A stretch of 64,000 bases of DNA, taken from the NCBI GenBank assembly GCA_946407095.1, contig CAMJMR010000009.1:1-64000 (forward strand). The letters run 5' to 3'. The notes below the pieces were generated by a model. That model was not told the DNA's origin, searched no databases, and saw nothing but the letters and a program-made list of their open reading frames with translations. Every line of letters begins with the position of its first letter. Positions within the stretch are counted from its first letter, which is position 1. The translations under genes and the position numbers were made by a program. Below are positions 1-64,000 of the stretch, one piece after another. This stretch comes from an uncultured Selenomonadales bacterium. GTDB lineage: Bacteria > Bacillota > Negativicutes > Selenomonadales > Selenomonadaceae.

Positions 1-53
1 TCAAAATCTGCCGTAGGCAACTACGTGCCGGTTCGAGTCCGGCCTTCGGCACC
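1..53 (+). tRNA. tRNA-Leu(CAA), 3' part only (truncated by window edge)
   Basis: T-arm GTGCCGGTTCGAGTCCGGC, acceptor CTTCGGC plus ACCA; class II variable arm; remaining anticodon-loop piece TCAAAA suggests CAA. Confidence 0.75.
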
Positions 54-81
54 AAAACCGAAAAACTTTTTTCCTAAATAG

Positions 82-113
82 AAAATCCCCTCGTGAAAGC
101 GGGGGGATTTTCG
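82..113. terminator. Rho-independent terminator
   Basis: AAAATCCCC TCGTGAAAGC GGGGGGATTTT hairpin between the tRNA and the convergent DUF192 gene. Confidence 0.75.
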
Positions 114-114
114 T

Positions 115-465
115 TTACAGATTTAAATTTCGAGTGAAGCGTTGCCCGACGGCAAGCTTGAGACGCTCGGCCGCACCGCTCGGCAATTCAAGCGCACCCC
201 ATGCTCCGAAGCAAGCACTCACGCCCAACCACGGCGTCAAGTCGCGCACGATTTTCTTTATGCAAAAATTTTCGTCCAGATAAACCACGTCAATCGCGAA
301 GCGCATGAACAACATATGCACGCTGTTGCACGGCGCAAGCAACAAGCCTTTGCCCTCCTCAAGCCGACGACGAAACATCAGCCCGCGCAGGCGTCCGAAA
401 AAATTATCGGCAAGCTCAACCTCAAGCGTCGCGCCGTTAATGAAAAATTTCTCCATGCCGCTCAT
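115..465 (-). CDS. DUF192 family protein
   Basis: ORF; RLRGLMFRRRL...GLLLAPCNSVHMLFMRFAIDVVYLD is the DUF192 pattern. Confidence 0.8.
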   Translation of the reverse strand: MSGMEKFFINGATLEVELADNFFGRLRGLMFRRRLEEGKGLLLAPCNSVHMLFMRFAIDVVYLDENFCIKKIVRDLTPWLGVSACFGAWGALELPSGAAERLKLAVGQRFTRNLNL

Positions 466-902
466 CTCGTGAACCTTGCCAAGGCCAAAAGCGCAAGCCC
501 AATCGCCAACAGCACGAACAGAATCGGCAACGCAACGAAGAACATCAGCGCGCCGAATGCAATTCCGATTAAGACCATCGCGATTTGCGCAAGGCGGCTG
601 CCGTTAAGCAGGGCGCGAACGAACGAGCTCAGAGCGCGCGTGAAAATATTCGAGCCGCCGAAGCTGACGTAAGTGCCGCGCGTGCTGTAGTCGTAATTGC
701 GCCGTTGACTGCGGAAAGTTTCATCGTTGCGCGCACCTGCCGAGCCCGTCGATTCGGCAGAGCCCGCATCAATCGTCACGCCGTTGAAGAAAGTTTTTTC
801 CGTGCGCGTCATTTCGCGGACGTTGCCCTCCGTGTTTTCGTAGCCGCAAAACGTGCACCGCAACGAATTGCCAAGCTCCTTGCCGCACCGCCGACACTGC
901 AT
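462..902 (-). CDS. Zinc-ribbon membrane protein
   Basis: MQCRRCGKELGNSLRCTFCGYEN zinc ribbon plus two C-terminal hydrophobic segments; internal Met chosen over the longer ORF. Confidence 0.6.
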   Translation of the reverse strand: MQCRRCGKELGNSLRCTFCGYENTEGNVREMTRTEKTFFNGVTIDAGSAESTGSAGARNDETFRSQRRNYDYSTRGTYVSFGGSNIFTRALSSFVRALLNGSRLAQIAMVLIGIAFGALMFFVALPILFVLLAIGLALLALARFTR

Positions 903-907
903 TTTAA

Positions 908-1809
908 TCACGCTCCCAAGAATTTTTTTATGCCCTCCGCCAAGGGGACTTTCGGCGTCCAGCCCGGCAAAAGTTTGTACGAACTCCACTGCACCATAAT
1001 TTCACGCGCCCTGTACGGCCGCCCGCCCCATTCGATTGAAAGTTTCTTGCCCGCCACGCTCTCGAAGATTTTCACGACTTCGCGCAAGGGGATTGGTTTC
1101 GTCGACGACACGCCGTAAGTTCCGCAATAATCGTACTTGCACGCCGCCAACAATTTCCCCGCCAAAACGAACGCCTCAATCACGTCGTCGATATAAACAA
1201 TGTCAATCAGCTGTCCGCCCGGCGACATCTTCAACGTCTCGCCCGTCTCCGAAATTTTTTTCAGCAAGTCCAAAAATTTTTGCCGCTTTTCGTCCGAGCC
1301 GTAAGTATCGAACAAATGTAACGCAATGCATTTCAAATTGCGAACTTCAGCGTAGTATTTGATAATTCCCTCGAAGCATTCTTTCGTTGCCGCGTAAAGA
1401 TTGACGGGGCTATAGTCGGCGTCGTCGAAGTGTTGCGCAAAGGTGCCGACGTTGACGAAGTTGTAAACGTTGTTGGCAACCATCGCGTCCAAAAGCTCCG
1501 TGCCGAAAGTGATATTGCTTTGAATCAGGTCTTGAATGTCCTCGAAGCGGTGAACGTTCATAAAATTCGTCGCCAAGTGATAGACGACGTCGGGGCGGTG
1601 GTCTTCGACGCAAAGGTCGGTTATTATGTCAAGGACGGTGTTGTCTTTGTCGTAGACGTGAAATTGAACGTGCGGCGAAGATTTTCGCTCAGCTCGTCGA
1701 TTTTGGAAGTCGGGCGAACAATCGCGTAAACCTCGTGCCCGTCATTGACAAGCCGCTCGCCCAAGTAATGACCGATAAAGCCCGTGATGCCCGTCATTAA
1801 AATTTTCAT
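908..1809 (-). pseudogene. NAD-dependent epimerase/dehydratase (SDR), frameshifted
   Basis: N-terminal ORF 1624-1809 (MKILMTGITGFIGHYLGERL) and C-terminal ORF 908-1576 lie in different frames; a single shift near 1670-1690 restores ...SKIDELSEKSSPHVQFHVYDKDNTVLDIITDLCVEDHRPDVVYHLATNFM... Confidence 0.7.
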
Positions 1810-1821
1810 ATCAACGCCTCC

Positions 1822-2367
1822 TCAGAAGGGCGAATCGAATTCGGCAAGCGGCGGGTGATTTTGGTCGCGGGTAGAAAGAATCGGCGAATCGCATTGCCAA
1901 TCGATGTTGCACGAGCTCCACAGAATGCCTTTGTCGTTTTCGGGCGAATAAACGCTCGTGACTTTATAAAACATGGTCGCCCGTTCGCTCAACGTCAAGA
2001 AGCCGTGCGCCAGACCTTTCGGGATGTAAAGTATGTTGGCTTTCGCGGCAGTCAGCTCAAAGGCGCAGTGTTTGCCGAACGTCGCGGAATCCTTGCGCAA
2101 GTCGACGAGAACGTCTTTAACCGCGCCCTCCATACAGAGAACAAGCTTGACGTGGTCGGCGGGCGGCGTCTGAAAGTGCATGCCACGCAGAACATTTTTT
2201 ATCGACGTGGAATAATATTCCTCTTTAAAGTCCGTAACTAATCCCAGTTCCGCGAAGGCGTCGGCGTGGAAAGTTTTCACGAACGAGCCGCGACTGTCTC
2301 CGCGAACAATCGGCTGTAACTCAAAGCAACCCTCAAACGGCGTCGAGATTTTTTCAAAAAGTTTCAC
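1822..2367 (-). CDS. dTDP-4-dehydrorhamnose 3,5-epimerase family protein (RfbC-like)
   Basis: GCFELQPIVRGDSRGSFVKTFHADAF...LRGMHFQTPP...VKDVLVDLRKDSATFGK...YIPKGLAHGFLTL. Confidence 0.85.
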   Translation of the reverse strand: MKLFEKISTPFEGCFELQPIVRGDSRGSFVKTFHADAFAELGLVTDFKEEYYSTSIKNVLRGMHFQTPPADHVKLVLCMEGAVKDVLVDLRKDSATFGKHCAFELTAAKANILYIPKGLAHGFLTLSERATMFYKVTSVYSPENDKGILWSSCNIDWQCDSPILSTRDQNHPPLAEFDSPF

Positions 2368-2379
2368 ATTGTCTCCTCC

Positions 2380-2928
2380 TCAAAAGGGCGAATCGAATTC
2401 GGCAAGCGGCGGCAGAGTCGTGTCCTTGTCGGAAAGAATCGGCGAATCGCATTGCCAATCGATGCCGCACGAGCTCCACAGAATGCCTTTGTCGTTTTCG
2501 GGCGAATAAACCGTGGTCGTTTTGCAAACTATAATCGCCCGTTCGCTCAACGTCAAAAAGCCGTGCGCAAAGCCTTTTGGCAGATACATCAAATTCCCCT
2601 TGCTGCCTTCCAAAATGCAAGTCGCGTGCTTGCCGAAGGTCGCAGAGTTTTTTCGCAAGTCAACGGCAACATCCACAACCTTGCCTTCGGGGCAGTAAAC
2701 AAGCTTTTCGTGGTCGTCGGGCGGCATTTGAAAATGAAGTCCGCGCAGAACATTTTTTATCGACGTGGAATAATATTCTTCCTTGAAGTCCGCCGCGAGT
2801 CCAAGCTCCGCGAAGGCGTCGGCGTGGAAAGTTTTCACGAACGAACCGCGTCTGTCGTCGCGAACAATCGGCAAAAGCTCAAAGCAGCCTTCAAGCGGCG
2901 TCGAAATTTTTTCAAACAGATTAGCCAT
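2380..2928 (-). CDS. dTDP-4-dehydrorhamnose 3,5-epimerase family protein (tandem paralog)
   Basis: Near-identical to the downstream 1822-2367 copy over most of its length. Confidence 0.85.
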   Translation of the reverse strand: MANLFEKISTPLEGCFELLPIVRDDRRGSFVKTFHADAFAELGLAADFKEEYYSTSIKNVLRGLHFQMPPDDHEKLVYCPEGKVVDVAVDLRKNSATFGKHATCILEGSKGNLMYLPKGFAHGFLTLSERAIIVCKTTTVYSPENDKGILWSSCGIDWQCDSPILSDKDTTLPPLAEFDSPF

Positions 2929-2930
2929 AG

Positions 2931-3980
2931 TCAGTCCTCCAAAAAAGTTTCAAGTTGTCGTTCCATGCAAGCCGTCAAGTCTCCGCCCGCCCGATAAATT
3001 TTCGTCCAGTCGGCGACCATTTCAATCGCCGTTGCAATGTTCCAGCGCGGTGACCAATCGAAGACGGCTTTTATCTTTGAGCAGTCCAGCTTGAGGAAAT
3101 TCGCTTCGCGCGGCAAGTCGGTTGCCAATGCCTCCCAAGTCAAGCCTTCGCCCCAACAAGCGCAGAAAGTTTTCACAAGCTCGCCCGTCGTCACGCAATC
3201 GCTTTCGTTCGGCCCGACGTTGTAGCTGTCGGCAAAAGTTTTGTCGGCGTATTGAGCCTCGGCAATCATCATGTAGGCAAGCAGCGGCTCCAAGACGTGC
3301 TGATAAGGTCGAATGGAATTCGGGTTGCGGACTTTAATTGTCTCTTCGGCAAGCGCGGCGCGCACGCAGTCGGGAATGATTCTGAACGCCGCGAAGTCTC
3401 CGCCGCCAATGACATTGCCTGCCCGCGCCGTCGAAATCGCCGCTTGAATCTTATCGAAACTCCGCCGATAGCAAGCCGTCACGAGTTCGGAACAACTTTT
3501 GCTGTTCGAGTAGGGGTCAATGCCGTCGAGCGCGTCGGTTTCGCGGTAGCCCCAAGCCCATTCGTTATTGTGATAGACTTTGTCGGTCGTGACGTTCAGG
3601 AAGGATTTGACGGTCGAGCTTTGCCGCACGCACTCCAAAATGTTCACGGTGCCCATGACGTTGGTTGCGTAAGTGTCGGCGGGATTTTTGTAGCCCTCCA
3701 AGACGAGCGGCTGGGCAGCCATGTGGAAAACTATTTCAGGTTGAGCGGCGTCGAAAGTTTCCTTCAGCCTGTCGAAGTCGCGCACGTCGCCGATAACCGA
3801 ATGAATTTTTTTGTCCAATTCAAGCAACTCAAAGAGACTCGGCGAAGTGGGCGGCTCAAGCGCGTAACCCGTGACCTGCGCGCCGAAGTGATTCAATACG
3901 ACTACAAGCCACGCGCCCTTGAAGCCCGTGTGTCCCGTCACGAAAATTTTTTTGCCGTGCCAAAAATTTTTATTTGTCAT
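2931..3980 (-). CDS. rfbG: CDP-glucose 4,6-dehydratase
   Basis: KKIFVTGHTGFKGAWLVVVLNHFGAQVTGYALEPPTSPSLFELLEL; adjacent to rfbF-type cytidylyltransferase. Confidence 0.88.
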   Translation of the reverse strand: MTNKNFWHGKKIFVTGHTGFKGAWLVVVLNHFGAQVTGYALEPPTSPSLFELLELDKKIHSVIGDVRDFDRLKETFDAAQPEIVFHMAAQPLVLEGYKNPADTYATNVMGTVNILECVRQSSTVKSFLNVTTDKVYHNNEWAWGYRETDALDGIDPYSNSKSCSELVTACYRRSFDKIQAAISTARAGNVIGGGDFAAFRIIPDCVRAALAEETIKVRNPNSIRPYQHVLEPLLAYMMIAEAQYADKTFADSYNVGPNESDCVTTGELVKTFCACWGEGLTWEALATDLPREANFLKLDCSKIKAVFDWSPRWNIATAIEMVADWTKIYRAGGDLTACMERQLETFLED

Positions 3981-4107
3981 AACTCAATCCCCACGATTCG
4001 GTCTTGTTTCGGTTGCAATGTGACGATTGATAGCAATTCCGGCAATGGGGAGGCATGTTTGCGGCGTCGTTGACCGTGGTGCGGAACGCCTGAAATTTTT
4101 CGCCGTT

Positions 4108-4698
4108 TCACATTTCCGCGAAAGTCGCGTACTCATAGAAGCGGAAAAATTTTTCGGACGTGGACATGCACGGGCGAAGTAACTGTCAAAGCCCAAAAAC
4201 AAATCGCGCCGGCCGACGAAGCAATCTTTATGCGGCTTATCGCCGGCGGGGTCTTCGCCCGGCAAATGCGGCAACTTTATCAGGATGCCCGGCTCATCGC
4301 CAATTTCAACCGTCTTTTGAAAAACTTCAGCAAGGGATTCTGTTATCCCTCGGCCGGTACCTGATAATTTTGTTGAAGTTATCGCCGCGTCGAATGCGAT
4401 TGTTGGTATCTGCGCGGGCATCGTCTAGGCTTACGGCACTTATGTCGACGTGACGATTAAAAATTTCGTTCTTAAGTTCGCCGAGTTTCATGCCGTTTGT
4501 GCAGAAATATTTTCGCACGGAGAATGCGTCAAGCTGTCTTAGAATTTCGGCAAATTGCGGGCGGCGCGGCGCGGATTTTAAAATCGTCCTGCGCGCGTCG
4601 ACCTCTTTCAGATTGAGTTCGGAATTTTGTTTCTGTTCCTTCGTGAGCGGAAATCTGTCGAATAAAAATTTAGTTTTGGCACGTAAAATATTTGTCAT
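4108..4698 (-). pseudogene. Decayed ORF of unknown function in the sugar cluster
   Basis: ORFs 4327-4698 and 3984-4421 in different frames, with a third frame (MSTSEKFFRFYEYATFAEM*) reaching a stop at 4108; reads as one gene broken by at least two shifts. Confidence 0.45.
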
Positions 4699-4797
4699 AA
4701 CTCAACCTCCGCAACAATTTGGCAATCGAAAATTGTTGCGGCATGAGCCCTTGCGTTAATTTATCCCGATAAGCATTCCCCCTTTGCCGAAAATCTT

Positions 4798-6067
4798 TCA
4801 AAGCATGTATCGGCAATCGACAATTTTTTTGTTGCCGATCGGGGGGATTGTTTTGAACTCTTCCCAAGCCGTCACGATAGCGATAACGTCAGCCGCATCG
4901 TAAACGGCTTTGGCAGAGTCAAAAATTTTTATCGGCAAGTCGGGGTAGTGTTGTTTGAATTCGTCATTGGCGGCGGGGTCGTAAACAACGACGTTTTGGT
5001 AACCCGCGCCGAAAATTTCGCGAATGATTCGGGCGGCGGGCGTATCGCGAACGTCATCACTCAACGGCTTGAAACTCAAGCCCAAAATCCCGACGACAGT
5101 CGATTTGTCCAAACCGTCAACGATGCGGCGGGCAATCGTCTTCGGGCGGGCGTCGTTCGTCGCTATGACGTTCTTCAAAATCGGCGGCTCGAAGCCTTTG
5201 ACTTTGCTCTGCGCCAAAAGTGCGTTCGTGTCTTTCGGGAGGCAGTAACCGCCGTAGCCGCAACCGGGATAAACGTAAGAGGTCATGCCACAGCGATTAT
5301 TTAATCCCCCCCCCCACGGCGATATTCCAACGCTTGTCCATGTGAAGAATTCTGAACGCCTCGGCAACGTCAATGCCGCCGATTGTGTCGGCAACCTGCG
5401 CCATCTCGTTTGAGTAGCTTATCAGCGTGGCAAGCAGGGTGTTCGACAGGTATTTGATGAATTCGCCCGTCGAAGGCGTCACGCATTTAATCGGGGCATT
5501 CAGCGGAGTGTAAAGCGTCGTCAAAACTTCGCGGGCGCGTTCCTCGTCGGTGCCGATAACGATTCTGTCCGCGCCGATAAAGTCTTCCCAACAATGCCCC
5601 TCGCGGAGAAATTCGGGATTGTTGGCGACGGCAAAATTTTTCTCGCCGCATTTCGACTTGACGTGGGGAATAATTTTTTCGGCAGTCGTCGAGGGCGGTA
5701 TCGTCGATTTGGTGACGAGCACGCGAAATTTATCGTCGGCGACCGCCTCAATCGTCGTGTCAATCGCCGCGAACAGGTACGTCAAATCTGCGCTGCCATC
5801 TTCGCCGTAGGGCGTGCCCACGCAATAAAAAATAACTTCGCTGTCGGAAACCGACGCCGCAACGTCGTCCGTCACGAAAAAATTTTTGTCCAGATGAGTT
5901 TTCAAAACTTCGTCCATATGCGGCTCAAGGAAAGGCAATTGTCCGCCGCGCAGAGTCTTTTTTCGAGCCGCGTCAACGTCGACGCCGTAAACCTTGTTGC
6001 CGATATGCGCCAAGCCCAGAGCCGTTGTCAATCCCACGAAGCCCAAGCCGAAAACCGTAACGTTCAT
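4798..6067 (-). pseudogene. UDP-glucose/GDP-mannose dehydrogenase family protein, frameshifted at a G10 tract (possibly phase-variable)
   Basis: N-terminal ORF 5297-6067 (MNVTVFGLGFVGLTTALGLAHIGNKVYGVDVD) and C-terminal part in 4798-5394 (LNNRCGMTSYVYPGCGYGGYCLPKDTNAL...); junction is C10 at 5306-5315. Confidence 0.85.
5306..5315. repeat. Homopolymer C10 (G10 on the coding strand)
   Basis: ttaat-CCCCCCCCCC-acggc; 9 or 12 nt would restore the frame. Confidence 0.95.
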
Positions 6068-7140
6068 GCCCGCGCCTCCTTAAGGAAGGTTAAAAATCTG
6101 CGAACTCCCTCGTCAACCAAAATTGTCGGGTTGTAATGCAAAAGCCTCCGCGCCTTATCAAGGACGGGACAACGGCGTTGAGGATTGTTCGTCAAATATT
6201 CTTTGTCGTCGCTCACGGCGTAGCGCACTTGCCCGCGATAGTTCAAAAGTTCCGCGCCCGCCGCCCGATAAATTTCCGCAAGCTCCGCGATTGAAATTTC
6301 GGGCTTGTCCATGCCGATGTTGAAGTAATCGTAACGACTGTGCAGGAGGATTTTCAGATAACCGGCGGCGGCGTCGGCAATGTGGCAGAAAGTTCGTTTC
6401 GGCGCGCCGTTCGACAGAATCACGATGTCCTTGCCCTCCAGGACGTTTTTGGCGAAGTCGGCAGGCACGCGCTTATCGTTTAGCTTCATGCCGGGGCCGT
6501 AGTTGTTGAACGGGCGCACGACACCGATTGGCATATCGTAAACTTGCGCGAAAACTTTGCAGAGGGTCTCGCCGAAACGCTTTGACTCGTCGTAGCAAGC
6601 ACGCGGTCCCGTCGCGCTGACGTTGCCGTTGTAATATTCGTCGGTCGGCACATGTTCGGGCGGCGGGTCACCGTAAATTTCACTCGACGAAAAGAACAGC
6701 AAGCCCGCCAAGTTTTTGTCGCGATAAAAGTCCAAGAGGCGGCGCAAGCCCCAAATGTTGGCGTCAATGGTTTCAAGCGGGTGCAGGCGATAGAAAGTCG
6801 GCGAAGCTATCGACGCCATATGAATCACGAAATTAGCCTCGGCCGCCCCGTCAATCGCCGCAACGTCGTCACGAATCACGTCGAATTTTTCAAAGGCAAA
6901 GTGTTTGTCGCCCGTGAAGTTCGCTTGCCACGTGGGCGCGCCCAACATGAAATTATCCAGGCATATGATTTTCTTTAAGCCCAACTCTGCGCGGAAACGG
7001 CAGAAAAAATTCGTCAAGTAGTAGCCGATAAAACCCGCGCTACCCGTGAGCAGAATCGTGCCGCCCAAAAATTTTTGCCGCTCGGCGTCGGAAAGGCTCT
7101 TGTAAGTGTGTTGCAAGTCTCGTTCAATTTGCGGAATCAT
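6064..7140 (-). CDS. NAD-dependent epimerase/dehydratase (UDP-glucuronate decarboxylase/SDR type)
   Basis: ILLTGSAGFIGYYLTNFF...SSSEIYGDPPPEHVPTDE...ACYDESKRFGETL. Confidence 0.82.
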   Translation of the reverse strand: MIPQIERDLQHTYKSLSDAERQKFLGGTILLTGSAGFIGYYLTNFFCRFRAELGLKKIICLDNFMLGAPTWQANFTGDKHFAFEKFDVIRDDVAAIDGAAEANFVIHMASIASPTFYRLHPLETIDANIWGLRRLLDFYRDKNLAGLLFFSSSEIYGDPPPEHVPTDEYYNGNVSATGPRACYDESKRFGETLCKVFAQVYDMPIGVVRPFNNYGPGMKLNDKRVPADFAKNVLEGKDIVILSNGAPKRTFCHIADAAAGYLKILLHSRYDYFNIGMDKPEISIAELAEIYRAAGAELLNYRGQVRYAVSDDKEYLTNNPQRRCPVLDKARRLLHYNPTILVDEGVRRFLTFLKEARA

Positions 7141-7149
7141 AAAGTCACC

Positions 7150-7917
7150 TCAATCCCAAATCTTCCAAGGCGCGCCGCTCTGCCAAAGTTCCTCAAGTCT
7201 GTTTTTGTCGCGGAGGGTGTCCATGCACTGCCAGAAGCCCTCGTGACGATAAGCCGCAACTTGCCCGTCGCGCGTCAAAGCTTTCATCGGTTCCTGTTCC
7301 AACGAAACATTGCCGACAAGATAATCGAAGACCGCCGCGTTCATTACCATGTAGCCCGCGTTAATCCAGCCGACGTCTTCCTTGCTTTTCTCGCGGAAGG
7401 CAAGCACATTGTCGCCGTCAAAGTCAATGTAGCCGAAACGACTTTCCGGCTTGACTGCGGTTATAGTGCAGATTTTTCCGTGCGCCTCGTGAAACATCAA
7501 CAGCGCGTTGATGTTGACGTCAGAGACGCCGTCGCCGTAAGTGAGGAAAAAATTTTCACCGTCGACGTAGGGCTGAATTTTTTTTACGCGCGCGCCCGTC
7601 AGCGTGCCGTAGCCCGTGTCGACGACCGTAACCTTCCACGCCTCGGCAAAGTTGTTGTGGACGGTGATTCGGTTTTCGCCTTGAAAGTCAAACGTCACAT
7701 CGCTGTTGTGGAGCGTGTAGTCCGCGAAAAATTTTTTTATGACGTGTTGCTTGTAGCCCGCGCAGATTATGAACTCGTTGTGTCCGAAATGCGCGTATTC
7801 CTTCATGATGTGCCAAAGAATCGGCTTTCCGCCGATTTCAATCATCGGCTTAGGGATAATCATAGATTCTTCGCTGATGCGCGTGCCGAAGCCGCCCGCC
7901 AAAATTACGACCTTCAA
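7150..7917 (-). CDS. rfbF: Glucose-1-phosphate cytidylyltransferase
   Basis: MKVVILAGGFGTRISEESMIIPKPMIEIGGKPILWHIMKEYAHFG; sits in a cluster with rfbG. Confidence 0.92.
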   Translation of the reverse strand: MKVVILAGGFGTRISEESMIIPKPMIEIGGKPILWHIMKEYAHFGHNEFIICAGYKQHVIKKFFADYTLHNSDVTFDFQGENRITVHNNFAEAWKVTVVDTGYGTLTGARVKKIQPYVDGENFFLTYGDGVSDVNINALLMFHEAHGKICTITAVKPESRFGYIDFDGDNVLAFREKSKEDVGWINAGYMVMNAAVFDYLVGNVSLEQEPMKALTRDGQVAAYRHEGFWQCMDTLRDKNRLEELWQSGAPWKIWD

Positions 7918-7941
7918 AGATTTTCACCTCGTTAAGAATTT

Positions 7942-10008
7942 TTAAGCTTTACGCCGGTTGAGGAAAAATTGCAGGACAACAATCATCACCGCGCCGATTA
8001 TCGCGCCGGGGATAAGCCCGTCGAGCCCGCGCATGAACGACATAAAAATCGGCGTGCGCATGTGAGCGAACGTTTCGACCATCGAGCTTTGACCGATTGT
8101 CCCCGCCATAATCAGCACGAAGCAAATCGATTTCGGGAACTTCTTCAGGAAGGCGGCGAACGCCAACATGAACGCGGGGTGCCCGAAGAAAATTTCCTTC
8201 GAACGCGGGCGGGCGTAAAACATTTGCTCCAGCATGGCGCGAACTTTTATTTCAAAGCCCGAAACCGGCATCCCCGACGTGTGACCGCTCCTGGCTATCA
8301 AAACCACGAACGCGCCCATAACGACCAGCAACGCCAAAAACATTTTCACGCTGATTGATTTGTCCAGAAGCTCCTTTATCTGTTGAGTGGCAGGGACGTT
8401 CTTCCGCAGTTCGTCGACGACGTTAAACCTTTGCAGGAACGCCACGGCTACCAAGACCAGCGGCAGGATAAACGTCAACTTTATGCCGCGAAAGATTTCA
8501 AACTCCAAAAAGTACGACACGTCCGACAGCGCGCCCGACAAATACGCCGCGCCCGTCATTGCCGTCACGCCCGTGACCAAAAGCGCGAAGCCCGATATCC
8601 AAACCAACTGAGCCGTCGACAAATTTTCTTTGAGCCGCGCCGTCCGATTTTGCACGCGTACTTTGTATTGAATCACGCGCAACAAGTCCAGCTGCCAAAT
8701 TATCGCCAAGGCGGGGAAAAGGTTTGCGCTAGCCAATGCCGCCAACAATCTGACTTTGCCGCCCGCGCCCATTAAAATCGGTATCGCCGCGCAGATTGCG
8801 ATTATCGCGAACAGCCGCAGTTGAAGTTTCCGATTGCGATTGAGCCGCCGCGATATTAACGACAGGTAAAGCACGCCCGCCGCCGCCACGCCGACAATCA
8901 CCAGCGCGCGCAGTATGACGTTCGGATAATAATTTTCAAAGGTGCCCGCCTTGCCGAAAGTGAAGCCGTCGCGTTCGAGGACTGCGCGGACTTCGCGAAA
9001 ATATTTCATGTTCGTTTCGAGCAAAGTAGTTTCGGGTTCGGGCTTATCGTAAATGCGCAGGAGGTTGATTCGGATGTTGCGCTCTCTGTCGGTCGTAGAC
9101 CAGCGATTGACGGCCGTCGACAGGGCAAGCTTAGGCTGTTCGTCCTTGGGTATGGCGTAGAGGCGCGCCACGCTGTCTTCGCCGATTTTTTGCACCAAGT
9201 AGTACATGCCCATTTGCGGATAGAATTGCAGTTGTGTGAAGTGCTCAATCACACCGAAAGTAATTTTGCGGCGCATCATGTTCATTGCGGTCAAGTCGAG
9301 GAAATTGGACGCGCCGAGGACTTCGGGGCCGTCGAAAACGATTTCGGAAATGGGATAGCCTTCAATCCTGCCGAAAAAAAATTGGACGTTCTCCGCCGTG
9401 CACTTTTGGAAATTCATCGGGCGGGCGAGAATCGTGAAGCCGAAGGCGCGAGCCTTATTCATTTCGTCGCGCGGCAGGCAAAGCGGCATTTTCATCAGCG
9501 CGCCGAATTGCGCCTTGACTTCGATGACTTCAATGCCGCCGACAGAAAAAATTTTGACGCGCTCCGAGCCGAGCCGCTGAATCAACGCCTCCTTGGTGTC
9601 GTAGTAGCTGTCGAGGTCGCCGCCGATAACGTAAACCCTGTTGGGCGCGATAAGTCCGAATTCAATCGTTTGACGCCAAAGGTCGTTGGACAAGGTGCCG
9701 CTCTGATAGTGCGCAAGAATTTCGCTGCCCGCCAACGTGAAGACTTTGCCGGTGCGCGCCAGCTTTTCCAGTGACGAATCGTAAATCGCAAGGGACGTAA
9801 TGCCCGCCTCTTTGGTCAGCTTCAGCACGTCGTCAAGCTCAAGCCCTTCGCGTTCGGCAAGGTCGACGATGCTTTGATAGTCAACCGCCAAGTCGATTTG
9901 CTTGTTCTCGGACTCTACGAAGAAACGTTGCCCCGCGATAATCAGCGCGGCGAACAAGCCCACTCCGATTGCCGCCAGCAGTACCCGATTGTATGTAAAT
10001 TTCTTCAT
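7942..10008 (-). CDS. DUF5693 family multi-pass membrane protein
   Basis: 688-aa ORF; N-terminal anchor, VVDLAEREGL-type N-domain, several C-terminal TM segments. Confidence 0.7.
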   Translation of the reverse strand: MKKFTYNRVLLAAIGVGLFAALIIAGQRFFVESENKQIDLAVDYQSIVDLAEREGLELDDVLKLTKEAGITSLAIYDSSLEKLARTGKVFTLAGSEILAHYQSGTLSNDLWRQTIEFGLIAPNRVYVIGGDLDSYYDTKEALIQRLGSERVKIFSVGGIEVIEVKAQFGALMKMPLCLPRDEMNKARAFGFTILARPMNFQKCTAENVQFFFGRIEGYPISEIVFDGPEVLGASNFLDLTAMNMMRRKITFGVIEHFTQLQFYPQMGMYYLVQKIGEDSVARLYAIPKDEQPKLALSTAVNRWSTTDRERNIRINLLRIYDKPEPETTLLETNMKYFREVRAVLERDGFTFGKAGTFENYYPNVILRALVIVGVAAAGVLYLSLISRRLNRNRKLQLRLFAIIAICAAIPILMGAGGKVRLLAALASANLFPALAIIWQLDLLRVIQYKVRVQNRTARLKENLSTAQLVWISGFALLVTGVTAMTGAAYLSGALSDVSYFLEFEIFRGIKLTFILPLVLVAVAFLQRFNVVDELRKNVPATQQIKELLDKSISVKMFLALLVVMGAFVVLIARSGHTSGMPVSGFEIKVRAMLEQMFYARPRSKEIFFGHPAFMLAFAAFLKKFPKSICFVLIMAGTIGQSSMVETFAHMRTPIFMSFMRGLDGLIPGAIIGAVMIVVLQFFLNRRKA

Positions 10009-10009
10009 A

Positions 10010-10729
10010 TCAATTCCTTATCGCCTTCACGAAGGTTTCGCCGTCGCGCATTTCCACGGCTCTGAACTGCATGCCGAACGGCATTTTGACGTTCTCGGTC
10101 AAGTTGAAGTCGTGAAGGAACTTATCCAGGTTGACGCGGCGCAGAATGGCATTTTCGACGTTGATGTGATTCATTTGGAAGTAAAGGTCGCCGTCTCGCG
10201 CAACGATTTGCCCGCCGATTTCAACGTCGGCGTCGCGCCCGAAAATTTTAACTTTGCTCGATGCCTTAATGTCGTCGGCCGTCATAGTGACGTTCAGATT
10301 TTGCAAGCCCTTGCCGTCGACTTTCTGCACCAAAAAGCTCCGCAAGCTGTCTTCGGTTATGACGCCGCTCAATTCCAGACTGCCCGCCGATTTCAAGCAG
10401 CGGTTGGTATGTTCTTCGCGGCTGATGCCCTCGGTCGGCAAAAGCAGTTCCTTAATGTCAATGTGAATCGCAGAGCCGTCAAGTTCCGCCTGCTTCAGGT
10501 TGAGTTCGCCGATATTGGCGTCGGCGGCAGTGCAGTGGATTTTGTCGACGTAACCCAAGGCGATTTTGGCGGCGGGCAGGGCATCCAGCGTCAAGGTGAC
10601 TTCCTGCGCGTGAGTTGCCTCGGTGACTTTGCCTTTGAGATAGTTCGTCAAAGCTTTGGGCACGGCGAATTGAACGAAGGCAACCGCCGCTATCAGCAGG
10701 ACGACTACCACGGCTAAAATTTTTTTCAT
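10010..10729 (-). CDS. DUF2993 family (LmeA-like) protein
   Basis: N-terminal signal anchor; family assignment from overall pattern. Confidence 0.5.
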   Translation of the reverse strand: MKKILAVVVVLLIAAVAFVQFAVPKALTNYLKGKVTEATHAQEVTLTLDALPAAKIALGYVDKIHCTAADANIGELNLKQAELDGSAIHIDIKELLLPTEGISREEHTNRCLKSAGSLELSGVITEDSLRSFLVQKVDGKGLQNLNVTMTADDIKASSKVKIFGRDADVEIGGQIVARDGDLYFQMNHINVENAILRRVNLDKFLHDFNLTENVKMPFGMQFRAVEMRDGETFVKAIRN

Positions 10730-10741
10730 ACTCGATACCTC

Positions 10742-11849
10742 TTAAATCTTGACGTTCGCCTTGGCGGCAAGGTAGGCGCGAATGAACGGGTCGATGTCGC
10801 CGTCCATAACCGCCTGAACGTTGCCGGTCTCTTCGCCCGTGCGCAAGTCCTTAACCAGCTTGTAGGGTTGGAAGACGTAAGAGCGAATTTGACTGCCCCA
10901 TTCGATTTTTTTCAAGTCGCCTTCAAGCCCGGCGATTTCGGCTTCCTTTTTCTCAAGTTCAAGCTCGAAAAGTTTGGCGCGGAGCATTTTAAGGCAACGC
11001 TCGCGGTTTTGGATTTGCGAACGCTCATTCTGACATTGAACGACGATGCCCGTCGGGATATGCGTCATGCGGACGGCGGAGGACGTTTTGTTGATGTGCT
11101 GACCGCCCGCGCCGCTCGCTCGGTAGGTGTCGACGCGCACGTCCGCCATGTTTATATCGACTTCAACGGCGTCGTCGATTTCGGGCATGATGTCGCACGC
11201 GCTGAACGACGTATGACGCCGCGCATTTGAATCGAACGGCGAAATTCTCACCAGCCGATGAATGCCCTTTTCGGACTTCAGGTAGCCGTAAGCGTTGTGC
11301 CCCTTGATGAACAATGACGCCGACTTGACGCCCGCCTCGTCGCCGGGGAGGAGGTCGACGGTTTCAATCTCGAAGCCGTGACGTTCAGCCCAACGCGTGT
11401 ACATGCGCAACAGCATTTGCGTCCAATCTTGCGCCTCGGTGCCGCCCGCGCCCGCGTGCAATGTCAAAATCGCGTTGTTGGCGTCGTAGGGCTCGCTTAG
11501 CATTATTTCAAGCCGCAAATTTTCCAAGCCGCTTTCAATCGCCGCTATCTCCGCCGAAATTTCCGCCTCTTGCGAAAGGTCGTCTTCTTCCAGCGCAAGT
11601 TCAAGCAGAATCTGCGCGTCGTCGAATTTCGCCGTCAAGCCCTTGTAGGTTTCGATGCCCGATTTGAGCCCGTTGAGTTCCTGGGTTATCTTCTGCGCGG
11701 CGTCGGGGTCGTCCCAAAAGTTGGGGGCGCCCATTTTGTATTCAAGCTCGGCGATTTTTTCTTCTTTGCGCGCGATGTCAAAGTGAATTCCCCATTTCGT
11801 TCAGCTTGTCGCGCAGAGCAACCAGCTCCGCCTTTCTGTCTTCCAGCAT
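10742..11849 (-). CDS. prfB: Peptide chain release factor 2, with programmed +1 frameshift
   Basis: GGQHINKTSSAVRMTHIPTGIVV RF motif; upstream MLEDRKAELVALRDKLNEMGNSL-TGA, with CTTTGAC at 11777-11783 joining to DIARKEEKIAELEYKMGAPNFW. Confidence 0.93.
11777..11783 (-). promoter_or_regulatory. prfB +1 recoding site (CTT TGA C)
   Basis: ATGGGGAATTCA CTT TGA CATCGC on the minus strand. Confidence 0.9.
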
Positions 11850-11863
11850 TGAATCACATCCTT

Positions 11864-13460
11864 TTAAGTTTTGTTTTCCAGCTTTATTTGAATGGCGTTG
11901 AGCTTGACGCCGTAAGAATAAAGAGCCTCGCCGTTTTTCGCCCAAGGCGTCCACGTGTCGTCGAATTTGTGCAGGCGGTAGAGAATGTCGAATTCTTTAG
12001 AGCCCGCCTCGTCGAAACGAATTCTCAAGCCGAAAATCGATTTGCGCTTACCGACAGTGCCCGCCGTTTCAGGAGCCAAGACTTCCTCCGACCAGCCCTC
12101 CGCGTCGTTGAAATACACCGAGTAATAAACCTTTTGATTCGGGAAATTTATTTTTATCGCCTGAATGTCAAATTTTTGTTCAAGCGGGTTGCTGATTTGC
12201 TCTTCGCTTTTCCAGTCACTGTCCCAACCGTGTTTGTCGACATGCGTTTGATAAGTGAGCAACGGCCGCAGTTTTTCCCAATGAGGCGGCATGTCGCAAG
12301 CCGTTATCAAGTCTTCACGCTGTTTCAGCCGTTCCATAAAATCTTGAAGGACTGCGCCGTAACCCGTTACTTCGTTGGGATTAACTGAACGACCTTTTTT
12401 TATCATGGCAAATTTAGCATAATCGAGAAATGTTTTGAAGTCGTTTTCGTCATAGCCGTCGAATTTGTCGCCGAAAAATTCCCGCATTTGCTTGCTGATT
12501 ATGAAACAGAATGAGTCGTGGCGTACATTGTACACCGACAACGAAGAATCTATATAGTTCACATTCAGCGGATTAACTTGATTGATTACCAGCTGATAAG
12601 GATTTGCAAAATTGGTAGAGCGGGGGATGATAATGACTTCGGTACTGTCGCGCAGAAAAAGGGAATTATGTGCGCAAGATCCCAACGTCGACGCGAAACT
12701 GTCCGCGTTTATCAACAGATTGAGCTGTTCGTCGAGCGTCAATTTTTCGGGCGAAACAATATCGTAACCCTTGGACTTGAAATATTCCGCAAGCCGTTCT
12801 TCGCCGAATTGGTTCCTCCCATAGAGATAGTAAACTTTATTGCTTGAAGTCGGCGTACGATTTTTTTTCGCAAAGTCTCTTAAGCGGTCGATCGTCTCGC
12901 GATATTCTTGCGTAAAACCGCCGCCATAGGAACTATCGGGCAAAATAATTTTGTCAAACTGTGTCGGTTGAGTTATTGGTTGAAGTCTGTCAACGTCAAT
13001 ATCCAATATCTCAAGCAGACGCACAAAACTCCGATATTCTTTGAGTGATTTTCCAGGCCAAGGAATGTAGACGAGCGGATAATCTTTGAAATTAAATTTA
13101 AACACTTCGCTATTTAAAAACCACGCTCTTTGAATATCGTCAGTAATGCAGTGCCCCCATACAGGATAAAGATATCCAAAATAAACGACAGTTTCTGAAC
13201 GGCGTTGAATTGATTCTGCTGGGGGGGGGGTAACCTCTGTCGCTTCTAAAAAGGCCTACAAAACTTCTCCTAATGTACTTGCCGCTGCTATCAACGATCC
13301 CGCCAAGAGCTCCGATTAAACCTCCAAGCGGTGTCCTTTTGTACGGGAGAATTGTGCCATTTTCGATGACGCTGAAGCCCAATTTCTTGTCGACGAAAAA
13401 ATTTTTGCCGAAAACATGCTTCGCGGCGTCGGGGTTATAGAGATAATCAAGATTTACCAT
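11864..13460 (-). pseudogene. GT61 (DUF563-like) glycosyltransferase, frameshifted at a C10 tract (possibly phase-variable)
   Basis: N-terminal ORF 13140-13460 and C-terminal ORF 11864-13105 together align to the intact 533-aa neighbour; STLGSCAHNSLFLRDSTEVIIIPR motif. Confidence 0.82.
13221..13230. repeat. Homopolymer G10 (C10 on the coding strand)
   Basis: tctgct-GGGGGGGGGG-taacc; 9 or 12 nt would restore the frame (RGYPPPAESIQRRSETVVYFGYLYPVWGH). Confidence 0.95.
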
Positions 13461-13481
13461 CTGTAAATCGCCTCCTTAAAT

Positions 13482-15083
13482 TTAAACAGTTGCCGTATTC
13501 GTTTTGTTTTCCAGCTTTATTTGAATGGCGTTGAGCTTGACGCCGTAAGAATAAAGAGCCTCGCCGTTTTTAGCCCAGGGAGTCCACTCGCCGTCAAAAG
13601 TATGCACGCGATAAAGAATGTCGAATTCTTTTGCGCTCTCGTCATCAAATCGAATTTTTATGCCCGTGATTGATTTGTTTTTGCCGACAGTGCCCGCCGT
13701 GGTAGGCGATTCGACTTCTTCAGACCAACTTTCTTCGTCTTCGAAGCACACCGAGTAGTAAATCTTGTGATTGGGAAAATTTATTTTTATCGCTTGAATG
13801 TCGCGCTTTGAGTCGAGAGGGTTGCTGATTTTATTTTCGTTTTGCCACAAGCCCCAGCCTTTTTCGTGAACGTTTGTGCGATATTTCAGCGACGGTTGAA
13901 AGTTATTCCAAACTTGAGGAATGTCATAAGCTTTGATTAAAGCCGCGTGTTTCTTCAGCTGTTTGATGAAGTCTTGAAAAGCCGCGCCGTAACTTTTTAC
14001 TTGCGCGGAATTAATCGCCACGCCTTTTCCGCTGACAAACTTGACATATTCCAAAAACGTTTTGAAATCTTCTTCCTCGTAGCCGTTAAATTTATCGCCG
14101 AAAAAACGTTTCAGCTGCTCGCTGATTATAAAACACAGCAAGCCGTGACGTACACTGAAAACCGAAAAAGTAGAATCTATGTAGTTCGGGCTGAGAAAAT
14201 TAACTTGGTCAAGTATCTGCTGATAAAAAGTAAATGTGTTGGCAGTGCGCGGAATGAAAATTGTTTCTGTACCGTCGCGCAGGAAAATGGAATTGTGCGC
14301 GCATGAGCCCAATGTCGAGGCAAAGCTTTCGCAATTTATTAAGAGGTTGAATTGCTCTTCGAGAGTCAACTTTTCGGGCGAAATAATCTCGTAGCCCTTT
14401 GAGCGAAAATATTCCGCAAGCCGTTCCTCACCAATTTGGTGCCTGCCGTAAAAGTAGTAGACCTTTTTGATTGAAGTGGGCGTGCGATTTTTCAGTGCAA
14501 AGTTTCTAAATCGGTCAATCATCTCGCGGTATTCTTTGGTAAAGCCGCCTCCAAAGGAACCGTCAGGCAAAATAATTTTGTCAAACTGCGTCGGTTGAGT
14601 TATGGGCTGAAATCGGTCAAAATCAATTCCCAAAATCTCCAGCAAACGCTTGAAATTTTTATCGGTTCCTTCACGACGTTGAAACCAAGGAATGTAAACA
14701 ATCGGACAGTTTTTGAATTCTTTTTTAAAGGCTGCGCTTTCCAAAAACCAAATACGGCGGAGATTATCCGTGAGTACATGTCCCCAGACCGGATAATAGA
14801 ATCCAAAATAAATGACTGTTTTATCAGAGCGTTTAATCGGTTCGTGGGGCAAATAACTTCTGTCCGTTTTGGAAAATTTTACGAAACTGTTGTTAACGTA
14901 GTCGCCGTTGCCATCTACAATGCCGCCCAAAGCTCCTATTAAACCTCTGGGCGAAGTATCTCTATGCGGAAGAATCACGCCGTTTTCGATAACGCTGAAG
15001 CTCAATTCTTTATCGATGAAAAAATTTCTGCTAAAAGCATTCTTCGCGGCGTTCGGGTTATAGAGATAATCGAGATTGACCAT
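13482..15083 (-). CDS. GT61 (DUF563-like) glycosyltransferase, intact paralog
   Basis: 533 aa; FGFYYPVWGHVLTDNLRRIWFLE and STLGSCAHNSIFLRDGTETIFIPR. Confidence 0.78.
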   Translation of the reverse strand: MVNLDYLYNPNAAKNAFSRNFFIDKELSFSVIENGVILPHRDTSPRGLIGALGGIVDGNGDYVNNSFVKFSKTDRSYLPHEPIKRSDKTVIYFGFYYPVWGHVLTDNLRRIWFLESAAFKKEFKNCPIVYIPWFQRREGTDKNFKRLLEILGIDFDRFQPITQPTQFDKIILPDGSFGGGFTKEYREMIDRFRNFALKNRTPTSIKKVYYFYGRHQIGEERLAEYFRSKGYEIISPEKLTLEEQFNLLINCESFASTLGSCAHNSIFLRDGTETIFIPRTANTFTFYQQILDQVNFLSPNYIDSTFSVFSVRHGLLCFIISEQLKRFFGDKFNGYEEEDFKTFLEYVKFVSGKGVAINSAQVKSYGAAFQDFIKQLKKHAALIKAYDIPQVWNNFQPSLKYRTNVHEKGWGLWQNENKISNPLDSKRDIQAIKINFPNHKIYYSVCFEDEESWSEEVESPTTAGTVGKNKSITGIKIRFDDESAKEFDILYRVHTFDGEWTPWAKNGEALYSYGVKLNAIQIKLENKTNTATV

Positions 15084-15143
15084 TCATTAATCTCCTCCTC
15101 AAACTTGCATCTACGCTGAAAATTTTCAAACACTCGCCGCGAA

Positions 15144-16382
15144 TTAAAATTGAGCCATGATTTTCGCATTCTCGGCGGCAGAAAGACTCGGTGAAAACTT
15201 TTTAAGCGCAGTTATCGTCTTGTCGAAGGTGTCAGCCAAAACCAACTCGACGCGCCCGCCCAACAATCGCTTCGCCTGCTTGAATACCAATCGATAATCG
15301 GGACTCGACGCGACAAGTACATAGCTCGACGCCAAATCCGAATGCGCCGCGCCGATTATTTCTGCCAATGACGGCGACGACTCTTCGCTGCCCGAAACCA
15401 ATATCGATGCGCCCGCGTCTTGAAGTTTTTGCGCCTCGGTCGAATCCTTGGCAACCGCCAAAGCCGCCACTTTCATTAGCGCCTCGTTGACGGGCAAGGC
15501 GTGCGCCTCGCTCATGTTGGTTATCTTGACTTCCGACAGCGGACCCCAGCCTATTGCCTGTTCCAAAGTCGTGCCGACGTGATCTGTGTGCAAGTGAATG
15601 TCCAAGCCGCCGCGTGCCCGCTCCACTATCGAAAAGCTGCTGAAGTCTCGCATTTGCCGTTCCAATTCGGGCAGATTGGCCTTTGAGTTCTTCACGCGCA
15701 GGCGTATGCAATACGGGCGTACCAAATCGTTGCGCGGGTCGGGCATGTTCTTGTGCGTGCCAAGTCCAAGCGATAAGCTCACGGCAGGCGATACGAAATT
15801 CCCGTCCAAGCCCTTCAAGCAGCCGCGCAGGAAACTAAGCATGATGTTCGCGCCCGCCTCCGTCAAGCCCGCTTGCTTGACCGACGCCTCGCCCGAATGA
15901 ATCGCCTCTTGCAAAATTTCTACAATCGGTCTGCCGTCTCGCACCGCGCGATACGCTCCCTTAGCTACGGCCTTCGCCACAGTGATGAAAGGTCGTTCGG
16001 GCTCTTCGGGGATGACTCGTTGCGCGTAAAGAATGCCGTACTGAAATGCCTTGCCGAATTCGGAACCCGTCGCGTCGTATTTGCCCGCCAAGCCCGCGCT
16101 TATTCCGCGAAACATCTGCGCCAAGACGACACCCGCATTGCCGCGCGCGCCGAAGACTGCCGCCGTAGCCACACGCCGACTAAGCCCGCCGATTGAATCG
16201 TCTTTCGCGTCGGCAAGGGGCATGACCGCCGCGCCCATCGTCCTCAAGATGTGCGTGCCCGGCAAAGTTCCTGCGCCGCCCAGCCCGTTTATCGTCTCGT
16301 ACTCCAAGAGAAATTCGCTGTAGGCGCCTGCAACCATGCGCTTGAAGTCGCCGCCCGTTATAACTTCTCTGCTGCCCGTCAT
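15144..16382 (-). CDS. DAK2 domain-containing protein (FakA-like family)
   Basis: GTLPGTHILRTMGAAVMPLAD...ATAAVFGARGNAGVVLAQMFRG. Confidence 0.6.
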   Translation of the reverse strand: MTGSREVITGGDFKRMVAGAYSEFLLEYETINGLGGAGTLPGTHILRTMGAAVMPLADAKDDSIGGLSRRVATAAVFGARGNAGVVLAQMFRGISAGLAGKYDATGSEFGKAFQYGILYAQRVIPEEPERPFITVAKAVAKGAYRAVRDGRPIVEILQEAIHSGEASVKQAGLTEAGANIMLSFLRGCLKGLDGNFVSPAVSLSLGLGTHKNMPDPRNDLVRPYCIRLRVKNSKANLPELERQMRDFSSFSIVERARGGLDIHLHTDHVGTTLEQAIGWGPLSEVKITNMSEAHALPVNEALMKVAALAVAKDSTEAQKLQDAGASILVSGSEESSPSLAEIIGAAHSDLASSYVLVASSPDYRLVFKQAKRLLGGRVELVLADTFDKTITALKKFSPSLSAAENAKIMAQF

Positions 16383-16394
16383 AGGATTACCTCC

Positions 16395-16620
16395 TTAGGG
16401 TTTGTTGGCAAGTTGTCGGCTTCGATTCGATTAATCATAACTTTTGTGATTAGGATCTACTTTCTTTCAGCGAAGAAAGAAAGTAGCAAAGAAATTCGCC
16501 TCGCAGGGGCGTTAAGTTGTCGTCGCCGCAATGCCCGCGTCCCAGTCAGCCACTTGTGCCGGCAAAAAAACTTCCATGTTTTTGTTGCCGGCGGCCGTCA
16601 TCCATGACGGCCTCAAGATT
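16395..16620 (+). repeat. Composite intergenic repeat, family A
   Basis: GTTGGCAAGTTGTCGGCTTCGATTCG...GGATCTACTTTCTTTC...GAAAGAAAGTAGCAAAGAAA...CGCAGGGGCG...GCGTCCCAGTCAGCC...; reverse-orientation counterpart at 49905-50150. Confidence 0.8.
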
Positions 16621-16635
16621 CGCGCCGTGACGTTT

Positions 16636-16663
16636 CTCATTCCTCATTCCAAATTCCTAATTG
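16636..16663. repeat. Heptamer tandem array (STRR-like)
   Basis: CTCATTC CTCATTC CAAATTC CTAATTG. Confidence 0.6.
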
Positions 16664-16733
16664 CTTTTGAAAGGATTATCCCCTTGATTCGCGAAATAAG
16701 CGCAATAACCTTTAAAGTCAAGGAGAAAATTCA

Positions 16734-19112
16734 ATGGACGATAAAAAAGTTGGCGCGGACTCGAAACCCGCCGAAAAAATTCCTCGACACGAACGAACGA
16801 AAAAGCTTGACACGACCGACAAGCCCAAGCGCGCTCGCAAGAAAATTTCCTACAAGGACGACGCTCGCGAAAAAATTTTTGCTCTCGACATAGGGACGCG
16901 TTCGGTTATCGGGATTGTCGCGGTGCAGGACGACGACGGCAGCTTGAAGGTAATCGCCACGCACAGGCTGGAACATACCAGCCGCGCCATGCTCGACGGA
17001 CAAATTCACGACGTGCCGCAAGTCGCCGAAGTCATCATACGCGTGAAAAATTTTTTGGCAGATAAAGTCGGCGAACTCAAAAGCGCGGCGATAGCGGCGG
17101 CAGGTCGTGCGCTCTACACCATGACGGCCGAAGCCTCCGTCGAAGTCAACGGCGTCATTACAGACGAAGTTCAAAGCTCGCTGAATTTCGCCGCCGTTCA
17201 GCTCGCGCAAGCCCAACTCACCAGCGAAAAGAAAATCGACGCCCGAATCTATTACTGCGTCGGCTTCAGCATAATCAGCTACGAACTCGACGGCATCAGG
17301 CTCAAAAGTTTGGTCGGGCAGCGCGGCAAGTTCGCCAAGACAAAAGTTATCGCGACCTTCTTGCCTCGTCAAGTTGTCGACTCAATGCAGACCGCTTTGA
17401 CTTACGCCGGCCTGGAAGTGCGCGCGCTGACCCTTGAGCCTATCGCCGCCATTAACGTCCTTGTCCCGCCGAGTATGCGCCATTTGAATATCGTCCTGGT
17501 TGACATAGGCGCGGGCACGTCCGACGTTGCCATAACCAAAAACGGCTCCGTCATTGCCTACGGAATGGTTCCGCTTGCGGGCGACGAAGTCACCGAGGCC
17601 ATTTCGCAACGCTTCCTGCTTGACTTCAATGTTGCCGAGGAAATTAAGCGCAAGGCTACCAACGGCGAAGGCGCGACCTTCAGCGACATTTTGGGGCGCA
17701 ACTACGACTTGACGGCCGAAGAAATTCTCATGCCCATTAACGAACACGTCGGCATGATTGCAAACGCCATTGCCAAGACGATTTTTGAACTCAACGGCAA
17801 CGAGCCGCCGCAAGCCTTGCTTTTGGTCGGAGGAGGCGCGTTGAGCCCGAACTTGAACAAATTGGTTGCCGAGGCCTTGAACATGCCGCTTGACCGCGTT
17901 GCCGTCCGCAAGCCCGAAAACGTCGAAGGCATCAAGAACATTCCCGCCGCTCTGCAATCGCCCGACGCCGCCACACCGCTTGGCATACTCAAGGTTGCGT
18001 CGACGGACACTTTCCATTTCTTCAACGTCACGATTAACGACCAAGAGGTAAACCTGTTCCACTTCCGCGAACTCACCGTCAGCGACGCCGTTTTGAGCGC
18101 GGGCATTGACTACAAAAAATTCAACGGCAAGCCCGGCTTGGGCGTCATGATTACGTTGAACGGCGAAAAAAAATCTTTCCCCGGCACGATGGGCACCTTC
18201 GCGAAAATTTTCGTCAACGACAAGCCCGCGACGCTCGACACGCCGCTTGAGGACAATTGCCGAATCGTGATTGAGCCGGGCGAAGACGGCATAAGCGCGC
18301 TGGTTAAAATCGACGACGTCATTGCGATTGAGCCGACTTTCACCGTGACGGTCAACGGCAAAGATTTTTCCGTCAAGCCAAAAATTTTGGTCAACGACGA
18401 AGTCAGCTTGCCGACGCGCATCTTGCAGGACGGCGATGTTGTCGACACCAAGACGCGGCGCACTGTCGGCGAACTGTTGAGGCTTGCGAACTTCCCGCCC
18501 GCCGGCAAGAAGATTCACTACACGCTCAACGGCAACAGGAGCCATTACGTCTGCAAGCCCGATATTTTCCTGAACGGCGACCGCGCAGATGTTTCGGACG
18601 TGCCGCAGGCGGGCGACGCCATTGAATACGTTGCCAACGACGCGATTAAAGTTGGCGAGATTGTCAAGGACGAAAACCGCACCGCCGCCATTAAAATTTT
18701 CTACAACGGCAAGGAATATCAAATCCCGACGGCGACGACCGTTTTGTTGAGCGTCAACGGGCGCGTGTCGAACGAAAACACGATTATCGAGGACGGCGCG
18801 GACATCCTTTACGAGCGCGAGGAAAAAAATTCCGTCATGATAAGCGACGCGCTCCTTGCCGTGAACTTCAAGCCGCCGCCCGCCTCCAGCCGCATGAGTT
18901 TCGAGATAAAAGTCAACGGCGTGCCCGTCGACTTCGCTGACCCCGTAAAGAGCGGCGACCACTTGGAAGTTACCTTGAAGACGCCCGACGGCCTGGAATT
19001 CAAACCGCTTGACGATTTGGAAACGCCCATACGCAAAGACGCGCCCGCCACGCCCGCGCAGCTTGAGCCCAACAAAAAATTTTCGTTAAGCGATTTTATA
19101 CGCACGGATTAG
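16734..19112 (+). CDS. FtsA-like cell-division domain ATPase with long C-terminal extension
   Basis: IFALDIGTRSVIGIV..., IVLVDIGAGTSDVAITKNGSVIAYG, LLLVGGGALSPNL; 792 aa with repeated NGK/VNG beta-type segments in the C-terminal half. Confidence 0.8.
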   Translation: MDDKKVGADSKPAEKIPRHERTKKLDTTDKPKRARKKISYKDDAREKIFALDIGTRSVIGIVAVQDDDGSLKVIATHRLEHTSRAMLDGQIHDVPQVAEVIIRVKNFLADKVGELKSAAIAAAGRALYTMTAEASVEVNGVITDEVQSSLNFAAVQLAQAQLTSEKKIDARIYYCVGFSIISYELDGIRLKSLVGQRGKFAKTKVIATFLPRQVVDSMQTALTYAGLEVRALTLEPIAAINVLVPPSMRHLNIVLVDIGAGTSDVAITKNGSVIAYGMVPLAGDEVTEAISQRFLLDFNVAEEIKRKATNGEGATFSDILGRNYDLTAEEILMPINEHVGMIANAIAKTIFELNGNEPPQALLLVGGGALSPNLNKLVAEALNMPLDRVAVRKPENVEGIKNIPAALQSPDAATPLGILKVASTDTFHFFNVTINDQEVNLFHFRELTVSDAVLSAGIDYKKFNGKPGLGVMITLNGEKKSFPGTMGTFAKIFVNDKPATLDTPLEDNCRIVIEPGEDGISALVKIDDVIAIEPTFTVTVNGKDFSVKPKILVNDEVSLPTRILQDGDVVDTKTRRTVGELLRLANFPPAGKKIHYTLNGNRSHYVCKPDIFLNGDRADVSDVPQAGDAIEYVANDAIKVGEIVKDENRTAAIKIFYNGKEYQIPTATTVLLSVNGRVSNENTIIEDGADILYEREEKNSVMISDALLAVNFKPPPASSRMSFEIKVNGVPVDFADPVKSGDHLEVTLKTPDGLEFKPLDDLETPIRKDAPATPAQLEPNKKFSLSDFIRTD

Positions 19113-19123
19113 GGGGTGATGCC

Positions 19124-20359
19124 ATGATTCACGTTTGCTTCAGCCTTCACGACAAAACGGGACGCTATTCAAAATTCACGGGCACGGCCATGCTTTCAAT
19201 GTTTGAAAACACCTCCTCGGAAGTGACGGCGCACATCCTGCACGACAAAACTTTGACGCCGAACAATCGCGACAAGTTCATTTACCTTGCGGGACGCCAC
19301 AATCAGCACGTCGAATTTCATAACGTTGAGCAATTCTACACGAAGGAATTGGCGGAGGCCTTGTCGGAAAATTTTCAAGCTCTGTACAGTTCGGCGGCAA
19401 TGTATCGCTTCCTTATCCCGAAATTTTTCCCTGCGTCGGTCGACAAAGTCATTTACCTTGATTCGGATGTTATCGTCAACACGGACATTGAGGAACTGTG
19501 GCGCACGCGGCTTGTCAGCGAGCCCGTTGCGGCAGTGCCCGCCTCCCTGCAGAATACCGACTTGCAAGACGGAATTAAGCGCGTCAGGCGAATGTTCCGC
19601 ATGTGCGAAGACGGCGGCGTTAAGCCCGAAGATTATTTCAATTCGGGCGTCCTGCTGATGAATTTGCGCGCCTTCCGCGACGAGGAAAAAAATTTGATGA
19701 ACGCGATTAAATCAATCGCCGCCTACCCCGAATACAAATTCCTTGACCAAGACGTTTTGAATTACTGCTTTGCCGCGCGAGCCCTGCGCTTGCCCGTCAA
19801 GTTCAATCGAGCCGTGCGATATGAGCGGCTGGAAGGCAATGCCGAGCCCGTGAAGAAAATTTATCACTACGTCGGGCAAAATTATCTTTGGAGCGTCAAT
19901 CTGGACATGAGCGACCCGCTTAACCGCCTGTGGATGGATTATTTCATGAAGACGCCCTGGTTCGGCTTGGAGAGTATCGGGCGGCTTTACGAAAGCATAA
20001 AACGCCTTCACATTCAGCTTAAGCAGGCGATGATAACCACGTCGACGATAATGAGCGGCAAGACGCGCGTGTTCTTCTCAATGCCGGAAAATTTGGAGGC
20101 GACGAAGGAAGTTTTTGAAGTCAAGGACGACGAAGAGATAATTCTTGCCGAGTCGGCGGATTCGCTGCGGGTTTTGCTTTACGAGATGAAAATTTCTCAA
20201 GGCAAAAAAATTTTCTTCATAATGGTGACGGATTTCCCGTTCGACGTGTTGACGGAGGCGGGCTTCGTCCGCAGTCAAGATTTCGTCAACGGCTTCGAGT
20301 TCTTGTCGGAGGCGCAGGGCGCGCCGCTTGACACCTACCGACTAATCAAGGCAATGTAG
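19124..20359 (+). CDS. Glycosyltransferase family 8 protein
   Basis: RFLIPKFFPASVDKVIYLDSDVIVNTDIEELW...FNSGVLLMNL; GT8 DxD. Confidence 0.88.
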   Translation: MIHVCFSLHDKTGRYSKFTGTAMLSMFENTSSEVTAHILHDKTLTPNNRDKFIYLAGRHNQHVEFHNVEQFYTKELAEALSENFQALYSSAAMYRFLIPKFFPASVDKVIYLDSDVIVNTDIEELWRTRLVSEPVAAVPASLQNTDLQDGIKRVRRMFRMCEDGGVKPEDYFNSGVLLMNLRAFRDEEKNLMNAIKSIAAYPEYKFLDQDVLNYCFAARALRLPVKFNRAVRYERLEGNAEPVKKIYHYVGQNYLWSVNLDMSDPLNRLWMDYFMKTPWFGLESIGRLYESIKRLHIQLKQAMITTSTIMSGKTRVFFSMPENLEATKEVFEVKDDEEIILAESADSLRVLLYEMKISQGKKIFFIMVTDFPFDVLTEAGFVRSQDFVNGFEFLSEAQGAPLDTYRLIKAM

Positions 20360-20370
20360 GAGGCGATTGG

Positions 20371-21594
20371 ATGATTCACGTTTGCTTCGGGCTCTACGAC
20401 AAAACAGGACGCTACTCAAAATTCACGGGCACGACCATGCGCTCAATCTTCGCCAACACGACCGCCGACGTCACGGTTCACCTCCTCCACGACGACACCT
20501 TGACCGCCGACAATCGAGAAAAATTTTCCGCCTTGGCCGCTCAATACAATCAGCGCGTCGAATTTTATAACGTCGAGGCACTCTGCGCGGAAGGGCTTAC
20601 CGAAATAAAGCGGCTTGTCCCGCGTGTCGAGGGGACGCGCTACAGCATTGCCACGTTCTACCGCTTCCTGATTCCGCAAATGTTCACGCCCGACATTGAA
20701 AAAATCATTTACCTTGATTCGGACGTCGTCGTCAATCTGGACGTTGAGGAGCTGTGGAAAATTGATTTGGAAGACAAGCCGCTTGCCGCCGCGCCCGAAG
20801 CCGTGATTAATCACTTAGACCACCCCTTCCACGCGAAGACGAAATTCATTATGGCGAAAGGCTTTGTGGCTTACGAAGATTATTTCTGCGCGGGCGTCCT
20901 GCTGATGAATTTGAACTTTCTGCGCGGCGACGACGAAAATCTGAAACGCGGCTTAAAATTTTTGAACGCGAATCCCGAACTGGATAACTTCGACCAAGAC
21001 GTTTTGAATTACCTGTACGCGAAAGACAGCGTCAAGCTACCCGAAAAATTTCACGTGTTTGTCGGCATTGAGCGCAGGGCAGGGAAAAATTTTCTTCGCG
21101 AGGCGATTTATCACTACGCGGGCTGGACTTGCACGCTTGAAATGAATGACGCCTTCAATCGGCTGTGGATGCGTCATTTCATGAAGACGCCGTGGTTCGA
21201 CGAAGATTCAATCGGACGGCTCTGCGCGGGTGCCCAAAAGATTCAGGACGGCTTGCGCGGCACGATGATCAAACTTACGGCTCTTATGAGCGGCAAGACT
21301 CGCGGCTTCGTCGTGTCGAAGGGCGACGTCGACGCAATAAAAAAACTCTTCGCCGTGCGCGCAGATGAAGAAATGCTTATCGTCGAACGCGCCACATCAC
21401 GGCAAGAGATTTTTGAACGTATGAATGCCTTACGCGGCAAAAAAATTTTTTTCGTCTTCGTACAGAATTTTCCGTTCGTGAACTTTGAGAAACTCGGCTT
21501 CGTCTACGGCAAGGACTTCATCAACGGCTTGGACTTGTTATCGGGCGCGCAAAGCCTGTTGGTGAATTCGTATCTGCTGCTGAAGGAACTTTGA
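20371..21594 (+). CDS. Glycosyltransferase family 8 protein (tandem paralog)
   Basis: RFLIPQMFTPDIEKIIYLDSDVVVNLDVEELW...CAGVLLMNL. Confidence 0.88.
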   Translation: MIHVCFGLYDKTGRYSKFTGTTMRSIFANTTADVTVHLLHDDTLTADNREKFSALAAQYNQRVEFYNVEALCAEGLTEIKRLVPRVEGTRYSIATFYRFLIPQMFTPDIEKIIYLDSDVVVNLDVEELWKIDLEDKPLAAAPEAVINHLDHPFHAKTKFIMAKGFVAYEDYFCAGVLLMNLNFLRGDDENLKRGLKFLNANPELDNFDQDVLNYLYAKDSVKLPEKFHVFVGIERRAGKNFLREAIYHYAGWTCTLEMNDAFNRLWMRHFMKTPWFDEDSIGRLCAGAQKIQDGLRGTMIKLTALMSGKTRGFVVSKGDVDAIKKLFAVRADEEMLIVERATSRQEIFERMNALRGKKIFFVFVQNFPFVNFEKLGFVYGKDFINGLDLLSGAQSLLVNSYLLLKEL

Positions 21595-21595
21595 A

Positions 21596-23002
21596 TCAAC
21601 GGACGACTTTCAGCGTTGCCAAAGTCGAATCGTCCGCGCCTATAACCCTTCCGTGCGATTGTCGAATCAGCTCGACGGTCTGCGCGGATATTTTTTCGCC
21701 CGGCATAAGCAGCGGAATGCCCGGCGGGTAGAACGTCACCTCCTCGGCGCAGATGCGACCGACTGCCTCCTTCAAGCTGACGACTTCGACGGGCGCGTAG
21801 AATGTTTCTCGCGGCGACAGTTCTGCTGCGTTTAAGGGACTAGGGACTAGGGACTGGGGACTAGGTTTCGGCGGACGGCAAGGCAAAAGTTTCAGCGCGT
21901 CGACCAAAGCGGCCGTCGTCTCGACCGAATCGGCGTAGGTTATCAGGAACAGCAAGTTAGCCGCGTCCGACAGCTCGCATTGCACTTTCAGCTCGCGACG
22001 CAAAATTTCTTCCGCCTCCCAACCCGTCAAGCCCGTTCCCGCGACGTTCACCGTTACTTTCATCACGTCAAGCGAAAAATTTTTCACGGCGTCGAATGTC
22101 TTCAGCCCGCGCAGATTTTTCAGCTCGCCGCGCAGATTCTTCGACAGCTCGACCGCCGCGCCAATCAGCCGCCGTCCGTCCGTTTCCATTTGCAAGCGCG
22201 CAATGTCAAGCGACGCAAGCAGTAATTGATTCGGGCTCGTCGTCTGGAGGAGGCTTGCCGCCCGCTTAACCCGTTCCGCGTCGACAAAGCCGCGCCGTAT
22301 CATCAGCATTGACGTTTGCGTCAGTGAGCCCAAAAGTTTGTGCGTCGACTGCGCCGCCAAGTCTGCGCCCGCATCAATCGCCGATGTCGGCAGTTCCGCG
22401 CTGAAAGGCAGGTGCGCACCGTGCGCCTCGTCGACAAGCAACAACATGCCCGCCGCGTGCACAAGCTCGGCTATTCTCGGCAAGTCCGCCGCCACGCCGT
22501 AATAATTCGGCGACACCAACAAAACCGCCCGCGCTTGCGGGAATTTTTTTATCGCGCGACCAATCGTCTCGACGCTTACGTTCAGCGGCAAGCAAAGTTC
22601 CTCGTCGAAGTCGACGGGCAAGAAAATCGGCATTGCGCCCGAAAGAATCAGCCCCGCGATAACCGACCGATGAGCATTGCGCGGTATCATGACCGAATCG
22701 CCCGCCTGCAACGTCCCGAAAATCATTGCCTGCACCGCCGCCGTTGTGCCGTTGACCATGAAAAGACAATCGTCCGCCCGCCATAAGCGCGCCGCCAAGT
22801 CCTGCGCGGCTTTTATGCAAGAATGCGGCTCGTGCAAGTCGTCAAGCTCCTCCATGAGCGAAACTTCCTGCCGCAAGCCTTCCGTCGTCAACAGTTCGCG
22901 CAAAAGTTCATGCGCGCCGCGTCCCTGCTTATGCCCCGGCGTGTGGAAGGGCGTTACCGCGTCTGCCGAATATTTTTTCATTGCCGCGACGATTGGCGTC
23001 AT
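21596..23002 (-). CDS. Orn/Lys/Arg decarboxylase family (aminotransferase I/II fold)
   Basis: TPFHTPGHKQGRGAHELLRELL...VDEAHGAHLPFS...AAQSTHKLLGSLTQTSML. Confidence 0.88.
   Translation of the reverse strand: MTPIVAAMKKYSADAVTPFHTPGHKQGRGAHELLRELLTTEGLRQEVSLMEELDDLHEPHSCIKAAQDLAARLWRADDCLFMVNGTTAAVQAMIFGTLQAGDSVMIPRNAHRSVIAGLILSGAMPIFLPVDFDEELCLPLNVSVETIGRAIKKFPQARAVLLVSPNYYGVAADLPRIAELVHAAGMLLLVDEAHGAHLPFSAELPTSAIDAGADLAAQSTHKLLGSLTQTSMLMIRRGFVDAERVKRAASLLQTTSPNQLLLASLDIARLQMETDGRRLIGAAVELSKNLRGELKNLRGLKTFDAVKNFSLDVMKVTVNVAGTGLTGWEAEEILRRELKVQCELSDAANLLFLITYADSVETTAALVDALKLLPCRPPKPSPQSLVPSPLNAAELSPRETFYAPVEVVSLKEAVGRICAEEVTFYPPGIPLLMPGEKISAQTVELIRQSHGRVIGADDSTLATLKVVR
21835..21865. repeat. 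Heptamer tandem array inside a CDS
   Basis: AGGGACT AGGGACT AGGGACT GGGGACT AGG; encodes PSPQSLVPSP in the decarboxylase linker. Confidence 0.85.
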
Positions 23003-23039
23003 TGTCGATTCCTCCGTTTGATAATTGGTTGCAAAGAAC

Positions 23040-23345
23040 AGAAGCCGTCATGGATGACGGGCAACGGCGAATGCGCGCTGGCAAGCATGAGGTTTGCATC
23101 CAGATAACGCGCTGAAAGTCGTCGTCGGCTTAAGGGAGGACGCCGCGTCCCAACTGTTCCCCCGCTTCTAAAGCGGGTCTTTCGTCACTGAAAGAAAGTA
23201 GATATAAAAAAATAAATTTAATCGAAAAGCCGAGTCGAAGGGACACGCCCGCCACCTTAAGGCAGTGAAACGTTGGAGCGCGTCCGCTGTTCCCCCGCTT
23301 TTAAAGCGGGTCTTTTGGGCGCAGCAAAAGAAAAGTTGATTTCAA
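23040..23345. repeat. Cluster of intergenic repeat modules (families A and B)
   Basis: CCGTCATGGATGACGG; TTTGCATCCAGATAACGCGC; CCCCCGCTTNTAAAGCGGGTCTTT twice; CTGAAAGAAAGTAGAT; GCAAAAGAAAAGTTGAT. Confidence 0.7.
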
Positions 23346-23397
23346 AATTCAAAAGTTATCGAAACGCTTAATCAGAGCGCATTCCCAATTAAAACCA

Positions 23398-23428
23398 AAA
23401 ACTCCCTGCACATTCGCAGGGAGAGTGG
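23398..23428. terminator. Rho-independent terminator of the 3D-domain gene
   Basis: ACTCCCTGC ACATTC GCAGGGAGAGT. Confidence 0.65.
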
Positions 23429-23435
23429 ACATATT

Positions 23436-24122
23436 CTATTTCAAAACGAAAACGGTAACGTTGCGCCTGCCGAAATCCATTGCCTGATAATAATCCTCCA
23501 TGCAAAGGTCGATTCGATAGCCGTAAATCGCGCCGCCGGTGTCTGCCGCCAAAGCCTCGCCGTAGCCGGGGATGTAGACCCTTGAGCCCAGCGGGATAAC
23601 GTCGGGGTCAACCGCCACAATCCCGTAAGTCGCGGGAACGCCCATTGCGGTAATCCCTGCCCCGTCGCCGTCCGTCGGCAAATAGGCCGTGGCCTCCATG
23701 CTCATCATTTGGCTGTAGTTAAGATAGCCTTGCGAAGTTTCTACGACGTTTTCGGGCTGCGGTTCTTCGACAGGATATTGTTCCTCGAATTTTTCCAAGT
23801 CTTCAATCGTGTTGATGTTGTCGAAGGGTGCCTCGACGGTCTGCGTCAAGTCTTGCCCCAAGGAACGCTCCACGACTTCAGCGAAGGCTCGCGTCAATTC
23901 GTCGTCCGCGTCGGCTGTAAGCCTGCCGTTTTCGCCAACTGCAATTGCTGTCGGTTCTTTCGCGCTCGTATCTTCGATTTCGACTTCTTCGACGGGCTCG
24001 GCGGGCATTTCCGTTTCCTGTTCGGTAAAGCCCGTATTCATTGCCGTGAAGCCTAAAATCATGAGACAGAGCACACATTTTTTTTCGATAGATTTAAGTT
24101 TCTCGAATATTCTACGCTTCAT
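23436..24122 (-). CDS. 3D domain-containing cell-wall protein
   Basis: MEATAYLPTDGDGAGITAMGVPATYGIVAVDPDVIPLGSRVYIPGYGEALAADTGGAIYGYRIDLCM. Confidence 0.88.
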   Translation of the reverse strand: MKRRIFEKLKSIEKKCVLCLMILGFTAMNTGFTEQETEMPAEPVEEVEIEDTSAKEPTAIAVGENGRLTADADDELTRAFAEVVERSLGQDLTQTVEAPFDNINTIEDLEKFEEQYPVEEPQPENVVETSQGYLNYSQMMSMEATAYLPTDGDGAGITAMGVPATYGIVAVDPDVIPLGSRVYIPGYGEALAADTGGAIYGYRIDLCMEDYYQAMDFGRRNVTVFVLK

Positions 24123-24202
24123 TATTCCGCCGCCTGCGCAACATCCCGTTGCGCCCCAAGCAGGACGACTGACTTAGTCGCCTCTTTGCCTCGGAGCAGC
24201 AT
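24122..24202 (-). CDS. Upstream small ORF, 26 aa, coupled to the 3D-domain gene
   Basis: GAAAGGGGGAA-ATG; translates MLLRGKEATKSVVLLGAQRDVAQAAE; stop overlaps the next start as TAATG. Confidence 0.5.
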   Translation of the reverse strand: MLLRGKEATKSVVLLGAQRDVAQAAE

Positions 24203-24555
24203 TTCCCCCTTTCAAAAACAAAACCGTGAACACTTCCCGCCGTCGTGCTTAATTGGCGGGCAACCTTGCGAACATGATTTTCGTTCGCGTTTATGCATTA
24301 TCGCATTTTGCGCTGAAATTTCCTTGAAATATATCAAAAAATATCAAAACCGCCGCCCGCTTTAAAAGCGGGGGAATAGTTGACGCGCCTCAACGTTCCG
24401 ACACTTGAAACTAATCGCCCGCATTTGAACGCAACGCTGGCGCATTGCTAGCCTCGTCGATTACGCATTGTGCATTTGTTTAAAAGGTCAATCAAAAACC
24501 GCCGCGCAATATACAGCGTGACGGTTACTTTGTCAAGCTTTGGGTTATATGTTGC

Positions 24556-25632
24556 TCATCCTACCTTGCGAGAATCCGCCAAGATAGCGTCAATTTCCTT
24601 GAAAAGTTCGGCGACGAGTTCGGCTTCGGGCACCTTGCGGACGATGACGCCTTTGCGGAAGATAATGCCTTCGCCGTCCGCGCCCGCTATCCCGACGTCA
24701 GCCGTGCGCGCCTCGCCGGGGCCGTTCACGACGCAACCCATTACCGCGACCGTCAACGGCTGTTTGATTGAAGAAATTTTTTCCTCGACCTGCGCGGCGA
24801 TTTTGGGCAAGTCAATCCTCGTGCGCCCGCAAGTGGGACAGGCTATCAAAGTGACGCCGCCTTCGCGCAAGCCCAACGACTTGAGAATTTCCTTGGCGAC
24901 TTTGACTTCGACGACAGGGTTACCCGTCAGCGAGACGCGAACGGTATCGCCAATGCCCTCCGCCAACAGCGCGCCGATACCGACCGCCGACTTAATGACG
25001 CCCGTGTTGACCGTTCCCGCCTCGGTTATGCCCAAGTGCAACGGGTAATTTTTTTTCGCGCTCATAAGGCGGTAGGCGGCAAGCGTCAAGGGCACGTCGT
25101 GAGCTTTGAGAGAAATTTTTATGTCGAAAAAGTTTTCCGCCTCCAAAATCGCGACGTGTTCCAAAGCCGATTCGACCAGAGCTTCAGGCGTTGCGCCGCC
25201 GTATTTCGCCAACAGCTTGCGACTCAACGAGCCCGCATTGACTCCGATACGAATGGGAATTGCCGCCGCCCGCGCTGATTGAACGACTTGGCGAACGTGA
25301 GCCGCGCCGCCGATATTCCCCGGATTGAGCCGCAGAGCCGCCACGCCTTGCGCGATTGATTCGAGCGCGAGCTTGTAGTCGAAGTGAATGTCCGCGACAA
25401 TCGGCACGTCGACGGCGGAAACGATTTTGCCCAAAGCCTGCGCGGCGTTCAAGTCGGGCACCGCCACGCGCACGATATCGCAACCTTCCGCCGCCAGCCG
25501 CTGAATTTGTTCGACGGTGGCGGGCGCGTCGTGAGTTTTCGTGTTCGTCATCGATTGAATGCTTATCGGCGCATTGCCGCCGACTTTGACCTTGCCGACG
25601 CTGATTTGTAGTGTAAGTTTTCGTTCAAACAT
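24556..25632 (-). CDS. ispG: 4-hydroxy-3-methylbut-2-en-1-yl diphosphate synthase
   Basis: SIQSMTNTKTHDAPATVEQIQRLAAEGCDIVRVAVP...ACPTCGRTRIDL...VMGCVVNGPGEA. Confidence 0.95.
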   Translation of the reverse strand: MFERKLTLQISVGKVKVGGNAPISIQSMTNTKTHDAPATVEQIQRLAAEGCDIVRVAVPDLNAAQALGKIVSAVDVPIVADIHFDYKLALESIAQGVAALRLNPGNIGGAAHVRQVVQSARAAAIPIRIGVNAGSLSRKLLAKYGGATPEALVESALEHVAILEAENFFDIKISLKAHDVPLTLAAYRLMSAKKNYPLHLGITEAGTVNTGVIKSAVGIGALLAEGIGDTVRVSLTGNPVVEVKVAKEILKSLGLREGGVTLIACPTCGRTRIDLPKIAAQVEEKISSIKQPLTVAVMGCVVNGPGEARTADVGIAGADGEGIIFRKGVIVRKVPEAELVAELFKEIDAILADSRKVG

Positions 25633-25806
25633 TTTTATCACCTGACGGAAATTATATTTTTGTTTCGCAATAATTTACAACATCGCCGAATCCTGCGCAA
25701 CGAAAAATTTTTTCGCGAGCTATTGCTTGGGGGGGATGTATTATTATTATCGTGTCAAAAGATTTTTTTTTTAGCTTGATATATCAATTCAAAGGAGGGC
25801 CTTGAC

Positions 25807-26393
25807 ATGAAAAAATATCTTGCAGTATTGGCGTTGACGTTAACTTTATTCGCGCTTGAAAATGTCGCCCAAGCTTACACAACGGTTCAGCTCTGCGACC
25901 GCAAACTCGAAAGCGTCATCAGCGATTTAAGCAAAAAAGTTAAAAATTTCGGCGTCACATTGTGGGGTAAAGAATATTACACCTACAAGGGCGAACAACG
26001 TTGTCAATTTTATTTTGGCAACAACAAAACCAACATCATTCGCTTCCGCGTCAACAACGACAATACGGTCGGCGGGCTTACGTGACCGCTACATTTCAAT
26101 ATGGTCAAGATAGAGAGGAACGAGATTACATTCTTTCGCAAGAAACTATGACGGTGATGTCTCTAATAGATTGTATCGAATTAAGCGAATCCGACGAAGA
26201 TACTTTGACTCATAAAATGCAAGAACTAATCAATAAATGGAATGAATCAATCGAAAACAACTCCTCGTCGCCGCACGCTCAAGTTTCGGTCTGGTGTCCA
26301 AGCGTTCAACGTTACATTCTTTTGGATGCAGAAATTAGATACTTGTCCGACACTGAATATTCGATAAATTTTTCATTTGACGCCTACAAGTGA
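25807..26393 (+). pseudogene. Secreted protein of unknown function, single frameshift
   Basis: Signal peptide MKKYLAVLALTLTLFALENVAQA; frame 1 stops at 26085, the next frame continues YVTATFQYGQDREERDYILSQ... to 26393. Confidence 0.6.
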
Positions 26394-26566
26394 GGGTCGA
26401 ACTCGACGAAAAAAAGAGCCGCTCAAAATTTTAGGAGGTTCTTTTTTTATATTAAAAGTTTTTCATAAGATAACTTTCAAACGTGACGTTGACGTAAATT
26501 TTTTCGCTAAGAAACGCGGCGACGACCGTCGACAACAAATTTTCCATCAGTGAACAGCAAAAATCG

Positions 26567-26595
26567 TTGACGTTGACAATCGGCTTTTGTATAAT
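26567..26595 (+). promoter_or_regulatory. Sigma-70-type promoter of bioY-bioB
   Basis: TTGACG - 17 nt - TATAAT. Confidence 0.7.
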
Positions 26596-26624
26596 CGGCG
26601 CGTTGACAAGAGGAGGCACTTTTC

Positions 26625-27149
26625 ATGCAAGCAAGAGACTTAACGAAGATGTCAATGTGCGTGGCGTTGTGTTGCGTGACGGCGTATATCTCGTTTCCGC
26701 TGCCGTTCACGCCTGGGCTCGTTACCGCGTTGACTTTCGCGCTTAGCTTGACGGCATACATCTTGCCACCGAAACAAACGTTCGCGGTCGTCGTGACGTA
26801 CATTTTGCTCGGAGCGGTCGGCTTGCCGGTATTCGCGGGCGGGCAGGGCTTGAGTCGGCTGGTCGGTCCCGCAGGCGGCTTTTACTTCGCGTGGATACCC
26901 GCCTACGCGCTGTTGAGCCGATTCAAGGGCACAGTCCCGAACTTCAAGCGATACTTGGCGGCGAACGTCCTAATCGCGGTGCCGATAACCTACGTCGGCG
27001 GTCTGCTTTCGATGATGGCGGTGCTGAAAGTCGGCGTCTTCGAGGCGGCAACGATGGCGGTCTTCCCGTTCATCCCCGGCGATGTGATTAAGGCGGCGGC
27101 GGCGGCAGTTTTGGGCGTCAAGTTGCAAAAAGTTTTGGAGAGGCGATAA
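26625..27149 (+). CDS. bioY: Biotin transporter BioY
   Basis: PFTPGLVTALTFALSLTAYILPPKQTFAVVVTYILLGAVGLPVFAGGQGLSRLVGPAGGFYFAW; followed by bioB. Confidence 0.92.
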   Translation: MQARDLTKMSMCVALCCVTAYISFPLPFTPGLVTALTFALSLTAYILPPKQTFAVVVTYILLGAVGLPVFAGGQGLSRLVGPAGGFYFAWIPAYALLSRFKGTVPNFKRYLAANVLIAVPITYVGGLLSMMAVLKVGVFEAATMAVFPFIPGDVIKAAAAAVLGVKLQKVLERR

Positions 27150-27151
27150 CA

Positions 27152-28099
27152 TTGAGCATTGCGGAGGAAATTATCGGCGGCAGACGACTTGAGCCGTCCG
27201 ACACGAAATTTTTAATCACGACACCGCTTGAGGAGTTGCAGGCGGGCGCGCGGCTGATTCAGCGTCATTTTCGCGGCAAGCACGTCGACCTTTGCACGAT
27301 AATCAACGGCAAGAGCGGGCGTTGCAGTGAAAATTGCAAGTACTGCGCCCAATCTGCGCGGCACCGCACGGGCATTGACGAGTATGACTTTCTGCCTGCC
27401 GAAAAGATTTTGGCGGTCGCCGTGGCGAACGAGGCGGCGGGCATCAACAGATTTTCTGTTGTGACGAGCGGACGCGCCCTTGACGGAAAAAATTTCGAGC
27501 GGGCGATTGAAACTTACAAAATCCTGCGCGGCAAGCTTAAAATCGAACTCTGCGCCTCTCACGGCATTTTGAACGCCGAACAGCTTAAGCGGCTCAAGGC
27601 GGCGGGTGTCAAGCGTTATCATCACAACTTGGAGACTTCGCGGCGGTTCTTCCCCGAAATTTGCACGTCACACAGCTACGACGAGCGAATCAACACGATT
27701 AAACTTGCGCAAGCGGCGGGCTTGGAGGTTTGCAGCGGCGGGATTATCGGCATGGGCGAAACTTGGCAAGACCGCATCGATTTGGCCTTCGAGGTCGCGC
27801 ACTTGGGCATAATGTCAATCCCCGTCAACATTTTGACGCCGATAAAGGGCACCGCCTTGGAAAATCTGCCTAAGCTCGGCGCGGATGACATTTTGCGCAC
27901 GATTGCCCTTTTCCGCTACATAAATCCCGAAGCCGACGTTCGCTTTGCGGCGGGCAGAAATTTTTTGCCCAACGGCGGAGCGTCCGCGCTTTTGCACGGA
28001 GCCTCGGCGGCGATAACCGGCAACATGCTGACGACTTCCAACAACAACATCAAAGCCGACATGAAACTTTTGGCTGAACTCGGCTTGACGAATCAATGA
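27152..28099 (+). CDS. bioB: Biotin synthase (TTG start)
   Basis: IINGKSGRCSENCKYCAQSARH radical SAM motif; HHNLETS. Confidence 0.95.
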   Translation: MSIAEEIIGGRRLEPSDTKFLITTPLEELQAGARLIQRHFRGKHVDLCTIINGKSGRCSENCKYCAQSARHRTGIDEYDFLPAEKILAVAVANEAAGINRFSVVTSGRALDGKNFERAIETYKILRGKLKIELCASHGILNAEQLKRLKAAGVKRYHHNLETSRRFFPEICTSHSYDERINTIKLAQAAGLEVCSGGIIGMGETWQDRIDLAFEVAHLGIMSIPVNILTPIKGTALENLPKLGADDILRTIALFRYINPEADVRFAAGRNFLPNGGASALLHGASAAITGNMLTTSNNNIKADMKLLAELGLTNQ

Positions 28100-28126
28100 C
28101 AAATCTTCAAGCGCGGCAACAGGTGG

Positions 28127-28220
28127 GCTAGAAATGTGCATGCATTTCGTATGAACGCGGCGATAACGTTCAAAGTGTCGGACAGCGAGGCGCGCTATCA
28201 GGATGCAACGTCACGTTGCT
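28127..28220 (+). repeat. Intergenic repeat, family B
   Basis: GCTAGAAATGTGC...GTGTCGGACAGCGAGGCGCGCTATCAGGATGCAACGTCACGTTGC. Confidence 0.75.
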
Positions 28221-28320
28221 TATCCCCTTGCACCCCATAGGGAAATTTTGCCGATTACGGCGGAATTTATTGACTTATCCCTTGCAGGGGGATATACTTC
28301 GTCCAAAGGAGTGATTGAGA

Positions 28321-28505
28321 TGAAAATCGTTGCTTTGGTGATAGTGGCCTGCAGTATTCCGTCCGTTTGCTCCGCGCATTCGGGCACCGTGATTAACGCG
28401 GTCGCGAACTATCTGCCGTTCCTTGCCCCGGTATTCGCGGCGGGCGGGTTCGCAGGCGTCGTGAAGTTCATTCGCAACCTCTTCAAGCGGGACAAAAAAT
28501 CTTAA
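28321..28505 (+). CDS. Small membrane/secreted protein of unknown function
   Basis: AAAGGAGTG RBS before MKIVALVIVACSIPSVCSAHSGTV...FKRDKKS. Confidence 0.55.
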
Positions 28506-28562
28506 GCTTGACGAATGCGCCGCCGTGATTTAAGCTTGAGAAAAACTTTTGGAGGGCTGATT

Positions 28563-28943
28563 ATGAGCAGACTGTTGATTTCGGAGGACAAGCAGTCGGT
28601 TATCATGCTGATCGGCGGCAAGGGCACGGATATTTCTTGCGGCGGCAAGCCCATGAGCTTTTTGCAGGCGAACACCACCGACGCCGCGCAGGAAAAGCAC
28701 GTCCCGCAAGTGACGGTCGAAGGCAAAAAAGTTTTCGTCAAGGTCGGCAGCGTCGAACACCCCATGACTGACGCGCACTTGATTCAATGGATTTACTTGC
28801 AGACGAAACGCGGCGGGCAATACGTCCACTTGAGCGCGACTGATAAGCCCGAAGCCGAATTCATCGTTGCTGACGGTGACGAACCCGTTGCCGCTTACGA
28901 ATTCTGCAACCTTCACGGCCTTTGGAAAGCTGACATCGCTTAA
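28563..28943 (+). CDS. Desulfoferrodoxin/superoxide reductase family protein
   Basis: VGSVEHPMTDAHLIQWIYLQT...AYEFCNLHGLWKADI. Confidence 0.82.
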   Translation: MSRLLISEDKQSVIMLIGGKGTDISCGGKPMSFLQANTTDAAQEKHVPQVTVEGKKVFVKVGSVEHPMTDAHLIQWIYLQTKRGGQYVHLSATDKPEAEFIVADGDEPVAAYEFCNLHGLWKADIA

Positions 28944-28957
28944 AATTTTTTTCGCAA

Positions 28958-28993
28958 CAAAAAAGCCCCTCGCAAGCTCGCGGGGGGTTTTTG
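28958..28993. terminator. Terminator, copy 1
   Basis: AAAAAAGCCCCTCGCAAGCTCGCGGGGGGTTTTT. Confidence 0.75.
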
Positions 28994-29110
28994 CTTATTC
29001 AAAGTCGGCGGAAGAGATTATCGGCTCGAAGTCGGCGGGATTAAAGTCGGCGGGCGTGTCGACGCTCGGAGCGCGAAGAATTTTTTTCCCGTCGAAGTCG
29101 GGCTTGCCGG
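28959..29110 (-). repeat. Duplicate of the topB 3' end plus terminator
   Basis: Near-identical to 29208-29358; still encodes KPDFDGKKILRAPSVDTPADFNPADFEPIISSADFE. Confidence 0.85.
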
Positions 29111-29200
29111 CAACGTGACGTTGCATCCAATGGACGCGCCGTGCCGCTCGTGATTCAAAGGTAATCGCCGCGCCGAAACGCAACGCTGGCGCATTTCTAG
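29110..29200 (-). repeat. Intergenic repeat, family B
   Basis: GCAACGTGACGTTGCATCC...CGCCGTGCCG...CGCCGCGCCGAAACGCAACGCTGGCGCATTTCTAG. Confidence 0.8.
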
Positions 29201-29207
29201 ACTCGCA

Positions 29208-29243
29208 ATAAAAAATCCCCTCGCAAACTCGCGGGGGCTTTTG
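29208..29243. terminator. Terminator, copy 2 (topB)
   Basis: AAAAAATCCCCTCGCAAACTCGCGGGGGCTTTT. Confidence 0.75.
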
Positions 29244-29244
29244 C

Positions 29245-31500
29245 TTATTCAAAGTCGGCGGAAGAGATTATCGGCTCAAAGTCGGCAGGATTAAAGTCGG
29301 CGGGCGTGTCGACGCTCGGAGCGCGAAGAAATTTTTTGCCGTCGAAGTCGGGCTTGCCGTCCTTGTCGTCGAAAGTCGTGCGGCATTTCGGATAGGACGC
29401 GCAGCCCCAAAATTCGCCGTTCTTGCCCTTACGCTTGACCAAGGCACTGCCGCAATTCGGACACGTGGGCGCGCCGTCTTTAATCAGCCGCGCCGCTCGC
29501 GCTTTGCCGTCGAAGTCCGGCTTGCCGCCGTTGTCGTCGAACGCCGCCTTGCATTCGGGATAGCCCGTACAACTCCAAAATTCGCCGTTCTTGCCCTTAC
29601 GCTTGACCAAGGCATTGCCGCAATTCGGACACTTGAAAACGCCTTCCGCCTCGACGAACTTCGCCGTCGTCGCCGCAGTGACCAGCTCGCTCGTGAATTT
29701 GACTTGACCAGCCAAAAAATCCTCAAGCGTGCCGTCACCCTCGCTCATTGAATGCAATTTGTCTTCCCAAATCGCGGTCGCGTCGGGATAAGTCATTTCG
29801 TCGGGCAAGGCGTCAATCAGCAGGTAGGCGCGCTCGGTCGGGTAAAGATTTTTCCTGCTGACCTTCAAGAAGCCGCGCTGTATCAAGTCGTCGATAATCG
29901 CCGCGCGCGTCGCCTCGGTGCCGATGCCGTAGACGTCCTTGAGCTGCTTTTTCGATTCGGGATTCTTAACGTACTTGTGGATGTCCTTCATGCCTTGAAC
30001 CAGGCTCGACGAAGTGAAACGCTTTGGCGGAGTCGTGGTGCCCTTCTTCAGCGAAGAGGCTTTGTGTTGAACGTCGTCGTCGGTTTGCATTTGCGGCAAA
30101 AGGGTTTCGGTCTCGTCGTCGGCCTTGACTTTCGGCGCAACGTAAAATTCTCGCCAACCAAGCTGCTTGACGACTTTGCCGCGCGCCGTGAAGGTCTCGC
30201 CCTTGTACTTGACGGCAATAACGGTCTCGTCGTAGACGTGCAACGGGTAGAACTGGACGGCGTAGTTTTTGGCGATAAGGTTGTAAACGTTGAGCTCGAC
30301 TTCGGGCAGGCTTATCGTCAAGGGCTTTTGCGTCGGGATGATGGCGTGGTGCGCGGAAATTTTTTTATCGTTCCAAGCGCGGCTTTTAATGGCGGCGGAG
30401 GCGTGCGTTGCCAAATTTTGCAGGCCCTCGTTGCCCGAACGCGTAAGGTTTCTTAAAATCGTCAGCGCGTCTTTGAATTGAGTCGTCGGCAAGAATTCGC
30501 AATCGGAACGCGGGTAGCTGGTCAATTTTTTTTCGTAAAGGCTCTGCGCGGCGTCCAAGACTTGTTGCGGCGTGTAGCCGAACGTTTTTCCCGCCGCCAC
30601 TTGCAACGTCGACAGCGAAAACGGCAGCGGTTGAGCCTCCTTGCGCTCGGTCGTCTTGTAGGAAGAAATTTTCCCGTCGAACGGCGCGGCTGAAAATTTT
30701 TTAATCAACTTCTCGGCGAAGGCTTTATCGATTAGGCGCCCCTCGCTGTCGAAGGCGGGCAAGTCAAGCATTTTCTTCGACGGCTTGAACTGCGCGACGA
30801 AATTACCGTTGTCGTGAACGAACGTCGTCCGAATGGTAAAAAAGTCTACGGGCTTGAAGTTTTGGATTTCGCGCTCGCGGCGCACGACCAAGGCAAGCGT
30901 CGGGGTCTTCACGCGTCCGACAGGCAAAACCAAATCGTGACCAAGCCTCCTCGCCGCCAAGGTGTACGCTCGCGAAAGATTCATGCCGATAAGCCAATCG
31001 GCACGGCTGCGGGCAAGCGCGGACTGCTTCAGGTTGAAAAAGTCGGCGTTATCCCGCAAGTCGTCGTTGGCGCGGCGGATACTCGTCTCGTCCAGCGCGT
31101 TGAGCAAAATTCGCTTGACGGGCTTCTTGTTGCCCAGGAAGTCAAGCACCTCGTCGACAAGCAATTGCCCTTCGCGGTCGGGGTCTCCGGCGTGAACGAT
31201 GACGTCAACATCTGCGCGGGCTATCAGTGCCTTGACGATTTGGAATTGTTGAACGGTCGCGGGATTGACTTCAAGCTTCCATTGACGCGGGACAATCGGC
31301 AAGTCCTCGGCTCGCCACGTTTTGTATTTTGGGTCGTAAGCGTCGGGCTCCGCCTGCTCCAACACGTGACCGATCAGCCACGTCACCAAGCCGCCCGCCG
31401 TGTTTATGAAACCGTTGCCCTTTTGAGGATTTTTCAAGCACGCGGCAATTTCTCGCGCCATCGACGGCTTTTCCGCTATGTAAAGTTTCAAAGCACTCAC
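29245..31500 (-). CDS. topB: DNA topoisomerase III with two C-terminal zinc ribbons
   Basis: LYIAEKPSMAREIA...HAGDPDREGQLLVDEVL...SYPRSDCEFLP; two CPNCG...ALVKRKGKNGEFW repeats. Confidence 0.92.
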   Translation of the reverse strand: MSALKLYIAEKPSMAREIAACLKNPQKGNGFINTAGGLVTWLIGHVLEQAEPDAYDPKYKTWRAEDLPIVPRQWKLEVNPATVQQFQIVKALIARADVDVIVHAGDPDREGQLLVDEVLDFLGNKKPVKRILLNALDETSIRRANDDLRDNADFFNLKQSALARSRADWLIGMNLSRAYTLAARRLGHDLVLPVGRVKTPTLALVVRREREIQNFKPVDFFTIRTTFVHDNGNFVAQFKPSKKMLDLPAFDSEGRLIDKAFAEKLIKKFSAAPFDGKISSYKTTERKEAQPLPFSLSTLQVAAGKTFGYTPQQVLDAAQSLYEKKLTSYPRSDCEFLPTTQFKDALTILRNLTRSGNEGLQNLATHASAAIKSRAWNDKKISAHHAIIPTQKPLTISLPEVELNVYNLIAKNYAVQFYPLHVYDETVIAVKYKGETFTARGKVVKQLGWREFYVAPKVKADDETETLLPQMQTDDDVQHKASSLKKGTTTPPKRFTSSSLVQGMKDIHKYVKNPESKKQLKDVYGIGTEATRAAIIDDLIQRGFLKVSRKNLYPTERAYLLIDALPDEMTYPDATAIWEDKLHSMSEGDGTLEDFLAGQVKFTSELVTAATTAKFVEAEGVFKCPNCGNALVKRKGKNGEFWSCTGYPECKAAFDDNGGKPDFDGKARAARLIKDGAPTCPNCGSALVKRKGKNGEFWGCASYPKCRTTFDDKDGKPDFDGKKFLRAPSVDTPADFNPADFEPIISSADFE

Positions 31501-31506
31501 CTCGCG

Positions 31507-31983
31507 TCAGGTTATCTTCGACAGCGTCACGAAGATTGAGCGAATCAACTTTGCGCGCTCCTCCGCCGAAATTTGCTCCGCCGCCTCCGATTTGTAAAGG
31601 TTCGCCGACATTTGCGCGATTAGTTCGGCCTCGCGCCGCGTTATCAGATTGCCTTTCAGCAGAAAGTCAATCATTGATTTAATTTCGGCGAACGGCGTCC
31701 TTGAGTCGATTTCGTTTACTATGTCGTTGAAAAGGATTTGCTTTTGGTCAAGCTGTTGCGGTATCAGCGCGATGCGAATGTAGCCGCCGAGTCCGCGCCG
31801 CGACTCCACCACGAAGCCGCGCTCCGTCGTGAAACGCGTGCTTAGGACGTAACTTATCTGCGACGGCGCACAACTTATTTCGTCAGCCAGTGCCGTCCGT
31901 TTCAGTTCAATCTGCCCGCTTGCGTTTTGCTCCAGCCTTTTGCGTATGTATTCTTCAATCGTGTCTGCTTTGTTGTTCAACAT
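31507..31983 (-). CDS. ctsR: Transcriptional regulator CtsR
   Basis: ADTIEEYIRKRLEQNASGQIELKRTALADEISCAPSQISYVLSTRFTTERGFVVESRRGLGGYIRI. Confidence 0.92.
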   Translation of the reverse strand: MLNNKADTIEEYIRKRLEQNASGQIELKRTALADEISCAPSQISYVLSTRFTTERGFVVESRRGLGGYIRIALIPQQLDQKQILFNDIVNEIDSRTPFAEIKSMIDFLLKGNLITRREAELIAQMSANLYKSEAAEQISAEERAKLIRSIFVTLSKIT

Positions 31984-32073
31984 AAATCAATCACCTCACA
32001 TTGATATTTTGACATTATAGCCGTCTGAAGTCAAATCGGCAAGCCTCTGCCCTTTCGGCCGCTTTAAAAGCGG

Positions 32074-32165
32074 GCAACGTGACGTTGCATCCAGATAGCG
32101 CGCCGTGCCGTTCGATATTTTCAGCCGACAGCCGCGCCGAAACGCAACGCTAGCGCATTGCTAGC
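32074..32165 (-). repeat. Intergenic repeat, family B
   Basis: GCAACGTGACGTTGCATCCAGATAGCGCGCCGTGCCG...CGCGCCGAAACGCAACGCTAGCGCATTGCTAGC. Confidence 0.8.
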
Positions 32166-32259
32166 TTCGTGCTTTAAAAAGGCCTCAAAAGCAAGTTTCG
32201 CGGCAGGAAGTCTTCGGCGCGTCGAAGAATCAATTGAAAAAATTTTTGGAGGTTTAAAC

Positions 32260-32757
32260 ATGCGGCAAGCAATTTTCTTTGACAGAGACGGCGTCCTCAA
32301 CGAGGAGGTCGGTTATCTTTGGGAAGTCGAGCGTTTCAAGTGGATTGACGGCGCGCGCGAGGCGATTAAGCTTTGCAACGAGCGAGGGCTGTTGACGGTC
32401 GTCGTCACCAATCAAGGCGGCATTGCACGCGGGCTGTACAGGGCGCGGGAGGTCGACACCCTTCATGCCTTCATGCAACGCGAGCTGTCGGAGGTCGGCG
32501 CGCATATCGACGCCTTTTACTACTGCCCGCATCATCCCGAAGGCGTCGTCGAAGAATTCAGCATCGTCTGCGATTGCCGCAAGCCCAAGCCCGGAATGAT
32601 TTTGCGTGCCTGCGCCGAGCTTGACATAAATCCCGCGCAGTCGATTCTTTTCGGCGACAGCAAGCGTGACATTGAGGCGGCGGCGGCGGCGGGACTTCGT
32701 GACGGCATTCTTTTCACGGGCGGCAATTTGTTCGACGCCGTCAAGCTTTACGCATAA
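32260..32757 (+). CDS. gmhB: D-glycero-beta-D-manno-heptose 1,7-bisphosphate 7-phosphatase-type HAD phosphatase
   Basis: AIFFDRDGVLNEEVGYL...VVTNQGGIARGLY...YYCPHHPEG...CDCRKPKPGM...FGDSKRDIEAAAAAG. Confidence 0.88.
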   Translation: MRQAIFFDRDGVLNEEVGYLWEVERFKWIDGAREAIKLCNERGLLTVVVTNQGGIARGLYRAREVDTLHAFMQRELSEVGAHIDAFYYCPHHPEGVVEEFSIVCDCRKPKPGMILRACAELDINPAQSILFGDSKRDIEAAAAAGLRDGILFTGGNLFDAVKLYA

Positions 32758-32799
32758 AAAAAGACTCTCGACGGTGCCGAGAGCCTGACGAAAAAATTT

Positions 32800-33201
32800 T
32801 TAACGTTTCGAGAATTGGGAAGCCTTGCGAGCCTTTTTGAGACCGTATTTACGACGTTCCTTTTCGCGCGGGTCGCGAGTGACGAAGCCTGCTCTTTTGA
32901 GCGCGGGGCGAAGACCTTCGTCGAGTTCCATGAGCGCGCGGGTTATTCCGTGACGAATTGCGCCCGCTTGACCCGTGGTGCCGCCGCCTTTGACGTTGGC
33001 GATGACGTCGTATTTATCGTTCATTTCGGTGAGGACGAGCGGCTGACGAACAATCAGTTCCAACGTCTTCAAGCCGAAATATTCTTCCATAGCGCGATTG
33101 TTAATCGTGACTTTGCCGTCGCCCGGAACAAGGCGGACGCGTGCAACCGAACTTTTGCGGCGGCCTGTGCCGTAGTAGCTTACTTGTGCCATATCATTCA
33201 C
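32800..33201 (-). CDS. rpsI: 30S ribosomal protein S9
   Basis: [26 protein letters not shown]...[25 protein letters not shown]. Confidence 0.98.
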
Positions 33202-33204
33202 TCC

Positions 33205-33645
33205 TTAGCGCGTTTCGATTTTGAGTTCTTCGGGCTTCTGCGCGGCGTAGGGGTGCTTATCGCCCGCGAAGACGTGCAGCTTCCTGAACAAATCCGCGCC
33301 GAGTTTGTTTTTGGGCAACATGCCTTTGACGGCGTGTTCAAGGACGCGTTCGGGAAATTTTTGCATCCATTCGCCCGCCGTAGCGTACTTGCCGCCGCCG
33401 AGGTAGCCGGTGTGGTGGAAGTAAACTTTTTTGCGGAGCTTTTTGCCGGTGAAGACTGCCTTCGCGGCGTTGATGATTATGACATAGTCGCCCGTGTCGA
33501 CGTGCGGCGTGAAGATTGGCTTATTCTTGCCGCGCAGGACTTTGGCGACTTCAGCGGCGAGGCGTCCGACGGTTTTGCCTTCGGCGTCGACGAGATACCA
33601 TTTTTTCTCGACGGTGCCCGCCTTTGCCATGAATGTGTCTTTCAT
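33205..33645 (-). CDS. rplM: 50S ribosomal protein L13
   Basis: [47 protein letters not shown]; internal Met after an RBS. Confidence 0.97.
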
Positions 33646-33764
33646 GTGGATTCCTCCAAAAATTTTTTTGCGGTGGGTGCATATGTCCGGGGCTAGTGGA
33701 AACACAGGCAAGCCGCCATATAAACGCGATTGTAATGGAAACTTTTTGCGCTGTCAAGGAGGAC

Positions 33765-33885
33765 TTATTCATACTTTCTTTTGCTGCGCCCAAAAGAAAG
33801 TATGCAAAGAAAAGGGCGTTCGACCGGCAAAGAAACATCCCTGTTTCTGTTGCCGGCGGCCGCCGTCCATGGCGGCCGGGTTTAG
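33765..33885 (+). repeat. Composite intergenic repeat, family A (partial)
   Basis: ATACTTTCTTTTGCTGCGCCCAAAAGAAAGTATGCAAAGAAAAGGGCG...GGCAAAGAAACATCCCTGTTTCTGTTGCCGGCGGCCGCCGTCCATGGCGGCCG. Confidence 0.75.
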
Positions 33886-33946
33886 ACTATCCGTAACGTT
33901 GCCCGCAGTTTTGACGATTGATATAATCGGTCGGGAGGTGTTTGAC

Positions 33947-34573
33947 ATGAAAAAATTTTTGATAGCGTTGATGATGATGGTCAGTGCGACGTGTTCGGCG
34001 GCGACGATTGAGACCGCTCACTTCAACAGCAACGACGAGCTGATTTATCCCGTGGTGCGCGTCGAGGACAAGGCTGTCGAGAAGAAAATCAATGTGGCGA
34101 TTATCGCCGAGATTGACCGCTTCGTCACGGGCGTCTACCGCAATGCCCAAGTCAACGGCTACGAGGTCGGCGGCGTTCACACGAGCTTCGACGTCGGCAG
34201 CAACCAGGCGGGCAACACCGTTATCCTAAGCCTCATCATTACCGAAAGCTGCTACTATAAAATGGCGGCGCATCCTTCGACTTTCCAACGCGCGCTCAAT
34301 TTCAACACGTCGAGCGGCGAGCTTATAAACATTGGCTACTTGACGGAAGTCGGCGAAGGTTTCAGGACGGGCGAATTGACTCAACGCCTCAACGAAAAAC
34401 TTCAAGCCAAAGTCGAACGAGAAAACCTTTTCCTGTTCCCCGAAGCCTTACCGCTGAAAGAATTGCCGCCCGATTTTTATTGGGATGAAAATCTTCACGT
34501 GCACTTTATCTTCCAGCAGTATGCGGTTGCGCCCTACGCGGCGGGCATTATCGACGTTGACATCGACGAATGA
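33947..34573 (+). CDS. Secreted DUF3298-like protein
   Basis: Signal peptide MKKFLIALMMMVSATCSA; YPVVRVEDKAVEKKINVAIIAEIDRF; ITESCYYKMAAHPSTFQRALNFNTSSGELI. Confidence 0.65.
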   Translation: MKKFLIALMMMVSATCSAATIETAHFNSNDELIYPVVRVEDKAVEKKINVAIIAEIDRFVTGVYRNAQVNGYEVGGVHTSFDVGSNQAGNTVILSLIITESCYYKMAAHPSTFQRALNFNTSSGELINIGYLTEVGEGFRTGELTQRLNEKLQAKVERENLFLFPEALPLKELPPDFYWDENLHVHFIFQQYAVAPYAAGIIDVDIDE

Positions 34574-34603
34574 AAAAAGCCCGCGCAATCGGCGGGCAGT
34601 GAT

Positions 34604-35638
34604 TCAATCTTCAAAGTCGAACAGCGTCGGCGTGGCGTCGTCAGCCTTCGGGAAGGTCAAGCCCAAATGACGATAAGCCGCCTCCGTGACGACGCGGCCG
34701 CGCGGCGTGCGCATGATGAATCCGAGTTGCAAAAGGTACGGCTCATAAATGTCTTCAATCGTTTCGCGAGTTTCACTTATGGCGGCGGCGAGCGTGTCCA
34801 ATCCCACGGGACGCCCGCCGAATTTTTTTATCATGGCGTCGAGCAGGCGGCGGTCGGTGTGGTCGAGCCCTGCGCGGTCAACTTCCAAGGCAAGCAAAGC
34901 TTTGTCGGCAATGGCGTCTGTTATAACGTCCGAGCCTTCCACTTGCGCGAAGTCGCGGACACGTTTGAGCAGACGGTTGGCAATGCGCGGCGTCCCGCGT
35001 GAACGGCGAGCAATTTCCTCTGCGCCGCCCGCTTCAATCGGTATCTTCAAAATCTGCGCGGCACGAGTGATTATTTCGACGAGCGCGTCGGTTGAATAGT
35101 AGTCAAGGCGGGAAATTACTCCGAAGCGGTCTCTTAGCGGCGGCGAGAGCGAACCCGCCTTGGTCGTCGCGCCAATCAGCGTGAAAGGCGAAATGTCGAC
35201 GCGAATGCTCCGAGCCCTTGGTCCTTTGCCGATTATGATGTCGAGCGCGAAGTCTTCCATTGCCGAGTAAAGAATCTCTTCGACTTGGCGGCTTAGGCGG
35301 TGAATTTCGTCGATAAACAGAACGTCGCGCTCCTGCAAGTTGGTAAGGATAGCGGCGAGGTCTCCTGCGCGTTCGATTGCCGGCCCCGACGTTTGACGGA
35401 AGTTTACGCCGAGTTCGTTTGAAATTATCGCGGCCAGTGTCGTCTTGCCGAGCCCCGGCGGGCCATAAAGCAAAACGTGGTCGAGAGCCTCCCGCCGAGT
35501 GATTGCCGCCTTGACGAACACCGAAAGGTTTGCCTTGGCCTTGTCCTGCCCAATGTATTCCGACAAGCGGCGCGGACGCAACGAGTATTGCCAATCGTCC
35601 TCAAGCTTGGCACCCGTCGCGATTATGCGTTCGTCCAA
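34604..35638 (-). CDS. ruvB: Holliday junction branch migration helicase RuvB
   Basis: [26 protein letters not shown]...[17 protein letters not shown]...[22 protein letters not shown]. Confidence 0.97.
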
Positions 35639-36513
35639 AGGTCGTCACCGCCCTTGTAGCCGCGCAGGAAGTCGCCCGCATTGAGCCGCTTGGAATTGGG
35701 GGCTTGAAGTTCCAAAATTTCCAGCGAGCCTTCACCCGTGCCGACGAAAAGCTTTTGGTCGACGATTTTAATCTGCGCGGGTGCAAGTTCTATATCGGCG
35801 AGCCGAGTCCGCCAAATCTTGAATTTGCCCGCCCGTGCCGAGCCGTACAGCCCGCGTACCAGATTGTGTATTGCCCGCGCAGGTTTTTGCCAATCGATTA
35901 GCCCCGTGTCTTTTTTGAGCAGCGGCGCGTAGGTCGAAAGCGAATCGTCCTGCTTGACGGGCTGAATCGTGTCGAGGTTGGCGAGCGTTTCAACCAACAG
36001 CTCCGCGCCCGCCGTCATGAGCCGTTCGCGCAATTCGGGCAAAATCATATCGTCGCCAATCGGCACTTCGCGCTTTAGAAGCATATCGCCCGTATCGAGC
36101 CCCGCGTTCATTAACATTGTCGTGACGCCCGTGACTTTTTCGCCGTTGATAATCGCCCACTCAATCGGCGCGGCTCCGCGATATTTCGGCAACAGCGAGG
36201 CATGAACGTTAATGCAACCGAATTTTGGCACGTCAAGCAGTTTTTGCGGGAGGATTTGTCCGAAGGCAACGACGACGATTAAATCGAGCTTGAAGTCGGC
36301 GATTTGCGCGATGACTTCGGGCGCGCGAACTTTGACGGGCTGAAGGACGGGCAGATTGTTTTCTTCGGCAAAGACTTTGACGGGCGGCGGCTGAAGCTTG
36401 TGACCGCGCCCTTTTGGTCTGTCGGGTTGAGTGACGACGGCGACGACGTTTGACTTAATGGCGTCGAGCGCGGGCAATGCGAAATCGGGCGTGCCCATGA
36501 AAATTATACGCAA
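35623..36513 (-). CDS. fmt: Methionyl-tRNA formyltransferase
   Basis: [19 protein letters not shown]...[20 protein letters not shown]...[24 protein letters not shown]. Confidence 0.96.
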
Positions 36514-36525
36514 ATCAAAACCTCC

Positions 36526-36747
36526 TTAGGGTTTGCAACGCTTGCAGGGGATGTAGCCGGCTTTAACGGCCTCTTCGCGCGCGTTGAAGTAGACGCGATG
36601 CTTTTGGTTCATCTTGCGGGCGTAAGTGCAGTTGGCGTAGTGAAATTTCCCGCTGTTTCTGTTGCCGACGTAGCTTGACGCCAAAACCGAAGCGAAAGAC
36701 GCCGTCAGCACGACGAGCGCAACAATCGCCGCGAAAAATTTTTTCAT
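36526..36747 (-). CDS. Small secreted protein with Ada-like zinc-binding motif
   Basis: Signal peptide plus YVGNRNSGKFHYANCTYARKMNQKHRVYFNAREEAVKAGYIPCKRCKP. Confidence 0.65.
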   Translation of the reverse strand: MKKFFAAIVALVVLTASFASVLASSYVGNRNSGKFHYANCTYARKMNQKHRVYFNAREEAVKAGYIPCKRCKP

Positions 36748-36759
36748 GACGCACCCTCC

Positions 36760-38154
36760 TCAGTGGTGCCGCACGACTTCAAATCTGAACAGCGCAACCT
36801 TTTCTTCGGGACGAATGCCCGCCTTGCGCTTGGCGATGGCGATTTGCTCTTCGGGTGTGTCGACGCCTTCCAGGTCGGGCAACAGCAAGCCGCGCCGCCC
36901 GTCATTTTCGACTATCACGCCGAAACGCCGCGCATCCAAATCCTTCAGGCTGAAAACGCGTTCGGGCTCGCCCAAAACGTCTACGCTGTATTCGATGTCG
37001 TCAAGCTCCTCAATCGTCACGGGGTCGAAGCGCGGGTCTCTTGAACAAGCCGAAATCGCATTATGAATAATTTCTTCAGCCAAGTTGTCTTGCGTCGCCG
37101 CTATCGTGCCGATACAGCCGCGCAGGTTGCCGTCCTTGTGCAAGCTTACGAACGCGCCCGCTCGGCGATTGGTCAGCTCTTCGGGCAAGTGGTCGGGCAA
37201 AACGGCAGTCTTGCGCGTCCTCACGAAGGTTTCAAGGCTGTAGCGCGCCAACTTGACAAAAGCGTCCTCTTTAGCCCTGCGCTTAGCCGCCGCGTCCGCT
37301 TTGAAGCGCTCAAGTTGCGTGGCGAAGTTCCGCGAATCGTCAGCCGCGCCGACGTTGAAATAGACAATGCCGTAGCCGACGCCGAACGTTCCCTCGTAAG
37401 ACAGCCGCTCCGCCTCGACGGCAAGCTTATCCAACGCTCCCGCCATTATCCAGAACGAACGCAAACCGCATTCCGCCGCCCGACTGCAAAGCTTATCGTC
37501 CATAGTCAACAGGCTCAAAAAATCTGCGCGGCTCAAGTTGTTCATAAGCTGTCCGTCGAAGATGGGACCCTCGTCAACGAAACCGTAAGGCCCGTCGGCT
37601 TTCAGCTTGTGTGACAAATCGCCGCTGGCAAGGAAGAAAATTTTTCGCCCAATTTCGTCCGCGACGTGCGCGATAATCTGTCCAAGCTTGTAATGATCGG
37701 CGGCATCCAGCCCGCTCAAGCCTATGCGCAAAAATTTCACGCTGTCGAAGTCAAGCCCCGCCTTTTGCAAGAAACGCAACGGAATCATGGTGCCGTGGTC
37801 AAGTGACGGGTTGCGCTCGCCCAATGTGCCTGCCGCCACGCCTTCCGCCATCGTCGACGACGTAAGCTTCTGAACGAATTCGACATCGTAATTGACGGCA
37901 AGAGCCACTTGCGGTGCGCGGAATTGTTCCATGGTGCCTGCCGCGCCTTCGCCCGGCGATATGTGAAAGTAGTCGGTGTACATTACCGTATGCGGGCTCG
38001 TGATTATAATCGTTTCGGGTTCAAGCTCGACGATACGCCGTGCCACTTCCTCGTAAGCCGTCGTCGTTGCTGAAATTTTTTCTTCCTCGCCGCGTCCGAC
38101 TTCGGGCAAGATTATCGGCGGATGCGGGACTGCTGCCGCGCCTAATATACTCAT
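36760..38154 (-). CDS. AmmeMemoRadiSam system proteins B and A, fused (extradiol dioxygenase-like plus AMMECR1)
   Basis: AAVPHPPIILPEVGRGEE...SGDLSHKL plus C-terminal GAFVSLHKDGNLRGCIGTIAATQDNLAEEIIHNAISACSRDPRF; upstream ORF extension is repeat-derived. Confidence 0.85.
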   Translation of the reverse strand: MSILGAAAVPHPPIILPEVGRGEEEKISATTTAYEEVARRIVELEPETIIITSPHTVMYTDYFHISPGEGAAGTMEQFRAPQVALAVNYDVEFVQKLTSSTMAEGVAAGTLGERNPSLDHGTMIPLRFLQKAGLDFDSVKFLRIGLSGLDAADHYKLGQIIAHVADEIGRKIFFLASGDLSHKLKADGPYGFVDEGPIFDGQLMNNLSRADFLSLLTMDDKLCSRAAECGLRSFWIMAGALDKLAVEAERLSYEGTFGVGYGIVYFNVGAADDSRNFATQLERFKADAAAKRRAKEDAFVKLARYSLETFVRTRKTAVLPDHLPEELTNRRAGAFVSLHKDGNLRGCIGTIAATQDNLAEEIIHNAISACSRDPRFDPVTIEELDDIEYSVDVLGEPERVFSLKDLDARRFGVIVENDGRRGLLLPDLEGVDTPEEQIAIAKRKAGIRPEEKVALFRFEVVRHH

Positions 38155-38184
38155 TGAATTTGACACCTCCAAAAAAATCAATGC

Positions 38185-38400
38185 GACAACGCCATTAAAG
38201 GCCGCCCAAGGACGGGCGGCCGTCGCCGACGCTTTTGCGTGATGCAAAAACCGTCGGCGCAAGCGAGCTGAAAATATCGGACGGCGCGGGTTGCGACCTT
38301 TCGCCCCTGCGAGGGGTCCTTTCTTTTGCAACTTTTCTTTGGACAAGCAAAGAAAAGTTGATCCTAAGCACAAAAGTCATTGACACGTTGAATCGAAGGG
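38185..38400 (-). repeat. Composite intergenic repeat, family A
   Basis: GGCCGCCC...GGGCGGCCGTCGCCGACGCTTTTGCGTGATGCAAAAACCGTCGGCGCAAGCGAGCTGAAAATATCGGACGGCGCGGGTTGCGACCTTTCGCCCCTGCGAGGGG...; inverted copy at 42294-42515. Confidence 0.85.
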
Positions 38401-38498
38401 ACGCGCCCGCCGCCTTAAAGCCACTGATTGAATTTGACACCTCCGAAAATTTTTTTTATTATAACACGTCGAATCAACAAGGCAAAGGAGGCCTCAAC

Positions 38499-38738
38499 AT
38501 GATAGAAACTGCCGTGGGCTTGGTGGCGGGCGTGCTGATTCTCGCCGCGCTGATTTTTTTCATCCAGTTGCCCTTCAAAATAATTTGGAACAGTATAGTC
38601 GGCGGCGTGATTCTTTGGCTCGTGAACTTGACGGGAATTTTGACGATTAAGATAACTTTTATTCATGCGCTGATAGTCGGCGTGTTCGGAGTGCCGGGGC
38701 TGATTCTGTTGGCGATTTATCTGAACTTTATCAAGTAG
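38499..38738 (+). CDS. Pro-sigmaK processing inhibitor BofA family protein
   Basis: Small two-TM protein IPFKIIWNSIVGGVILWLVNLTG...IHALIVGVFGVPGLILLAIY pattern. Confidence 0.8.
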   Translation: MIETAVGLVAGVLILAALIFFIQLPFKIIWNSIVGGVILWLVNLTGILTIKITFIHALIVGVFGVPGLILLAIYLNFIK

Positions 38739-38801
38739 GGAATGAGGGAAGCAGGGAAGCAGCATTCTAATTCCCTATTTCCCTGCTACCATACTTCCCT
38801 T
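38736..38801. repeat. Octamer tandem array with inverted arm
   Basis: AGGGAATG AGGGAAGC AGGGAAGC AGCATTCTAATTCCCTATTTCCCTGCTACCATACTTCCC. Confidence 0.7.
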
Positions 38802-38818
38802 ACCAAGGAGGCTTTTAC

Positions 38819-41281
38819 GTGGAAAAATACAATCCTCAAGCTATCGAAAAGAAATGGCAAGCGGTCTGGAACGCGCCCGACTACTACCGCACGACCGAAG
38901 ACGACTCGCGACCGAAATATTACGCGCTGGAGATGTTTCCGTATCCTTCGGGCAATTTGCACATGGGTCACGTCCGCAACTACTCAATCGGCGATGTGGT
39001 TGCGCGCTATCGTTCAATGGCGGGCTACAACGTCCTGCACCCGATGGGCTTCGACGCCTTCGGCATGCCCGCAGAAAACGCCGCCATTGCTCACGGAGTC
39101 AAGCCCGGCAACTGGACGTTCGCCAATATCCGCAACATGACCGCTCAGCAAAAGGCAATGGGGCTCGCCTACGATTGGAGCCGCGAAGTCGAAACTTGCC
39201 GCGCAGATTATTATCGTTGGACGCAATGGCTGTTTGAATTGTTTTACAAGCGCGGGCTCGCTTACAAGAAGGAGGCCGCCGTCAACTGGTGTGACAAGTG
39301 CGGCACCGTCCTCGCGAACGAACAGGTTATCGACGGAAAGTGCTGGCGTTGCGATTCGGAAGTCCACAAGAAAAATTTGGCGCAATGGTTCTTCAAAATC
39401 ACCGCCTACGCCGACGAATTGCTTGCCGACCTCGACAAACTCACGGGCTGGCCGGCTCGCGTCAAGACCATGCAGGAAAATTGGATTGGACGCTCGGAGG
39501 GCTTGGAAATCACTTTGGACGCGCCCGAACTCGGCGAAAAAATTTCCGTCTACACCACGCGACCCGATACGTCTTTCGGCATAACTTTCCTCGCGCTCGC
39601 GCCCGAACACCCGCTTGTTGAGAAAATCCTCGCGCGCAGCCCGAAAGCCGACGAACTCAAAAAATTTGTCGACAAAGCCCGCGCTCACAGCGACATCGAA
39701 CGCACGTCAAGCGAATCCGAAAAGGAAGGCATCTTCACGGGCTTCTACTGCGTCAATCCTTTCAACGGCAACAAAGTTCAGATTTGGATAACGAACTACG
39801 TCGTCTTTGAGTACGGCACGGGCGCGGTCATGGGCGTTCCTTCGGGCGACCAACGCGATTGGATGTTCGCGAAAAAATACGGGCTCGACATCATCTTGAC
39901 GCTTCAACCCAAGGGCACGGAGCTTAAGCTTGAGGAAATGGACGCGGCCTACGTCGAACACGCAGGCGTTTTGGTTAATTCGGGCAAGTTCACTGGCATG
40001 GACTTCGACGCGGGCTTCAAGGCGATAATGGACGAGGCTGAGGCTCAAGGCTTCGGCAAGCGCAAAGTCAACTATCGTCTGCGCGACTGGCTGATAAGTC
40101 GTCAACGCTATTGGGGCGCGCCCATTCCCGTCATCTACTGCGACAAGTGCGGCGAAGTTCTTGTTCCCGAAGAGCAATTGCCCGTTCACCTGCCCGACGA
40201 CGTCGAATTCAAGCAAGGCGCGTTGAGTCCGTTGTCGACAAGCAAGCACTTCGTCGAATGCACTTGCCCGAAATGCGGCGGTCACGCTCACCGCGAAACC
40301 GACACGATGGATACGTTCATTTGTTCAAGCTGGTATTACATGCGCTACACCGACCCGAAGAATGACAAGCTGCCTTTCGCCCGCGACAAAGTCAACTACT
40401 GGAGCCCTGTCGACCAATACATTGGCGGCATTGAGCATGCGATTTTGCATTTGCTGTATTCGCGTTTCTTCACGAAGGTTTTGCGCGACGCCGGCATGCT
40501 TGACTACGACGAGCCCTTTGCCAACCTGTTGACGCAGGGCATGGTTATCAAGGACGGCGCGAAGATGTCGAAGTCTTTGGGCAACGTCGTGAGCCCCGAA
40601 GAGATTATCGGCAAGTACGGCGCGGACACGGCAAGATTGTTTATCCTGTTCGCCGCGCCCGTCGAACGCGACCTGGATTGGAGCGACGAAGGCGTTCAAG
40701 GCTCGTTCCGCTTTTTGAATCGCGTCTGGAGGATTTTGAACATTTTCGCCGACGCAATCAAATCGCCCGACACCGCGCAGGTTTTGACGGCAGAGGAGAC
40801 GGCATTGCGGCGCACGCTTCACAAGACGATAAAAAAAGTCACGGAGGACGTCCGCGACCGCTTTGCGTTCAACACGGCGATAAGCGCGCTGATGGAGCTG
40901 GTCAACGCAATGCACGCCTTCCAAGACAAGCCGATTAACCCGACGCTCGCCCGCGAACTTGCCCGCGACCTGCTGTTGATGCTCGCGCCGTTCGTGCCGC
41001 ACATTTCGGCGGAGTTGTGGAGTCAATTCTTCGACGGCGACGTTCACAAGCAAGCGTGGCCGACCTTCGACGCGAAGGCTGTCGTGGAGGACGAAGTTGA
41101 AATCGTCGTGCAGATTAACGGCAAAGTCCGCGACCGAATCAACGTGGCAGTCGGCTTGAGCAAGGCTGACCTTGAGGCGTTGGCGCCGACACTTCCGAAA
41201 GTGCAAGCCTTGACGGCCGGCAAGCAAATCGTCAAGATTATCGCCGTCCCTAACAAGCTGATTAACATTGTCGTGAAATAA
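38819..41281 (+). CDS. leuS: Leucine--tRNA ligase (GTG start)
   Basis: [25 protein letters not shown] (HIGH), [15 protein letters not shown] (KMSKS). Confidence 0.97.
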
Positions 41282-41302
41282 ATCGACTCTCGGAATAACG
41301 TT

Positions 41303-41329
41303 GAGCCCCCTAAGATTGGGGGCTTTTTG
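41303..41329. terminator. Terminator of leuS
   Basis: GAGCCCCCTAAGATTGGGGGCTTTTTG. Confidence 0.8.
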
Positions 41330-41330
41330 T

Positions 41331-41359
41331 TTGACGGTGCGAACGTTTTTTGCTACACT
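41331..41359 (+). promoter_or_regulatory. Sigma-70-type promoter of the first BrnT/BrnA locus
   Basis: TTGACG - 17 nt - TACACT, just upstream of 41378. Confidence 0.55.
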
Positions 41360-41377
41360 CGGCGCGGAGATGATTTC

Positions 41378-41680
41378 ATGGGTGAAATTGAAGTTGGCGA
41401 ATTCATAGTCGAATGGGACGACAACAAAGTCGCGTTGAATTGGAAAAAGCATAAGATTTATTTTGAAGACGCCGCGCTGGTTTTTTTAGACGACAACAGA
41501 ATTGATTTCCTTGATTAAGATCACAGCGACGACGAGGAACGTTGGAAAGTTATCGGCAGAGTGCGGAACATTTTAGCGGTTATCTACACCGAACGCGGCG
41601 AAAAGTATCGAATAATCTCAGCGAGGTATGCAAGTAACGAAGAGGAGGAGGAATATTATGGGCAGTATCCGAGTCTATAA
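41378..41680 (+). pseudogene. BrnT-family toxin with an in-frame TAA at 41516
   Basis: IVEWDDNKVALNWKKHKIYFEDAALVFLDDNRIDFLD*DHSDDEERWKVIGRVRNILAVIYTERGEKYRIISARYASNEEEEEYYG all in one frame. Confidence 0.85.
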
Positions 41681-41849
41681 AGGAATGCCGCCGTTGACAG
41701 AGGAACAAATTCGCAGACTCGACGAAAACAAACCGAAGTCCGACGACGAAATTGATTTCAGCGACATTCCGCGCATGACCAAGGAAGAACTCGCGAAATT
41801 TAAACCTGCGCGGCTTCGGCTGAAAGAATCCAAAAATATCGCAAGCTGA
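41658..41849 (+). CDS. BrnA-family antitoxin
   Basis: PPLTEEQIRRLDENKPKSDDEIDFSDIPRMTKEELAKFKPARLR; overlaps the toxin 3' end. Confidence 0.75.
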   Translation: MGSIRVYKGMPPLTEEQIRRLDENKPKSDDEIDFSDIPRMTKEELAKFKPARLRLKESKNIAS

Positions 41850-41854
41850 ATCAG

Positions 41855-41888
41855 AAAAGCCCTTCGGAGAATGTCGGAGGGCTTTTTG
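41855..41888. terminator. Terminator
   Basis: AAAAGCCCTTCGGAGAATGTCGGAGGGCTTTTT. Confidence 0.75.
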
Positions 41889-41922
41889 ATTTTTATAACG
41901 GTGTCGTAATGTCTAAGCGGAA

Positions 41923-42270
41923 TCATCCGGGCGGCCACGTCATTTTCCTTTTGGCGAGGAAGTGAACGTGCAAATGCGGAACGGTTTGCCCGCCGTCTTT
42001 GCCGGTGTTGATTGTGAGCCTAAAGCCCGCCTCGTCGACGCCGAAGTCGGTAGCAAGCTTTGGCACCACGTCGACGAAGATGTGCGCCGCAAGTTCCTTG
42101 TCTTCCTGTTGGAAGTGCGCGACGCTCTGAATGTGTTTCTTCGGGACAATCAGCACGTGAACGGGAGCCTTGGGCGACAGGTCTTTGAAGGCGATAACGC
42201 TGTCGTCCTCGTAAACTTTTTGCGAGGGGACGGAGCCCGCCGCAATCTTGCAGAAAATACAATCGGCCAT
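41923..42270 (-). CDS. HIT family (HinT-like) protein
   Basis: MADCIFCKIAAGSVPSQKVYEDDSVIAFKDLSPKAPVHVLIVPKKHI...VPHLHVHFLAKRKM. Confidence 0.93.
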   Translation of the reverse strand: MADCIFCKIAAGSVPSQKVYEDDSVIAFKDLSPKAPVHVLIVPKKHIQSVAHFQQEDKELAAHIFVDVVPKLATDFGVDEAGFRLTINTGKDGGQTVPHLHVHFLAKRKMTWPPG

Positions 42271-42293
42271 TTGAAAACCTCCTTTTGTCAATT

Positions 42294-42515
42294 AGGGACT
42301 GTTGGTAAATGGATTTTAGGATCTACTTTCTTTTGCTCACCCAAAAGAAAGTAGCAAAGAAAAACCTCATGCTTGCCAGCGCGCATTCGCCCTCGCAGGG
42401 GCGAAAGGTCGTAACCCGCGCCGTCCAATATTTTCAGCGTGGTTGCGCCGACGGTTTTTGCATCACGCAAAAGCGTCGGCGACGGCCGCCCGTCCATGGG
42501 CGGCCTTTAAGGGCG
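42294..42515 (+). repeat. Composite intergenic repeat, family A
   Basis: CTGTTGGTAAATGG...GGATCTACTTTCTTTTGC...GCAAAGAAAA...CCTCGCAGGGGCGAAAGGTCG...CCGACGGTTTTTGCATCACGCAAAAGCGTCGGCGACGGCCGCCCGTCCATGGGCGGCC. Confidence 0.85.
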
Positions 42516-42547
42516 CGTTCGTCGACTTACCATTTGCCAACAGACCC

Positions 42548-43981
42548 TCATTCGTTGACTCCTACGACGTGCTTGACGCCGTAATATTGCGCTACCAGCA
42601 TGTTCAGGCAAAAGTACGGATTCTCGTTGACGCCCGCCAAAAACTTCATGTAGGGCACCGCGCTCCTGTCGCCTTGAATTTTTTCGAAGCGGTGACGGAC
42701 GGGCATTATCGGCAGCTGTATAGGGTCAAGCTCGGCGTTGCGGTGAATGTAGCGCACTTGCCGACGCGCCGCGTTGAATACCGATATGTCGACGTAGATG
42801 AACGTCAGGAAGTACGCAACCAGAATCGAAGTCAGCACCGTCGACACCCCGCGCAGGAATTTTGGCGGCAGTTGCAAGTTGAACTTGAGACTTTGCCGCT
42901 CCATTTCCAAAATCGCGCTCGTCGACGAAACCAGCACGAACGCCAACGACGGCACCGACACCCGCAAGTTGAATTCGGGGGAAAAGAGCATCGCCGCCGG
43001 CACAAGCAAGCCCGCCGTCGCGAACGCCAACATCAAAACATCCGCCGTCGACAAACTTCCGAAGCCGCGCCGCAAAAAATATATGAACATCGGAATCAGC
43101 GCAATCAAATCTGCTCCGACGACGCGGTCAAAGCCCTCCGTCAAGTGCTCGTAGAAAAGCTCCTCGGTGTAGACGAAGTTCGGGTGCGCGAACTCCAAGC
43201 GTGCGAAATTCCCCGGTGCAAGCAACATGAACGCGCAGCCGACAATCAAAGCCGCCAAGCCCGCCATCATCCACGGACGGAAGACGCCGCGCGCCTTGCA
43301 CATGGCGATTAGTAACAGCGTCAAGCAGACGGTAGCCAAAGCCCCCGCCTCGTTCGACCAGCCCGCCAACAGCCCAAGCAAAATCATCAGCACGACGTTG
43401 AGCGCGGAATTGCCCGCCTCGCGCGAACGCAACGCTTTGACGTACGGCGTAAGGAAAAACAGCTGGAAGAACGCCATCCACATGTAATTGCACGCGCCCG
43501 TCAGCCAAAGCATACTCGTCAGCGAACACGCCGCCAACAGAAAAAAACTCAAAAAAATCCAGACCAACGCTTTGCGCGAAATTTTCAGCCACGTGTTGGC
43601 CAAGTTGATTATCGTCAAGATTAGGAAGACGAACATCACGGTATTGGCCACGTCGAACACGGGCTTGCCCAGCCATATGAAAAATTGCGCCAGCCCGTGC
43701 GCAAAAATCCTGCCGCCCCACGTGAAGTAGTGAGACTCCATCGAGCGGACAATGTCGTTGAGAGATTCGACTCGTTGACGGGTTTCGACTTCGGGCGAGC
43801 CGACTTGCATTGCCTCCAAGTTGCCGCCGTGTTCGCCGTCCCAAATGAACGCGTAGGCGTAATCGTCGTGACTTAGCGGCAAAAGCGTCGTCCTTACGAA
43901 AAAAAATCCCGCGAACGTCACGAACAGAATCAGCGAGCGCGACGAGTTCAGCGTGCGATTTATGTATTGGAAAAAGCTCAA
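42548..43981 (-). CDS. Multi-pass membrane protein (DUF6056-like)
   Basis: PLSHDDYAYAFIW...ESHYFTWGGRIFAHGLAQFF...WLTGACNYMWMAFFQLFFLTPY. Confidence 0.65.
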   Translation of the reverse strand: MSFFQYINRTLNSSRSLILFVTFAGFFFVRTTLLPLSHDDYAYAFIWDGEHGGNLEAMQVGSPEVETRQRVESLNDIVRSMESHYFTWGGRIFAHGLAQFFIWLGKPVFDVANTVMFVFLILTIINLANTWLKISRKALVWIFLSFFLLAACSLTSMLWLTGACNYMWMAFFQLFFLTPYVKALRSREAGNSALNVVLMILLGLLAGWSNEAGALATVCLTLLLIAMCKARGVFRPWMMAGLAALIVGCAFMLLAPGNFARLEFAHPNFVYTEELFYEHLTEGFDRVVGADLIALIPMFIYFLRRGFGSLSTADVLMLAFATAGLLVPAAMLFSPEFNLRVSVPSLAFVLVSSTSAILEMERQSLKFNLQLPPKFLRGVSTVLTSILVAYFLTFIYVDISVFNAARRQVRYIHRNAELDPIQLPIMPVRHRFEKIQGDRSAVPYMKFLAGVNENPYFCLNMLVAQYYGVKHVVGVNE

Positions 43982-44718
43982 CCGAACGCCTCCTTTACCG
44001 CCGCCGCCAAAGTTTTGCCGATGGGTTCGCGAATCACCAATTCGGCGTCGGCATCTGCGCGGGTGGCGGTCTTGTTAATCAAAATCAGGTGTTGCCCGCT
44101 GAAGTAGTCAATCAGCCCCGCCGCAGGGTAGACGATTAAGCTGGTGCCGCCGACAATCAGCGTATCGGCTTGAGCAATCGCGCGAATCGCTCCGCCAATC
44201 GTTTCGCTGTCGAGGTTTTCGCCGTAAAGGACGACATCGGGCTTGACTGTGCCGCCGCACACTTCGCAGTAGGGAATCGGCTTGTTTTGCATGACGAAAT
44301 CGATACCGTACTTCGCGCCGCACTTGACGCAATAGCTCCGCCGAATCGAGCCGTGAAGTTCATAAACGACTTGCGAGCCCGCCACTTGATGAAGTCCGTC
44401 GATATTCTGCGTGACGACCGCGCTCAAGTGCCCGCGCCGCTCCAATTCGGCAAGCGCAAGGTGCCCGGCATTGGGTTTGGCGTCGAGGTAAACGAAACGC
44501 TCACGATAGAACGCAAAAAATTCTTCGGGGTGCTTGACGAAAAAATTATGCGACGCCATCTCTTCGGGCGAAAAAGTTTTATTGAGTTTCTGATTGTAAA
44601 TGCCGTCGGCACTGCGGAAATCGGGAATGCCCGACTCGGTGGACATGCCCGCGCCGCCGAAGAATACCGCGCTTGAACTTTGCGCCAAAATCTTTCCAAG
44701 CCTCTCAACGTCCGTCAT
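43978..44718 (-). CDS. Sirtuin NAD-dependent protein deacylase
   Basis: AVFFGGAGMSTESGIPDFRSADGIYNQ...VVTQNIDGLHQVAGSQ...ELHGSIRRSYCVKC. Confidence 0.95.
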   Translation of the reverse strand: MTDVERLGKILAQSSSAVFFGGAGMSTESGIPDFRSADGIYNQKLNKTFSPEEMASHNFFVKHPEEFFAFYRERFVYLDAKPNAGHLALAELERRGHLSAVVTQNIDGLHQVAGSQVVYELHGSIRRSYCVKCGAKYGIDFVMQNKPIPYCEVCGGTVKPDVVLYGENLDSETIGGAIRAIAQADTLIVGGTSLIVYPAAGLIDYFSGQHLILINKTATRADADAELVIREPIGKTLAAAVKEAFG

Positions 44719-44884
44719 ATCAATTCGCCTCCCAAGAAATTTTTTTTACACGACAAACTCTAGCGAATTTTAATTCACGCCGCCGCTTTTGGCAACAGAT
44801 TCAGTCAACAAATCGCTTGAAAAAATCTTGAAACCGCCAACGCCTTCCCGTATAATGAAAAAAATTTTTGAGGAGGCTTATCGA

Positions 44885-46123
44885 ATGCAGTCAATCGTAA
44901 AGGATATGTCGCTCGCGCCGTCGGGTCACGACAAAATCGAATGGGTCAAGAACTTCATGCCGGTGATGAGCGCGATAGACAGAGAATTTTCGCAAAGCAA
45001 ACCGTTCGCGGGCAAGCGGCTGTCGATAACGTTGCACTTGGAGGCGAAGACGGCTTACATGGCGGAAGTGTTCATGCACGCGGGCGCGGACGTGGTTATC
45101 ACGGGCTCGAATCCGCTTTCGACTCAAGACGACGTGGCGGCGGCCTTGGTTGAAGACGGCGTCACTGTCTTCGCTACTCACGGCTGTTCTGCCGAAGAGT
45201 ACAACGACTATCTGAACAAGGCGGCGGACTTCGCGCCCGACATCTACATAGACGACGGCGGCGACTTCACGGAACTTTTGCACACGACTCGCCGCGACGC
45301 GCTGGAAAAAGTTATCGGCGGCTCGGAGGAGACGACGACGGGCGTATTGCGGCTTCGCGCTTTGGAGCGGCAAGGCAAGCTCGCCTACCCGATGATCGCC
45401 GCCAACGACGCCTATTGCAAATTTTTGTTCGACAATCGCTACGGCACGGGGCAATCGACGTGGGACGGGATAATGCGCACGACGAACTTGGTTGTGGCGG
45501 GCAAGACGGTCGTTATCGCGGGCTACGGCTGGTGCGGCAAGGGCGGCGCAATGCGGGCTCGCGGGCTCGGCGCGAATGTCATTGTCACGGAGGTTGACCC
45601 GATTAAGGCGATTGAGGCGGTCTTCGACGGCTTCCGCGTCATGCCAATGGCGGAGGCGGCTAAGGTCGGCGATATTTTCTTGACGCTCACGGGCGATAAG
45701 GACGTTATCACGGGCGAACACTACCCGCTGATGAAAAACGGTGCCATGCTCGCCAATGCCGGTCACTTCGACGTTGAAATCAACATCCCCGAACTCGCCG
45801 CGCAGTCCGTCAGCCGCAAGGTCGTCCGCAAGAACGTTGAAGAATTCCTCCAGCGCGACGGCCGCAAGATTTACCTTTTGGCGGAGGGGCGGCTCGTTAA
45901 TCTTGCTTCGGGCGACGGACACCCCGCAGAGATTATGGATTTGAGTTTCGCCGTGCAATTCTTCAGCGCGGCGCACATCCTCCACAATCACGACAAGCTC
46001 GACAAAAAAGTTTACCTCATGCCCGAAGAGATTAACGCCAAAATCGCCGAGATTAAGCTTGAGTCAATCGGCGTTCAAATCGACACGCTCACCGACGCGC
46101 AACGCGAATACCTCGGCTTATGA
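44885..46123 (+). CDS. ahcY: Adenosylhomocysteinase
   Basis: LHLEAKTAYMAEVFMHAGADVVITGSNPLSTQDDVAAAL...GYGWCGKGGAMRARGLGANVIVTEVDP; AGGAGG RBS before 44885. Confidence 0.92.
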   Translation: MQSIVKDMSLAPSGHDKIEWVKNFMPVMSAIDREFSQSKPFAGKRLSITLHLEAKTAYMAEVFMHAGADVVITGSNPLSTQDDVAAALVEDGVTVFATHGCSAEEYNDYLNKAADFAPDIYIDDGGDFTELLHTTRRDALEKVIGGSEETTTGVLRLRALERQGKLAYPMIAANDAYCKFLFDNRYGTGQSTWDGIMRTTNLVVAGKTVVIAGYGWCGKGGAMRARGLGANVIVTEVDPIKAIEAVFDGFRVMPMAEAAKVGDIFLTLTGDKDVITGEHYPLMKNGAMLANAGHFDVEINIPELAAQSVSRKVVRKNVEEFLQRDGRKIYLLAEGRLVNLASGDGHPAEIMDLSFAVQFFSAAHILHNHDKLDKKVYLMPEEINAKIAEIKLESIGVQIDTLTDAQREYLGL

Positions 46124-46458
46124 ATACGACAATCGACGGGCGGCTCTTCGAGTGGGACGACGCCAAAAATAAAATCAACAAAATTAAGCACGGCATCAAC
46201 TTCAAGACGGCGGCGAAGGTTTTCAGTGACCCGAATTGTTTTGAAGAATATGACGGTAAGCATTCGCAAGACGAAGAACGATGGAAAGCCATAGGCATGG
46301 TTGACGACATTTTGATGGTAATATACACTGAACGCGGAGAATCCATTCGTTTGATTTCGGCGCGAAAAGCCGAACCGGAAGATAGGAGGAAATATTATGG
46401 CGACCGTATTTTATTTTTTGCCGAAGAATGCGCCCCTGACGGAGGAAGAGAAAGCTGA
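46120..46458 (+). CDS. BrnT-family toxin, intact
   Basis: FEWDDAKNKINKIKHGINFKTAAKVFSDPNCFEEYDGKHSQDEERWKAIGMVDDILMVIYTERGESIRLISARKAEPEDRRKYY. Confidence 0.88.
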   Translation: MNTTIDGRLFEWDDAKNKINKIKHGINFKTAAKVFSDPNCFEEYDGKHSQDEERWKAIGMVDDILMVIYTERGESIRLISARKAEPEDRRKYYGDRILFFAEECAPDGGRES

Positions 46459-46642
46459 GATTGCCGCCTTGAAAGACCGCCCCATTGTCTACGACGAAGA
46501 CTGCCCTCCCACGACTAAGGAAGAAGCCGACGAGGCTATCTACCTCATGCGCAAGTACAAGACGCGCCGTATCACGAAAGAAATTTTGATGGCAGAATTC
46601 CCCGAACGGTTTCAAAAGCACAAAACGGAGGCAGCAGGATGA
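46397..46642 (+). CDS. Putative BrnA-like antitoxin
   Basis: Overlaps toxin 3' end; APLTEEEKAEIAALKDRPIVYDEDCPPTTKEE. Confidence 0.6.
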   Translation: MATVFYFLPKNAPLTEEEKAEIAALKDRPIVYDEDCPPTTKEEADEAIYLMRKYKTRRITKEILMAEFPERFQKHKTEAAG

Positions 46643-47913
46643 ATGATTTTGTTATCGGCGGCGTGAAGATGTTCAAGCCCGACGGCACGGTCGAGGCGGC
46701 GAACATTCACGTCAGCGGCGATAAAATTTCAAAGATAACTCAAGGCGAAATCGACGGCTCAACGGTTATCGACGGGCGCGGCAAGTTCGCGACGCCGGGG
46801 CTGGTCAACGCCCACACTCACGCCTCAATGACTTTGCTTCGCAGCTATTCCGACGACAAAGCTTTAATGGATTGGTTGCAAAAGGACATTTGGCCTGTCG
46901 AAGACAAAATGACTCGGCGCGATATTTATTGGGGCGCGGCACTTGCGGCGGTCGAAATGATTCGCGGCGGGACGACTGCCTTTGCCGATATGTACGGTCC
47001 TTGCATGGAGGAGGTTGCCAAGGTCGTCGACGAAGCGGGCTTGCGCGGCTGTTTGAGTCAAGGGCTGATAAGTTTCGCCAACGGCGACAAAAAGCTTGCA
47101 AGCAATATCGAGCTGTACAAAAATTTTCACGGCTCGGCGGACGGCAGAATAACCGTCATGTTCGGCCCGCACGCGATTTACACTTGCCCGCCCGATTATC
47201 TTCGCAAGGTTGCCGACGAGGCGGCGAAGTTGGGCGCGGAAGTCCACATGCACATGAACGAGACGCAAGGCGAAATCGACGACTGCGTTAAGGCTTACGG
47301 CAAGCGTCCGTTTGAAGTCGTGGCGGAGACGGGACTTTTCGACAACGGAGCATTGGCGGCTCATTGCGTCTGGTTGAGTGACGCGGAAATCGAAATCATC
47401 AAGCGCAAAAAAATTCGCGTGGCGCACAATCCCGGCTCGAACATGAAATTGGCAAGCGGCATCGCGCCCGTAACGAAACTGCTTGCCGAAGGCGTGACGG
47501 TCGCCCTCGGAACGGACGGCGCGTCCAGCAACAACAATCTTGACATGCTGGAGGAGGTAAGGCTTGCGGCTCTGCTTGCCAAGGTCGACACGCTCAACCC
47601 GCTTGCCGTGCCCGCCGCGCAGGCTTTGCAGATGGCAACCGAATTCGGCGCGGAGGCTCTCGGCTTGAAGCAAGTCGGGCGGCTGGAGGCGGGTTGCAAG
47701 GCTGACATCGTGCTTTGGGACATGAACGGCGTCGAGTGGTTGCCGAATTACAATCCCGTGTCGCTTTTGGTATACTCGGCGAATGCCTCGACAGTCGATA
47801 CGGTCATCGTCGACGGCAAAATCTTAATGCAAGGTCGCGAGCTGAAAACCTTGGACGAAGAAAAAATCTGCGCGGAGTTCACGGCTTGCGCCAATCGTCT
47901 GACGGGCAAGTAA
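46639..47913 (+). CDS. mtaD: 5-methylthioadenosine/S-adenosylhomocysteine deaminase family amidohydrolase
   Basis: ATPGLVNAHTHASMTLLRSYSDDKALMDWLQKDIWPVEDKM...HNPGSNMKLASGIAPV...GTDGASSNNNLDMLEE. Confidence 0.9.
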   Translation: MNDFVIGGVKMFKPDGTVEAANIHVSGDKISKITQGEIDGSTVIDGRGKFATPGLVNAHTHASMTLLRSYSDDKALMDWLQKDIWPVEDKMTRRDIYWGAALAAVEMIRGGTTAFADMYGPCMEEVAKVVDEAGLRGCLSQGLISFANGDKKLASNIELYKNFHGSADGRITVMFGPHAIYTCPPDYLRKVADEAAKLGAEVHMHMNETQGEIDDCVKAYGKRPFEVVAETGLFDNGALAAHCVWLSDAEIEIIKRKKIRVAHNPGSNMKLASGIAPVTKLLAEGVTVALGTDGASSNNNLDMLEEVRLAALLAKVDTLNPLAVPAAQALQMATEFGAEALGLKQVGRLEAGCKADIVLWDMNGVEWLPNYNPVSLLVYSANASTVDTVIVDGKILMQGRELKTLDEEKICAEFTACANRLTGK

Positions 47914-47929
47914 ATGACGGGGCTGGTAA

Positions 47930-48018
47930 TACGCAGGCATTGCGTATCGGCGCGGTGATTAGCTGAAGTTGTCGGACGCCACGGCGCGCTAACTGTTCCG
48001 CCGCTTTTAAAGCGGCCG
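47930..48018 (+). repeat. Intergenic repeat, family B (diverged)
   Basis: GCATTGCGTATCGGCGCGGTGATTAGCTGAAGTTGTCGGACGCCACGGCGCGCTAACTGTTCCGCCGCTTTTAAAGCGGCCG. Confidence 0.6.
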
Positions 48019-48152
48019 CAGAGTTCACGGCTTGCGCCAATCGTCTGACGGGCAAAGCTTAAGTTGCGGCACGCCAACCTTTGCCCGCGAACAAACCCCT
48101 TGTATTTTTGAAAACAGTCGTCTATAATGCGCCCTGAAAGGGGATGTTTGAC

Positions 48153-48962
48153 ATGGTAGGTTACACGCTTCGCCAAGAACGCGAGCGACAAAATTTATCC
48201 GTAAGTGACATTGAACAGGGCACAAGCATACGCACTGCTTACATAGAGGCTATCGAAAACGGCGAATACGACAAACTGCCGGGCAAAGTCTACACCAAGG
48301 GCTTCGTCAAAAACTACGCGAAATTTTTGGGATTAGACACCGACGCCGTTGCCAAAGAGTTCGCGGCCGATATGCACGAGCTTGAGGCAACGCCCGAACC
48401 TGAACCCGCACCGAATGCCGCAGAGTCCGCGCAGGCTCCCGAAAAACCCGCTGAAGTCAAGCCCGCAAAGCCCGAAAGAAAACCGTTGGGGCATTCCATT
48501 CAGGAAGAAAGTCGTTTCCCGCAAAGCAAGTTAATCGTGGCGGCGGTCGTCCTGCTTGCGATATTGGCGGGCAGTGCATGGGCATTCCTTTCGGGCTCGG
48601 ACGACGATGTTGCAAAAGTCAATACGCCCGCGCCTCAAGAACAGCCCGCAGCTCCCGAACCGCCTCCCGTCGAAAATCCTACGCCCGTTGCGCAAGCCAA
48701 TCCTGCACCCGCGCCCAAGGCTGACGTCGTGGCAGTTCAAGCGCGTTTCAATGACCGTTGCTGGGCTCTGGTTACCGTCGACGGCTCAGTCGTTCAAGAG
48801 GGCGTTATTGAGGGCGGACAAACCATTTCGTGGGAAGGCAAGGAAAATATCAGCTTCCGCCTCGGCAATGCCGGCGCGGTCGAATTCTTCCAAGACGGCA
48901 AGAGCCTCGGCGTTCAAGGCGCGATTGGCGATGTCGTCGATAAAACTTTCACCCGTAGCTAG
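48153..48962 (+). CDS. RodZ-like protein (N-terminal HTH, TM, C-terminal DUF4115)
   Basis: GYTLRQERERQNLSVSDIEQGTSIRTAYIEAIENGEYDKLPGKVYTKGFVKNYAKFLGLD...CWALVTVDGSVVQEGVIEGGQTISW. Confidence 0.85.
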   Translation: MVGYTLRQERERQNLSVSDIEQGTSIRTAYIEAIENGEYDKLPGKVYTKGFVKNYAKFLGLDTDAVAKEFAADMHELEATPEPEPAPNAAESAQAPEKPAEVKPAKPERKPLGHSIQEESRFPQSKLIVAAVVLLAILAGSAWAFLSGSDDDVAKVNTPAPQEQPAAPEPPPVENPTPVAQANPAPAPKADVVAVQARFNDRCWALVTVDGSVVQEGVIEGGQTISWEGKENISFRLGNAGAVEFFQDGKSLGVQGAIGDVVDKTFTRS

Positions 48963-49121
48963 AATCGTCAAACAAAAATCCTCGGTTGCTTTAAAAGCGC
49001 AAGCTTGAGGCTTGACCCAGATAGCGCGTTCAATCATTCATAACCGCAACTACTCGCCGCGTATTGTGGCGAGAATTTTTTTTTGCTATTATGGCAGAAA
49101 ATTTTATAGGAGGCGACGGCT

Positions 49122-49898
49122 TTGCGATTAATCGGCATTGCGACTTGCATGTTGGCTGCGCTGATTGCCGCCGTGATTTTGCTTTTGCCCGAACCCGAAG
49201 GCTTCCCGATTCTGGAATATCATCAGGTGACGGACAAGCCGCTTGACCCCGCCTTTGATGTGTACAACGTGCCGCCTGCCGCCTTCGCCGAACAACTGGA
49301 CTATCTGCAGGCGGAGGGCTACACGACGATAACGCTCAACGATTTCATGTACGCGGTGCGCGGCTACAGGAAATTGCCCGAAAAGCCGATTGTCCTGACC
49401 TTCGACGACGGCTACGCCGACAATTACTCGGAGATGCTGCCGATATTGGAGGCGCACGGCATGACGGCAGTCATCTACGTCATATCGAACGAACTGGGCA
49501 AGGCGGGCTACCTGACGTTCGACGAGCTAAAGGACATGCAACGGCGCGGCATCGAAATAGGTTTGCACACGGCTGACCATTTGGCACTGACTTCGCTGGA
49601 CGAGGCGGCAAGGCGGCGGCAAGTGCGCGAATCGAAAATCCTTTTGGAGTGGAGCGGGCTTGAGGCGATAGGCAGTCTGTCCTACCCCAACGGCGCGTAC
49701 AATCCCGAAGTCGAACAGCTTTTGCGCGAGGAAAATTACTTGACGGCTGTGACGGGCGAGGCGGGCTTGAATACGCTTGAAACGAATCCCTACGAGCTTT
49801 ACCGCATACACATACGCCGCCCGCGCTTCGGGCTGACGGAATTCAAGCTTCGTTTGTTCAAGGCGACGTTCTTCGCCAAGTTGCGGAACATTTTCTAG
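49122..49898 (+). CDS. Polysaccharide deacetylase family protein (TTG start)
   Basis: FPILEYHQVTD...KPIVLTFDDGYADNYSEMLPILE...GIEIGLHTADHLAL. Confidence 0.9.
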   Translation: MRLIGIATCMLAALIAAVILLLPEPEGFPILEYHQVTDKPLDPAFDVYNVPPAAFAEQLDYLQAEGYTTITLNDFMYAVRGYRKLPEKPIVLTFDDGYADNYSEMLPILEAHGMTAVIYVISNELGKAGYLTFDELKDMQRRGIEIGLHTADHLALTSLDEAARRRQVRESKILLEWSGLEAIGSLSYPNGAYNPEVEQLLREENYLTAVTGEAGLNTLETNPYELYRIHIRRPRFGLTEFKLRLFKATFFAKLRNIF

Positions 49899-49904
49899 GT
49901 GCTG

Positions 49905-50150
49905 TTGCTAAAAAAGTGCGCAACGAATTTTGAGGCCGCCAAGGATGGCGGCCGCGCCGCGTACTGAGCGTGACGCGAAGTAGCGGCGCACACACGGCTG
50001 ACTGGGACGCGGACGTTGCGGCGGTGGTCGCTATCCGCCCCTGCGAGGCGGGTTTCTTTGCTACTTTCTTTCCCCGGCGAAAGAAAGTAGATCCTAAATA
50101 TAAGAGCTAATCGAATCGCCGAATCGGAGCCGACAATTTACCAACACGCC
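49905..50150 (-). repeat. Composite intergenic repeat, family A
   Basis: GGCCGCCAAGGATGGCGGCCG...GGCTGACTGGGACGCGG...CGCCCCTGCGAGGCGGGTTTCTTTGCTACTTTCTTTCC...GAAAGAAAGTAGATCCTAA...CGAATCGGAGCCGACAATTTACCAAC. Confidence 0.85.
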
Positions 50151-50237
50151 CTAATCCCTTGCCCCTCATTCGGCAGGAAAATGGCGTTGTTGGCAGAATG
50201 AAATTTCAATCATAAAAAAAATCGCGAGGAGATTTTT

Positions 50238-50756
50238 ATGGACATAGGTCAAGAGGCAAAGAGTTGGATAATTTCAATCACATCAGCAGTCTTGGTGGCA
50301 TTGCTGATTCGTTATTTTATCGTGGAGCTGTACGTCGTCGACGGTCCGAGCATGCAACCGACATTGCAGGACGGCGAGCGGCTGGTCGTAAACAAATTCA
50401 TTTACCATTGGCGCAACCCGCTGAAGGGCGAGGTCGTCATCTTCCGCTATCCGCGAGACCACAGCCGCGACTTTATCAAGCGCGTAATAGCGACGGGCGG
50501 CGACACCATCGAGATTAAAGACGGTCACGTTTTCGTCAATGACGCGCTTGTCAACGAGGATTACATATCGGAAAAGACGCGCACCGAATATCCCAAGCAA
50601 ACCGTGCCCGAAGGTACGCTTTTCGTCTGCGGAGACAATCGGCGCAACTCATTGGATTCGCGCTTCCCCGACGTGGGCTTCGTGCCGTTGGAACTCGTCA
50701 AGGGCAAGGCCGCGCTGATTTTCTGGCCGATTGACTACATTGCCGCTCTGCCGTGA
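50238..50756 (+). CDS. lepB: Signal peptidase I
   Basis: VDGPSMQPTLQDGERLVVNKFIYHW...RVIATGGDTIEIKDGHVFVN...GDNRRNSLDSR. Confidence 0.95.
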   Translation: MDIGQEAKSWIISITSAVLVALLIRYFIVELYVVDGPSMQPTLQDGERLVVNKFIYHWRNPLKGEVVIFRYPRDHSRDFIKRVIATGGDTIEIKDGHVFVNDALVNEDYISEKTRTEYPKQTVPEGTLFVCGDNRRNSLDSRFPDVGFVPLELVKGKAALIFWPIDYIAALP

Positions 50757-51592
50757 ACAGCAACTTCTACGCGGCAATAACGGTCGTCCTGTGGGGAGCA
50801 ATGCCCGCGCTTACCAAAGACTTGCTCAACGCCCTGCCGAATTTCGAGACGTTGGCTTTAAGCTCTGCGTTCGCGTTTTTGTTTCTGTTCGCGGTGAACA
50901 GGCGGGAAGGCACGCTTAAAAATTTTTCGGCGGAAGAAATTTTGACGGCGGCGGGCTTGGGCTTTTTGGGGCTGTTCCTGTATTCGGCGTTTTTCTACTA
51001 CGGCTTGGCGCGCATGACATCGCAAGAGGCTTGCATACTCAACTACCTGTGGCCGCTGATGATAGTTTTGTTTTCCTGCCCGATACTGGGCGAGCCGCTG
51101 ACTAAGCGAAAACTTTTGGCGGTCGGGATGTCGTTCGTCGGCGTGGTCGTGATGATGGGCGGCGCGTCCGATTTTTCGGCGGAAAAGCTTTGGGGCGCAT
51201 TGGCTTGCGTGACGGCGGCGGCGTGCTACGGTTTATTCTCGGTGCTAAACAAAAGGCGGCGGCTCAACCAAAAGCTTGCCATGATGATAATCTGGGCTGT
51301 GACGGCGATTTGCGCATTCGCGGCGGGATATTTTTCGGAGACGTGGCTTTTGCCCGGCGCACGGCAAATCGTCGGGCTGCTGTGGCTGGGCGTCGTGATT
51401 AACGCGGTCGCCTATCTGACGTGGGCATTGGCTCTGGAGAAAACGTCTAACACTGCGCGGACGGCGAATCTTGCCTATCTGGTGCCGATATTGGCGATTT
51501 TTATATCGACGTTTGCTTTCGGCGAAGAACTGTCGCCCGCCGTGATTCCCGCGTTGATTCTGATACTCGGCGGCATTTTAATCAACAAGTGA
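50753..51592 (+). CDS. EamA/DMT family transporter (GTG start)
   Basis: Ten-TM EamA pattern; ITVVLWGAMPALTKDLLNALPNFETLALSSAFAFLFLF...YLWPLMIVLFSCPILGEPLTKRKLLA. Confidence 0.85.
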   Translation: MNSNFYAAITVVLWGAMPALTKDLLNALPNFETLALSSAFAFLFLFAVNRREGTLKNFSAEEILTAAGLGFLGLFLYSAFFYYGLARMTSQEACILNYLWPLMIVLFSCPILGEPLTKRKLLAVGMSFVGVVVMMGGASDFSAEKLWGALACVTAAACYGLFSVLNKRRRLNQKLAMMIIWAVTAICAFAAGYFSETWLLPGARQIVGLLWLGVVINAVAYLTWALALEKTSNTARTANLAYLVPILAIFISTFAFGEELSPAVIPALILILGGILINK

Positions 51593-51599
51593 ATTACGA

Positions 51600-51702
51600 G
51601 GCTAGAAATGCGCAACATTTCGTTTCGGCGCGGCGATTAACTTTGAAGTGTCGGACGGCACGGCGCGTTATCTGTTCCGCCGCTTTCAAAGCGGCCGGCG
51701 GC
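51600..51702 (+). repeat. Intergenic repeat, family B
   Basis: GCTAGAAATGCGCAACATTTCGTTTCGGCGCGGCGATTAACTTTGAAGTGTCGGACGGCACGGCGCGTTATCTGTTCCGCCGCTTTCAAAGCGGCCGG. Confidence 0.78.
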
Positions 51703-51746
51703 ATTTTAATCAACCAGTAAATCTTGCACGATTGGAGGTTGTTAGT

Positions 51747-52667
51747 TTGTTTGGGAAAAGTGTTACAGCCATTAAAAATTTTTCGGCGGAGGAAATTCGT
51801 ACGGTCTTGGACGCGGCTTACAAGTTCAAGCAAATCATTCGGCGCGGCGGCAATAAAAAGCTGTCGAACCTGCGCGGCAAGGCGATAGTCAATCTGTTTT
51901 ACGAGCCGTCGACGCGAACGCGTACGTCCTTTGAGCTGGCGGGCAAGTACCTCGGCGCGGACGTGGTAAGCATAAACAGCGGCACCAGTTCAATCGTCAA
52001 GGGCGAAAGTCTTCGCGACACGTTGAGGACGATTGAGGCGATGGGCGTCGATGCGATTGTCATGCGGCACAAGGCGGAGGGCGCGGCCGATTTCGCGACG
52101 CAAGTCGTCAAGCCCGTGATAATCAACGCAGGCGACGGTGCTCACGCGCACCCCTCGCAAGCACTGCTTGACTTGTTCACGATTGAACAGCGCAAAGGTC
52201 GTTTGGCGGGGCTCAAGGTTGCGATTGTCGGCGATATCCTTCACAGCCGCGTTGCCCGCTCCGATGTCTACGCTATGACGCGCATGGGCATGGAAGTTCG
52301 CTTTGCGGGCTTCAAGACGCTGTTGCCGAGATTTTTTGAGTTCGACGGCGTGAAAGTTTACGAAAGCCTCGACGAGGCGATTAGCGGCGTCGATGTGATT
52401 AACGTCCTGCGCATTCAGCTTGAGCGGCAACAGGCGGGGCTTTTCCCTTCGACGCGGGAATATGCGCGGGTCTTCGGCATTAACGACGAACGCTTGAGGC
52501 TTGCGGCGGACGACGTGCTTATCCTGCATCCGGGGCCGCAGAACAAGGGGCTTGAAATTTCGTCGGCAGTCACCTATTGCGAGCAGTCGGCGATTCACGA
52601 CCAAGTTCAAAACGGCGTGGCAGTTCGCATGGCTTTGCTCGATTTGACATTGGGAGGCGGCGCGTGA
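51747..52667 (+). CDS. pyrB: Aspartate carbamoyltransferase, catalytic subunit (probable TTG start)
   Basis: NLFYEPSTRTRTSFELAGKYLGADVVSINSGTSSIVKGESLRDTLRT; GGAGG at 51734; longer ORF start lies in the repeat. Confidence 0.93.
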   Translation: MFGKSVTAIKNFSAEEIRTVLDAAYKFKQIIRRGGNKKLSNLRGKAIVNLFYEPSTRTRTSFELAGKYLGADVVSINSGTSSIVKGESLRDTLRTIEAMGVDAIVMRHKAEGAADFATQVVKPVIINAGDGAHAHPSQALLDLFTIEQRKGRLAGLKVAIVGDILHSRVARSDVYAMTRMGMEVRFAGFKTLLPRFFEFDGVKVYESLDEAISGVDVINVLRIQLERQQAGLFPSTREYARVFGINDERLRLAADDVLILHPGPQNKGLEISSAVTYCEQSAIHDQVQNGVAVRMALLDLTLGGGA

Positions 52668-52915
52668 TGTTTTTTCTCAGCAAAGACGGTGCCACTGCTC
52701 TCAACAGTTCGTTCGTGAAAGGACTCTTTATCGACTGGTCATACGGAGTTGTAGCAACTGTATACGCCAAAACCTCAAACAGTTCATATAAAGAGGGTTC
52801 AACTGATGATGTTTGGCTGGCGACATTCAATACTGGTGATGGGGAAAAAAATTTCAGAGCGGCAAAAAAATATCTGGCAAATTTGGTCAAGATATTGAAC
52901 GGAGGCGGCGAATGA
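52667..52915 (+). CDS. Small protein of unknown function, coupled to pyrB
   Basis: MMFFLSKDGATALNSSF...AAKKYLANLVKILNGGGE; TGATG overlap with the pyrB stop. Confidence 0.55.
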   Translation: MFFLSKDGATALNSSFVKGLFIDWSYGVVATVYAKTSNSSYKEGSTDDVWLATFNTGDGEKNFRAAKKYLANLVKILNGGGE

Positions 52916-53118
52916 TGTTTATCAGACTTCGCAACGAAGATTATATCAACACTGACGAAATAAAAATTTTCAGCCTGACGCACGGCGACGAACCGATTGC
53001 GCGCGCTGTCGAAAAGAACGGCGAAGTTCACGACGTAAAAGGTTTTTCCAACCGTCACGAGGCGGAAAAGTGGCTTGCCGACCTGATAACCGAATTGAAC
53101 GGGGGCAAAGTCTTATGA
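52912..53118 (+). CDS. Small protein of unknown function, coupled, between pyrB and pyrC
   Basis: MMFIRLRNEDYINTDEIKIFSL...EAEKWLADLITELNGGKVL; ATGA overlap with the previous ORF. Confidence 0.55.
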   Translation: MMFIRLRNEDYINTDEIKIFSLTHGDEPIARAVEKNGEVHDVKGFSNRHEAEKWLADLITELNGGKVL

Positions 53119-54425
53119 ATCAAACGTGGCAGTTCCAAAATAAATTTCAATCGTTGCTGATTCGCGGCGGGCGAGTGCTTGACCCTGCCAACGACTTCGA
53201 CGACAAGGCAGACGTTTTGATTGTCGACGGGAAAATCGCGGCGGTTGCGCCCGACATCGATTCCCCCGCGCAGATTGTCTACGACGCGGCGGGCAAGCTT
53301 GTCGTGCCGGGACTGATTGATATGCACGTCCACCTCCGCGAGCCGGGACAGGAGGCTAAGGAAGACTTCCTAAGCGGCGCAAAGGCGGCGGCAGCGGGCG
53401 GCTTCACGACGGTCGCCACTATGCCCAACACATCCCCCGCCGTCGACAACGCGGCATTGGTTCGGGCTATGGTTAAGCGCGCCGAGGACGTCGGGCTTGT
53501 CAACATAAAAATTATCGGCGCAGTCACCAAAGGGCAGCAAGGGCAGGAACTTGCCGAAATGCGCGATATGATGACGGCGGGTGCGGTTGCCTTCAGCGAT
53601 GACGGACACTTCGACGACAACGCCAGGATTTTCCTAAACGCGCTGGACTATCTGCACGACACGGGCAAGGTTATCATTTGTCACGAGGAGGAGACCGAGC
53701 TTGTCAAAGGCGGCGTCATGAACGAGGGCAAACGCTCTGCCCTGCTTGGGCTCAAAGGACGCCCGACGGTCGCCGAGGACATTGCGGTTGCGCGAGACGT
53801 TTTGCTTGCCGAATACACGGGCGGGCGCGTTCACATTGCGCATATCAGCTCTGCGCGGGCGGTCGATATCGTTCGCGAGGCTAAGCGGCGCGGCGTGAAG
53901 GTTACGGCCGAAGTCACGCCGCAACACTTGACTATGACGGAAGATTTGGTTAATCCCGCCGATGCGTCGACGAAAATTAACCCGCCGCTTAGGACGCAAG
54001 CCGATTGCGAGGCGATGTTGGCGGGTTTGCTTGACGGCACGATTGACGCGATTGTTACAGACCATTCGCCGCACGCGCCTGAAGAAAAAGACCGAGAATA
54101 CATTTACGCGCCGAGCGGCTTCCCCGGCTTGGAGACGAGCGTCGGCGTCTTGCTGACCGAGCTGTATCACACGGGCAAGATTGATTTGCAGACGTTAATC
54201 AGCAAGATGACGGCGGAACCTGCGCGGCTGTTCGGGCTTGAGGCGGGGACGTTGTCTGTCGGCGCGCCCGCTGACGTGACGATTATTGACCCCGAATTGA
54301 CTTGGACGGTCGACGCGAAAAATTTTTACACGCGCGGAAGTCATTCGCCGTTCGTCGGCCGCAAGCTGAAAGGTCGGGCGGTCGCCACAATCGTCCGCGA
54401 TAACCTAATGACGCTCAACCAATGA
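53115..54425 (+). CDS. pyrC: Dihydroorotase
   Basis: LVVPGLIDMHVHLREPGQEAKEDFLSGAKAAAAGGFTTVATMPNTSP...VTDHSPHAPEEK. Confidence 0.95.
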   Translation: MNQTWQFQNKFQSLLIRGGRVLDPANDFDDKADVLIVDGKIAAVAPDIDSPAQIVYDAAGKLVVPGLIDMHVHLREPGQEAKEDFLSGAKAAAAGGFTTVATMPNTSPAVDNAALVRAMVKRAEDVGLVNIKIIGAVTKGQQGQELAEMRDMMTAGAVAFSDDGHFDDNARIFLNALDYLHDTGKVIICHEEETELVKGGVMNEGKRSALLGLKGRPTVAEDIAVARDVLLAEYTGGRVHIAHISSARAVDIVREAKRRGVKVTAEVTPQHLTMTEDLVNPADASTKINPPLRTQADCEAMLAGLLDGTIDAIVTDHSPHAPEEKDREYIYAPSGFPGLETSVGVLLTELYHTGKIDLQTLISKMTAEPARLFGLEAGTLSVGAPADVTIIDPELTWTVDAKNFYTRGSHSPFVGRKLKGRAVATIVRDNLMTLNQ

Positions 54426-54433
54426 AAAATTTC

Positions 54434-54463
54434 CGCCCCCTGCCGAAGCGCGGGGGTTTTTTT
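54434..54463 (+). terminator. Terminator of the pyr operon
   Basis: CGCCCCCTGCCGAAGCGCGGGGGTTTTTTT. Confidence 0.8.
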
Positions 54464-54532
54464 GCGCCAAAATCTTGTACCTTTCCCCTTGCCCGTGATA
54501 TAATCGCGAAAAATTTTTTTGGAGTGATTCAC

Positions 54533-54724
54533 ATGTTTGGTATCGGAGTCCCCGAACTCATTTTGATTTTGATAATCGGCTTGGTCGTCTTCGGCCCCGG
54601 CAAGTTGCCCGGTGTCGGCAAGGCATTGGGTCAAAGCATCAAGGAATTCAAGCAGGCGAATTCCGACGACCCCAAGACCATCGACGTAGCCGAACAAAAA
54701 AAACTTGACGCCGAGAAAAAATGA
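54533..54724 (+). CDS. tatA: Twin-arginine translocase TatA/E family subunit
   Basis: MFGIGVPELILILIIGLVVFGPGKLPGVGKALGQSIKEFKQA. Confidence 0.93.
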   Translation: MFGIGVPELILILIIGLVVFGPGKLPGVGKALGQSIKEFKQANSDDPKTIDVAEQKKLDAEKK

Positions 54725-55476
54725 GCGAGCCTGAAAAAAATTCCGCGCAGGACGAACAAGACAAAGTTCCCGCCGAGGACGACGGCACCATGCCGTTGCT
54801 TGAACACTTGGCGGAGCTTCGTTCGCGGATAATCAAATCGCTGTTGGCAATTGCGTTCGGCAGTGGCGTGGCGTATCTTTTCCTGGACGAAATCACGCAG
54901 TGGCTGACTTTGCCCGTCGGCAAGCTCTACTACATGAAACCCGGCGAGGCATTCTTCACGTATCTGAAAATCGACATAGCGGCGGGCTTTTTAATTGCCT
55001 TGCCGATAATTTTTTATCACGCGTGGAGATTCTTCCTGCCCGCGCTGACGAAGGGCGAGCGTTCCGTCTTGGGAATACTGGTGCCCGCGTCGGTGGCGTT
55101 ATTCTTCGTGGGCTTGGCGTTTTCGTTCTTCCTCATCTTGCCGACCGCGCTGAAATTCTTCATGGGCTTCGGCGAGGAGTCTGAAAATCTGCAAACGATG
55201 TTCTCATTCGGTAGCTACTTCGAGTTCGTGATATTGTTCGTGCTACCGTTCGGCTTCGTCTTCGAGTTGCCGCTGGTGATAATCGTCTTGGGCAAGCTGG
55301 GCATTTTGACGAGCGAGAAGCTGGGCAAGTATCGCCGCTACGTATTTTTCTTTTCGTTCGTTATCGGCGCGCTGGTCACGTCGCCCGACGTGATAACGCA
55401 AGTCGCCGTGGCAATCCCCGTCGTCCTGCTCTACGAGGTCGGCTATCTTGTCGTGAAGTACATCCTAAGGCGGTGA
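54721..55476 (+). CDS. tatC: Twin-arginine translocase subunit TatC
   Basis: MPLLEHLAELRSRIIKSLLAIAFGSGVAYLF...ITQVAVAIPVVLLYEVGYLV. Confidence 0.94.
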   Translation: MSEPEKNSAQDEQDKVPAEDDGTMPLLEHLAELRSRIIKSLLAIAFGSGVAYLFLDEITQWLTLPVGKLYYMKPGEAFFTYLKIDIAAGFLIALPIIFYHAWRFFLPALTKGERSVLGILVPASVALFFVGLAFSFFLILPTALKFFMGFGEESENLQTMFSFGSYFEFVILFVLPFGFVFELPLVIIVLGKLGILTSEKLGKYRRYVFFFSFVIGALVTSPDVITQVAVAIPVVLLYEVGYLVVKYILRR

Positions 55477-55480
55477 CGGC

Positions 55481-56137
55481 ATGAAAATGTTTTTGGCGGA
55501 ATTTTTGGCGGCAATCTGCGCGGCGTTGGTTTTGAGCCACTACTTCAGCGATAAGCCTGCCGAGCCTCCGCCTCAAAAGGTTATCGTTCAAGTCGAACAG
55601 CAGACCGTTGCCCCCGTCAAGCCGTCGAACGTCGACGCACCACCGCCCGCTGAGGACGAGCCGAAAAATTATTTTGCCAACGGTCAATTCAAAGTCGGTG
55701 CAGACTTGCCTGCGGGCGAATACCTTGCTGTCGGCACGGGCTACGTTGAAGTCGCCAAGTCGAGCGGCGGCGGCGTGAACAACATCCTCGTCAACGACAA
55801 CATCGAAAACACGCAACGCTACATTGCAGCCGCTGACGGCGAATACGTCAAAGTCACGGGCGATATAAAGCTGTATCCTTCAGCGGACGCGCCCAAGCTT
55901 GACACGAGCGGCAAATTGCAGGCAGGGCAATACAAGGTCGGCGTCGACATTCCTCCCAGCGAATACAAAATCTTTTTGGAGGCTGGCGGCTACTTCGCCG
56001 TCACGAAAGACACGCGTCACGCCTACGTCAAGAATCAGTTTACGAACGAAGGCGGACAATTCTACGCCACGGTCGCCGAAGGGCAATATTTGCAGATAAA
56101 GGCAGGCACGGGCGAATTCGTCGGAGCCGCTCAATAA
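55481..56137 (+). CDS. Membrane-anchored protein with two repeated beta-type domains
   Basis: N-terminal TM, proline linker, repeated FKVGADLPAGEYLAVG / YKVGVDIPPSEYKIFL. Confidence 0.6.
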   Translation: MKMFLAEFLAAICAALVLSHYFSDKPAEPPPQKVIVQVEQQTVAPVKPSNVDAPPPAEDEPKNYFANGQFKVGADLPAGEYLAVGTGYVEVAKSSGGGVNNILVNDNIENTQRYIAAADGEYVKVTGDIKLYPSADAPKLDTSGKLQAGQYKVGVDIPPSEYKIFLEAGGYFAVTKDTRHAYVKNQFTNEGGQFYATVAEGQYLQIKAGTGEFVGAAQ

Positions 56138-56175
56138 AAAAAATCCCCTGCAACTTCGCGGGGGATAATTTTTTT
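56136..56175. terminator. Bidirectional terminator
   Basis: AAAAAAATCCCCTGCAACTTCGCGGGGGATAATTTTTTT. Confidence 0.75.
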
Positions 56176-56188
56176 GCCCGAAAAAAAA

Positions 56189-56893
56189 TCAGTCCAGTTC
56201 GTTGGCGTCCTTAGGGTTGTGAGCCAAAATTTTCTTGCCGCTGAACATGCTTGAAATTTCGCTTTCGCCCTCCATGAACTCGGCGCGAATGACCATGTAC
56301 AAATGCCCGATGGCGAAAAGGATTATGAACCAGGCAACGTAGTGGTGAATGTAATGGGACATCATTTCGCTGCCGACAAGCACGTTGACCCAGCCGAAAA
56401 GCATTCCGCCCGTCGACGAGGGATTTGTCATGAAGTACATGGCGAAGCCCGTCAAAATCTCAATGGCAAGCAAAACGTACAGAGCGGCATAGGAACCGCG
56501 AGCCAACGGATTGCGCAGGAAGGAGGCGTGATGCGGTCTTATCAGCATGTAGTGGAGCGCAACGTCGACGGTCTCTTCGTAGAAATGCCCCTCCCACACG
56601 CGCGGGAACAGACGGTCGCCCTTGTTGATTATGAAGCCGTAAATCCGCAGAATCAACGACGCGCACAGGATAAACGCCGACGTGAAATGAATGTCGCGCA
56701 CCAAATCCATTGACGTTATCGAAAAGACGGGCTCGGTTATCGCAACGTTCATGGGCTTGGTTATCAGCAAACCCGTCGCGAAGAGTATCACGATTTGAGA
56801 CGCCATAATCCAATGGAAAATGCGCAGGAACGGGCTGAAGATGTAAAATTCCTTGCGCTTGACTTCCTTGACAGATTTAATCGCCACAGCCAA
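56189..56893 (-). CDS. Ni/Fe-hydrogenase b-type cytochrome subunit
   Basis: FYIFSPFLRIFHWIMASQIVILFATGLLI...HHYVAWFIILFAIGHLYMVIRAEFMEGES. Confidence 0.92.
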   Translation of the reverse strand: MAVAIKSVKEVKRKEFYIFSPFLRIFHWIMASQIVILFATGLLITKPMNVAITEPVFSITSMDLVRDIHFTSAFILCASLILRIYGFIINKGDRLFPRVWEGHFYEETVDVALHYMLIRPHHASFLRNPLARGSYAALYVLLAIEILTGFAMYFMTNPSSTGGMLFGWVNVLVGSEMMSHYIHHYVAWFIILFAIGHLYMVIRAEFMEGESEISSMFSGKKILAHNPKDANELD

Positions 56894-58795
56894 TCACCTC
56901 CCGTAAGGGTCGGTCGAAATGATATTAATCTCTTCACCCTTGGCGTTATACATGTGCGTCGCGCAAGCCATGCACGGGTCGAACGAGCGGACAACCTTTG
57001 CGATTTCGAGCGGCTTGTTCGGGACGGCAACGTGAGTCGTCATCATTGCCTGTTCGTATGCGCCGTGACCTGCCTGGTCGTCGCGCGGGCAAGCATTCCA
57101 CGTCGTCGGGACGATGCATTGATAGTTGCTGGTCTTGCCGTCCTTAATGCAAACCCAATGGCTCAACGCGCCGCGCGGAGCCTCGTACAGACCGACGCCC
57201 ATGCATTCGGGAGCCCACGTTTCGGGGAACCATTTTTCATTGTTCATGGTCGCGGTGTCGCCCATTTTGATGTTGGCAACGAGCTTGTCGAAGAAGAACT
57301 TGTTAATCTCTGCGGCAAGTTGCGCGTCGAGGCAACGGCAGGCGGTGCGTCCCAACATGGTAGGCATCCAGACTTCGGCACCCACGCCCAAGACGCTTGA
57401 GACCGCTTCAATCTGCTTAAGCATGAGCTGTTCAGCCCAAGTCGGGTCGGGGAGCAAACCTTTGGCGGCTTTGGTGTAGATGATGATGTAATGCGCCAAG
57501 GGTCCCACTTCACAGAGCTTGCCCTTCCACTTCGGAGTTTTGAGCCAAGAATATTTGCCAGCCTCGTTGAGGGTTTCCCACATGGTCGGCGTGCCGGTCT
57601 TCGGGCCGGTGTACTTGTCCTTCGTGACGCCTTCCCACGGGTGCAAGTCCTTCGCGCCGCCGTCGGGATATTCATACCAAGCATGTTCGACGCCCTCGGT
57701 GAAGTTCTCGGGAGCCTTCAAGTCTTCGGCAGTGACGGGCGTGAAAGTCGCATTGGCAACGCCGTTGCCGAAATTTTCAACGACGCCGTTCGAGCGGACA
57801 AGCAGATTGTCGAAGTAGCCGCCGCCGTTGGACGTGCCCTTGTAGCCGTGAAGCGGATAGTCGCCGAAGGCAAGCACGCGCGTTTTCGACAAGCCGCCGC
57901 CGTCGACGCGTCCCGCCTTCGCGTAGATGACGCCGATAGCCACAAGGTCGGGCAGATAGTAGTTGTTGACCAAGTCGCGAGCCATGTTGATAGCCCTGTC
58001 GACAATCGCCAGGCGTGCCGTGTTAATCGGAGCGTTGCCGTCCGTCATCGAAATGGAACAGGGCATTCCGCCGACAGCGTAGTGAGGATGCGGATTCTTG
58101 CCGCCGAAGATGACGTGCGGCGTGATAATTTCGCGTTGCTTGTCGAGCATTTCAAGATAGTGAGCCACAGCCATAAGATGAACTTCGGGAGGCAAGAGCT
58201 TGTAATCGGGATGATCCCACCATTGCGCGGCGAAGATACCGAGCTGCCCGCTTGCCACGATAGCTTGAACCTTTGACTTGATGGCGGCGAAGTATTGAGG
58301 CGTTGCGGCGGGGAAGTCGTGAGGATAAGCTTCGGTCGCCACTTCGTCAGGAACTTTGATGTTAAGCCTGTAAGCGTTGAGAACCGCCGTTTGAAGTTCT
58401 GCAGTCTTGGCGGGGTCGGCAGCAAGTGCTTCGACGGGACTAACCCAATCGAGCGCGTGCAGGTGGTAGAAGTGAATCAAATGGTCTTGAACGGTGAGCG
58501 TCGCCGCCATGATGTTGCGAATGTAGTTGGCATTGTTCGGGATTGAAATACCGAGGGCGTCTTCGACGGCGCGGACGGAGGCGAGGGCGTGAGCGGTCGT
58601 GCAGACGCCGCAAATCCTCTGAATGTAAGCCCAAGCGTCGCGGGGGTCGCGGTCTTTCAAAATCAGTTCCAAGCCACGCCAAGCCGTGCCGCTGCTAATC
58701 GCGTCGGTGACGGTGCCGGTCGTTTCGTCTACGGTTATTTCAACGCGCAAGTGCCCTTCAATTCGCGTGATAGGGTCTACTACAACGTGTTGCAT
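56894..58795 (-). CDS. [NiFe] uptake hydrogenase large subunit
   Basis: DPITRIEGHLRVEITVD...QRICGVCTTAHALASVRAVEDAL...SFDPCMACATHMYNAKGEEINIISTDPYGR. Confidence 0.96.
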   Translation of the reverse strand: MQHVVVDPITRIEGHLRVEITVDETTGTVTDAISSGTAWRGLELILKDRDPRDAWAYIQRICGVCTTAHALASVRAVEDALGISIPNNANYIRNIMAATLTVQDHLIHFYHLHALDWVSPVEALAADPAKTAELQTAVLNAYRLNIKVPDEVATEAYPHDFPAATPQYFAAIKSKVQAIVASGQLGIFAAQWWDHPDYKLLPPEVHLMAVAHYLEMLDKQREIITPHVIFGGKNPHPHYAVGGMPCSISMTDGNAPINTARLAIVDRAINMARDLVNNYYLPDLVAIGVIYAKAGRVDGGGLSKTRVLAFGDYPLHGYKGTSNGGGYFDNLLVRSNGVVENFGNGVANATFTPVTAEDLKAPENFTEGVEHAWYEYPDGGAKDLHPWEGVTKDKYTGPKTGTPTMWETLNEAGKYSWLKTPKWKGKLCEVGPLAHYIIIYTKAAKGLLPDPTWAEQLMLKQIEAVSSVLGVGAEVWMPTMLGRTACRCLDAQLAAEINKFFFDKLVANIKMGDTATMNNEKWFPETWAPECMGVGLYEAPRGALSHWVCIKDGKTSNYQCIVPTTWNACPRDDQAGHGAYEQAMMTTHVAVPNKPLEIAKVVRSFDPCMACATHMYNAKGEEINIISTDPYGR

Positions 58796-58821
58796 AAAAA
58801 AATCTCCCTTCGGTCGGTTTT

Positions 58822-58884
58822 AAGGGAAATAGGGAATTAGGGAATCAGTCTGCTTCCCTATTGCCCTGCTTCCCTAATTCCCTA
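58822..58884. repeat. Octamer tandem array / hairpin inside the hydrogenase operon
   Basis: AGGGAAAT AGGGAATT AGGGAATC AG...CTTCCCTATTGCCCTGCTTCCCTAATTCCCTAG. Confidence 0.75.
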
Positions 58885-59964
58885 GTCATGATGTTCGTCG
58901 TCGATAAGATTTTCGCGGCTGTTGCGCTGAACGATACTTGCCACGGCATGACCGACAACGCCCGCCGCCGTCAAGACGCCGAGCCCTACGCCGATTTTGT
59001 CAGCGTCGCCAAGCTTGCCGTATTGCGGCAGACGAGCCGTGAAGGGGTCTTCGTCCCAGAAATTTGAATTCGAGCAACCGATACACGGCGCGCCCGATTG
59101 AATGGGATAACTCATGCCCTGCCACCAGCGCAAATTGCCGCAAGAGTTGTAAGTTTCGGGGCCGCGACAGCCGAGCTTGTAAAGACACCAACCCGCCTTT
59201 GCGCCCGCGTCGTCGAAAGTTTCCGCGAACATGCCCGCGTCGAAGAACGGGCGGCGATAGCATGTGTCGTGAATTCTGTTGCCGTAAAATTGTTTCGGAC
59301 GTCCGTCACCGTCGACGGGCGGAATGGTGCCGAAAAGCGCGACGTGCATAACGACACCCGTCATAACTTCGGGAATGGGCGGGCAGCCTGGGACTTTGAC
59401 GACGGGCTTGCCGCCGACGAACCGCTCAATGCCCGCCGAGCCCGTAGGATTGGGTTTGGCCGCTTGAATGCCGCCGTATGCCGAACACGAGCCGTAAGCG
59501 ATAATCGCCGCCGCGCCCTTGGCCGCCTTCTCCAAAAGGTGCGTGAACGTGTGGCCGCCCGACATGCAGTAGACGCCGCTGTCTTTGGTGGCAATCGCGC
59601 CTTCGACGCAAAGAATGTATTGCCCGTTGTATTTGGCAATGGTTTCGTCGAGATGCGCCTCAAACGGTGCTCCGCAGGCCGCGCTGAGCAAATGGTCATA
59701 CTCAAGCGCGATAGACGACAAGACGACGTCCGAGGCGAGCGGCGCGCCCGAACGTATGAACGATTCGTCACAGCCCGTGCATTCGTGCCCGTGAATCCAG
59801 ATAACTACAGGCAGCGGCTTATTTTCCGCAGCCTCCACGACTTTCGAGAACATATCGGTGCTGAAGCCCATAAGCGAAGTCAGCGCGACGCAACCCTTCA
59901 AGAAGCTCCGACGACTGAAGCCGCGCCGCAGATATGCCTCCCATAAACTCTCCCTTTTTTCCAA
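58882..59964 (-). CDS. [NiFe] uptake hydrogenase small subunit, Tat signal (probable TTG start)
   Basis: AAGGAGG upstream of TTGGAAAAAAGG; RRGFSRRSFLKGC Tat motif; WIHGHECTGCDESFIRSGAP; VPGCPPIPE. Confidence 0.93.
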   Translation of the reverse strand: MEKRESLWEAYLRRGFSRRSFLKGCVALTSLMGFSTDMFSKVVEAAENKPLPVVIWIHGHECTGCDESFIRSGAPLASDVVLSSIALEYDHLLSAACGAPFEAHLDETIAKYNGQYILCVEGAIATKDSGVYCMSGGHTFTHLLEKAAKGAAAIIAYGSCSAYGGIQAAKPNPTGSAGIERFVGGKPVVKVPGCPPIPEVMTGVVMHVALFGTIPPVDGDGRPKQFYGNRIHDTCYRRPFFDAGMFAETFDDAGAKAGWCLYKLGCRGPETYNSCGNLRWWQGMSYPIQSGAPCIGCSNSNFWDEDPFTARLPQYGKLGDADKIGVGLGVLTAAGVVGHAVASIVQRNSRENLIDDEHHD

Positions 59965-59985
59965 TTTCCGCCCCTCCTTAACTGC

Positions 59986-60016
59986 AATGCGTAATGCGGA
60001 ATGCGCAATGCGGAAT
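59986..60016. repeat. Heptamer tandem array (STRR-like)
   Basis: AATGCGT AATGCGG AATGCGC AATGCGG AAT. Confidence 0.8.
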
Positions 60017-60124
60017 AAATGAGTTCCAAAAAATTTTATCACGACTTGCGCAATATGAATACGATATCGGTAACCACTTTCGCCAAAATCTTTTCAAATC
60101 CTGCCCGACGTTGAACGCCGCAAC

Positions 60125-60165
60125 AAAAAACGCCCTCCGAACGTCGAAGGGCTGAAAATTTTTCT
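60125..60165. terminator. Terminator, right side of the hydrogenase operon / end of the PLD gene
   Basis: AAAAAACGCCCTCCGAACGTCGAAGGGCTGAAAATTTTTC. Confidence 0.6.
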
Positions 60166-60172
60166 GTGCGGT

Positions 60173-61711
60173 TTAAAAGTCGAAGTATTCTTTCCTGTGA
60201 TGCGCAATCAATTCAGCGTCGTTGGACAAAAGCCCTGCCTCGCCGAACGTGTTAAGTTTCCCGTCCTTTGTCAGCACGTTGTAACTGGACAGCACCAAAA
60301 ATTTATCGTCGCAGATGAAAACCTTCGCGTGCGTGTCCGTCCGCTTGATTTTGAAATTCGGATAGCGACGGAAAGTTGCTTTGAGCCTTTCGGCGGTCTC
60401 TTTCGTTTTTCGATTCCCGACAGCATCCTCCTCGCCGATGCCGTAAAAAATTTTTATCGTCACGCCGCGTTCAAGCAGTTTACGAAATTTTGGCTCGTAG
60501 CTTGTTGTCACGTTATTTAATCTCATTGCCGTCACGTCCAGTTCAACTTGAGCCGACTCGACTGCCTCGTCAAAGCGTTGCCGAATCTCTTCGTCCTTGA
60601 GCGGTTGAAGTTCCGAACTTTTAACGCGTTCTGCTGATTGCAAAGCTTGCGGGCTTATTTTCGTGCGGAATTCAATGTAGCGTTCAAAACACCGCTCGAA
60701 AGATTTTTTAGCTGCCGAAACTTCCGCGTCAAGATTTTCGTTGAGTTTGTCGTTTTTGTCGATGACTTTCAGCGAACCGTAAGATTGCACGACCTGCGCG
60801 GCGTCGCGAATGATTTTTCGATAATTTTCGTTGCAACCGACTTTCGGCGCGGTGAAAGACAGCGCAACCAAATGTTGAAAAAATTCTGCGGAACGATAGA
60901 ATTCGTGATTCATCTCGCGCAAAACCTTAAAACCTTTTTCTACGCCGTCGAAATAAATTTTATCGGACTCGCGCCGCTTCTCGTAAGCTGCCCGTTGAGC
61001 CGTTGCTTTTTTGTGGGCGTCCGCTATCTGATTGTGAGCGACAAGCCCCGCTACGGCAATCGCGGGCAAGAAAAATGCTGCTCCCAAAAGAGCCGCGCCG
61101 CCTGCCATGCCGAGCCCGCCGCTTGCCAAGGTGCCGCCGCCCAAAGCCGCAAGCACAGCATGCACGTATGCGGTGCCCGTCAAGCCGGAAATGGCCGCGC
61201 CCGTGCCCGCCGTGCCGAAAGCCGTTATGAGCCCGACCGCACTGACGCCGACGCCCAAGCCCGCTCCGAATCCGCTTTTTATCGCAGTGCTTCCGTCGAA
61301 GGTAACTTGCTTGTCTTCGTTCCCGGCGAGAAATTTGTTCAGATTGTTTTCGGAAAAATTTTTCGCCGAAACTTCGCGGTCAAAATAAATTTTCTCCAGC
61401 GTATTCAAAGTATCGAACTGCTTGCGCACGCCGTCGACAATCCGCAAATAATCTTCCTGAATTGTTTTGAAGTCGCGCTTATAGTGTTCGGCATTGCTTT
61501 TGAAATTTCTGTCAATCTCGGCACAAAATGCATTGCTTGCTTCAATTTCCTCCTTAAGTTGCCAATCGTCGGCAAGGGCTTTTGCGCCCTTTACCACAAG
61601 CTTGCCGCCTTCCAAAACGGCCTTACCGCCAAGGTAAGCAACGCCGCCTACAATTCCTATTCCGCCGTAAAGAATTTTTTCACCAAATGAAAGTTTTTCC
61701 CATTCATTCAC
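60173..61711 (-). CDS. Membrane protein of unknown function: glycine-zipper core plus C-terminal PLD-like (HKD) domain
   Basis: SGFGAGLGVGVSAVGLITAFGTAGTGAAISGLTG...ALGGGTLASGGLGMAGGAALLGAAFFLPAIAVAGLVA; C-terminal THAKVFICDDKFLVLSSYN. Confidence 0.7.
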   Translation of the reverse strand: MNEWEKLSFGEKILYGGIGIVGGVAYLGGKAVLEGGKLVVKGAKALADDWQLKEEIEASNAFCAEIDRNFKSNAEHYKRDFKTIQEDYLRIVDGVRKQFDTLNTLEKIYFDREVSAKNFSENNLNKFLAGNEDKQVTFDGSTAIKSGFGAGLGVGVSAVGLITAFGTAGTGAAISGLTGTAYVHAVLAALGGGTLASGGLGMAGGAALLGAAFFLPAIAVAGLVAHNQIADAHKKATAQRAAYEKRRESDKIYFDGVEKGFKVLREMNHEFYRSAEFFQHLVALSFTAPKVGCNENYRKIIRDAAQVVQSYGSLKVIDKNDKLNENLDAEVSAAKKSFERCFERYIEFRTKISPQALQSAERVKSSELQPLKDEEIRQRFDEAVESAQVELDVTAMRLNNVTTSYEPKFRKLLERGVTIKIFYGIGEEDAVGNRKTKETAERLKATFRRYPNFKIKRTDTHAKVFICDDKFLVLSSYNVLTKDGKLNTFGEAGLLSNDAELIAHHRKEYFDF

Positions 61712-61784
61712 GGCTATCAGCCTCCTCTTGCAAAATATCGGAAAAAATTTTTATATGCTTAAAAATCTGCGCGAAAGCTCACAA

Positions 61785-61820
61785 AAAAAGCCCCTCGTCA
61801 GTCGAAGGGCAGAAAAATTT
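61785..61820. terminator. Terminator between rpiB and the PLD gene
   Basis: AAAAAAAGCCCCTCGTCAGTCGAAGGGCAGAAAAATTTTT. Confidence 0.55.
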
Positions 61821-61831
61821 TTCGGACGAAT

Positions 61832-62293
61832 TTATTTTACGGGGACGCAGTGTTTGTTGTTGATGTCGGCGACCTTTTGGACGCGGCGGCGATATTTTTC
61901 TGCAGTCAAAGGCTCGGTCTTGAGCCACGTCTTGACGATTTCCATAGCGATGGCGGAGCCGATAATCTTTCCGCCGATGCAAAGGACGTTTGAGTCGGTG
62001 TGTTCGCGGGAAAGTTGCGCGCAGAAAGGATCTTGGCAGACAGCCGCGTAGATGCCGTAAATTTTGTTGGCGATGAGCGCGCTGCCGTAGCCGACGCCGT
62101 CGACGAAAATGCCGCGGTCGCATTCGCCCTTCGCCACAGACAGAGCGGCGGGGTACACGAAGTCGGACAAGTCGCACGCGCCCTCGTCGTAGGTGCCGAA
62201 GTCTTTAACCTCGTAGCCCTGTTCTTCAAGGTACGCTTTGATTTGGTTTTTGAGCGCGGTGCCGGCGTGGTCGTTCGCCATAGCAATTTTCAT
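61832..62293 (-). CDS. rpiB: Ribose 5-phosphate isomerase B
   Basis: MKIAMANDHAGTALKNQIKAYLEEQGYEVKDFGTY...GILVDGVGYGSALIANK-type motif; HTDSNVLCIGGKIIG. Confidence 0.94.
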   Translation of the reverse strand: MKIAMANDHAGTALKNQIKAYLEEQGYEVKDFGTYDEGACDLSDFVYPAALSVAKGECDRGIFVDGVGYGSALIANKIYGIYAAVCQDPFCAQLSREHTDSNVLCIGGKIIGSAIAMEIVKTWLKTEPLTAEKYRRRVQKVADINNKHCVPVK

Positions 62294-62399
62294 AGGGACT
62301 CCTCCTTAAAAACATTTGTCACAGTTTAGCACGCCGCCGAAAAAAAATAAAGCCCAAAACTTTGGGCTTGAAAGGTGTCGCTCTTAAATTTTATCTGAA

Positions 62400-62693
62400 T
62401 TATGCTCGCCGCGCAGGACGATGTTTGCTGAAGCAGTCGCGGCAGTAGACGGGGCGGTCGTTCTTGGGCTCGAAGGGAACTTCAGTTTCCTTGCCGCAGT
62501 CGGCGCAGACCACCGTGAACATTTGCCTTTGTTCGCCGCCTTCGCGATTGCGTTTGCGTTTGTCGCGGCAGTCCCGGCAACGCACGGGCTCGTTTTCGAA
62601 GCCGCGCTCCTGATAGAATTCTTGTTCGCCCGCAGTGAAGATAAATTCTTTTCCGCAGTCCTTGCACACGAGTGTTTTGTCTTCAAAAGCCAT
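62400..62693 (-). CDS. Zinc-ribbon (CxxC-rich) domain protein
   Basis: DKTLVCKDCGKEFIFTAGEQEFYQERGFENEPVRCRDCRDKRK...CADCGKETEVPFEPKNDRPVYCRDCF. Confidence 0.85.
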   Translation of the reverse strand: MAFEDKTLVCKDCGKEFIFTAGEQEFYQERGFENEPVRCRDCRDKRKRNREGGEQRQMFTVVCADCGKETEVPFEPKNDRPVYCRDCFSKHRPARRA

Positions 62694-62806
62694 TAAAAAA
62701 ATCTCCTTACAAACCAAAAAATTCTTCGCGTCTGACTCGGAACCTTGCACCCGAATCAATACGCGCGAATTATATCACGCTTTACAAAAAAAGCAAGACG
62801 TAAGGA

Positions 62807-62834
62807 AGGGACACGGGGCACGGGACAAGGGACA
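62807..62834. repeat. Heptamer tandem array with inverted arm at 62847-62856
   Basis: AGGGACA CGGGGCA CGGGACA AGGGACA ... TTTGTCCCTA. Confidence 0.75.
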
Positions 62835-62901
62835 AGTTATTTGAATTTGTCCCTAAGCAAAAGAGACGCACCGAAGCGGTACGCCTCTTGTGTTTTCGTA
62901 T

Positions 62902-62975
62902 TGGAGCGGGCAATGGGAATCGAACCCACCTCTGAAGCTTGGGAAGCTCCCGTTCTACCGATGAACTATGCCCGC
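62902..62975 (-). tRNA. tRNA-Gly(CCC), CCA encoded
   Basis: GCGGGCATAGTTCATCGGTAGAACGGGAGCTTCCCAAGCTTCAGAGGTGGGTTCGATTCCCATTGCCCGCTCCA on the minus strand. Confidence 0.93.
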
Positions 62976-63072
62976 GCAACGTGACGTTGCATCCGGATAG
63001 CGCGTTGAAACTAATTGACGGCTTAAGATTAACCGCCGCGCCGTTACGCTCGCCCACAGGGCTCGCTAGCCT
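62974..63072 (-). repeat. Intergenic repeat, family B, abutting the 5' end of tRNA-Gly
   Basis: GCGCAACGTGACGTTGCATCCGGATAGCGCG...CCGCCGCGCCG...GCTCGCTAGCCTC. Confidence 0.7.
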
Positions 63073-63079
63073 CATGATT

Positions 63080-63961
63080 TTAAAATAATAAGTCCAAAAC
63101 GTTTGCGCGATTGTGATTGAATACGTTCACTGCGAAAAGTGCAAGCTGCTCTTGAGTCTGCCGGCTTTTGAGTTCGGCAACCTGCTTGGCAATGTCGGCG
63201 TCCGAGTTCGCTTGGGCGGCAAGCTGATTTTCTTCCATCGTAGTGTAGTTTGCTTGCTGATATTCCAGACGTTGGAGCTGTGCGCCTTGCGTCGTCGCCT
63301 CGTCCAGAGCTTTGTCGAATGTGAAGCCGTCCATAACGTAATCTTGCATGAAGTGCAGCGAGTCGAGAATTTCGCCCGTCTTGGTTGACGCGCTGTCGAC
63401 GATTTTCAGCGAAGCGTTTGCCGCGTCAACTGTCGACACGTCGATTGTAACATTGCCGTCTTTGTCCGTCAAGCCTAAAATTTGCGTGCGCAGGTCGCCG
63501 ACTTTGAAGCCTTCAAGCCCGTCAATGCCCGAAAGTGCCAAACTGTTGTGGGAGCCGTCGAGCAAATTCCTGCCGTTGTACTGCACGTAGGCATTGGAGT
63601 CGATTTGCGCCACGATTTGATTAATTTCCTTTTGAAGTGCCGCGCGGTCGAGTGAACCGTTGGTATCGTTCGCCGCGTTGATTAGGTGTTGCTTGAGTGT
63701 CGTAAGTGCTTTAATCGTGTTGCCGGTTGCGCCCTCGGCGGTTTTGAGCATCGCGCTGAAATTCTGCGTGTTTTGAACGGACTGCGACGTTGCGCCGATG
63801 TTGCTTGCCAAGCGGGCACCTATCGCGTATTCGGACGCGCCTTGCGCCGCCGTCGGATGATTTGTGGCGGTCGTTATCTTTTGCGCGGTTAATTGGGAGG
63901 AGCGGTCAATCCCGTTGTACGCGCTGACGTAAGGATTGACTCCGCCAAGTGTCATAGCCAT
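63080..63961 (-). CDS. Flagellin-family protein (short)
   Basis: N-terminal ARLASNIGATSQSVQNTQNFSAMLKTAEGATGNTIKALTTLKQHLINAANDTN...; C-terminal AVNVFNHNRANVLDLLF. Confidence 0.75.
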   Translation of the reverse strand: MAMTLGGVNPYVSAYNGIDRSSQLTAQKITTATNHPTAAQGASEYAIGARLASNIGATSQSVQNTQNFSAMLKTAEGATGNTIKALTTLKQHLINAANDTNGSLDRAALQKEINQIVAQIDSNAYVQYNGRNLLDGSHNSLALSGIDGLEGFKVGDLRTQILGLTDKDGNVTIDVSTVDAANASLKIVDSASTKTGEILDSLHFMQDYVMDGFTFDKALDEATTQGAQLQRLEYQQANYTTMEENQLAAQANSDADIAKQVAELKSRQTQEQLALFAVNVFNHNRANVLDLLF

Positions 63962-64000
63962 GCTGTTTCACCCTTCCTTGAATCGAAAATTCCTTCCGTT

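Follow-up and report, generated by a model that had tools for sequence, protein, structure and literature searches.

The window (the whole 64,000-nucleotide stretch of rumen-bacterium DNA that was analysed) carries a gene for a 512-residue protein in which a PDC-M09A-type membrane module, hereafter the chassis, is joined to a single PLD domain. Judged from sequence, what is new is the combination: a chassis of the PDC-M09A type, already a named candidate as a part, bears a probable nuclease of its own instead of relying on the partner B. Whether the protein is a self-acting, membrane-tethered nuclease effector, of the modular kind linked to stress or phage defence, we consider an even call. 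Natural fusions of this sort show what the PDC-M09A chassis is coupled to, apparently a nuclease. They also turn a candidate of unknown function into a testable one-gene system, with H461/K463 as the catalytic-dead control.

Gene organization

The gene is one 512-codon ORF on the minus strand, with a GTG start and an AGGAGG motif just 5' of it (Table 1). From its sequence features, it is a genuine gene product made of two modules, the chassis (aa ~1-345) and the PLD domain (aa ~373-512). The earlier note had described a single gene with a terminator on either side, lying between rpiB and the hydrogenase operon; terminator-like hairpins are indeed found on both sides, and the gene map bears out the location.

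Table 1. Features of the 512-aa gene and its borders (positions in the window)
Feature	Position	Strand	Basis
512-aa ORF, PDC-M09A-like membrane chassis + single-HKD PLD domain	60173..61711	-	PADLOC PDC-M09A, MkoB; Pfam PLDc_2
N-terminal segment, Gly-rich, weakly hydrophobic, aa 1-47; missing from G200 ortholog	61571..61711	-	
Charged coiled-coil region, aa 48-142	61286..61570	-	charge counts; AF2 helix
Gly/Ala-rich hydrophobic membrane core, aa 143-231; motif common to many bacterial phyla	61019..61285	-	
Second charged helical region, aa 232-344; kept in both PLD and HEPN fusions	60680..61018	-	
Single-HKD PLD domain, aa 373-512	60176..60595	-	
HKD motif HAKVFICDDKFLVLSSYN, aa 461-478	60278..60331	-	
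Intrinsic-terminator-like hairpin 3' of the 512-aa gene	60132..60152	-	
Intrinsic-terminator-like hairpin of rpiB, 5' of the 512-aa gene	61790..61810	-	

The membrane chassis

The PADLOC profile PDC-M09A matches aa 70-247 (E = 3.3e-19). The Gly/Ala-rich hydrophobic core reported earlier is well supported: aa 143-231 are almost uncharged and the best stretch of 89 residues contains 43 Gly + Ala, a count whose maximum over 2000 shuffled versions of the 512-aa protein was 34. Two further descriptions did not hold. The core has 4 GxxxG motifs for a mean of 4.5 in composition-preserving shuffles (P = 0.73); the spacing is at chance for the composition, and "glycine zipper" is therefore a label rather than a demonstrated pattern. 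The supposed N-terminal hydrophobic segment (aa ~10-40) stays below a TM-like hydropathy threshold, and the ortholog of G200 (58% identical) lacks it. The AlphaFold (AF2) model of the full-length protein has a single long helix at residues 31-109, mostly with a pLDDT of 70-82 from residue 51. It is poor overall (pLDDT 60, core below 50), so that any membrane topology of the chassis is putative; the core may insert into the cytoplasmic membrane or lie on it. Foldseek used with this low-confidence model returned no significant match, and the alpha-pore toxin AhlB, at an E value of about 0.75, was not counted as evidence.

The chassis can be aligned with that of HEPN-like-fused proteins (20 invariant columns) and also with stand-alone chassis proteins. 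The latter are encoded by a gene of ~300-350 aa which, in a genome scan, is widespread (at least 80 loci in many phyla). Its frequent companions in the sampled loci are M09B, TerB-like genes, CxxCxxCC-type small genes and coiled-coil genes, M09B and TerB being scored with PADLOC or Pfam and the others identified by sequence inspection. The earlier statement that no named system could be matched stands for the fusion itself, which is new, but not for the membrane module: it matches PDC-M09A and is thus not undescribed as a part. PDC-M09 is not named by any paper in the literature searched.

Across phyla, the Gly/Ala-rich core is the best-conserved part of the chassis. This would suit an arrangement where the chassis is itself the effector, forming a pore or depolarising the membrane, and the PLD domain is accessory or regulatory. 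A weak LeoBC dynamin-family similarity, as well as a dynamin-like GTPase gene that adjoins a HEPN-type fusion in G272, point in the same direction. We nevertheless find such an arrangement unlikely, since in the comparison with G200 constraint is strongest on the PLD domain (dN/dS 0.18, against 0.30-0.44 elsewhere), whose catalytic residues are conserved.

The PLD domain and its likely chemistry

A single HxK(x)4D(x)7SxN motif is present in the C-terminal domain, in agreement with the earlier note. All 17 relatives compared retain its K, D and N, and 15 of them retain its H. Pfam PLDc_2 matches the 512-aa protein with E = 5.7e-6 and 26.6 bits, just below the cut-off of 27, which relatives of the same domain exceed. 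With PADLOC, the nearest profile of the C-terminal half is MkoB (E = 9.8e-19), followed by a weaker DrmC match (E = 6.8e-9); the NCBIfam DrmC model gives 28 bits for a cut-off of 133. An AF2 model of the domain alone, built from three sequences (pTM 0.68, pLDDT 68), matches PLD-fold structures of the PDB. Over nearly the whole domain, Foldseek aligns this model with NucT (E 1.7e-5) and Zucchini/MitoPLD (E 1.1e-4), both single-HKD matches of similar length, and a profile match to NucT is also obtained (E 7.5e-4). The domain has the signature of the single-HKD PLD superfamily, HxK(x)4D(x)6-7(G/S)xN in a PLD fold. By sequence and predicted structure, aa ~373-512 are thus a single-HKD PLD nuclease-fold domain of the NucT/Zucchini type.

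PLD-fold enzymes include true phospholipases, and the fold of the domain is also common to PssA and poxvirus F13. Since it is seated on a membrane module, the PLD domain could act on neighbouring lipids, as a phospholipid-remodelling enzyme of membrane stress or lipid turnover. This appears improbable: the nearest single-domain enzymes, NucT and Zucchini, are nucleases, and HEPN-like domains found in the same place (see below) favour nucleic acid as the common target. Moreover, the genes of three free-standing membrane PLD relatives each come directly after a small gene for an OB-fold protein (tRNA_anti, PF01336; best E 5e-7), a fold of the nucleic-acid-binding type. Together, the OB-fold companions and the HEPN-like exchange favour a nuclease rather than a phospholipase.

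The PLD domain is also found on other membrane or coiled-coil modules, and in three genomes (G002, G010, and G380) a chassis gene occurs two or three genes away from a free-standing PLD relative. The small OB-fold gene and the membrane PLD gene that follows it overlap by a few bases (L024:3035-4682, L066:9806-11793, L055:6035-8184), and in at least two of these loci the OB-fold protein carries a membrane anchor. This two-gene unit looks like an undescribed pair. Related membrane PLD proteins at L019:8034-9137 and L062:4161-5168 have R in place of the HKD His and have lost Ser and Glu. Their genes adjoin cell-wall genes, and from these substitutions the proteins are probably inactive pseudo-enzymes.

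Exchange of the C-terminal domain and absence of the partner

In Negativicutes, a taxon deduced from named relatives in the genome scan (Selenomonadaceae, rumen), the chassis is fused either to the PLD domain or to a C-terminus in which an RN-x2-x-H motif is conserved. The latter C-termini give sub-threshold Pfam matches to HEPN-related families and no match in a PDB profile search; the HEPN assignment therefore rests on the motif and the weak Pfam matches. The alternative domain of the chassis is then a putative RNA-cutting, HEPN-like one, HEPN being typically an intracellular RNase fold. A tree built on the chassis places the PLD clade of the window inside the HEPN-like fusions with support 98/85 (three PLD and two HEPN rows), and a 13-row clade holds most fusions (support 98/100). 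Of the 58 stand-alone genes, 56 fall outside the window/fusion clade. The PLD label needs three changes on this tree, where long branches leave the outer two PLD rows uncertain. Because the PLD domain occurs on other modules and the chassis occurs with either domain, both modules are portable and have met repeatedly.

Where the window protein has PLD, relatives have a HEPN-like domain on the chassis; this suggests that the protein is probably a nuclease effector tethered to the membrane, and not an enzyme with a housekeeping role. The nuclease-effector proposal of the earlier note is in this respect strengthened by the PLD fold and by the HEPN-like domain of the chassis relatives. A modular N-terminal unit with swappable, toxin-like C-termini also resembles polymorphic toxins in outline. 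However, family searches found no signal or delivery domain and no immunity gene is adjacent, which makes it highly improbable that the protein is a toxin for other cells, whether secreted or delivered by contact.

The membrane-tethered effector reading is also in line with the distribution of PDC-M09B, the partner whose gene elsewhere lies beside the stand-alone chassis gene. M09B is found in all 12 stand-alone genomes, adjacent to the chassis gene in most, versus 2 of 14 fusion genomes (G217 and G201), where its contig differs from that of the fusion. A hypergeometric test gives P = 9.4e-6, or 7.2e-4 without the five source genomes of the M09B model and a near-copy of one; as the genomes are related, these values serve as guides only. 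In the window's own genome (assembly 89% complete), an M09B alignment search found no M09B at E<=1e-5, and the best match to a single M09B protein used as query (E = 0.08) is not above noise. Accompanying the stand-alone chassis and rare with fusions, M09B appears to be replaced by the C-terminal nuclease, which on these sequence comparisons would stand in for it.

Accessory character of the gene at the rpiB-hydrogenase junction

Relatives are patchily spread, being found in 52 of the 381 genomes of the class that were searched. In the same set, the only full-length orthologs are those of G217 (88%), G200 (58%), and G201, the last one being broken into two halves in different frames with aa 123-177 unmatched. 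Among 66 genomes of the genus, hyaA is present in 57 and an intact fusion in 3. The junction is empty in the two close relatives examined, G218 (hyaA 96% identical) and G199, where rpiB is directly followed by hyaA. Aligned with these empty sites, the window has about 1.6 kb extra, corresponding to the gene and a second terminator. Between G200 and the window, identity is 94% for the hydrogenase small subunit but 58% for the fusion. The dN/dS of the fusion gene is 0.26-0.31, versus 0.07-0.11 for the hydrogenase genes, and its GC3 is 0.55 versus 0.67-0.70. The fusion gene is therefore an accessory insert, under purifying selection yet evolving faster than its neighbours. Homologs are not confined to one housekeeping context, since their surroundings differ from case to case and close relatives have nothing at the site.

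These data bear on another possibility, that of a nuclease bound to the membrane and used, like Helicobacter NucT, for housekeeping or scavenging (DNA uptake, purine salvage). NucT, which serves in purine salvage and transformation (PMC5714352), is the nearest solved single-HKD enzyme of equal length, and some free-standing PLD relatives are accompanied by OB-fold genes. However, the protein has no evident signal peptide, and the charged region ahead of its PLD domain is long and looks cytoplasmic. Within the genus the gene is uncommon, close relatives have an empty site and one copy is broken. Finally, HEPN-like domains occur on the chassis as well. A housekeeping role is accordingly doubtful, and an effector tethered to the membrane is preferred.

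The same junction holds, in G014, a gene for a 1554-aa protein (L203:2195-6859). It was rejected as a defence gene because it encodes an RTX-repeat (calcium-binding nonapeptide) protein; the rpiB-hydrogenase junction is thus better described as variable than as a defence hotspot. Elsewhere in the genus, the region upstream of this hydrogenase operon contains HmaB/HmaC defence genes (L195) or a gene for a type II methyltransferase (L207).

Defence context

The site of the gene in the window is no defence island. In a neighbourhood test of 84 neighbour genes versus 82 control genes (11 regions, nearly all from the same genomes), Cas1 and UvrD-type helicases occurred in the neighbour set only and at few loci, Cas1 beside 2 of the 11 and UvrD beside 2 near-duplicate ones. 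No evident defence-gene neighbours of the PLD fusions were seen in this test. The survey of homologs for defence islands suggested in the earlier note thus yields at most a weak enrichment, carried by the few Cas1/UvrD loci and with nothing evident for the PLD fusions.

At two loci cas1 is directly beside the chassis fusion, which is HEPN-like in L056 and cut by the contig end in L057; CRISPR-like repeats are present in L056 and a cas2-like gene in L057. The UvrD helicase (L058:3216-6785, L060:13337-16912) has 1190 aa and an RNase H1 N-terminal (Cauli_VI) domain, scored with Pfam in L058, the L060 helicase being a near-copy. Together with Hsp70-like and J-like genes recognized by eye, it forms a conserved cluster beside a HEPN-type fusion.

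The 512-aa protein has no match in 50,697 phage records, and IMG/VR contains one chassis relative and no PLD relative. With viral collections almost devoid of relatives, a phage-borne origin was rejected and the gene is taken as cellular. A plasmid search matched six cyanobacterial PLD genes.

A possible mode of action

It can be proposed that the Gly/Ala-rich core seats the PDC-M09A-type chassis in or on the cytoplasmic membrane, and that its coiled coils drive oligomerisation, so bringing the PLD domains together as a dimer. Membrane perturbation or infection would be sensed by the chassis, upon which the PLD nuclease would cut nucleic acid. The PLD domain, within one polypeptide, would replace the separate PDC-M09B of stand-alone chassis genes. 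The analysis itself establishes the two-module architecture and its homologies, the conserved HKD residues, the nested exchange of PLD and HEPN-like domains, the inverse relation to partner B and the accessory insertion. In this scheme we infer the membrane insertion, the oligomerisation and dimerisation, the nucleic-acid substrate, the trigger and the defence or abortive role of the fusion. More tentatively, the fusions could belong to a family of one-polypeptide antiviral effectors. The M09A module would be a sensor and anchor that either recruits M09B or carries an exchangeable nuclease (PLD or HEPN), and membrane perturbation would lead to nucleic-acid cleavage without a second messenger or a helicase.

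Comparison with named systems

The closest named relative is PDC-M09A, a PADLOC candidate forming a two-gene candidate system with PDC-M09B, which has the same Gly/Ala-rich chassis over aa 70-247. PDC-M09A is a stand-alone protein of ~300-350 aa with an adjacent M09B, whereas in the window the PLD domain is fused to the chassis, and the searches found no M09B in the 89%-complete assembly. With the M09A profile matched and no partner found, the protein is a chassis homolog and not a PDC-M09 system.

NucT and Zucchini/MitoPLD share with the window protein the fold, the single HKD motif and a general membrane association. They are short and have a simple N-terminal anchor, without a Gly/Ala-rich coiled-coil chassis. 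In the CoCoNuT type IV restriction systems, HEPN and PLD nuclease effectors are swapped on coiled-coil-containing proteins, and an associated gene encodes a protein with a bacteriocin-like glycine zipper (PMC11090510). This effector exchange resembles that of the chassis family, but CoCoNuT systems are built on McrBC-type GTPases and helicases, none of which is encoded at the window locus.

DrmC of DISARM has a PLD nuclease domain in common with the window protein, to which its profiles match weakly; DrmC-like PLD nucleases are abundant in bacteria (PMC9142583). Membership of DISARM was rejected, as DrmA, DrmB and the methylase are not found beside the gene, whose neighbours are rpiB and hydrogenase subunit genes. 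As for Mokosh MkoB/MkoC, the likeness lies in the MkoB profile match of the C-terminal half. No MkoA helicase is adjacent to the window gene and, without an MkoA-type helicase in the same operon, membership of Mokosh was also rejected. The MkoA-like helicase of the same genome is on contig C7, the window being on C9. This 1166-aa helicase (E 4.3e-90; L208, C7:12000-24000) is accompanied by a PDC-M26A match (E 1.3e-29), a PP2C-phosphatase-like gene recognized by eye and a kinase-like gene (PD-T4-6 profile). From these similarities, the L208 cluster is possibly a Mokosh-related defence locus.
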